The notes under the pieces are model-generated. The model saw only the letters and a list, made by a program, of their open reading frames with translations. It made no database searches and was not told the origin of the DNA. DNA of 37,553 nt, taken from assembly GCA_900258555.1 (NCBI GenBank), contig LT984856.1:72557-110109 (forward strand), read 5' to 3'. Origin of the DNA: an uncultured Desulfobacterium sp. Lineage in GTDB: Bacteria; Desulfobacterota; DSM-4660; Desulfatiglandales; Desulfatiglandaceae. The position numbers and the translations under genes are program-made. Positions 1 through 37,553 of the stretch are shown piece by piece. How positions within the stretch are numbered: the stretch's first letter is position 1; every line of letters begins with the position of its first letter.

Positions 1-125
1 CAAACCCTATAGGAAAAGTCCGCAAAAATTTGCCTTTTTTCAAACAATTAAATGAACTATCAAATTTTACACAATTAAATTGACACTACCCAGAATCATA
101 TCTCAAATCAACCAAAGGCCTCAAA

Positions 126-707
126 TTGTCATGGTCAGCTTTGGCCCGATTTCAATCCATTTTTAAAAAACATCATATTTCGACTATACAACGACCATGG
201 GTGCGTTTAGTTGCAAGGACCATTGACTATATGCTGACTGCTTCATGCTTACAGATTTTAGGATTTAACACTATCCTTCTGACGACAGAGTTCTCTTGGA
301 TCCTTTTCCCGATTTTTTTGGTCACTGCATGGATAATTATTGAGGCCGCCTTTTTGAGCTTATTCGGCTGCACTCCAGGAAAATGGCTATTGGAAACAAC
401 TGTATATGATATATTCCAACTTAAACCAACATTTTCAGGGGCGCTAAGAAGGAGCATTTCTGTCTGGTGCAACGGCATAGGTATGGGTGTTCCATTTATT
501 GCCCCTGTTACCATGGCAATTTCATATTACCGAATTAAAAAAAAGGCTCTAACATCATGGGATAGTGACGGCAGATTTTCAATCAGGCATGAAGAAATCG
601 GTAAGATCAGAATATCTTTCATCATAATACTTTTTATTATAATGATATATTGTCTTGCCAGAAACAAATCTAATACCGTATCAATTTTTTTGGGGCACTT
701 TTTTTGA
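126..707 (+). CDS. RDD family integral membrane protein
   Basis: This is a 193-residue RDD-domain membrane protein; the family is poorly characterised and some members have been linked to ion transport. An Arg-Asp pair lies at the start of the first membrane segment (ARTIDYML, about residues 30-37). The family signature GCTPGKWLL follows near residue 81. There are hydrophobic segments at about 35-55, 57-78, 115-133 and 163-178. The start is TTG at 126, the first usable start after an in-frame stop at 81-83; the ATG at 131 is in another frame, and no strong ribosome binding site is seen. The gene converges on the PilZ gene and their 3' ends overlap by 38 bp. The family call is good; the function is unknown. 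Confidence 0.8.
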   Translation: MSWSALARFQSIFKKHHISTIQRPWVRLVARTIDYMLTASCLQILGFNTILLTTEFSWILFPIFLVTAWIIIEAAFLSLFGCTPGKWLLETTVYDIFQLKPTFSGALRRSISVWCNGIGMGVPFIAPVTMAISYYRIKKKALTSWDSDGRFSIRHEEIGKIRISFIIILFIIMIYCLARNKSNTVSIFLGHFF

Positions 708-1407
708 AAAATTCTCTTTGAAGTCCATATATCAGTTCCCTCAAGGCGCTGAGATCCTTTTTAGACATTGAAATAAACTGGAGTCCAAAGCGATAATTTC
801 CCGGTCTTGATTTGCTGCTCGACCTGATTATCAATGCTTGGTCTACTTTAACCTCAATCATTTTTCCGTCTGATTGGGTGATCAATGTAACATCCTTCAA
901 TATAGTCCCCGGCTCAAAATTATGAGCACGATTTTCGTTTTCATTAAACCTATCAAATTCAGCAAAAACCCCGCCCATGCTAATGTTGATAACATTCATT
1001 GCAAAATTAATTTCATCCAGTCTAAAAAATATCCTTGATCCCTGTGGAATGGACAATCTGAAATCTTTTCTTCGCAGAACAGCTGAAATGGATTTGGGGA
1101 AAATAAGATGGATGGAATTTTCTAATATTTTTTTTACAGAGGTTATAAACTCATATGGGGATCCATCTGATGAGCTAAATTCAAATTTTATATTGCACGC
1201 ATCCAGCCCAATTACTTCCTCTTTAAATCCAGTTGGTGATTTAATGACAAAACAGGGGATATCATCTTCAGTCCTGAGCTCTGTGACCGTGGTCACTTGC
1301 TCATAATCCTTTCCCAGGATCACCAATTTTATGGGCTTTCGGCCAGATCTAAGGTCATCTAGGGCGCTGAATCTGCTACTTCCCGTAATCCTTTTCTGCT
1401 TCTCCAT
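670..1407 (-). CDS. YcgR-like two-domain PilZ protein
   Basis: A 245-residue cytoplasmic protein predicted to bind cyclic di-GMP. The C-terminal half is a PilZ domain. It has the RxxxR motif (R113 and R117 in RRKDFR) and, after a short strand region, the NxSxxG motif (N141, S143, G146). Both elements needed for nucleotide binding are therefore intact. Residues 20-105 form a beta-rich N-terminal domain in the position of the YcgR/PilZN flagellar-brake domain; that assignment rests on architecture. It is the last gene of a leftward cluster, 30 bp after the MinD-like gene, and probably acts as its cyclic-di-GMP effector. Its 3' end runs 38 bp into the RDD gene. Confidence 0.85.
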   Translation of the reverse strand: MEKQKRITGSSRFSALDDLRSGRKPIKLVILGKDYEQVTTVTELRTEDDIPCFVIKSPTGFKEEVIGLDACNIKFEFSSSDGSPYEFITSVKKILENSIHLIFPKSISAVLRRKDFRLSIPQGSRIFFRLDEINFAMNVINISMGGVFAEFDRFNENENRAHNFEPGTILKDVTLITQSDGKMIEVKVDQALIIRSSSKSRPGNYRFGLQFISMSKKDLSALRELIYGLQREFFKKSAPKKLIRY

Positions 1408-1437
1408 CGTCCCAGGACCTGATAATTCCCGTGTGAC

Positions 1438-2637
1438 TTAACCTGCCTTACTCCTCTCAAGAAAGGCCTCAAAATCAAGGGGAATAATTGTAGCCTCGCT
1501 GTTTGAAGTGTCAATACAGTTTTCAACATTCTTTGGTGGTTCTATCCTGCCATTTTCCATAATTTTTCTGATAGCGCCAATATCTTGAGATATGCAGGAA
1601 ATATGTTTAACAAGGCCATCCAACAGGTAATGGATTCCATGCATTAGATCCTGATTCTCAACTGCATCTGTATTAACTACGGGGATGTCATTTGCATTTT
1701 TTTCAAGGGCATTACTCCCTTCGTCCCTTTCATCAGCAGCATCATTAACAATCAAAATCTTTTCCTTTTCAGGGACCTGACCCTGAATGTTACTTTGTTC
1801 TCCTGTCGCCTTAGACCCGGACATCTTAAGGGGGCAACTAAAAACTTTCAAGAATCTTGTCCAGAAGGCATCTATTCGAAAGTCCTCAATGTTATCCGTC
1901 TTTTTATTTATGAGATGTTTGGCAATGCTTTTAATGCAGCTTGAGGCAATGGAATTAGGATAAAGATGAATAAAGGGTTTCTGTTCCTTAACAGCCTTGA
2001 CGACGTTCTCATCCTGCATCACCGCACCAAGAGGCACAACCTTAATAGGTAAAAATTTTTGGACGGTTTCCTTAAATTTTGTAAAAACCATTTTTGCGTT
2101 TTCGATATTTTTGCTGTGGTTTACGGTAACCATTACAGAATTTTTGTAACCATTGATAGATAGAATTTTAAGCAGGGAATATGCATCAGTCAGAGAAGTC
2201 GGCTCAGGTGTGACGAGCAAAATCACCTCTGAGGAAATCATACAAAACGATATGACATTCTTGGAGATACCGGCGGACGTATCCAAGACAAAGTAATCAT
2301 ACCTGCCCTTCAATTCAGAAAAAGACTTCACTAAAAAATCAAGCTTGTCCTCCTCAAGATTTGCTATCCTCTCAACTCCGGAACTGCCTGGGATAATATC
2401 AACCCCTTTGTAGTTCTTAATCAAGATATCATCAATACTCTTACCATTTAATATAACATCCGTAAGATCATGTTCTGGATAAAGCCCAAAAAGGATATTT
2501 ATATTGGCGAGTCCCAGATCAGCATCAAAGAGACACACGCGATAACCCAGACTGGCTATATACAGAGCGAGATTGCCGCTGATGTTTGTCTTGCCTACCC
2601 CGCCTTTTCCGCTGGTGATGGTAATTAGCCTTGACAT
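1438..2637 (-). CDS. MinD/FlhG-like P-loop ATPase with C-terminal extension
   Basis: A 399-residue ParA/MinD-superfamily ATPase, a group of switches that position flagella, pili or division sites. The deviant Walker A motif SGKGGVGKT is at 9-17, with signature lysine K11 and P-loop K16. It is followed by FDADLGLANINILFG and a Walker B-like FVLDTSAGIS. These resemble FlhG/FleN more than ParA. The N-terminal DQAxxLR segment by which FlhG stimulates FlhF is absent, and no flhF is nearby. After about residue 265 there is an unrecognised tail of about 130 residues: a polar acidic linker, then a helical-looking stretch near 325-350. It overlaps the upstream MshEN-repeat gene by 13 bp, which suggests translational coupling. 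Confidence 0.85.
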   Translation of the reverse strand: MSRLITITSGKGGVGKTNISGNLALYIASLGYRVCLFDADLGLANINILFGLYPEHDLTDVILNGKSIDDILIKNYKGVDIIPGSSGVERIANLEEDKLDFLVKSFSELKGRYDYFVLDTSAGISKNVISFCMISSEVILLVTPEPTSLTDAYSLLKILSINGYKNSVMVTVNHSKNIENAKMVFTKFKETVQKFLPIKVVPLGAVMQDENVVKAVKEQKPFIHLYPNSIASSCIKSIAKHLINKKTDNIEDFRIDAFWTRFLKVFSCPLKMSGSKATGEQSNIQGQVPEKEKILIVNDAADERDEGSNALEKNANDIPVVNTDAVENQDLMHGIHYLLDGLVKHISCISQDIGAIRKIMENGRIEPPKNVENCIDTSNSEATIIPLDFEAFLERSKAG

Positions 2638-3992
2638 TGAACGGTCTCCTTATCAGACGCCTGGACATTATTCATCCGACTGCTTTCTACAATTGGAGCG
2701 GCGAGTATTTCTACCTTTCCATTTCGTCCTTCAATATAGAATGAAATATTGCTGCAATGAAACTTGCTGCATATGGTATTGAAATTATCTATAATAAATT
2801 CTTTGAATAATGCCTCATTAACGTCTAGGCCTTCTCCACCAAGTTCCATCTTTAAATTTTTGTATTTTTTATATAGCCTGTCAATTATCACTCTGTCAGT
2901 AGCATTTGATAATACTACCTTATCTTGCCAAACAGCAGCCCGTTGGTCATTAATATCCAAAACCTTTGATGTATCCAACAGTTCCCCATATAGAATCGAG
3001 AAGAGTTGCTCGAATTTTTCATCGGTAATCAACATACAGTTTATCCTGATATTGCTTTTTAGAGACTTTAATTCATCAACTATTTTGATTCTTGACGGGT
3101 TTGATATAGCCACTGTCAAGTTACCGCCATTTAAGAACAACGGCAGAACTAGTTTTTCTTCAGCATACTTCTGCCCTATCAGGTCTCTGAGTGATGCCTT
3201 TTGTTTTTCATAAAAAATAAAGCCATCAAGATTATAAAACGGGATGTTGTACTGAACTGACAGAGCATAATAGAGCTGATCAACCGTAATAATACTTCTT
3301 TTGACCAGAATCATGCCTAAGGTTTCGCCCTTGTGGTTTTGCTCACTAAGCACCTTTTCCAAGGTAGACCTGTCTATGATATCCTGCTGCAGCAAGATCT
3401 CTCCAAGTCTAAGCCTTTTATTATATCGTTGAAAGACTAGATTCAATTCTGAAAGAGTAATAAGATTCAAGTCACAAAGGATTTCCCCAAGTGCCCTCTT
3501 ATACCTCTTAAATCTGAATGCATCCTCAAGTTCCTGTTCGGTAATCATATTGAGCTTTAGGGCAAGCTTTCCAAGTTTAATACCATCGAGTCTTCTCTTA
3601 AGTAGGTCTTCCAGTTCATTCTGACCGATAATACCCTGTCTGACCAGCACTTCACCGATGCCTTCATTATTTTTTTTCTTGTTGAGAGATTCTCTTAGCT
3701 TAAGTTCACTGATGACCCCGCTTTTTATTATCACAGACTCAACTTCTTGTTGAATATCAGGATGCAACATCAACATTTTGAGTTGTTCTTCTGTAAGAAA
3801 TCCTTTTTTGACAAGGATCATACCAAGTGGCATTTTTATTTCTTCAGACTCTTTTTTCTGAATATCGATGGCCTTTTTCAGTTTTTCTTCCTGCAAAAAA
3901 CCTTCTTTGACCAGCAGTTCCCCAATCTTTAAGGAAGGCGGGGTCTTTTCAGAGTTTATATTTATCTTCTTTTGCGTATTACTTAGTACCAT
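2625..3992 (-). CDS. Tandem MshEN-type repeat protein without ATPase domain
   Basis: A 455-residue protein built from the N-terminal module of type II secretion/type IV pilus ATPases (GspE/MshE-N). About eight copies of a 26-28-residue motif (pattern LGxxLvxxgxIxxxxLxxaLxxq) fill residues 22-249, beginning near 22, 55, 83, 111, 139, 167, 195 and 224. The last copy runs into the usual second half of the module (IPFYNLDGF, then a stretch near 260-340). No Walker A or B motif follows; the final 100 residues are unrecognised. In MshE two such motifs bind cyclic di-GMP, so a sensor or scaffold role is inferred. ATG 3992 was chosen; an in-frame TTG at 4010 would add six residues, and neither has a clear ribosome binding site. 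Confidence 0.8.
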   Translation of the reverse strand: MVLSNTQKKININSEKTPPSLKIGELLVKEGFLQEEKLKKAIDIQKKESEEIKMPLGMILVKKGFLTEEQLKMLMLHPDIQQEVESVIIKSGVISELKLRESLNKKKNNEGIGEVLVRQGIIGQNELEDLLKRRLDGIKLGKLALKLNMITEQELEDAFRFKRYKRALGEILCDLNLITLSELNLVFQRYNKRLRLGEILLQQDIIDRSTLEKVLSEQNHKGETLGMILVKRSIITVDQLYYALSVQYNIPFYNLDGFIFYEKQKASLRDLIGQKYAEEKLVLPLFLNGGNLTVAISNPSRIKIVDELKSLKSNIRINCMLITDEKFEQLFSILYGELLDTSKVLDINDQRAAVWQDKVVLSNATDRVIIDRLYKKYKNLKMELGGEGLDVNEALFKEFIIDNFNTICSKFHCSNISFYIEGRNGKVEILAAPIVESSRMNNVQASDKETVQCQG

Positions 3993-4046
3993 AATCAGAC
4001 AACTTACCAAGAGCTATTTAATTTGCTTAGGAAGCACCATCAATAA

Positions 4047-5192
4047 CTATGACTGCAAGGCAAACGAATCTCCATCCTGATAATGTGAATCACGAATATC
4101 TTCCCGATTCGATCCGGCCTCATCCTTAAGCTTATTGGCCTCCATTAATATCATCATAAGAGGTTTATTAATTTCTTTCTTTTCCTTCCTGCAAGTATCT
4201 TCAATTTCGATTAGACTGTTTTCCCAGGAGATAATCTGATATGCCGCTTTTTCCCCTTGCAGGTCATCTGTCTCTGCATCAATTAGCCCGCCTTTCAAGA
4301 AATACATTTGGCCGGTTCTGTGATTTGATTTTACCGTCAGAGTACATGTCTTCTCTTCGACTTCAACCAGTTGGAGAAATGCGGAAGTGCTTATACCGTG
4401 GATCTGTCCCCCACCTCTGTTTAACTCATCATATACCATCTCCGTTAGTACCTTTGTGTCCAACGGTTTTTCCATATACCTTGCAGGGCCATAAAGTTTT
4501 CTTATTCGTTCTTCCACCCCGTTAGAAATAGACCATGCCATAACAATTACGGGTATTTTTGGATAATTGTCCTTTAAATAGGATAGAAGCTCAAACCCGT
4601 TCATTTCAGGCATCTCCAAGTCAGTTATCAACATGTCAATTTTCATAATATCCAGGATCTTTGCAGCCACTTTTCCATTCTCAGAAGTCAATACCCCATA
4701 CTCCGCATAACCTTTCAGAGTGCTTGATATTATTGATCTTACATTAGGATCATCATCAACAACCAAAATTTTTCTAAGCGGACGTGGTTTATTCGGATCT
4801 TCATCCTCAATATTAATGTTCATTTTATATTGTTGAATTCCTGCATTCAGAGCCATTGACAATACATGGGACTTAAAAGGCCTGATTAAAAACCTGAAAA
4901 TCCTCCCGTCATTAACCGCCTTAATAGCAGTTTCCAAATGTTCCTGACCAATAAGGAGTATACAGGCTATAGGGAAAAAGACCTCCGTTGCGCGGCCAAG
5001 AAACGTCAGGCCGTCCATTCCCTGCATGGTGATATCCGCAACGACGACTGCATGTGGTCCATGATTTGTAAGTTCTTCAATGCCCTGTTCAATACCAAGG
5101 GCTGTCACAATCGTAAATTCACTCTTTAGATCCCTTTGGAAAAAATCCAGAACTCTTGCATCATCATTTACGAGCAACACCTTATCTGTCAT
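4047..5192 (-). CDS. Double-receiver response regulator with PATAN (DUF4388) domain
   Basis: A 381-residue regulator with two receiver domains and no DNA-binding domain. REC1 (2-120) keeps the acidic pair D10/D11 and phospho-acceptor D53. The switch Thr is I81 and the conserved Lys is R104 (FLIRPF), so REC1 may not signal conventionally. REC2 (139-255) has D146-D148, D191 in the sequence TDLEMPEMNG and K242 in EKP; its switch Thr/Ser is A219. Residues about 260-330, including GQMYFLKGGLIDAET, match the PATAN/DUF4388 protein-interaction domain, followed by a charged tail. It is the first gene of the leftward cluster, with a purine-rich ribosome binding site (AGAGGGAG) just upstream of the ATG. 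It probably receives a phosphorylation signal for the downstream proteins. Confidence 0.85.
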   Translation of the reverse strand: MTDKVLLVNDDARVLDFFQRDLKSEFTIVTALGIEQGIEELTNHGPHAVVVADITMQGMDGLTFLGRATEVFFPIACILLIGQEHLETAIKAVNDGRIFRFLIRPFKSHVLSMALNAGIQQYKMNINIEDEDPNKPRPLRKILVVDDDPNVRSIISSTLKGYAEYGVLTSENGKVAAKILDIMKIDMLITDLEMPEMNGFELLSYLKDNYPKIPVIVMAWSISNGVEERIRKLYGPARYMEKPLDTKVLTEMVYDELNRGGGQIHGISTSAFLQLVEVEEKTCTLTVKSNHRTGQMYFLKGGLIDAETDDLQGEKAAYQIISWENSLIEIEDTCRKEKKEINKPLMMILMEANKLKDEAGSNREDIRDSHYQDGDSFALQS

Positions 5193-5234
5193 AGAATCTC
5201 CCTCTGGCTGTCAAAGATCGGGTAAAAAAACAGC

Positions 5235-5263
5235 CATATAATAGGCCAAGATTTATGTAACAA
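5235..5263 (-). promoter_or_regulatory. Candidate sigma-70 promoter for the signalling cluster
   Basis: On the minus strand TTGTTA (5263-5258) is followed after 17 bases by TATATG (5240-5235). This lies about 40 bases before the ATG of the REC-REC-PATAN gene. Both hexamers match four of six consensus bases, so the assignment is tentative. Confidence 0.35.
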
Positions 5264-5641
5264 CTTGGAGTATCAATCAATTTTCACTCAATAGCAAATA
5301 ACAGGCTCAAAAAAGACGGCTTCTGATTTATATGATGCACGAATCATGCCTAAGAAAGTATCTAAGGGAGCTGAATAAAAATTTGGCATATGGTTCGGTG
5401 ACTTATATTCTGGGCAAATGCCCCCCGCATTTCTATTGTTGACAGTGGTCAGGTTTCACTAACATCTGTTTGAAGTAAAATTGAAGGATAGGAGATCAAA
5501 AAACAGTGGACAAATTGAACCCATTTAGATTGATCCCAACACATTTGTCAGGCAGCATTTGACCTGAGCAAGGTTCTACTGGTATCAGATGTACCTATCC
5601 AGTCAAGCTTCCTATCGTCAAAAATGCCTATAAATTTTTTC

Positions 5642-5668
5642 TTGATAACCTACCCCGGTATGTATGAT
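5642..5668 (+). promoter_or_regulatory. Weak candidate promoter for the small PilZ gene
   Basis: TTGATA at 5642-5647 and TATGAT at 5663-5668 are good hexamers, but the spacer is only 15 bases. The position, about 57 bases before the ATG at 5725, fits. The short spacing keeps confidence low. Confidence 0.25.
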
Positions 5669-5724
5669 CATTAGGTTAGACATGTTTTCATATGCTAAAT
5701 GTTTGCATGTTGGAGATAACTTTC

Positions 5725-6084
5725 ATGAGACCTGATGAAAGAAGGAAATATCCGCGAATAAAAACCGACAATCTGATGTCTTATGCCTGCACAGACGATA
5801 CCGGGCAAGAACTGAACCAAGGGATTGGGACTGCTCTGGACATAAGTCAGGGAGGGTTGCTCCTTGAAAGCCATTCGCCTATTGAGGCGAAAAAGATCCT
5901 GCTGACCTTTATTGACCCTGACAATGAATTCTTTGAGATTAACGGCGAAATTGCCTATTGCAAAGAAATCAAGACAGGAATGTTTCAAACGGGGATACGC
6001 TTCTCCGAAAATAATAAAAATATAAGAAAAGCTATTGTTAGTATAGTAAAGACATATAACGTACAAAAACAATCAGAAAAATAA
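5725..6084 (+). CDS. Single-domain PilZ protein
   Basis: A 119-residue protein that is almost entirely one PilZ domain. The cyclic-di-GMP motifs are complete: RxxxR (R7 and R11 in RRKYPR) and DxSxxG (D39, S41, G44 in DISQGG). ATG 5725 is preferred over in-frame ATGs at 5692 and 5707 for two reasons. GGAG at 5712-5715 lies nine bases before it, and homologous domains usually begin with this RRxxPR segment. The gene is transcribed away from the REC/MshEN/MinD/PilZ cluster and is probably a small cyclic-di-GMP adaptor. Its partner cannot be read from the sequence. Confidence 0.85.
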   Translation: MRPDERRKYPRIKTDNLMSYACTDDTGQELNQGIGTALDISQGGLLLESHSPIEAKKILLTFIDPDNEFFEINGEIAYCKEIKTGMFQTGIRFSENNKNIRKAIVSIVKTYNVQKQSEK

Positions 6085-6087
6085 TTA

Positions 6088-6116
6088 CTAATAAGCAGGT
6101 ATTAGATTTTCCTTTT
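6088..6116 (+). terminator. Weak possible terminator after PilZ gene
   Basis: CTAATA (6088-6093) and TATTAG (6100-6105) can pair across a six-base loop, followed by a T-rich run (ATTTTCCTTTTT). The stem is short and AT-rich, so it is weak; it lies between convergent genes where a terminator is expected. Confidence 0.25.
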
Positions 6117-6153
6117 TGACCCCTGGATCCAACTCAGACCGAGTCTCTGTTAT

Positions 6154-7185
6154 TTAAACTACTTGAGAACACGGCTCATTTGCATTTTCGCGTTCATCTT
6201 TTTGATTCTTTAATATTGACATGCCTTCATAGTGTGCAAATAAGAGGCCGACTAAGAGCACTGGTAAAAAATTGACGCCATGGGCGACCGTTGCAAAGGA
6301 CATCGCAGGACCAGCCGGCACCCCGAACATTCCAAGCGTTATCTGGCACAAGTAGTGATAAGTGCCTACATAGCCCGGAGAAGATGGCACAACAACCGCA
6401 ATGGTGGTAATCACCAATAGGACCAGGCTGACAGACCATGTAAGGTGATATGGTCTCACGAAATCAAATGAATGCAGGCAAAAGAAGAAAACAATGCCAT
6501 AGCAGAGCCAGATAATCACCGACAGGATGCCTACATAGACATAATCCTGCCATTTCTTCATGGGCATTATACCAGAGGTAAATCTTTGGATAACAGAGCT
6601 TATCCTCTCTGAAACCCTTCTGGGGAATGGTGTCAAAATAAGATCAACAAAACCCACAGCCTTTGCGGTGAACACTTTAAGAAATACCAGGAAGGCCAGC
6701 AGCCCAAAGGAGCAGGCCAGCATAACATAGCCGCTCTTTATCAGCCAATCGGGAAATGGATAAACAAAAAGTGCCGCCAACATGAGCACAAGAAGGGAAA
6801 ATATGTCAATTATTCTCTCGATAACAATGGTTGCAAAAACAGGGCTCAGGGGGATCTGCCGTTTCTTGCTCAAGACATAGGCCCGAATAAATTCACCAAA
6901 ATGGGCGGGCATAATTAGATTGGCTGAATAACCAATCATAAGAGATGAAAAAAGGCTAAAGGTGTCTATACTCTTGAGAGGAGCAAGCAGATAGCGCCAC
7001 CTGAGTGATCTGAGGTAGTGACTAAAGAAAATAACAATTATCGTGGGAGCCATATACCAGTAATTTGCAGCACTGGCAGCCTGCCACATCTCATAAAAAT
7101 CAACCCTGCGGAATGCAAGATACAGGCACAATAAGCTGATAAGGATGCCAACAACGAATTTTATCTTCTGTTTCGGCCTGTTCAT
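6154..7185 (-). CDS. Flippase-like membrane protein (LPG synthase TM-domain/UPF0104 family)
   Basis: A 343-residue polytopic inner-membrane protein of the lysylphosphatidylglycerol-synthase transmembrane-domain (AglD/MprF N-terminal) family. Members are thought to move lipid-linked intermediates or take part in glycolipid synthesis. Visible family features are SLRWRYLL near residue 60, PAHFGEFIRAYVL near 95, and VIERIIDIFSLLVL near 120. There are about eight hydrophobic segments and a conserved GYVGTYHY region near 275. No catalytic lysyl-transferase domain is attached. It lies 41 bp downstream of the UDP-glucuronate epimerase on the same strand. This suggests export or transfer of a uronic-acid-containing glycolipid or polysaccharide, which is inference. 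Confidence 0.8.
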   Translation of the reverse strand: MNRPKQKIKFVVGILISLLCLYLAFRRVDFYEMWQAASAANYWYMAPTIIVIFFSHYLRSLRWRYLLAPLKSIDTFSLFSSLMIGYSANLIMPAHFGEFIRAYVLSKKRQIPLSPVFATIVIERIIDIFSLLVLMLAALFVYPFPDWLIKSGYVMLACSFGLLAFLVFLKVFTAKAVGFVDLILTPFPRRVSERISSVIQRFTSGIMPMKKWQDYVYVGILSVIIWLCYGIVFFFCLHSFDFVRPYHLTWSVSLVLLVITTIAVVVPSSPGYVGTYHYLCQITLGMFGVPAGPAMSFATVAHGVNFLPVLLVGLLFAHYEGMSILKNQKDERENANEPCSQVV

Positions 7186-7226
7186 CTCTTATTTCAGCCT
7201 ATCTTGGCCTCAAGCGCCCTGGTTTT

Positions 7227-8195
7227 TTAAACCTTATAAAATTCCCTGTACCACTGGACGAACTTTTTAATGCCAATTTCCAGGGTTGTCTTAGGATCAA
7301 AACCTAATAAATCTCTTGACTTCTGGATGTCGGCAGACGTCTCCTTTACGTCCCCTGGCTGCATAGGCATCAAATTTTTTTCGGCCTTCCTGCCCAATTC
7401 ATCCTCAAGAATTTCAATCAATGTCATAAGATGTTCTGTTTTTGAATTACCGAGGTTAAAGACTTCATAGGGAACAGGCCTGTCAATCGCCGCAATGGTC
7501 CCGGCAACAATGTCATCAATATATGTAAAATCCCTCTTCATATCTCCGAAGTTATAAACATTGATGGGCCTGTTATTCAGTATTGCATCGGTAAACAAAA
7601 ACAGGGCCATGTCAGGACGACCCCAAGGTCCATAGACCGTAAAATACCTTAGGCCCGTACAGGGGATATGATAAAGATGACTGTATGCATGGGCCATCAG
7701 TTCATTTGCCTTTTTGGTGGCGGCATAAAGTGATATGGGATTGTCCACCCTGTCATCAACGCTGAACGGGCTCTTCTTGTTGCTCCCGTAAACCGATGAG
7801 GATGAGGCATAGACAAAATTTGAGATTGTATTATGCCGGGCCATTTCCAGCAGGTTCAAGAAACCCTCAAGGTTGCTCTTCTGGTAGGAGAATGGATCTG
7901 TCAGGGAATGCCGTACTCCTGCCTGGGCAGCGAGATTGCAAACCACATCTATCCTTTGCTTATTAAAAATATCTTCCAGAGAGTTTAAGTCTTGAATATC
8001 AATATGATAAAAACTAAACTTATTAAAGGACTTTAATATCTCCAATCTTGCCTTTTTGAGATTTACATCATAGTAGCTGTTAAGATTATCAATCCCAACC
8101 ACTGTTCTGCCGGCCTCAAGCAGTTTTCTTGACAGGCTGAATCCTATAAAGCCGGCCGAGCCAGTTACCAACACGACCCGATCTTCCATTGTCAT
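7227..8195 (-). CDS. UDP-glucuronate 4-epimerase (extended SDR)
   Basis: A 322-residue NAD-dependent sugar-nucleotide epimerase. The Rossmann motif GSAGFIG is near residue 12. The catalytic set is SSSSVYG, then YAATKK (Tyr and Lys of YxxxK), and the block VYGPWGRPDMALF is typical of UDP-glucuronate 4-epimerases rather than GalE. It would convert UDP-glucuronate to UDP-galacturonate for capsule, LPS or exopolysaccharide. The ATG at 8195 has GGTGAGG about 10 bases upstream; an alternative ATG lies two codons in. It is probably co-transcribed with the flippase-like gene. Substrate is inferred from motif similarity; another 4-epimerase specificity is possible. Confidence 0.85.
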   Translation of the reverse strand: MTMEDRVVLVTGSAGFIGFSLSRKLLEAGRTVVGIDNLNSYYDVNLKKARLEILKSFNKFSFYHIDIQDLNSLEDIFNKQRIDVVCNLAAQAGVRHSLTDPFSYQKSNLEGFLNLLEMARHNTISNFVYASSSSVYGSNKKSPFSVDDRVDNPISLYAATKKANELMAHAYSHLYHIPCTGLRYFTVYGPWGRPDMALFLFTDAILNNRPINVYNFGDMKRDFTYIDDIVAGTIAAIDRPVPYEVFNLGNSKTEHLMTLIEILEDELGRKAEKNLMPMQPGDVKETSADIQKSRDLLGFDPKTTLEIGIKKFVQWYREFYKV

Positions 8196-8235
8196 AGCAA
8201 CATTACCTCACCGTACTAGTGGATATTTTTTCGGA

Positions 8236-8290
8236 CAAAAAAAAGATTGTACCCGGGAGGACATCCCTCCGGATACAATCTCTTTTTATT
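8236..8290 (-). terminator. Strong bidirectional Rho-independent terminator after groEL
   Basis: The sequence at 8244-8281 folds into a hairpin. Its outer arms AGATTGTA (8244-8251) and TACAATCT (8274-8281) are perfect and its inner GC-rich stem is slightly imperfect around the loop ACAT. A run of eight A on the left (T on the minus strand) and CTTTTTATTT on the right let it work in both directions. It lies about 60 bases beyond the groEL stop. Confidence 0.85.
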
Positions 8291-8343
8291 TGATGGGCTC
8301 TATTAAGTCAATGATCTTAAGCCTTAAGGCCCAAAGGTGGAGA

Positions 8344-10334
<1,991 letters not shown>

Positions 10335-10979
10335 TTTCTGTATCCTCCAAAAAAATAAAAATTATGGCTAAACATCAACTAAAAAGCTTATAAATATGGT
10401 CTCACCTCCCCTTAAAGACTAAAAAAATTTACCTCCTAAACACAAGAGCTTACTTTGCTGTTCTGCAATCCAATAGCTGCCGCGGGATCTGCCATGGTTC
10501 CAAAAAATCTTTTATTCCCTATGACGATAATACAGAGATTTCGGGACCGAAGCTTGACTTAACACATTGAACTCAAGGCCTTTTGGGAGCATTCGCCCGC
10601 AAAATTGTTGGTAAAATAATAACCGGCTATCAAATGTCAAGTGCCGCGTTCAAAAAACATCTGGCTATTAAAGCACTTTTAGAATATGGAGGCTTGGCCA
10701 GGAAATGGTGTTTATAAAAATGATGGAGCAGCAAAATTAAACGTGTTTACTGGTAGGATTTGTACCCGGATTATCAAAATTTCAGATAATACCCGGCTTC
10801 TTCAAGATTGGATTTCGCACGGGGCTGCTTTCTGCACTTCTGACTTCTCTCACTTGCACCACTTCATCGGAGGCATGCCGAACTGCCACTGGATGTTGAC
10901 AATGGGTATGGCCTATGTTATCAAATCTCCAGTTTTATTCCATTAATGACAATTGCCACTTCACATATGGGGTGAGGCG
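10335..10979. other. 645-bp divergent intergenic region upstream of groES
   Basis: No convincing gene lies here. On the minus strand two extra Shine-Dalgarno-like tracts (AGGAGGTAAA near 10430 and GGGGAGGTGAG near 10405) precede the groES ribosome binding site, but neither leads into an open frame. One weak sigma-70-like promoter for groES is listed separately. CIRCE and a clear sigma-32 (CTTGAA/CCCCAT) promoter were looked for and not found. An 86-codon frame at 10686-10946 has no family features. Confidence 0.5.
10613..10640 (-). promoter_or_regulatory. Candidate sigma-70 promoter for groESL
   Basis: On the minus strand a perfect TTGACA (10640-10635) is followed after 16 bases by TATTTT (10618-10613). 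The -35 is ideal and the -10 moderate. It would give a leader of about 275 bases before groES, which is long, so the assignment is tentative. Confidence 0.3.
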
Positions 10980-11711
10980 ATGAATAAACGGGATGAGTTT
11001 TCTGAATATGGGAACAATGCAGAAAAAGATCTGCTTGACTTTAAGTTTGACGATTTGCCATTTGATAATGGGTCGAGACCAGGTGAGCCCGATGATGTCA
11101 TAGAATTGGTTGATGTTGTCGAAAGGGGAGAATTACTTGATGAGATCGAGATAGATGATATTGCCATATCCCTGGATGAAGAAGATCTAATTGACAACAA
11201 ATTTCAGGAAAAAGAACTTGCAAAAGAGTTAGCAGAAGAAGACCTGGATTTTGATCTGAACGACACTGACCTTGAAAGTCGGGCAGAGGAGGAAACAGAA
11301 GAATACCCTGAAATTGAAGTTGAGTTCGAGGGAGCTGATATCACAGAAGCACTGGTAGAGAATGAGCAGATAGCAAAAGACCTGCACAAAGAGGGGGTTT
11401 TGACGGAATCTGCATTAGATGTCGCTCTCGATGAATTTGTCAAACCCCCTGGTTTAGTTGAAAAGAGATATGAAGAAAAAACCGCACAATCTGAATTCTC
11501 AGACTTTGAGACACAAGAGTGCGCAGGTCTTGAGCAAAAGGCCACAGTCGGGGTGTCAGAAGAAAGGATTGAGGCGATCATTAGGGAAGTTGTTGAAGAT
11601 GTTGTAGAGAGGGTGGCCAGGGAGACAATGGTGAGCGTCGCAGAGAGGGTGATAGGGCAGGCCATTGAGACTTTGAAGAGTAGTATTGAGGCCCATGATA
11701 AAGGCGATTAG
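10980..11711 (+). CDS. Acidic hypothetical protein with C-terminal helical module
   Basis: A 243-residue protein of unknown function. Residues 1 to about 120 are extremely rich in Asp and Glu and probably disordered. The last 50 residues (SEERIEAIIREVVEDVVERV onward) form amphipathic helices with regularly spaced Val/Ile. Their layout resembles the C-terminal oligomerisation helices of polar organisers such as PopZ/DUF2497 proteins; this is a resemblance of pattern, not a recognised family match. No signal peptide or membrane segment is seen. ATG 10980 is preferred over TTG 10953 because TGGGGTGAGG lies just upstream and the earlier residues look non-coding. It precedes valS, but the IS-derived element and a terminator separate them. 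Confidence 0.65.
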   Translation: MNKRDEFSEYGNNAEKDLLDFKFDDLPFDNGSRPGEPDDVIELVDVVERGELLDEIEIDDIAISLDEEDLIDNKFQEKELAKELAEEDLDFDLNDTDLESRAEEETEEYPEIEVEFEGADITEALVENEQIAKDLHKEGVLTESALDVALDEFVKPPGLVEKRYEEKTAQSEFSDFETQECAGLEQKATVGVSEERIEAIIREVVEDVVERVARETMVSVAERVIGQAIETLKSSIEAHDKGD

Positions 11712-11764
11712 CTGAAGGATTGAGATATAATACACCAACAGGATTACCAGCCTCTACTACCATT

Positions 11765-11857
11765 AACTAAACCACCCTCGACTATAAGTCGAGGGGTTTT
11801 ATGAGGGGTCGATTTCAAATCGACTATCATCAGGAATCGGCTCCCCTTCTTGCTTTT
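11765..11857 (+). repeat. 93-bp direct repeat, copy 1
   Basis: This stretch, from AACTAAACCACCCTCG to TTCTTGCTTTT, is identical by eye to the last 93 bases of the window. It contains the terminal hairpin and the end of the tnpA remnant. It also holds an almost loop-less palindrome GTCGATTTCAAATCGAC. Flanks differ (CCATT here, AGAAG at copy 2), so the shared end lies at or just inside this boundary. Confidence 0.9.
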
Positions 11858-12009
11858 GAAAATATTGCTGGATCATTTCGTCCGTGCAAAACATCACGAG
11901 TCCGTATCGCCACCGCACCAGCCATTCCGCGCTTCAGATATTTGTGAAGCCAGATTTGGTGGACTTTGAGGTCTGTTTTGGTATGGGCACCCAGTTGATA
12001 ACGTCGCAT
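11799..12009 (-). pseudogene. tnpA: tnpA remnant, IS200/IS605 Y1 transposase (internally deleted)
   Basis: Reading leftward from ATG 12009, the frame begins MRRYQLGAHTKTDLKVHQIW, the typical opening of IS200-type TnpA (YxxGxHTxxxLxxHxxWxxKY). After about 27 residues the similarity stops. The family-like C-terminal end (YGLVMFCTDEMIQQYF, then a DDSRFEID tail) continues in another frame to a stop at 11799-11801. The central part with the HUH motif and catalytic tyrosine is missing, so the protein cannot be active. Mobilisation would need a full-length transposase elsewhere. Confidence 0.65.
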
Positions 12010-12095
12010 AGCGACATGTATTAACTTTTCTTCGCCTAAAGGCGAGGGATTTCAACCATCCCTGAAAGGGACATTAATTGAAAAATGCATCATTA

Positions 12096-12131
12096 GGGGG
12101 TTGTGAGATTGAAAGAACAACCCCCTTTTTT
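12096..12131 (+). terminator. Rho-independent terminator/attenuator in valS leader
   Basis: GGGGGTTGT (12096-12104) pairs perfectly with ACAACCCCC (12117-12125) across a 12-base loop, followed at once by six T. It ends only four bases before the valS ribosome binding site AGGAG (12136-12140). No promoter can fit between, so valS transcription must cross it. No T-box consensus (AGGGTGG..ACCGCG) and no valine-rich leader peptide were found. It may be an attenuator of unknown sensor, or a leaky terminator for upstream transcription. Confidence 0.75.
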
Positions 12132-12149
12132 CGTCAGGAGTGTTTTTTC

Positions 12150-14789
12150 ATGGATAGGGAAATCTTGGCCAAGGGTTATGAACCAGGTGATATTGAACGG
12201 AAGTGGTATAAGTATTGGGTGGACAACAACCTTTTTCAGGCAAAAGGCCACTCAGATGCAGAGCCTTTTTGTATTGTGATTCCTCCCCCCAATGTCACAG
12301 GTACATTACATATGGGTCATGCGCTCAATAACACCCTCCAGGACATCCTGTGCCGCTACAAGAAAATGAAGGGTTTTAATGTCCTGTGGCAGCCTGGCAC
12401 GGATCATGCCGGTATTGCCACCCAAAATGTGGTTGAAAAGTCTCTGGCATCCCAGGGAACCGACCGCCATGCGGTGGGCAGGGAAAAGTTTGAGGAACTG
12501 GTCTGGGAGTGGAGGGAAAAATACGGTGGTATCATCATAAATCAGCTAAAAAGGCTCGGATGCTCCTGCGACTGGAGCAGAGAGCGCTTCACCATGGATA
12601 AAGGGCTTTCAAGGGCGGTAAAAGAGGTATTCGTCCGTCTTTATGAAGAAGGGCTTATCTACCGCGGGGACTACATCATAAACTGGTGCCCAAGGTGTCA
12701 TACCGCGCTTGCAGACATAGAGGTGGAGCACGAAGACATGAACAGCTTCCTCTATTATATCCGATATCCCTTTGTGGGGCGTAATGGGCACCTGACTGTG
12801 GCAACCACCAGGCCTGAGACCCTCCTGGGAGACACTGCCGTTGCGGTAAACCCCAGGGATGAACGTTACGGAGATATATCCGGCGCATCAGTTCTCCTGC
12901 CGATCATGAACAGGCCGATACCCGTTATTTTTGAAGACTATGTGGATACAGAATTTGGTACAGGGGCGCTTAAGATAACTCCTGCACACGACCCGAACGA
13001 CTTTGAAATCGGAAACACACACAACCTGCAACGTATCAAGGTCATTGATGAAAACGGCAGGATGAACAGCCTTGCAGGCCCGTATCAGGGCATGGACAGG
13101 TTTGAATGCAGGGAGAAGATCCTTAAAGACATCGAGGATGCCGGGCTGCTTGAAAAGGTGGACCCCTATCAGAACGCCATCGGCCACTGTTACCGCTGCA
13201 AGACGATGATTGAGCCCTTGCTGTCAAAACAATGGTTCGTGAGGACTGCCCCCCTTGCAAAGGCCGCAAGCGACGCGGTAAGAGAGGGTAAGACCAGGAT
13301 AACCCCCGCAAGCTGGGAAGGCACATATTTTGATTGGATGGACAATATAAGAGACTGGTGCGTCTCAAGGCAGATATGGTGGGGTCACCGCATCCCCGCA
13401 TGGTATTGCAACGCATGCGGCGAGGTGCACGTTGCAAAAGAGGCGCCTCAGAGGTGTCGCGCGTGCAGCTCCGAAGACCTTGTCCAGGAGACAGACGTCC
13501 TGGACACATGGTTCAGCTCGGCCCTCTGGCCCTTCTCCACCCTTGGCTGGCCTGGTGCAACAGATGAACTCAAGACATTTTACCCCACTTCTGTGTTGAT
13601 TACAGGCTTTGATATACTCTTTTTCTGGGTGGCAAGGATGATGATGATGGGCATCCACTTTATGGGTGACATCCCCTTCAAGGATGTCTACATCCACGCC
13701 CTGGTCAGGGATGCTGAGGGTAAAAAGATGAGCAAGTCCAAAGGAAATGTCATTGATCCCCTTGTAGTTATGGATGAGTTCGGCACGGACGCATTCCGAT
13801 TTACACTGGCTGCCCTTGCGGCCCAGGGAAGGGATGTCAAGCTGTCAGAGGAAAGGATCGAGGGCTACCGTCATTTTGTGAACAAGATATGGAATGCCTC
13901 AAGATTCGCCCTGATGAACCTGCAAGACAAGGCCGATATAGAAACCGGCAACCATACGCTTGCAGACCGCTGGATACTGACGAGGCTTGGACAGGTAAGC
14001 ACGGAAGTCGCCCAGGCCCTTGATAGCTTCCGTTTTAATGAGGCCGCGGGTATCTGTTACCAGTTTATATGGCACGAACTCTGCGACTGGTACCTTGAGA
14101 TGGCCAAACAAGGCCTTTATGGAGACGACAAGGCCATAAAAGACTCCACCATGGAAACGGTAAAGACCGCCATTATGGGCTCCTTGAAGCTCCTGCATCC
14201 CTTTATGCCTTTTGTCACAGAAGAAATATGGCATAAGTTCACCGGGGGTGCATCCAGTATCATGCTGGCCGAATTTCCCAAGCCCTCTGATTTCATGTAC
14301 GACAAAGATGCATTAAAAAAGATGGATCTTTTGATGGGTGTGATAAATGGGGTAAGAAACATCCGGGGCGAAATGAATATTCCGCCATCAAAGTCGGTAA
14401 GCATTCTCTTGGATATGGCCGACGGAGAGCAGGCTGATATAATTAACGACAATATCACCCATATTAAGACACTTGCCAAGGTGGACAGCATCAGGATCGA
14501 ATCAGGCGCACCAAAGCCGGAGGCCTCTGCAACCGCCGTGTTCGGCCGGAATCAGGTCCACGTGCTTTTAAAAGGGCTTTTGGACTTTGATGAAGAAAGG
14601 AAAAGGATTGGAAAAGAAATACAGAAGATAGAAAAAGAAATAGAGGCATCAGAAAAGAAGCTCTCAAACCATGGCTTTATGGATAAGGCCCCTGCCGATG
14701 TTGTGGAAAAGGTCAAACAAAAGGTTGATGAGCTCTCCCTTAAAAGAGAGAAGCTGAAACACAATCTCTCATTTTTTGAGAAGATATAA
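12150..14789 (+). CDS. valS: Valine--tRNA ligase
   Basis: An 879-residue class Ia aminoacyl-tRNA synthetase that charges tRNA-Val. The HIGH-type motif is HMGH at 54-57 (PPNVTGTLHMGHALN) and the KMSKS loop is at 526-530. GTDHAGIATQ, WCVSRQIWWGHRIPAWYC and the zinc-type Cys pairs YCNACGEV/RCRACS are also present. The editing domain contains TTRPETLLGDTAV. The C-terminal coiled-coil arm typical of ValRS occupies roughly the last 65 residues. ATG 12150 is preceded by AGGAG with a nine-base gap; an in-frame TTG at 12078 would add 24 residues that run through the terminator hairpin and is unlikely. Length is standard. Confidence 0.98.
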   Translation: MDREILAKGYEPGDIERKWYKYWVDNNLFQAKGHSDAEPFCIVIPPPNVTGTLHMGHALNNTLQDILCRYKKMKGFNVLWQPGTDHAGIATQNVVEKSLASQGTDRHAVGREKFEELVWEWREKYGGIIINQLKRLGCSCDWSRERFTMDKGLSRAVKEVFVRLYEEGLIYRGDYIINWCPRCHTALADIEVEHEDMNSFLYYIRYPFVGRNGHLTVATTRPETLLGDTAVAVNPRDERYGDISGASVLLPIMNRPIPVIFEDYVDTEFGTGALKITPAHDPNDFEIGNTHNLQRIKVIDENGRMNSLAGPYQGMDRFECREKILKDIEDAGLLEKVDPYQNAIGHCYRCKTMIEPLLSKQWFVRTAPLAKAASDAVREGKTRITPASWEGTYFDWMDNIRDWCVSRQIWWGHRIPAWYCNACGEVHVAKEAPQRCRACSSEDLVQETDVLDTWFSSALWPFSTLGWPGATDELKTFYPTSVLITGFDILFFWVARMMMMGIHFMGDIPFKDVYIHALVRDAEGKKMSKSKGNVIDPLVVMDEFGTDAFRFTLAALAAQGRDVKLSEERIEGYRHFVNKIWNASRFALMNLQDKADIETGNHTLADRWILTRLGQVSTEVAQALDSFRFNEAAGICYQFIWHELCDWYLEMAKQGLYGDDKAIKDSTMETVKTAIMGSLKLLHPFMPFVTEEIWHKFTGGASSIMLAEFPKPSDFMYDKDALKKMDLLMGVINGVRNIRGEMNIPPSKSVSILLDMADGEQADIINDNITHIKTLAKVDSIRIESGAPKPEASATAVFGRNQVHVLLKGLLDFDEERKRIGKEIQKIEKEIEASEKKLSNHGFMDKAPADVVEKVKQKVDELSLKREKLKHNLSFFEKI

Positions 14790-14792
14790 AGA

Positions 14793-14866
14793 AGCTGTTA
14801 GCTATTAGGTATGGGATTTCGATATGTTGACAACTCCATTAAGCTAACGGCTAATTGCTAACAGCT
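14793..14866. repeat. 74-bp inverted repeat after valS
   Basis: AGCTGTTAGCTATTAG (14793-14808) is matched by CTAATTGCTAACAGCT (14851-14866), an inverted pair of 16 bases with one mismatch. It fills most of the valS-nadC gap. It looks like a small intergenic palindromic unit. It lacks a T-run, so a terminator is not supported. A related but poorer sequence (AAGCTGTCGGCTTTCAGCTATTGGCT) lies near 35575. Confidence 0.6.
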
Positions 14867-14887
14867 AAATGCCATTAAGAGGCTGCC

Positions 14888-15730
14888 ATGATAGAGCAAT
14901 ACCCGCTTTTGAAGCGAATAATACAATTTGCCCTGGAAGAAGACTTGGGCGAGGGTGATGTAACCACTGACGCTATTATTGGGCCGGAAGCCACAGGACA
15001 GGCCACTCTTTTGGCCCGCGAAGAATTGGTGCTGGCGGGGTTACAGGTATTTAAGCAGGTCTTTATGGAGATCGGTCCCGGAGTCGAATTTAAAGACTTT
15101 TATAAGGACGGCGACCTCGTGCCCGCCGCAGGCAAGGTTTGTATGCTTACGGGCCCCTTGACTGTCATACTTAAGGGAGAGAGGAGCGCACTTAATTTTT
15201 TGCAGCGCATGAGCGGCATAGCCACGTTGACCAGGAGGCATGTGGAAAAGGCGGGCTCAACAAAGCTCAGGGTCCTGGACACCAGAAAGACCGTACCAGG
15301 GCTAAGATGGCTTGACAAATATGCGGTGAGGACCGGGGGCGGTTCCAATCACCGCTTTTGCCTCTCTGACGGGATTCTAATAAAAGACAATCACATTGCC
15401 GCTGCAGGCTCCATTACTACTGCAATCAGACTTGCAAGAAAAAACGCACCTCACACTCTAAAGGTGGAGGTGGAGGTGGAAGACCTGGCAGGTGTGGAAG
15501 AGGCACTAAAGGCAGGTGCGGATATCATAATGCTTGATAACATGGACCCCAAGCAGATGAAAAAGGCCGTAAAGATGGTGGGAGGAAAGGCGCTTATTGA
15601 GGCCTCCGGGGGAATCAACCTGGAAACCATTAAGGAAGTGGCCAAGACCGGCATAGACTTTATCTCAGTAGGCGCGCTTACCCATTCACCAAAGGCAGCG
15701 GATTTCAGCCTGGAGATAGGGAACTTCTAA
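14888..15730 (+). CDS. nadC: Nicotinate-nucleotide pyrophosphorylase (quinolinate phosphoribosyltransferase)
   Basis: A 280-residue enzyme of de novo NAD synthesis. It converts quinolinate and PRPP to nicotinate mononucleotide, releasing CO2 and pyrophosphate. Family blocks visible in order: EEDLGEGDVTTDAI (about 17-30), ERSALNFLQRMSGIAT (near 95-110), LDTRKTVPGLRWLDKYAV (near 135), GGSNHRFCLSDGILIKDNHI, EVEVEDL, IIMLDNMDP, EASGGINLETI and DFISVGALTHS. These cover the active-site Arg, His and Lys residues known in NadC. nadA and nadB are not in the window. It is followed after 14 bp by the phosphatase gene, suggesting a shared transcript. Confidence 0.97.
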   Translation: MIEQYPLLKRIIQFALEEDLGEGDVTTDAIIGPEATGQATLLAREELVLAGLQVFKQVFMEIGPGVEFKDFYKDGDLVPAAGKVCMLTGPLTVILKGERSALNFLQRMSGIATLTRRHVEKAGSTKLRVLDTRKTVPGLRWLDKYAVRTGGGSNHRFCLSDGILIKDNHIAAAGSITTAIRLARKNAPHTLKVEVEVEDLAGVEEALKAGADIIMLDNMDPKQMKKAVKMVGGKALIEASGGINLETIKEVAKTGIDFISVGALTHSPKAADFSLEIGNF

Positions 15731-15744
15731 CCCGCAACCCGTAT

Positions 15745-16392
15745 ATGACCAGCGCAAAGACATTTATTGTCGGCGATATACACGGATGTCTTGATATGTT
15801 AAAGAGGCTGCTGGATAAGATTTCCTGGTCGCCTGAAAAAGATTCTTTAATCTTCCTGGGGGATTATATTGACAGGGGGAAAAACCCCAAGGGCGTTGTA
15901 GATTATATACTAGGGCTGAGCAGGATCTCATCAAGGGTCGAGTGGCTGAAGGGGAACCACGAGGCCATGTTCCTGGACTTTCTTTCGGGCCGGGACCGCG
16001 ATACCTTTCTTACAAACGGGGGGTGGAAGACCCTTGAAAGCTATGGAAACACCATAATCACAAACCAGGGATATAATATACCACCTGAACACCGGTCATT
16101 TTATGATTCCCTGAAACTGTATATTGAGCTTGAAGACCATTACGCGGTCCATGCAGGGTTCAGGCCCGGGCTTAGGATAGAAGAACAGACAGAAGAAGAC
16201 ATGCTCTGGATAAGAAAGTCATTCATCTATTCTGATTATAATTTCGGGAAAAAGGTTGTTTTCGGCCACACCCCGTTTCATGAACCACTGATCATGGAAA
16301 ACAAGATAGGCCTGGACACAGGCGCGGTTTACGGAAACAGGCTGACCTGTCTGGAATTGCCCGACGGGGTTTTCCATACGGTTGAGGCCTGA
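15745..16392 (+). CDS. PPP-type metallophosphoesterase (serine/threonine phosphatase-like)
   Basis: A 215-residue cytoplasmic calcineurin-like phosphatase. Metal-binding motifs are intact and ordered: GDIHG (10-14), GDYIDRG (39-45), GNHE (near 70), VHAGF (near 137), and FGHTPF near 173. The GDxxDRG/GNHE arrangement is that of bacterial PrpA/PP1-like protein phosphatases and of diadenosine tetraphosphatases, so either phosphoprotein or dinucleotide substrates are possible. It lies 14 bp after nadC and its end overlaps the start of the next gene by 11 bp. Co-translation with the 2-hydroxyacyl-CoA dehydratase-type protein is therefore likely. Confidence 0.9.
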   Translation: MTSAKTFIVGDIHGCLDMLKRLLDKISWSPEKDSLIFLGDYIDRGKNPKGVVDYILGLSRISSRVEWLKGNHEAMFLDFLSGRDRDTFLTNGGWKTLESYGNTIITNQGYNIPPEHRSFYDSLKLYIELEDHYAVHAGFRPGLRIEEQTEEDMLWIRKSFIYSDYNFGKKVVFGHTPFHEPLIMENKIGLDTGAVYGNRLTCLELPDGVFHTVEA

Positions 16393-17386
16393 TATCGTGA
16401 TCGGCATCACAGCAACTGTCCCCGTAGAGATAATCTTTGCAGCGGGCATGAGGCCCGTTGATATCAATAATATTTTTATCACATCCGATAATCCATCAAG
16501 ACTGGTATCCCAGGCCGAGGCAGCGGGTTTTTCACATAACACCTGTTCCTGGATCAAGGGTATCTACTCAACAGTAATCGCCCGTGACATAAAAGAGATC
16601 ATCGCTGTTACAGGCGGTGATTGCAGCAACACCATACCGCTGGCCGAGCTGTTGGCGCGAAACGGAATACGGATTTACACCTTTCACTATCCCCATGATC
16701 GCGACAGGGAAGGCCTTTGGTCACAGATGGACAAACTCCGCAAGGCCCTTGGTGCAGACTGGCATGATATAAAAGAGGTCAAATCAAGGCTTGACAGGGT
16801 TAGGGGTAAACTCAAGAGGCTTGATTATCTGACCTGGCGCGAGGATGTGGTAAGCGGGCTGGAAAATCACCTTTTCCTTGTAACAGCCTCTGATTTTAAC
16901 GGTGATCCTAACAGATTTGAAAACGAACTGGATCTGTTCCTTGCCGATGCTGAAAAAAGGACCCCTTTTGACCAGAAGATAAGGCTGGGATACCTTGGAG
17001 TTCCACCGATCTTCGGCCGGTTTTATGAGTTCATAGAATCCGTGGGAGGTCGTGTGGTGTTTAATGAGGTTCAGCGGCAGTTCAGCATGCCTTTTGAATG
17101 TGATGATATAGTCAATCAATACCTGGAATATACTTATCCTTATGACATGGCAGGCAGGCTCAGGGACATTGAGCAGGCGGTAACACAGCGTCGGCTGCAT
17201 GGCCTTATCCACTATACCCAGACATTTTGCTACAGGCAGATATATGACATTATTTTAAGGCAGGAGGCCCGCATACCAATACTTACCCTGGAGGGAGACA
17301 GGCCTGGTCTTATTGACGGCCGCACATGCCTGCGCATTGAGACATTTGTCGAAATGTTGAAGGAAAGACAATCACCCGCTATTTAG
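16382..17386 (+). CDS. 2-hydroxyacyl-CoA dehydratase D/HgdB-family protein
   Basis: A 334-residue protein of the HgdB/FldB/BcrB superfamily, which carries [4Fe-4S] clusters for radical dehydration of 2-hydroxyacyl-CoA or reduction of benzoyl-CoA. The opening IGITATVPVEIIFAAGMRPVD is highly characteristic. Three cysteines sit where cluster ligands are expected: C55 (NTCSW), C81 (GGDCSN) and C283 (FCYRQ). The partner subunit and the HgdC-type ATPase activator are absent from the window, so it may be a stand-alone member of unknown role. The start is TTG 16382, overlapping the phosphatase; GTG 16397, with GAGG nine bases before it, would begin at the conserved IGIT block and is equally plausible. 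Confidence 0.85.
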   Translation: MRPDIVIGITATVPVEIIFAAGMRPVDINNIFITSDNPSRLVSQAEAAGFSHNTCSWIKGIYSTVIARDIKEIIAVTGGDCSNTIPLAELLARNGIRIYTFHYPHDRDREGLWSQMDKLRKALGADWHDIKEVKSRLDRVRGKLKRLDYLTWREDVVSGLENHLFLVTASDFNGDPNRFENELDLFLADAEKRTPFDQKIRLGYLGVPPIFGRFYEFIESVGGRVVFNEVQRQFSMPFECDDIVNQYLEYTYPYDMAGRLRDIEQAVTQRRLHGLIHYTQTFCYRQIYDIILRQEARIPILTLEGDRPGLIDGRTCLRIETFVEMLKERQSPAI

Positions 17387-17388
17387 AC

Positions 17389-17463
17389 TATTGACCCTTT
17401 AGGCTCAAGTGGTTTAATATCCTTCCTTGATTTTGATCTCACCCTGGCCTCCAAGGGTCAATA
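17389..17463. repeat. 75-bp unit bounded by perfect 11-bp inverted repeats
   Basis: TATTGACCCTT (17389-17399) and AAGGGTCAATA (17453-17463) are exact inverted copies and fill the gap between two genes. There is no coding potential and no T-run. It may be a small palindromic intergenic unit or an RNA hairpin. A single TTTGACCCTTGACTC half-site is also seen near 37370, after the last gene. Confidence 0.55.
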
Positions 17464-17491
17464 AAACTCACAATAATTGAGGGTAAAGGCC

Positions 17492-18667
17492 ATGAAAACA
17501 CAAAAAATGTCTCTTGCTGTATCCGCATTTGTAATCCTGTCGTTTTTCTTCGCAATCTCAACTTCCTACGCACAAAAGGATCAAAGCCCTAAAAAGCCCG
17601 TCCCAAAGGCGGCGGTAAAACAGCAGCCTAAGGCCCCGCTCGCACCCGCTGTAAAGTCCATGGCAAAAAATCCATATGCAGGGGCCATTGTTATTGATGC
17701 CGCTACGGGGAAAATACTATTCGAGGACAACCCGGACGCCAAAGGCTATCCTGCAAGCGTCATCAAACTGATGGTCTTGCTGATTATAACAGAAGGCGTT
17801 GAGGCAAAACAGATCTCACTTGAGGACAATGTCACAGTAACGGCCGAGGCTTCCAGGATGGGAGGCTCACAAGTCTACTTGAAAGAAAATGAGGTGTTTT
17901 CGGTAAATGAACTCTTATATGCCCTGATGGTCCAATCTGCAAACGATGCTGCTGTAACGCTTGCACTTCATTATTCCGGAAGCAAGGAGGGCTTTGTTGA
18001 TGTAATGAATAAGCGCGCTCAGGAGCTCGGTATGAAAGACACTATCTTTCACTCCGTGCATGGCCTTCCTCCGGGAAAGGGTCAGCAGCCCGATGTCTCT
18101 ACACCGCGGGATATCGCAAAACTGTGCCAGGAGTTGCTTAAGCACCCTGATATCCTGCGCTATACCTCGACTAAGGAACGCCCCTTCCGGATGGATTCGC
18201 CCACGCCGTTTATCATGCGCAACCACAATCATCTGCTGGGGACTTTTGTAGACTGTGACGGCTTTAAAACCGGGTATTTTGCAGCAGGCGGATTTTCCAT
18301 AGCAGCGACAGCGGTCAAGAAGGGCATGAGGGCCATTGTTGTAATACTTGGCTCAATTGACCGTAAGGTTCGTGATGCAAAGGCACGCGAACTCCTGGCA
18401 AGAGGGCTTCAGACACTTGTCGCAAGTGCCCCTCCTCCCGCCCTTGCACCAGTGGTTCAAGAGGCTAAAACCCCTGCCGATGCAGAGGGTGGTACTGGAC
18501 CTGAAACAGAAAAAAAAGATGTAATAGAAATTAAAAAAGATACACTAATAATCGCTGGGGCTGTAATTCTTGGCGTTATTATTCTCATTATCGTTATGTA
18601 CAGCCTGGCTGCAAAAAACAAAAGAAGCAAAAAGAGGAGGGGTGATGGGATCGGTTTTCTGGAATAA
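17492..18667 (+). CDS. D-alanyl-D-alanine carboxypeptidase (PBP5/6-type, S11 family)
   Basis: A 391-residue low-molecular-weight penicillin-binding protein that trims the terminal D-Ala of peptidoglycan stem peptides in the periplasm. A signal peptide precedes probable cleavage after STSYA (residue 27). A Pro/Ala/Lys-rich linker (28-58) follows. Catalytic motifs are intact: SVIK with S89 and K92, SAN at 149-151 and KTG at 259-261 (DGFKTGY). The C-terminus has a true hydrophobic transmembrane segment (about 355-375) and a basic tail instead of the usual amphipathic anchor helix. ATG 17492 is chosen because GAGG lies nine bases upstream; the TTG at 17477 is part of that signal. Confidence 0.92.
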   Translation: MKTQKMSLAVSAFVILSFFFAISTSYAQKDQSPKKPVPKAAVKQQPKAPLAPAVKSMAKNPYAGAIVIDAATGKILFEDNPDAKGYPASVIKLMVLLIITEGVEAKQISLEDNVTVTAEASRMGGSQVYLKENEVFSVNELLYALMVQSANDAAVTLALHYSGSKEGFVDVMNKRAQELGMKDTIFHSVHGLPPGKGQQPDVSTPRDIAKLCQELLKHPDILRYTSTKERPFRMDSPTPFIMRNHNHLLGTFVDCDGFKTGYFAAGGFSIAATAVKKGMRAIVVILGSIDRKVRDAKARELLARGLQTLVASAPPPALAPVVQEAKTPADAEGGTGPETEKKDVIEIKKDTLIIAGAVILGVIILIIVMYSLAAKNKRSKKRRGDGIGFLE

Positions 18668-18765
18668 AAATATCCGGGGTTCAAGTGCCCAGGGGGTGGA
18701 GACGTCAAGAGGAGTCCTTTGATATTTCGGAACCCATGCAATGTAATTGGGATTGAGGTTATAAA

Positions 18766-19650
18766 ATGGGCCAAAGTTTGTTAGAGTTAACTGAAAAATT
18801 AATGCAGGAAATCGGCATTCCCAGTCAACCGCGTCTACTTATTGAACTCAATAAAGAATTAAGCAAAGAAGAGCCAAATTTTAGTATAATATCAGATTTA
18901 GTAAGTCGTGATGTGGGTATGTCCGCCAAGATCATAAAGGTGTGCAATTCACCTTTTTTCGGACTTCGTCAGAGAGTGGACTCCATCAATAGAGCCTTAA
19001 GCATCTTAGGCCTTAAAAATTTCAAGAACGTAGTTCTGGCCTCCGCCTTGGCAGACAATATAAACAGTTCCAGCATCGGTTCAAAAGATTTTGAATATTT
19101 TTGCAATCATTCTCTGTTCATCGCCAGAATCGCGCAGGCCATAGCGAACCGTCTCCCCTTTGAAATCAAAAGGCAGGTTGATCCAGACCATGCTTACATG
19201 GCAGGCCTTTTTCATGATAGCGCTATCCCCTTGCTGATAAAAAAACACAAGGACTATTTCGTAAAAATCGCCGATGCGCTAAAATCAAATGTCTCAATGG
19301 TGTCTGTTGAGGAAGAGGCCTATCATACCAACCATTGTCTTGCCGCTTACTTCGTAGCTAAATCATGGGGCCTTCCGGAAAATGTCTGTATAGCCATTAT
19401 GAACCACCATCAGACGGATTTAGTCGCTGTTGAAGATCTGGGAGCAAGAAGGCTCTTGGCAGTGCTGATACTGGCCGAATCTATTATCTACTATAAAGAC
19501 AATAACATGACATATATCTTTGATATCTTCAATTATAACATCGGAGAGGGAAACTACGGGAAGATCCAATTTGAACTGGATCTTACAAATGACGATATCT
19601 CAGATATGGAAGATTCTGTAGCCGAGATTCTGGATGGTGTTCAGCCATAA
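18766..19650 (+). CDS. HDOD domain signalling protein
   Basis: A 294-residue cytoplasmic protein made of one HDOD domain, a catalytically degenerate relative of HD phosphohydrolases used in bacterial signalling. Typical features are IPSQPRLLIELNKELSKE near 18, ISDLVSRDVGMSAKIIKVCN near 42, FGLRQRVDSINRALSILGL near 67, AGLFHDSAIPLL near 146 and MNHHQ near 209. No receiver, EAL or GGDEF domain is attached. The ATG at 18766 has GGATTGAGG nearby. The 98-bp gap after the carboxypeptidase leaves co-transcription uncertain. The target is unknown; the family often acts in two-component, motility or cyclic-di-GMP networks. Confidence 0.9.
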   Translation: MGQSLLELTEKLMQEIGIPSQPRLLIELNKELSKEEPNFSIISDLVSRDVGMSAKIIKVCNSPFFGLRQRVDSINRALSILGLKNFKNVVLASALADNINSSSIGSKDFEYFCNHSLFIARIAQAIANRLPFEIKRQVDPDHAYMAGLFHDSAIPLLIKKHKDYFVKIADALKSNVSMVSVEEEAYHTNHCLAAYFVAKSWGLPENVCIAIMNHHQTDLVAVEDLGARRLLAVLILAESIIYYKDNNMTYIFDIFNYNIGEGNYGKIQFELDLTNDDISDMEDSVAEILDGVQP

Positions 19651-19671
19651 ATATTAATATCCGGATGATCT

Positions 19672-19785
19672 CTATGTAAGAGCCCCTGGCAGGTCAATAA
19701 ATACCTTTGAATATTCTCCTTCAACACTTTCAAATATCAGCCTTCCGTCCCGGGAGAGGATCAGGGGGGTGATCAACTTATTGCA
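19672..19785 (-). pseudogene. Possible decayed gene fragment between HDOD and carbonic anhydrase genes
   Basis: The minus strand of this gap reads without interruption for about 35 codons. It gives a protein-like end (LSRDGRLIFESVEGEY, then a short hydrophobic tail) and a TAG at 19674-19672. There is no good start, and the frame closes at a stop inside the next gene. The residues look like the C-terminus of a real protein, but I do not recognise the family and chance is possible. Confidence 0.2.
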
Positions 19786-19796
19786 AGGTGATAAAA

Positions 19797-20318
19797 ATGG
19801 CACTAATAAAATCAGTCAGGGGTTATACCCCCCGTATCGGCAATAATTGCTTTATGGCTGAGACCGCTACCATTATCGGCAATGTGGAACTAGGTGATGA
19901 CTGTAGCATCTGGTTCAATGCGGTCATACGTGGTGATGTCCACTATATCAGGATTGGCAACAGGGTAAATGTGCAGGATAATGCCTCTGTCCACGCCACC
20001 TATCAAAAGTCTCCTACAACCATTGGAAACAACGTCTCAATAGCCCACAATGCAGTGGTGCACGGCTGCACCATTTTTGATAATGTCCTCATCGGTATGG
20101 GCGCAGTGGTTATGGACGATGCGGTCATCGAAAGCAACGCCATCGTTGCCGCGGGTGCGGTTGTGACTCAAGGAAGCAGGGTGGAAACAGGCTGCGTGTA
20201 TGCCGGCGCACCTGCAAAGAAGGTTAAGGAGCTGGGTAAAGATCTCCTTGAGGGTGAAGTCCTCCGTATTGCAAACAATTACAGCCTCTATGCAAGCTGG
20301 TACAGGAACGGGTCCTGA
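19797..20318 (+). CDS. Gamma-class carbonic anhydrase-like protein (left-handed beta-helix)
   Basis: A 173-residue hexapeptide-repeat protein of the gamma-carbonic anhydrase/YrdA/PaaY family, normally a trimer. Repeated [LIV]GxxxxI units such as IGNVELGDDCSIWFNAVIRG form the beta-helix. The three zinc-ligand histidines H66, H84 and H89 (SVHAT, IAHNAVVHG) are present, with R45 and Q60 in the usual places. It may hydrate CO2, though many YrdA-type members show little measured activity. ATG 19797 follows AAGGTGA at good spacing; GTG 19788 overlaps that signal. It appears monocistronic, as the palindromic elements lie downstream. Confidence 0.9.
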   Translation: MALIKSVRGYTPRIGNNCFMAETATIIGNVELGDDCSIWFNAVIRGDVHYIRIGNRVNVQDNASVHATYQKSPTTIGNNVSIAHNAVVHGCTIFDNVLIGMGAVVMDDAVIESNAIVAAGAVVTQGSRVETGCVYAGAPAKKVKELGKDLLEGEVLRIANNYSLYASWYRNGS

Positions 20319-20497
20319 TGGCCGCCCAGGGGGTTGACCATTATCCTGCTACAAGCTATTTTTTGGTAAAAATGAGTGAGGGTGAAAAAAAATATTAACT
20401 CTCCAATGGATAAATTTCTTGAAAACAATATAATCATGCTTTATTGTTGCCGTGCGGCTCGCTTGAGGTTTTTGCAAAATCAAATGATATTTATCTA

Positions 20498-20641
20498 GGA
20501 GGCTGTCCCACAATAGCAATTTTTTTTCAAAATCGAGGCAGGCCCGAAAAAATTACCGCAGGCATATGGTTGATATGTTGAGGATAATTTGTTCGGGCAC
20601 AATGAAGAGTTTGGAAAAAAGGGCATTCTCGGACAGCCTCC
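20498..20641. mobile_element. MITE-like element with nested inverted repeats (144 bp)
   Basis: Perfect 11-bp terminal inverted repeats GGAGGCTGTCC (20498-20508) and GGACAGCCTCC (20631-20641) enclose a second inverted pair with one mismatch: GCCCGAAAAAATT (from 20542) and AATTTGTTCGGGC (ending 20598). It encodes no protein. The GAGGCTGTCCCA end resembles termini of some IS1182-type elements, but this is from memory of the pattern and is tentative. No target duplication is evident. The remaining DNA between the carbonic anhydrase gene and this element (20319-20497) is AT-rich, with no gene seen. Confidence 0.5.
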
Positions 20642-20695
20642 GAGGTGCGTCCGCACAGGCCCATTATAGTTTGTCATCATACCCCCCTTTTTTAG

Positions 20696-20861
20696 GGACG
20701 CGGAAAATGTAAATATACTATTTTTGAATCTCATTTTCTGATGTTTTTGTTCAGTCCTCAAAAACCCGCCCAAGGCGGGATCCTGAAGCCATGAAATTCG
20801 GATTGCACAAATGCGGATTACATCTGAGAGCTTAAAAGGCATATTTACATTTTCCGTGTCC
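20696..20861. mobile_element. Second palindromic element (166 bp, 21-bp inverted ends)
   Basis: GGACGCGGAAAATGTAAATA(T) at 20696-20716 is the inverted counterpart of 20841-20861, with one mismatch in 21 bases. A small internal hairpin CCCGCC-CAA-GGCGGG lies near 20766. No protein is encoded. The long, well-kept ends suggest a mobile or recently spread intergenic unit distinct from the neighbouring element. It ends 65 bases before the HU start codon and so could affect HU expression or supply its leader. Confidence 0.5.
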
Positions 20862-20926
20862 TTGCGGCAACGGCAGAACGGCAATTTTTTATTTACCACT
20901 ATTTTAATTTTTAAGGAGGATAAAGC

Positions 20927-21193
20927 ATGAACAAAGCGGATTTGGTAGTCGAGGTTGCAAAAGTTGTCAGCACCAAGAAAGAGGCCAAGGCAGCCGTGGA
21001 TTGCATCTTATCAACAATTTCCGGGGCACTGAAAAAGAAACAGACAGTGACACTCATAGGATTCGGCACATTCAAGGTGGAAAAAAGAAAGGCCAGAAAA
21101 GGAAGGAACCCCAAAACAGGAGAGCCTCTCAAGATCAAGGCAAAAAACGTCCCCAAATTTGTAGCGGGAAAGGCATTAAAAGACGCAGTGTAG
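20927..21193 (+). CDS. hup: HU family DNA-binding protein
   Basis: An 88-residue nucleoid-associated histone-like protein that bends and compacts DNA as a dimer. The family pattern is clear: MNKADLVVEVAKV at the N-terminus, then TVTLIGFGTFKVEKRKARKG, GRNPKTGEP (the DNA-inserting loop with its proline) and KNVPKFVAGKALKDAV at the end. AAGGAGGAT lies eight bases before the ATG. It could in principle be an IHF subunit, but the sequence is closer to HU. It stands alone between the palindromic elements and a convergent gene. Confidence 0.95.
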   Translation: MNKADLVVEVAKVVSTKKEAKAAVDCILSTISGALKKKQTVTLIGFGTFKVEKRKARKGRNPKTGEPLKIKAKNVPKFVAGKALKDAV

Positions 21194-21253
21194 TTTGATT
21201 ATAAGCAGGATTCATTATCATACGGCAGCCAGCGCAAAAGGAAATCAGGAGCA

Positions 21254-21712
21254 TCAGACAAAGCCCCATTCTTCTATTTGTCTTGCCATCCTTTTGCGAT
21301 GACTGCCTTGCCAATAATACCTGATGCATGAAGGGCAAAACCTGATCTCAGACAGATTGCTATAAAAAACATATTCCGGGACATTGTTCCGCGCCTCATC
21401 CGGATCCGCATTTTTGAGAAAGGTGTTGCATATAAGGCACATGGTAAACCAGTGTGATCGGTCTGGCAAAAGGCTCATCTTTTCTTTGAGTTCCGTCAAC
21501 TGATCTCCAACGCAGTCGGCGTCAATGATAATGGTGTTATTGTAGACATATTCCAGTTTCTTCTCACGGGACAAAAAAAATCTGCCTTCTCGGATAATAT
21601 CCTCAATTGAACCAGACCCATGTGCTCTTAGGTAAACAGTGTCATAGCCAAGAACGCGAAGCCACTTGGCAAGCCTTCCCAACATGGAATCAGCCAGGAA
21701 TTTTTCTTCCAT
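21254..21712 (-). CDS. Mut7-C RNase-domain protein with zinc ribbon
   Basis: A 152-residue protein of the Mut7-C family (PIN-like fold, proposed RNase). The N-terminal signature FLADSMLGRLAKWLRVLGYD is at 5-24, with the conserved acidic D8. Acidic residues recur in DADCVGDQL near 80. The C-terminus carries a Cys4 zinc ribbon (CLICN and CPSC about 40 residues apart), then YWQGSHRKRM, typical of the family. ATG 21712 is chosen because AAGGAG lies just upstream; longer in-frame starts add unrelated residues. It is convergent with HU. The substrate is unknown; RNA cleavage is inferred from the family. Confidence 0.85.
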   Translation of the reverse strand: MEEKFLADSMLGRLAKWLRVLGYDTVYLRAHGSGSIEDIIREGRFFLSREKKLEYVYNNTIIIDADCVGDQLTELKEKMSLLPDRSHWFTMCLICNTFLKNADPDEARNNVPEYVFYSNLSEIRFCPSCIRYYWQGSHRKRMARQIEEWGFV

Positions 21713-21868
21713 AGTCAACTCCTTTCCTTTACTCCTGTGTTGACGATTCAATAAAATTATTATAGACGAAAACTTGGCGGTCATCAAGAAAGACGCCTAA
21801 TTCAATCCCCATGCGTAATGGCCTTGTGGCCTGTTAAAGGAAATCAAGGGAAATCCGGAGTATATATT

Positions 21869-23125
21869 ATGGACAAGATAGTCATCGAAGGAGGAAGGCC
21901 TTTAAAGGGTGCTGTCAAGGTAAGTGGGGCAAAAAATGCGGCACTGCCCACCATTGCCGCATGTATCTTATGCTCAGGCGCCCACCGTTTGACCAATATC
22001 CCCCAGCTTAAAGACATCAGTACAATTAAAAAGATTATGTCTAAATTCGGAATCTTATTCCATGATGAAGGGGACGTACTTGTGGTGAACTCTGATAACC
22101 TGACCTGCTATGAAGCACCTTATGATCTGGTCAAGACAATGAGGGCCTCCATCTTGCTCCTTGGCCCTCTGCTCGCTCGTTACGGCAAGGCCAAGATATC
22201 GCTCCCCGGCGGCTGCGCTATAGGTGCACGTCCTGTTAATCTCCATTTAAAGGCCCTGGCCGCCATGGGCGTGGACATGTTTCTGGATCACGGCTACATA
22301 AATGCAGGTACCTCCGGCATGCAGGGCGCCAACATCTCTTTTGATATCCCTACTGTTACGGGCACTGAAAACATAATGATGGCAGCCGTTACGGCGAAAG
22401 GCACTACTGTCCTGAAAAATTCCGCAAAGGAGCCCGAAGTCATGGACCTGGCCGACATGCTGCGGGGCATGGGGGCGGATATCGAGGGGGATGGAACAGA
22501 TACCATTATAATCCGCGGGGTAAAAGAACTGGAAGCAGCCCGACATACGGTTATTCCAGACCGCATCGAGACCGGCACCTTTATGATAGCAGCTGCCATG
22601 TCAAAAGGGGAGGTAAAGATAGAGGGCTGCCGTTCGGCACATCTTCAGGCGCTTATTGAAAAACTCGACGCTGCAGGTGCAAGGGTCTCTTTCTCAGATG
22701 ACTCAATTTTTGTCAAAGGCCCTGATGTAATAGAAAGCGTTGATATAAAGACAAGGCCGTTTCCGGGTTTTCCAACCGATCTCCAGGCCCAGTTTATGGC
22801 CTTTATGTGCATTGCAGACGGATGGAGCATGATAAGGGAGACCGTATTTGAAAACAGGTTCATACATGTAAGCGAATTGCAGAGGATGGGGGCAAATATA
22901 GAAATCAACGGCAATCAGGCCCTTGTAAAAGGCGTGCCGCACCTGCTTTCAGCCCCTGTAATGGCTACTGATTTAAGGGCGAGTGCATCACTCATACTGG
23001 CAGGCCTGGTTGCGGAATCCGGAAGAACCGAGGTCCACCGGATTTATCATTTGGACAGGGGCTACGAGAATATGGAAGAAAAATTTAGAAATCTGGGGGC
23101 TAACCTATGGCGCGAAAAGGCATAG
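21869..23125 (+). CDS. murA: UDP-N-acetylglucosamine 1-carboxyvinyltransferase
   Basis: A 418-residue enzyme for the first committed step of peptidoglycan synthesis, moving enolpyruvate from PEP to UDP-GlcNAc in the cytoplasm. SGAKNAALP with K22-N23 is near the start. The catalytic loop cysteine is C116 (LPGGCAIGARPVNLHL), so the enzyme has the fosfomycin-sensitive Cys rather than Asp. PDRIETGTFMIAAAM and TDLQAQFMA are also present, and the C-terminus has YENMEEKFRNLGA. CCGGAG lies eight bases before the ATG at 21869. The stop is one base before the comEC start, so the two are translationally linked. Confidence 0.98.
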   Translation: MDKIVIEGGRPLKGAVKVSGAKNAALPTIAACILCSGAHRLTNIPQLKDISTIKKIMSKFGILFHDEGDVLVVNSDNLTCYEAPYDLVKTMRASILLLGPLLARYGKAKISLPGGCAIGARPVNLHLKALAAMGVDMFLDHGYINAGTSGMQGANISFDIPTVTGTENIMMAAVTAKGTTVLKNSAKEPEVMDLADMLRGMGADIEGDGTDTIIIRGVKELEAARHTVIPDRIETGTFMIAAAMSKGEVKIEGCRSAHLQALIEKLDAAGARVSFSDDSIFVKGPDVIESVDIKTRPFPGFPTDLQAQFMAFMCIADGWSMIRETVFENRFIHVSELQRMGANIEINGNQALVKGVPHLLSAPVMATDLRASASLILAGLVAESGRTEVHRIYHLDRGYENMEEKFRNLGANLWREKA

Positions 23126-23126
23126 G

Positions 23127-25565
23127 ATGTCAAGGAGGCCATTAATTCCCCTTGCTGTCTCTCTTGCCGCTGGCATTCTTTTCGCACACAACACATTTTC
23201 TGACAGCCGGCCAATAATGCCCCTCCTTCTTTCGGCCTCAGCGATCTTATTGCTGGTAACGGTTAAGACATCTCCTTGGCTCAGAATACCATGCCTGGTT
23301 ATCAGCTTTTTTTTGACCGGCGCTTTTTTGGATGTATGCACACACATTCCTTCAGTGCTCCTCCCCCTTGCCAATGAACACCGGCACGTTGTAATTCAAG
23401 GCACTATTCTTGAACCGCCTAAAATTTCTGAAGGAACAGCCAGGATAACTATTCAGGTCCACACGGTGTTTATGGGAGATGTGGCTACTGCCCTGGACGA
23501 AAAGATCATCGCCACAGTTTACAGTAATATCCCTGCATTAACGCCTTGTGAGAAGATCCGCTTCCCAGCCAAGCTCCGGCCCTTCAAAGGATTCAATAAT
23601 CCCGGCCGTTATGACTATGAATCTCAAATGAAAATAAATGGCTTTTCTTGCGCCGCATCCGTATCTGACGGCAGATATATTGTGTCTGAGGGCCGGGGGA
23701 ACCTGCCTCTTTATCGTGAGGTCCTGGAAAAGTTTAGGATGCCGATAAGGACTTTTTTCACACAAAACCTGGACCCTGAAGAGGATGCCATCTATAGCGC
23801 AATCATTCTGGGAGAAACCCATAAAATAAGTCCTGATCTGAGGGAGTCATTTAATCAAACAGGACTCAGCCATTTGCTTGCAGTCTCAGGCCTTCATATT
23901 GCCCTGGTTGCATGGCTTGCTTTTTTTATCTTTAAATGGTGTCTTTCAAGATCATATAGCCTGACCCTTAAGATTGATATAAAGAAGTATGCCGCAATCC
24001 TTACCTGTATTCCCGTCATTGGCTACAGCCTGATCGCAGGATTCCAGGTGTCATGTCAGAGGGCGATGATCATGGGGCTTGCATTTCTCCTTTCAATGAT
24101 CCTGGGAAGGGAAAAAGAGACATGGTCCACCCTTGCACTTTCAGGACTTGTGATACTGACCACAGATCCCCATGCCATACTGGGCCTGTCTTTTCTGCTT
24201 TCATTTGGTGCAGTGATAGGTATCCTCTGGCTGAACCCGGTTATAATGAAAACAGCACCTGACCTTGATGAAGATAGAACAAAGACCATTCGGCATCACA
24301 TCTACCTGTATTTTGTAGGCCTTGTTTCTGTATGCCTTTCTGCGACAATATTTCTGCTGCCGATTATTGTATATTATTTCCATAATATTTCCATTGCATC
24401 AGTTCCTGCAAATGTAATGACGGTTCCCATTATTGGGCTGTGGGTGCTCCCCCTGGGGCTGCTCTCTGTTATGGTATTGCCTTTTTCCGACTTGCTTGCC
24501 GGTCTGCTGCTCCACCTCGGCGCATGGGGTCTGGGGCTTATGATGGATATCATACGCTTCTGGGCAAGCCTTTCCTGGAGCAGCATCTGGGTAGTAACTC
24601 CAAATGTTTTTGAAATATTTTCGTACTACGCCCTTTTGTTTTGTCTATATTTTATAAGACATTCCAAGTGGGCAAAAATCGGGTTCGCCGCCCTCACACT
24701 CATACTGATCGCTGACATTGGATTTTGGGTAAACAGGGTTTATTTCAATAAGGATCTGAGGGTGTGTTTTATTGATGTGGGCCAGGCAAGCGCCGCCCTG
24801 GTGGAATTTCCGGGCGGCAAAAAGATGATGATAGACGGTGGCGGTTTTTCCCGCGACACCTTTGACGTGGGCCGGATGGTCGTCGCCCCTTTTCTATGGC
24901 GACAAAAAATATCCAGGATACATTACATTGTGCTGAGTCACCCCCAGGCTGACCATATGAACGGGCTGAAATTTATCGCGAGGGCATTTCATCCGGAGGA
25001 GTTCTGGCATAACGGTGACATGGTTTCCACACAATCATTCAAGGACCTTTTGTATATTGTTGAAAAGAATAATGTCAGCAGAGTCCTGCCAAAGGACCTT
25101 ACAGGTGGAAGGGATATCAACGGCGCACTGGTGGAAGCGCTACATCCGGTTGTACATGAAAGTTCATCACAGGCCTTTTATGCTGAGACAGACCTGAACA
25201 ACAATTCCCTGGTTCTCAAAATCTCCTTCCATAAAAAATCATTTCTCTTTCCAGGCGATCTGGAAAAAAATGGTGAGAACTCACTTATCTCAGAAGCGAA
25301 CATATCTCTTAAGAGCGATGTCCTGCTATCGCCCCACCATGGGAGCAAGACATCAAACACTGAAGGGTTTCTAAAGATGGTTGCACCAAAGATATGTGTG
25401 ATATCATCTGGAGAAGGCAATTTTTTTGGCTTTCCGCATAAAGAGGCCTTAGAAAGACTACAATCTGCAGAATGCAAGATTATCCGAATAGACCAGTCAG
25501 GGGCGGTGCAATTTACGGTGGGTGAAGAAAATCTTGAGTTTACCACATTTTTTGGCTCAAGATGA
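23127..25565 (+). CDS. comEC: ComEC/Rec2 family DNA-uptake channel protein
   Basis: An 812-residue inner-membrane protein with the full three-part ComEC layout. It has an N-terminal membrane and DUF4131 region (about 1-200) and a polytopic Competence domain (about 220-520, with LLAVSGLHIALVAW and QVSCQRAMIMG). A C-terminal metallo-beta-lactamase-like domain (about 545-805) has IDVGQASAALVEF, LSHPQADHMNG, LLFRS-type core strands and LLSPHHGS. In competent bacteria it translocates single strands across the membrane; the MBL domain is a proposed nuclease. ATG 23127 follows murA by one base; upstream in-frame codons lie inside murA. Its last 9 bp overlap the convergent PilZ-dehydratase gene. Confidence 0.95.
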   Translation: MSRRPLIPLAVSLAAGILFAHNTFSDSRPIMPLLLSASAILLLVTVKTSPWLRIPCLVISFFLTGAFLDVCTHIPSVLLPLANEHRHVVIQGTILEPPKISEGTARITIQVHTVFMGDVATALDEKIIATVYSNIPALTPCEKIRFPAKLRPFKGFNNPGRYDYESQMKINGFSCAASVSDGRYIVSEGRGNLPLYREVLEKFRMPIRTFFTQNLDPEEDAIYSAIILGETHKISPDLRESFNQTGLSHLLAVSGLHIALVAWLAFFIFKWCLSRSYSLTLKIDIKKYAAILTCIPVIGYSLIAGFQVSCQRAMIMGLAFLLSMILGREKETWSTLALSGLVILTTDPHAILGLSFLLSFGAVIGILWLNPVIMKTAPDLDEDRTKTIRHHIYLYFVGLVSVCLSATIFLLPIIVYYFHNISIASVPANVMTVPIIGLWVLPLGLLSVMVLPFSDLLAGLLLHLGAWGLGLMMDIIRFWASLSWSSIWVVTPNVFEIFSYYALLFCLYFIRHSKWAKIGFAALTLILIADIGFWVNRVYFNKDLRVCFIDVGQASAALVEFPGGKKMMIDGGGFSRDTFDVGRMVVAPFLWRQKISRIHYIVLSHPQADHMNGLKFIARAFHPEEFWHNGDMVSTQSFKDLLYIVEKNNVSRVLPKDLTGGRDINGALVEALHPVVHESSSQAFYAETDLNNNSLVLKISFHKKSFLFPGDLEKNGENSLISEANISLKSDVLLSPHHGSKTSNTEGFLKMVAPKICVISSGEGNFFGFPHKEALERLQSAECKIIRIDQSGAVQFTVGEENLEFTTFFGSR

Positions 25566-27878
25566 AGAAACCTTTTCGGATGCGGTGTAATTTTCTATGA
25601 AATATTCCAATTGATCTTTCTGGTGTTGCGTCAATTCTCCGAATTGGACGCTGAACCTATGAGGCTTATTTGTGTCTGGAGAGCAGGTAGCTGATGCCCT
25701 GTAATGTGAGACTATCCTGCATGGTATCTCTTCCAGGCTAAAGCCGCTGTCGGCCATGCTTATAGCAAGTCCCGCATATCCCTTTGTCATATCATCAGTC
25801 CCTTCGTAATAGAACGAAAGACCGCCTCTGCCTATATCACGGATCTTGCAGGATCTTAACGGCTTAATATCAGGGATAATAACTGATCCGTTTATCGGCC
25901 TTAGGCGTTTATCCTTCCTGCGATCAGGGAAACACAGACTGAATTTTCCTCCCTCGGCTTGTTTCCCTCTCCCGGATATTTCCCTCCCGTTTTCCATATT
26001 GAACTCAGGCAGTATCTCACGAAGTTTCTTCCTTATCCCGTCACTATCCTGGATATCCGCCAGACGATCCAGCTCGTTGATCTGACTATCAAGCTTAGCC
26101 TGGTCGCAGGGTTTCCCTTTAAGGACCATAATCTTTTTATGACCTGTCGGTTCAATGCCTTCGCCTTCCGTAATCAACTCCTCGTAAAGCTTTTCACCGG
26201 GCCTGAGCCCTATATATTCAATCTTGATATCTACATCCGGTTCATAACCCGATAGACGGATCAGGTCCCTGGCCATATCTACAATCTTTATCGGAGTCCC
26301 CATATCCAGGATAAATGTCTCACCTCCCCTGCCCATGGCGCCGGCCTGCAGGATGAGCTGACTGGCCTCGGGAATCGTCATGAAATACCGGGTGACCTCC
26401 GGATGTGTGACAGTAACCGGGCCTCCTTTTTCAATCTGTTTTTTAAAATAAGGCACTACACTTCCAACGCTTCCAACCACATTGCCGAAGCGAACAGCCA
26501 TATATCTGCCGCCCTCTGCGCATGATCCGTTCTGACAATGCACGAGGAGTTCTGACACACGCTTGCTGGCACCCATGACGTTAGTAGGTCTCACCGCCTT
26601 ATCAGTAGAAACAAATACAAAACGCCCCACGGAAAATTTCCCACATGCAGCTAAAATGTTTCTTGTCCCCAGGATATTGTTTTTAATCGCCTGCCAAGGC
26701 TGGATCTCCATCATGGGAACGTGTTTATAAGCGGCGGCATGGAAGACAACATCCGGTTTATATGCCTCGAAAATACATAATACCTGATTGGTATCACGTA
26801 TATCAGCCAGCACGGGATCAATGGCAATGTAGGGGGAGTTCCCCTTTAGTTCCAGTTCTATCTCATAAAGCGGGCTCTCTGCCCTCTCGAACAGGATTAT
26901 CTGCCTCGGACTGAACCGGCAAATCTGGCGACACAGCTCAGAGCCTATTGAGCCTCCGGCACCTGTTACAAGGACACTTGAGTCTTTAAGATATCCACCA
27001 ATGCTTGCCTGATCGAGCCTTACCTGGTCTCTGCCGATAAGGTCATTGTAATCCACCTCACGAATAGATTTTACAGTAACCGTGCCGTTTATCAGTTCCC
27101 CCATGCCCGGTACAGTCTTATAAGGTATGCCGCTGCCCTCGCAGGCTGCCACGATGGTGCGCATCTGGCTGTATGTGGCCGATGGGATTGCAATTAATAA
27201 CTCTTCAATCTCCAGTTTTTCCGTAAGAAATTTCAGATCCCTGGTCCTACCCAGAACAGGGATGCCGTGTATAAAGAGTTTCGCCTTTGCGGGCATATCA
27301 TCAATAAAACCCACTATATTATAGCCCAGATGTGGATTATCGTGGATCTCCCTTGTTATCTTCTCACCGCAATCTCCTGCTCCGATAATCATCAGCCTCT
27401 TGCCCTTGCCCCGATGGACAAAAATGGAGGGCAGAAGTCCCAGCCCCTCAAAAGGCGTTTGCGTCTGATTGGGCGACAACCAAAAGAATAAGCGGATGGC
27501 CACCCTGCAACCTGAAATCATCAAAAATGTCAGGCACCAGTCAATTACAAAAACAGAATGGGAAAAATCCGCGGTATTGTATATAAACAGTGTTGTCAAA
27601 AAGACAGCAATGCAGCCGACACTGGTTCCCTTTAAGATATTCAATAGATCAGTCAAGCTGGTATAGCGCCACATCCCTTGATAAAGCTTGAAAAAATTAA
27701 AAATCAGGATCTTGATGATTATTACAAGCGGGATAGTCGCAAAAGTGACGAATTCGGCATCATTTGGAATTGAAAAATTAAATATCAAAAGGTGGGAAAA
27801 GTACCAGGCAAGGCCGATCAGAATAATATCAAATGTCAAAACAATGAGGACATTCTTGTGAAGATAGCGTTTACCCAC
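25557..27878 (-). CDS. WbpM/CapD-type nucleotide-sugar 4,6-dehydratase fused to a PilZ domain
   Basis: A 773-residue inner-membrane enzyme. Residues 1-135 hold about four transmembrane segments. A Rossmann-like domain follows (RLMIIGAGDCGEK near 162), then the catalytic SDR domain (about 295-590) with VTGAGGSIGSELCRQI, AAAYKHVPMME, STDKAVRPTNVMGASKR and VRFGNVVGS. This is the WbpM/PglF group, usually UDP-GlcNAc or UDP-sugar 4,6-dehydratases for O-antigen or capsule. Unusually, residues about 650-765 form a PilZ domain: RxxxR is R654/R658 (DRRKDKRLR), and the second motif is DIGRGG (D681, G686, with Gly in place of Ser), then HRFSVQFGEL. Allosteric control by cyclic di-GMP is inferred. The start is GTG 27878 with GAGG upstream. 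Confidence 0.9.
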   Translation of the reverse strand: MGKRYLHKNVLIVLTFDIILIGLAWYFSHLLIFNFSIPNDAEFVTFATIPLVIIIKILIFNFFKLYQGMWRYTSLTDLLNILKGTSVGCIAVFLTTLFIYNTADFSHSVFVIDWCLTFLMISGCRVAIRLFFWLSPNQTQTPFEGLGLLPSIFVHRGKGKRLMIIGAGDCGEKITREIHDNPHLGYNIVGFIDDMPAKAKLFIHGIPVLGRTRDLKFLTEKLEIEELLIAIPSATYSQMRTIVAACEGSGIPYKTVPGMGELINGTVTVKSIREVDYNDLIGRDQVRLDQASIGGYLKDSSVLVTGAGGSIGSELCRQICRFSPRQIILFERAESPLYEIELELKGNSPYIAIDPVLADIRDTNQVLCIFEAYKPDVVFHAAAYKHVPMMEIQPWQAIKNNILGTRNILAACGKFSVGRFVFVSTDKAVRPTNVMGASKRVSELLVHCQNGSCAEGGRYMAVRFGNVVGSVGSVVPYFKKQIEKGGPVTVTHPEVTRYFMTIPEASQLILQAGAMGRGGETFILDMGTPIKIVDMARDLIRLSGYEPDVDIKIEYIGLRPGEKLYEELITEGEGIEPTGHKKIMVLKGKPCDQAKLDSQINELDRLADIQDSDGIRKKLREILPEFNMENGREISGRGKQAEGGKFSLCFPDRRKDKRLRPINGSVIIPDIKPLRSCKIRDIGRGGLSFYYEGTDDMTKGYAGLAISMADSGFSLEEIPCRIVSHYRASATCSPDTNKPHRFSVQFGELTQHQKDQLEYFIENYTASEKVSSS

Positions 27879-28169
27879 AAACTAATTCCTCTGTTATAAG
27901 GATTGAAATGCTTTCCTGTGCAGCTCTAATCTTTAACTTTTTCGATAAATAACAGCTAAAATAATAGATGATTTCGGTACTTTTCCAGTGATTGACCTAA
28001 CCAAGTACCTTCGCTATGGTATGAATCTGTTTTAAATAAACAAACAGGATGGGCAATTTCAACCGGCACAGGAGATTACATACGGCTCTGCCGAGAATAT
28101 CACCCCCACGGCCCCGAATACGAACTGACAGGGGATAATATTTATGTAATCATCCTATGTCAAGAACAT

Positions 28170-30443
28170 TTATAACTGAGTGTCCTGGGGAATCCTTATA
28201 ATGATCTTTGATCCCTTGCCTGGAACAGATTCAATCCTCATACTGCCCTGAAGGAGACTCGCCCGTTCCTGCATGCTTTGAATCCCCATCCTTTTTTCAT
28301 TGGAGGCCCTGACCAGGCTTTGGGCCAAATTGAACCCTTTTCCGTCGTCCTCTATCCTGATGATGAGTTGGGGATAAGATGCGACAAGCCTTATTGTGGC
28401 GTTTTTTGCCGATGAATGCTTTCTGATATTGTTGAGCCCCTCCTGGACTACACGATATAGATGAATCATGGATTCATAGCTGATTGTCAGGTTTTCTATT
28501 CCGGCAGAATGAAAATCAACTCGAATACCGGTTTTTTCTGAAAAATCCTTACAGTAATTATAGAGTGTCTGCACCAGTCCAAATTTTTCCAGGCCGGGAG
28601 GCCTCAGACCATAGGAAAGATCCCGTATCGTCATGATGGTTTTTTCCAGGATGTCAGAGACTTGAAAAATTTGCTTCCTAACGCCGGGTGTCAAAGATTT
28701 GTACTTCAAGATCATATCAGTGGTAATTTTTAAAAAGGACAGGTCCTGGGCCACACTGTCATGGAGTTCACAGGAAATCAGTTGACGCTCTCTTTCCTGA
28801 GTCTTAATGATCTTATGTATGAGTGAACGAATAAGATCTTCTTTAACTTTGCGTTCTGTAATATCAAGGAAACTTACCAGGCTGGCAGGCCTGCCGTCGT
28901 ATTGAATCCTTACCCCCCTAACCTCGCAGGGGATCGTTTGTCCTTTCTTGCTTACCAGCTCAACAGAGTGGTATTCCGGGATGACCTTCTTTCCATTTAT
29001 CCGCATTCCTATGCGCTCACGGGCAACTTTCTTGTCTTCCTCGCTTTTTATTAATCCTAAGGCACCACCGCCTTTTTCTATGTCTTGCAGGCTGTATCCG
29101 AATAGCCTGGTAAAAGCGGGGTTGATTTTTATGCTGAGATCATCCTGCACAATTGCAACAGGGTCAGGAAGTGAATCAAAGAGATTTCTATATGCCTCTT
29201 CGCTTTTCCTCAAGGTATCTTCGGCCCTTTTCCGATCAGAGATATCACGCGTGACTCCAATAATGCCCGTAGGGTGATCCTTAGAATCCAGAATAAAATT
29301 TGCCTTTATCTCTGTCCATATTGTTGAACCATCTTTGCAATTTTGTTCAAGTTCGGCCACAAAAGTCTCTTCTGCCTTTTCTTTATTTCCACTTGCCAGC
29401 TCTTTAAATACCTTTTCAATTATTATCCTTGCGGCAGTAAGAGAGTCAGGGGTAAGCATTTCTTCCAGGCTCTGGTTCATTGTTTCATCTACAGTGTAAC
29501 CTTTTAGCCTTTGGATAGAAGGGCTGACATAGGTGGTCTTCAGATCCATATCCAGAGTCCAGATTACATCACTAACGTTTTCTGCTAAAAAGCGGTATTT
29601 CTTTTCGCTTTCACGCAGCGCCTTTTGGCCCAGATATTTTTCGGTAATATCTTTATCACAACCAAAATAACCTGCAAGACTTCCATCTTTGTCATAAACA
29701 GGTGTCCCTCTGACTTCGACTACCACCTGTTCCCCGTCCTTTCGATTCATGCGGACTATATACCCTGTAAATGGTCTGGGATTTTCACGCATCTGCTTGA
29801 AAAACACCTTGGTAGTTGGTGCATATTCGTCTGCAAGCAAATCAAGCATATTGGTTCCGACTACTTCTTCCGGGTCATATCCCAAAAAATTTTTACACAT
29901 CGGGCTGGCATAGACAAAATATCCGTTTAAGTCCAACTCCCAGACCCAGTCACTGGTAGTATCAATAAAGGAACGCAATTTTTTTTCGCTTTCACTCAGT
30001 GCTTCCTCTGATCGCTTCTGCCCGGTTATATCGCGAATGATCGTAAAATCTGCCGGCTGCCCACGCCAGATTATGTGGGAACAGCTTATCTCTACCGGTA
30101 CTGTGGTGCCCGCCTTGGTGACAAGCTCAGTCTGGTAATAGTGGGAAAAATCCTCTCCTCTTATTCTTCTCTTAATCCTGTCTTCGAATATGGGTATTTC
30201 ATCAGGGCGTGCTAATTGCCTGATATTCACCTTTCGCATTTCTTCGACGCTATAACCCAGGATCTCCGCAGCCCGCTTGTTGGCGTATACATGAAATCCA
30301 TCGGCTGTGACAACCACTATGCCATCAAAGGCGTTATCCGCAATGATCGAGAAACTTTGCTCACCGAATTGCCGCATGGATAGTTGTTCTTCCAACTCTG
30401 CTACCCTTTGTTCGAGTTCTTCACAGGTCGGCTTTTTATTCAT
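28170..30443 (-). CDS. Four-PAS sensor histidine kinase (HisKA_3/NarX-type)
   Basis: A 757-residue soluble kinase with no membrane segment. A short N-terminal coiled coil (CEELEQRVAELEEQL) leads to four PAS/PAC modules at about 30-145, 150-270, 280-405 and 410-535. PAC signatures include TIIRDITGQKR, FGCDKDITEKY, GVTRDISDRKRA and SFLDITERKVK. The dimerisation/phosphotransfer segment ERERQLISCELHDSVAQDLS carries the phospho-accepting His in ELHDS. The ATPase domain shows QEGLNNIRKHS, IEDDGKGF and MGIQSMQERASLLQG. No cognate LuxR/NarL response regulator is nearby. ATG 30443 has GAGG nine bases upstream; TTG 30458 is less likely. The 291 bp after it (27879-28169) contain no visible gene. Confidence 0.93.
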   Translation of the reverse strand: MNKKPTCEELEQRVAELEEQLSMRQFGEQSFSIIADNAFDGIVVVTADGFHVYANKRAAEILGYSVEEMRKVNIRQLARPDEIPIFEDRIKRRIRGEDFSHYYQTELVTKAGTTVPVEISCSHIIWRGQPADFTIIRDITGQKRSEEALSESEKKLRSFIDTTSDWVWELDLNGYFVYASPMCKNFLGYDPEEVVGTNMLDLLADEYAPTTKVFFKQMRENPRPFTGYIVRMNRKDGEQVVVEVRGTPVYDKDGSLAGYFGCDKDITEKYLGQKALRESEKKYRFLAENVSDVIWTLDMDLKTTYVSPSIQRLKGYTVDETMNQSLEEMLTPDSLTAARIIIEKVFKELASGNKEKAEETFVAELEQNCKDGSTIWTEIKANFILDSKDHPTGIIGVTRDISDRKRAEDTLRKSEEAYRNLFDSLPDPVAIVQDDLSIKINPAFTRLFGYSLQDIEKGGGALGLIKSEEDKKVARERIGMRINGKKVIPEYHSVELVSKKGQTIPCEVRGVRIQYDGRPASLVSFLDITERKVKEDLIRSLIHKIIKTQERERQLISCELHDSVAQDLSFLKITTDMILKYKSLTPGVRKQIFQVSDILEKTIMTIRDLSYGLRPPGLEKFGLVQTLYNYCKDFSEKTGIRVDFHSAGIENLTISYESMIHLYRVVQEGLNNIRKHSSAKNATIRLVASYPQLIIRIEDDGKGFNLAQSLVRASNEKRMGIQSMQERASLLQGSMRIESVPGKGSKIIIRIPQDTQL

Positions 30444-30474
30444 CCGATATATCCTCAAGCCCTTTGCAAAACCG

Positions 30475-32955
30475 TTAACAGTGATGAGCCCTCATCCTCG
30501 AATTGACCCTGAGCCTTTCAAGGGATAGCCTTATCACATCGCGGGCCTTGTCTTTCTGCATCATGTAATGATCAAGGAATTCCGTTACGGACTTTTCCTT
30601 CCCAAGCCCGGCAACAGGGACTATGGAGGCAATGACCCGCTCATAATGGAGCGGGTGCAATTGCTCCAGTGCCTCTAAGTTCGCCACGTACCAATGCCAC
30701 AGGAAACCTATTGCGTATGGATTGCCTGCCATAGCGCCCACTGTGATAAACCTGTTCCGTGATGGGACCTTGTCAAGGACATAATCAAGGACGGTTTGTA
30801 TGCTGAAGTCATCTTTGAAGCAGCCAATGGCCGCGAGGATGGTCATCCTTTCGTGCTCACTTTGAGTTGACTGAAATCTCCGGTCAAACCACTCAAAGGC
30901 ACCTGCGCAGCCGTGCAAGGCCCCTATCTGCATAACCGCACGCAAGATGTCCTGATGGACAAGCCCTCCCCCCATCAATGATTCAAACCTCTCAACCCCG
31001 AAATCTTCGGCCGTTTTTGACCCGTAGACGGCTGTACGCCAGAGTATATGGTCACGCAAGATGGATGTTGCATGTCTTTCACCGGCAATTGGTTCAAGCC
31101 CGATTTTGCGTAATACCCGTTCAAATAAAGATTTTGCTGTGGAGGAGATTTTCCGTTTTTCCGGCTCTTTCAAAACAAGCCAGGCATGGTGTAGATTATC
31201 GCTGATACTCATCAAGGGAAGAAATGATTCTTCATCATCATAATACAAGAGGAAGGAAAGATAATCGTCAATCCCCGCCTCAGCCCCTTTTACAAGGGCG
31301 TAAAGGTCATTCTGGAGCCCCCAGCGGTCCCTGGGGGACATATGTTTAAGCCTTTCTCCGAGTCGTTCAAGATCGGTCCTGTCCCTGTATCTTACCCTGT
31401 AAAATCCCTTCTGATCCGCATTGACCTTGTATGCGACAGTGCCATCACCGAGTTCAATCTCCGTTGTTTCAGCTTCAATAAGAGATGTGACAGTCTTCGA
31501 TCCTCCTCGCTCATCATACAGCCTGACTGATATCGGAGCAATCCATAACTGCGCTGATTGGTTGGGGAGAAATGTAAAACGCCTCTGCCTTATTTCCAGT
31601 CTGTCCCCCTTTCTTTCCACATCCATAATGGGATATCCGGGCTGCTCGATCCAGCTCTTCATAATCCTGGTAACAGGCCTTTGAGAGGCCGTCTCAAAGG
31701 CCCCCCATAGATGACGGCTGTCCGCACAGCCGTATCCGTGTTCGCTCAGGAATTGTTTTATGCCCTTTTTAAAATCATCCCTTCCAAGGTAGTCCTCTAT
31801 CTGTTCCAGCACGCTGCCGCCCTTGTTGTATATAATGGGTGCGGTGCTCGCGTTGATCACTATGTGTTCACCTCCTGGAATCTCTATGGAGAATGTCTCG
31901 TGCAGAGAGTCCCTTTCAAAGGCCAGGGCGGTTTGGTCGAGTACGAAATGATCCATGACATCCCACTCCGGGCAATAATGGTCAACAATAACGTGGGCAA
32001 TGTAGGTTGCGAAGCTCTCGTTAAGCCACAGATATTTCCAGTCAGATGGGGTGACCAGATTTCCAAACCATTGATGGACTATCTCATGGGCTACTACATT
32101 ACAGATATTTTCCTCCCCCGCCCTTGATGTGATGCCTGGGAAGTGCAGAAGGAGGTTTTCGCGGAATGTGATCGCACCCCAATTCTCCATCGCGCCGAAT
32201 GCAAAGTCCTGAACGGCAATCAGATCGAGTTTGGCAAGAGGATAGGGTATGCCGAAAAGCTGCTCGCAGAAGGCCAGAGACTTTCGTCCGAAATCCAGGC
32301 CTAACCTGCCGCGACAGGCCATACCGGGCATGGCGGCCACACGGATCCGGGGATCTTCATCGTCTTCAATTATTTCAAATTCACCAAGGCTGAAAAACAC
32401 CAGATATGTTGACATCCTGGGCGTCGGTTCAAAGCGGACCCTCTTTTTTCCGTTGTCCAGTTGTTCCTCAAGCATTACAGGGGCATTGGATAGTGCCGTC
32501 AATCCTTCAGCGATGATCATTTCAATCTCAAAGACAGCCTTTTTGTCCGGGTGATCAAGGCAGGGAAACGCCCTTCGGGCATCGCTTTCTTCAAACTGGG
32601 TCAGTGCAATGTTCCTTGTCGTCCCGTCAACATTAAAACTGCTTCGATAAAAACCGGCCATCTTGTCATTGATTTCCCCGGTGTATTCAATTTTAATCCT
32701 GATCTCACCGCTCATCTCTTCAGGCAGATACACATTGAGCTTCTCCGCCTCAGGCTCCGGAGAAAATCTACAATCTACAAATCTCCGATCAATAAAAACG
32801 CCGCAGTAAACTACAGAAAGATCCAGTGCATCGAGGATTATTTTCTCTGCCGGACCATCAGCATGCATTGAAATTTCAACCGTCCCCGAGAATCTGAACT
32901 CATCCAGGTCCGGCTCCAATGATAACTTGTATGATATGGGCCTGATTTCATGCAT
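30475..32955 (-). CDS. M1 family zinc aminopeptidase
   Basis: An 826-residue metallopeptidase of the aminopeptidase N/puromycin-sensitive group, removing N-terminal residues from peptides. The substrate-recognition motif is GAMENWG. The zinc site is HEIVHQWFG with the third ligand in NESFATYIA 18 residues on. The order is N-terminal beta domain, catalytic domain, then a helical ERAP1-like C-terminal domain. There is no signal peptide, so it is probably cytoplasmic. ATG 32955 has GGGAG eight bases upstream. It lies 11 bp after the CarS-phosphoesterase fusion gene and 31 bp before the kinase gene, suggesting one leftward transcript, though no functional link is evident. Confidence 0.95.
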   Translation of the reverse strand: MHEIRPISYKLSLEPDLDEFRFSGTVEISMHADGPAEKIILDALDLSVVYCGVFIDRRFVDCRFSPEPEAEKLNVYLPEEMSGEIRIKIEYTGEINDKMAGFYRSSFNVDGTTRNIALTQFEESDARRAFPCLDHPDKKAVFEIEMIIAEGLTALSNAPVMLEEQLDNGKKRVRFEPTPRMSTYLVFFSLGEFEIIEDDEDPRIRVAAMPGMACRGRLGLDFGRKSLAFCEQLFGIPYPLAKLDLIAVQDFAFGAMENWGAITFRENLLLHFPGITSRAGEENICNVVAHEIVHQWFGNLVTPSDWKYLWLNESFATYIAHVIVDHYCPEWDVMDHFVLDQTALAFERDSLHETFSIEIPGGEHIVINASTAPIIYNKGGSVLEQIEDYLGRDDFKKGIKQFLSEHGYGCADSRHLWGAFETASQRPVTRIMKSWIEQPGYPIMDVERKGDRLEIRQRRFTFLPNQSAQLWIAPISVRLYDERGGSKTVTSLIEAETTEIELGDGTVAYKVNADQKGFYRVRYRDRTDLERLGERLKHMSPRDRWGLQNDLYALVKGAEAGIDDYLSFLLYYDDEESFLPLMSISDNLHHAWLVLKEPEKRKISSTAKSLFERVLRKIGLEPIAGERHATSILRDHILWRTAVYGSKTAEDFGVERFESLMGGGLVHQDILRAVMQIGALHGCAGAFEWFDRRFQSTQSEHERMTILAAIGCFKDDFSIQTVLDYVLDKVPSRNRFITVGAMAGNPYAIGFLWHWYVANLEALEQLHPLHYERVIASIVPVAGLGKEKSVTEFLDHYMMQKDKARDVIRLSLERLRVNSRMRAHHC

Positions 32956-32966
32956 GAGATATCTCC

Positions 32967-34364
32967 CTAAACTGTGCCATCACCGCGCCTGAGCGTCACA
33001 ATAACCACCTCAGCCATGCAATTGAACCTGACAGGTATACCTGAAGCTCCTGCCCCGTATGTGGTATAACCAACCATGTCGTCATATCGCCACAGCCCTG
33101 CTGTAAACCTGCGGGCAACCCTGCTGTGCGTGAAAAGCGGCCCTATGACCGGCAGACAGATCTGGCCGCCATGGGTGTGGCCGCAGAGGCATAGATCAAT
33201 TTTTCTTCCTTCGGCATATTCGATGATCTCCGGCGAATGGGCGAGCAGGATAGAAAAGGCATTTTCCGGCACCTCTTCAAAGGCCTTATCAAGGTCGCTG
33301 CATTGATAGTAATGGGGATCATCCGTGCCCACGATACTCAGCAACTGGCCATCTCTTTCCAGGGTATAGGAGTCGTTGATCAGCATGTAGATTCCTGAAT
33401 CCTCCAATTCCGGAGCGATCTCCAGACAATCGTGGTTCCCCAGTATTCCGAATACCCCGTCCTCTGTGTTTATGTGTTTTACCAGTTCGCCTAGTTTTTC
33501 GTTGGCCGCGGTGAACCTTCCATACATCTCCATCCTGTAGTCGCCGCCCAAAAGGCAGATATCTGTCTTGATCCCTGAGACCAGATCAATCAAACGCTCC
33601 TTTAGGCCTTTAAGGCCGTCAATATGGAGATCGCTGATAAAGAGGATGCGATATCCGTTAAAGGCCTCGGGAAGGGTGGGAAAAGAAAGATCAATGGATC
33701 TTATCCGAATCCTGAGGGCATTTCTCTCCCCCTTGCCATAGACACCAATACATTTAAAGACCCCCTTCATGAACCAACGGTAATATATGAAATTCTCAAA
33801 ATTGAGGAGTCGAACAAAAGGTGAAAGCGCCGTATGACACGACCTCCATTCGCGAAAGCGCGACGACGACCGCACCGTATAGGGAGGCGACTTTCTTCGG
33901 GGCGCAGCCGGTATTTTGGTAAACTTGGAGAACACCCAACAGACAAGTATAAATATTAAAAGGACCCCAAAGGCACTACCACATGAGAGCAGACCGCCAA
34001 GGCAAAGAAGAAGAAGAGGAAAACCGCCTTCAAATACCTGATCCAATATTGCAACATCGGTCCCTTCGGGAAGGCCGAGCCTGCGTTTGATAAAACTGGA
34101 CAGGATATCTCCCATCATGCTCAGAAGACCGACACAAAGGCCCATTACAAGTGACAGACCGATAAGATACCCAAAGATGCCGCCGGTCAGGACGCCGGAC
34201 AAAAGACCCCTGATGGTCTTATGAATCCCCAGAATCGGCAAGCCGTCGGAAAGGCTGTAATTTCTATCCAACGGGACGCCGGCATTCCCGGGAAAGATGC
34301 GGCCTAAGAGAGCCGGGACGCCGTTTATTGCAAGTATCAATATCAATACATTTACGGTGTTCAT
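32967..34364 (-). CDS. Fusion of CarS-like (CDP-archaeol synthase family) membrane domain and metallophosphoesterase
   Basis: A 465-residue two-part protein. Residues 1-150 are a membrane domain matching the CarS/PF01864 pattern: FPGNAGVPLDRNYSLSDG, LGIHKTIRGLLSGVL, GDILSSFIKRRLGL and DQVFEGGFPLLLL. CarS-type enzymes form CDP-activated lipid alcohols from CTP. Residues about 215-460 are a YkuE/LpxG-like metallophosphoesterase with FISDLHIDG, LGGDY, ILGNHD, LLAHSPE and CGHTHGGQ, so all metal-binding motifs are intact. A basic linker with Arg-rich segments joins them, placing the phosphatase on the membrane surface. AAGGTG precedes the ATG. The joint substrate is not known; a lipid nucleotide or lipid phosphate is inferred. 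Confidence 0.82.
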   Translation of the reverse strand: MNTVNVLILILAINGVPALLGRIFPGNAGVPLDRNYSLSDGLPILGIHKTIRGLLSGVLTGGIFGYLIGLSLVMGLCVGLLSMMGDILSSFIKRRLGLPEGTDVAILDQVFEGGFPLLLLCLGGLLSCGSAFGVLLIFILVCWVFSKFTKIPAAPRRKSPPYTVRSSSRFREWRSCHTALSPFVRLLNFENFIYYRWFMKGVFKCIGVYGKGERNALRIRIRSIDLSFPTLPEAFNGYRILFISDLHIDGLKGLKERLIDLVSGIKTDICLLGGDYRMEMYGRFTAANEKLGELVKHINTEDGVFGILGNHDCLEIAPELEDSGIYMLINDSYTLERDGQLLSIVGTDDPHYYQCSDLDKAFEEVPENAFSILLAHSPEIIEYAEGRKIDLCLCGHTHGGQICLPVIGPLFTHSRVARRFTAGLWRYDDMVGYTTYGAGASGIPVRFNCMAEVVIVTLRRGDGTV

Positions 34365-34584
34365 TTGCGCACCTTAGCAACTGAATGATGAATAAGATGG
34401 AGCGGATTATAAATTTTCCTGCATTGGGATTCCAGCCATTTATCCCTGTCGTAAAAAATTCCTTGTAAAGCGATCCGCATAGGACCTCTGTCTGATCTCT
34501 AATAATCATTGAAGTTCCGCTTCAGCGGGGATAAATAAGACATTCTGTAACAGGCACTTGAAACCATTTTTGGGAGGGCACTAC

Positions 34585-34905
34585 ATGAAGGCAAATGTTG
34601 TTTATATAACCGCCGGTTCTATTGAAGAGGCCAGGAAAATCGGAAAAGAGTTGGTCTCAAACAGACTGGCAGCAGGCGCCAATATCATTGAGGACATACA
34701 ATCCTTTTACTGGTGGGAAGGTGAGATCCACGATGAGAGGGAGGCGATTGTAATTGCAAAAACCAGGGAGGACCTTGTACCCAAGTTGATTGAAAAGGTT
34801 AAATCCCTCCACAGCTATCAGTGCCCGTGCATTGTCAGTCTTCCGATCCTGGACGGTCACAGGCCTTTTCTGGACTGGATAGAGGCTGAAACAAGAGATG
34901 TCTGA
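34585..34905 (+). CDS. cutA: CutA1 divalent-cation tolerance protein
   Basis: A 106-residue trimeric protein of the CutA1 family, associated with copper and divalent-cation tolerance in enteric bacteria; its exact biochemical role is unsettled. The family pattern is complete: VVYITAGSIEEARKIGKELV, NRLAAGANII, SFYWWEGEIHDEREAIVIAKT, VKSLHSYQCPCIVSLPI and YLDWI-type ending FLDWIEAE. ATG 34585 is preferred because GGGAGG lies seven bases upstream; an in-frame TTG at 34558 would add nine residues. It is convergent with the DedA gene, with only 12 bp between them and no visible terminator. The 220 bp before it hold no gene. Confidence 0.93.
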   Translation: MKANVVYITAGSIEEARKIGKELVSNRLAAGANIIEDIQSFYWWEGEIHDEREAIVIAKTREDLVPKLIEKVKSLHSYQCPCIVSLPILDGHRPFLDWIEAETRDV

Positions 34906-34917
34906 TTTCTTTGGCGG

Positions 34918-35541
34918 TTAAGGTTTTTTTCTCATTTTTTTTATTGCTAAAAAAGCAATGGCGACAACCACCACAGCAATGATCGCATAATTATAGCTCG
35001 CCATTATATCCTGTAGCCTCGCCTTTGCCGTTTCCCAGTTGGAACCCAGGGAATAGCCGACAGCGATCCAGATAAGATTCCACACCGCACAGCTTAGAAA
35101 CGCAAAGATCGAGACCTGCAGCACGCGCAGCCTCGCTATGCCGGCCACGATGGATACGATGGATCTGATCCCAGGCATGAACCTGTTTGCGGCAATTAGA
35201 AGATAACCGTATCTCTTGAACCATATTTCCGCCCTGATGATGTCTTCCGCCTTAAACCACAAGAGGTCTTTTTCAATGAAAAACCGCCTGCCCAGCAGTC
35301 CGCCGATAAAAAAGAGGGACACGAAGCCTGCGAGGCTCCCGATTGTGGTTGCAGTGTAGGTGGCCCAGAAATCAAGCCTGTTGATACCAACCAGAAACGC
35401 GCCAAAGGCGGTTATAGTGTCACCTGGGAGTGGTGGAAAAATATTTTCAACAAACGCACTCAGCCCCAGCATAAAATAGATGAGCAGATCAGGAAGTGAA
35501 TCCAGAAAGGCAATGAATCTGTCCAGATAAGATGAAACCAA
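34918..35541 (-). CDS. DedA family (VTT/SNARE-associated) membrane protein
   Basis: A 207-residue inner-membrane protein of the DedA family, members of which help recycle or flip lipid carriers such as undecaprenyl phosphate and phospholipids. Characteristic blocks are SAFVENIFPPLPGDTITAFGAFL near residue 29, the glycine-rich IGSLAGFVSLFFIGGLLGRRF, FKRYGYLLIAANRFMPGIRSIVSIVAGIARL near 110 and VWNLIWIAVGYSLG. The essential Glu and Arg positions of the family appear kept (E32, R116 and R121 region). About five hydrophobic segments are present. The start is TTG 35541 with AGGAG six bases upstream; no ATG is available nearby without losing the first segment. Confidence 0.9.
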   Translation of the reverse strand: MVSSYLDRFIAFLDSLPDLLIYFMLGLSAFVENIFPPLPGDTITAFGAFLVGINRLDFWATYTATTIGSLAGFVSLFFIGGLLGRRFFIEKDLLWFKAEDIIRAEIWFKRYGYLLIAANRFMPGIRSIVSIVAGIARLRVLQVSIFAFLSCAVWNLIWIAVGYSLGSNWETAKARLQDIMASYNYAIIAVVVVAIAFLAIKKMRKKP

Positions 35542-35713
35542 TTGATTCTCCTAACAAAAATAAGCGATAAGCTGTCGGCTTTCAGCTATTGGCTCAACCT
35601 GTATAACATCCCGGGCTCTCTAATTTCAACTGGACAGATAAACTCAATCCCCCTATACTTCGGCCCCTACAAAGAAATTTTTTATCGCCCCTTTTACCAT
35701 TAACGGATGTGAA

Positions 35714-36604
35714 ATGATTACCGAACCCGGTAAAATCACTGATAGAATAACATTCCTGGGCCGCTTTGAATCCTGCCTATATCTTGTTGACGGGGGAACT
35801 GAGTGTGTCCTGATGGGCGGAGGCCTGGCCTATACTGTCCCTGATGTCCTAAAACAGCTTGAAGAAATGGGGACCGAAGTAAAGAAGATCAAAAAACTTT
35901 TTATCCTCCATGCCCATTACGACCACTGTGGTGTCATACCCTATTTCAAAAGAATCTGGCCGTGGGCAGAGGTCATTGCATCGGAAAGGGCCAAAAAGGT
36001 CTTTTCCGACCAGAACATCTCTCATGTGCTGGCGGACCTTAACAGAAAGGCTACCGCGGGCGTTGGTCTAACAGAGCAGGCGGAAAAGGACGGTTTTGAG
36101 TTCACGCAGATTACAGTGGACAAAGTAATCAAAGGCGGAGACATAATCCCATGCGGTGACCTGACACTTGAGGTCATAGATGCCCCCGGCCATTCTTCAT
36201 GCTCAATCGCCATCTACATACCTCAGGAAAAGGCACTTTTTACATCTGATTCAGCAGGGATCTGTTTTGACGGACACATGCACCCTACTGCAAATTCCAA
36301 TTATGACCATTATCAACAAACCCTGTTGAAGCTGAGTAAATACAATGTAGATGTGGTGTTGCCGGAACACTTTGGTGTGGCTGCGGGAGAAGAAGGACGT
36401 TCCTATATTTTAAGGGCGATTGAGGCGGCAAAAAGAGAGCGGGCCATGCTGGAAGAGTCATATAAAAGGACCAGAGATATAGCAAAGAGCACAGAGGAGA
36501 TCACGGATATACTGGTCAGGGAGACACCGGCACCTTTTATCCCACGCGAGGTGCGAGCTACTGTTGTGAGCCAGATGCTGAAGTTTTTAGCAAGCAAGTT
36601 GTAG
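35714..36604 (+). CDS. MBL-fold metallo-hydrolase
   Basis: A 296-residue metallo-beta-lactamase-fold hydrolase. The metal-binding set is intact: HAHYDHCG (HxHxDH, about 66-73), APGHSS near 162, FTSDSAG near 182 and LPEHFG near 220. The family includes glyoxalase-II-like, thioesterase-like and flavodiiron-related enzymes. There is no flavodoxin domain, and no signal peptide or membrane segment. It ends 3 bp before the phosphopantetheinyl transferase gene. The pair is probably one operon, so a thioesterase or acyl-handling role is a reasonable guess but not shown by the sequence. ATG 35714 has only a weak ribosome binding site. Confidence 0.85.
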   Translation: MITEPGKITDRITFLGRFESCLYLVDGGTECVLMGGGLAYTVPDVLKQLEEMGTEVKKIKKLFILHAHYDHCGVIPYFKRIWPWAEVIASERAKKVFSDQNISHVLADLNRKATAGVGLTEQAEKDGFEFTQITVDKVIKGGDIIPCGDLTLEVIDAPGHSSCSIAIYIPQEKALFTSDSAGICFDGHMHPTANSNYDHYQQTLLKLSKYNVDVVLPEHFGVAAGEEGRSYILRAIEAAKRERAMLEESYKRTRDIAKSTEEITDILVRETPAPFIPREVRATVVSQMLKFLASKL

Positions 36605-36607
36605 TTA

Positions 36608-37363
36608 ATGGACTATTCCTTCAATTCCGAAAATATCACCCCGCAAACGCTTGAGAAAAACAACGTCCACGTATGGCGCATGTCATTGGACATTGACCTT
36701 AAACGCCTGGAGTCTTTCATGCGGATCCTTGCCGATGATGAACGGGCAAGGGCACAGAGGATACGAATTGAAAACGTGAAAAGCCACTATGTGGCGGCAA
36801 GGGGATTTTTGCGGACGATTTTGTCCGCCTATACCAGCAGGCCGCCGGAAGATCTTGAATTTCAATATAACCAATATGGAAAGCCTTCCCTGAGCGGCTC
36901 AGACCTTAAGGGTATCTCATTCAACATGTCCCATTCACATGGTTCGGCGTTATATGGTATCGCGCTTGAAAGAAACCTGGGGGTGGACATAGAAAAGGTC
37001 CGCGAAAACATGCCGCACATCAAGATTGCAGAGCGTTTTTTTTCCAGCAAAGAATATGAGGCACTGTTAACACTCCCGCCACATCAGCAGATACCCGCAT
37101 TTTTCAACTGCTGGACACGGAAAGAGGCATATTTAAAGGCGAGGGGTGAAGGAATATCTTCATCTCTGAGCAATTTTTCGGTCTCCTTCCTGCCGGGTGA
37201 GCCCCCTGCCCTGCTCGATCATCCACTTGGCCTTCAGGAGACATCCGGATGGACTTTTATGAATATTGACGTCGGCCCGGATTACAAGGGGGCCGTAGTA
37301 GTGGAAGGACTCGGGGATTCAAAAGCGCTTAAGATGTTCACCCAGGATCAGTTGACTCCTTGA
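36608..37363 (+). CDS. 4'-phosphopantetheinyl transferase (Sfp type)
   Basis: A 251-residue Sfp-type enzyme that moves 4'-phosphopantetheine from CoA to a serine of carrier proteins. Motifs in order: KPSLSG..GISFNMSHSHG (near 92-112), GVDIEKVRE (near 123-131, metal-binding Asp and Glu) and FFSSKEYEALL (near 143). WTRKEAYLKARGEG (near 168-181, catalytic Glu and Lys) completes the set. No polyketide or non-ribosomal peptide synthetase gene is in the window, so the carrier protein is unknown. It is spaced 3 bp from the MBL-fold gene and is probably co-transcribed. It is followed by the repeat at the window end. Length is typical. Confidence 0.93.
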   Translation: MDYSFNSENITPQTLEKNNVHVWRMSLDIDLKRLESFMRILADDERARAQRIRIENVKSHYVAARGFLRTILSAYTSRPPEDLEFQYNQYGKPSLSGSDLKGISFNMSHSHGSALYGIALERNLGVDIEKVRENMPHIKIAERFFSSKEYEALLTLPPHQQIPAFFNCWTRKEAYLKARGEGISSSLSNFSVSFLPGEPPALLDHPLGLQETSGWTFMNIDVGPDYKGAVVVEGLGDSKALKMFTQDQLTP

Positions 37364-37460
37364 ATCCTTTGACCCTTGACTCATCAACCTGTCGGATTTA
37401 CATGATTTTGGTTGACTTTTCCTTTCTATTAAAGAGCCCTTTCCATTTTTTCGGAAGAAG

Positions 37461-37553
37461 AACTAAACCACCCTCGACTATAAGTCGAGGGGTTTTATGA
37501 GGGGTCGATTTCAAATCGACTATCATCAGGAATCGGCTCCCCTTCTTGCTTTT
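37461..37553 (+). repeat. 93-bp direct repeat, copy 2 (end of a second IS200/IS605-like element)
   Basis: Identical by eye to 11765-11857 and in the same orientation. It carries the terminal hairpin CCCTCGACT-ATA-AGTCGAGGG and the C-terminal codons of the tnpA remnant on the minus strand. The window ends inside it, so whether this copy is complete, deleted or a full transposon cannot be told. On the plus strand the hairpin followed by GTTTT could also serve as a weak terminator for the phosphopantetheinyl transferase operon. The 97 bp before it hold no gene. Confidence 0.9.

Follow-up and report, generated by a model that had tools for sequence, protein, structure and literature searches.

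In the structures of Vibrio cholerae MshE and of the GSPII-B domain of Thermus thermophilus PilF, c-di-GMP is contacted by two motifs with 5 residues between them, through position 1 (R, in the extended consensus R/K/L), Leu2, Gly3, Leu17, Leu21 and Gln24 (PMC5013675; PMC11731258). Gly10 of the MshE motif is conserved for the turn. PilF carries several MshEN modules per protein, not all of them competent, and repeats whole GSPII domains together with their C-subdomains while keeping its ATPase. An MshEN domain is also found outside a secretion ATPase in NfrB of E. coli, a c-di-GMP-activated membrane glycosyltransferase. Neither arrays of MshEN motifs nor MshEN domains outside ATPases are new. 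The literature searched held no description of motorless MshEN array proteins, which does not prove that none has been described. In particular, we did not find described a conserved motorless clade that derives from an eight-motif pilus-type ATPase and is paired with a second FlhG-type ATPase.

Here we analyse such a protein of 455 aa, encoded in a stretch of 37,553 nucleotides (the window) from an uncultured Desulfobacterium sp. (contig LT984856.1). Its motifs 7 and 8 (M7-M8) together with the C-subdomain are similar to the MshEN domain of MshE (PF05157, 5HTL) in sequence motif, 5-residue spacer and fold (model residues 193-337, Z 16.2). Unlike MshE, the window protein has no ATPase after this domain, six additional hairpins before it, a Thr at position 1 of M8 and a replaced Gly10 in both motifs. 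The best structural match of the same residues is c-di-GMP-bound PilF GSPII-B (8pdk/8pfa, Z 17.0, rmsd 1.9 over 136), but in the window protein the hairpins alone are repeated. With NfrB it shares the occurrence of MshEN outside a secretion ATPase (a local profile match), while a glycosyltransferase domain is absent. The neighbouring gene encodes an ATPase of MinD fold whose closest solved relative is FleN (5j1j, E 2.7e-52) and which may have a partner protein of its own, in the way that FlhG is partnered by FlhF. In contrast to FlhG/FleN it has an extra conserved tail, and the genome's own FlhG-FlhF pair is located elsewhere.

Results

Architecture of the MshEN protein

The product consists of eight motifs, the MshEN C-terminal subdomain, a low-confidence linker and a C-terminal domain (Table 1); an alternative start is possible at a TTG at 4010. 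Eight tandem MshEN-type motifs had been claimed from the sequence, and the claim holds. Motifs of 24 residues start at residues 22, 55, 83, 111, 139, 167, 195 and 224 (pitches of 33, 28, 28, 28, 28, 28 and 29) and span residues 22-247. A chain of eight motifs at this spacing scored 77 compared to a mean of 35.3 for shuffled sequences (sd 2.1, maximum 44, n=2000); the spacing was fitted to the same protein, and the score is to be read together with the NCBIfam c-di-GMP motif domain NF053729, which matched five stretches (E 1.7e-36). Pfam MshEN matched residues 265-337, i.e. the C-terminal subdomain after M8, in agreement with the original prediction that the second half of the N-domain follows the repeats without a Walker motif.

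The lack of the secretion ATPase was likewise confirmed. Neither a Pfam match to T2SSE (PF00437, Walker A/B) nor a Walker A sequence was present in the 455-aa protein, and in the alignment with relatives of ~890 aa the linker residues 343-356 take the place of a PilB/GspE ATPase of ~450 residues. The C-terminal domain had been missed previously. Residues ~357-436 resemble MXAN_5187_C with an E of 0.003, under the cut-off of that model, and the alignment with the long relatives is firmer than this profile match. Pfam matches to DUF4388 and DUF2949 lie on the motif repeats and were read as repeat similarity instead of extra domains; the DUF4388 profile also matches the motif array of a long relative. 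Similarity to FumaraseC_C was dismissed as a local likeness of helical hairpins under the cut-off.

AlphaFold returned sixteen helices forming eight hairpins for the whole protein (mean pLDDT 76.5). Due to a pTM of 0.41 the relative placement of the domains is uncertain, and the overall shape is not fixed by the model. Residues 193-337 of the model comprise the four-helix bundle and the C-terminal alpha/beta subdomain of an MshEN domain. M1-M6 were also modelled separately (pLDDT 85.6, pTM 0.67). In a fold search with this region only MshEN-type bundles stood out. They matched 56-58 residues of M3-M4 at Z 7.5-8.6, the upper value (58 residues) being that of the four-helix bundle of MshE; such scores are modest for helical bundles. 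The predicted likeness of M3-M4 to the MshE bundle suggests pairing of the hairpins in the order 1-2, 3-4, 5-6 and 7-8.

Table 1 Features of the MshEN locus (window coordinates; res, residues of the 455-aa protein)
Feature	Coordinates	Strand	Remarks
PilZ protein, downstream in same gene run	670..1407	-	RKDFR and NISMGG (c-di-GMP-type motifs)
FlhG/FleN-like MinD-family ATPase	1438..2637	-	overlaps MshEN gene by 13 nt
Conserved ATPase tail (helix and I-LDFEAF end peptide)	1441..1647	-	candidate docking peptide
Short-form eight-motif MshEN protein, 455 aa	2625..3992	-	start ATG 3992
C-terminal domain common to long forms, MXAN_5187_C-like, res 357-436	2685..2924	-	
Low-confidence linker, res 343-356	2925..2966	-	alignment with long forms; pLDDT < 50
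MshEN C-terminal alpha/beta subdomain, res 253-340	2973..3236	-	Pfam MshEN 265-337; model res 193-337
MshEN motif 8, res 224-247	3252..3323	-	5/6 contacts; second half of likely c-di-GMP site
MshEN motif 7, res 195-218	3339..3410	-	6/6 contacts; first half of likely c-di-GMP site
MshEN motif 6, res 167-190	3423..3494	-	without Gln24
MshEN motif 5, res 139-162	3507..3578	-	without Gln24
MshEN motif 4, res 111-134	3591..3662	-	without Gln24
MshEN motif 3, res 83-106	3675..3746	-	without Gly3 and Gln24
MshEN motif 2, res 55-78	3759..3830	-	Pro instead of Gln24
MshEN motif 1, res 22-45	3858..3929	-	6/6 contact positions; partner M2 degenerate, spacer 9
REC-REC-DUF4388 (PATAN) response regulator, upstream of MshEN gene	4047..5192	-	
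Second PilZ protein, divergent from gene run	5692..6084	+	RKYPR and DISQGG

A candidate c-di-GMP site at motifs 7 and 8

Among the motif pairs of the window protein only M7-M8 combines a 5-residue spacer with six and five of the six contacts. L2, G3, L17, L21 and Q24, which together with this spacer characterise the c-di-GMP-binding MshEN domain, are all present in this pair. Position 1 is R in M7 and Thr in M8, the latter outside the R/K/L consensus, and Gly10 is replaced by Asp in M7 and by Ser in M8. M3-M6 are separated by 4-residue spacers and have no Gln24. From the residues and the modelled fold we infer that one c-di-GMP molecule binds between M7 and M8. Since no pair among the first six hairpins has both the contacts and the spacing, these look more like a structural scaffold.

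Comparison of the window gene with that of a congener gave a dN/dS of 0.13 overall and of 0.084 for both motifs 1-6 and motifs 7-8, ratios that are rough with dS close to saturation. Purifying selection on M1-M6 fits a scaffold role and, for the gene as a whole, it is not what would be expected of a decaying relic or pseudogene.

Long forms, short forms and loss of the ATPase

Related genomes contain two forms of the protein, a long one of ~880-915 aa and a short one of 424-455 aa. The long forms occur across the phylum and consist of the eight motifs, the C-subdomain, a complete PilB/GspE ATPase with GPTGSGK(S/T) and, in nearly all of them, the C-terminal domain. The six short forms (window, L041/L037, L038, L039, L040, L076) belong to four lineages and differ from the long ones by the missing ATPase and little else, and the spacer pattern 9-4-4-4-4-4-5 is common to both forms with the exception of one spacer in L040. 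The window protein itself shows the eight motifs, irregular pitch, C-subdomain and C-terminal domain that define the long-form family, all except the ATPase. The genomes positive in the initial searches gave a single match each; two long forms occur in G463, which was identified afterwards.

In a tree of the eight-motif region the six short forms lie on one side of a branch (100/100). A further tree, covering motif 5 to the C-subdomain and including shorter four-motif ATPases and ordinary PilB-type ATPases as outgroups, placed the short clade (100/99) among ATPase-bearing long forms, the nearest being L102/L118 (87/84). Since the short forms are one clade nested inside ATPase-bearing proteins, these sequence trees are most simply explained by one loss of the ATPase. 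A split gene with a relocated ATPase was considered and rejected: in the window's own genome the search found five PilB/GspE-type motors with 35-43% identity to the long-form query and neither an eight-motif ATPase nor any other eight-motif protein.

All six short forms have six of six contacts in M7 and four to five of six in M8, with M1-M6 degraded and decaying further in the more distant members, while the final Gln of the long forms is found in M1 and M4 in 13/13, in M5 in 12/13 and in both M7 and M8 in only 5/13; these are counts of related sequences and not of independent events. Judged from the alignment, the motorless clade thus seems to have settled on M7-M8 as the relevant site.

Gene neighbourhood

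An FlhG-like gene follows the MshEN gene in 6/6 short-form loci and in most long-form loci; it was not seen at the long-form loci L118 and L119. The true FlhG of the window's genome (G000:C3:43709-44491; L096:7686-8585) sits beside FlhF/FlhA about 30 kb away and holds the position in the flagellar cluster that the MshEN neighbour does not occupy. Therefore, the neighbour is a second FlhG-type ATPase. Its tail is conserved with 68% identity, compared to 28% in the linker preceding it. A 98-aa ORF (L050:4616-4912, -), located after a long form without MinD neighbour, is similar to the MinD-like partners solely in their C-terminal tail, which suggests that the tail is the part that goes with the MshEN protein. 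In a tree of the MinD neighbours the short clade appeared in 32% of the bootstrap trees and is not firm, and long branches meet there. The long form at L118 (5837-8191, +), which among the ATPase-bearing relatives is closest to the short clade, has neither the C-terminal domain nor a MinD neighbour. The MinD-like neighbour of the long form at L123 (8809-9954, +) has the P-loop SWKKNAGKT instead of SGKGGVGKT and is perhaps inactive.

Upstream of the MshEN gene, a REC-REC-DUF4388 response regulator is encoded at 6/6 short-form loci, with only the end of the regulator on the contig of L039. We take DUF4388 to be a PATAN-type domain. L040 and L076 additionally encode a HATPase-REC-HDOD protein. 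A paper with interaction data puts forward the hypothesis that the PATAN regulator PixE binds the pilus motor PilB1 (PMC7690835).

Discussion

We consider it probable that an eight-motif PilB/GspE-type motor underwent a single loss of its ATPase and persisted as a c-di-GMP receptor or adaptor without motor function. Since it is encoded beside an FlhG-type placement ATPase, the window protein is probably a signal-sensing adaptor and not a motor. Trees, alignment and selection show a single loss from an eight-motif motor, after which the short form was conserved with its FlhG-like neighbour. A single c-di-GMP would be held between M7 and M8, while M1-M6 may serve as a helical-hairpin scaffold holding partner proteins. 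The putative partners are the REC-REC-PATAN regulator and the FlhG-like ATPase, the latter perhaps contacted via its conserved tail; this assignment follows gene order, which is no proof of interaction. The level of c-di-GMP and phosphorylation could jointly set where or how often the FlhG-like ATPase licenses a surface apparatus. Type IV pili would be the most likely target, with flagella as the alternative. A new two-input placement switch, in which degenerate hairpins of a motor-derived c-di-GMP receptor would scaffold a PATAN regulator as well as a second, dedicated ATPase of the FlhG type, is a tentative and rather doubtful extension. Points against the adaptor explanation are the Thr at position 1 of M8 and the loss of Gly10 in both motifs, the missing FlhG-like gene beside L118 and the lack of a firm short clade in the MinD tree.

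The main rival explanation, in which the protein is a regulatory subunit or a decoy for a motor of pili or secretion, appears unlikely to us. The C-subdomain would dock on a PilM/GspL-like platform or join PilB assemblies, and the c-di-GMP-bound form would compete with the motors. In favour of a decoy, this subdomain resembles the PilZ-binding PilB-N of X. citri (7lko, Z 13.2) and the EpsL-binding N-domain of EpsE (2bh1), and the own genome has its five PilB/GspE-type motors. However, the likeness to EpsE is weak (Z 7.3 over 66 residues), and it is the FlhG-like gene that is constant in the neighbourhood instead of any pil or gsp gene. That the protein is a decayed pseudogene or an assembly artefact after deletion of the ATPase is extremely improbable: several motifs are indeed degenerate, but the same architecture occurs in six genomes from four lineages that form one clade, the frames are uninterrupted, selection acts on the gene and the neighbours are retained.

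A multi-site sensor, with all four motif pairs binding c-di-GMP in a cooperative or buffering manner, would agree with eight recognisable motifs, with the complete set of contacts in M1, with the MshE-like bundle predicted for M3-M4 and with purifying selection on M1-M6. We nevertheless regard it as improbable, since M2-M6 have no Gln24, M3 also no Gly3, the spacers there are 4 or 9 instead of 5, the decay of M1-M6 goes further in distant short forms, and in Thermus PilF, too, one of three GSPII domains is non-binding (PMC11731258). The original prediction that a string of eight motifs could bind several molecules is therefore not supported, M7-M8 being the only pair with the required contacts. 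Its alternative of a scaffold is the more likely one for M1-M6, and their dN/dS of ~0.08 fits it.

The short forms are a clean case of a pilus or secretion motor without engine that is conserved together with regulators, and a natural experiment on the function of an MshEN array without motor. Long and short forms together allow tests of c-di-GMP binding at each of the tandem sites and of a possible second role of the repeats as a protein scaffold. The analysis also points to an additional FlhG-type ATPase, marked by its conserved tail, in many genomes of the phylum. If true, the two-input switch would be an example of a pilus motor turned into a signalling adaptor.

In agreement with the adaptor explanation, the own genome encodes five GGDEF proteins and PilB/PilT-like ATPases. 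It also has flagellar genes, and both PilZ proteins near the MshEN gene have the RxxxR and (D/N)xSxxG motifs. Elsewhere in the window, a CapD-type polysaccharide-biosynthesis protein (25557-27878, -) carries a C-terminal PilZ domain (residues 652-762), a fusion whose sequence suggests direct control of a sugar-modifying enzyme by c-di-GMP. An ORF at 32967-34364 (-) has a CarS-like first part (CDP-archaeol synthase) and a second part matching a calcineurin-like phosphoesterase, and at L046 (2121-3596, +) a receiver domain is joined to a phosphofructokinase-like domain.
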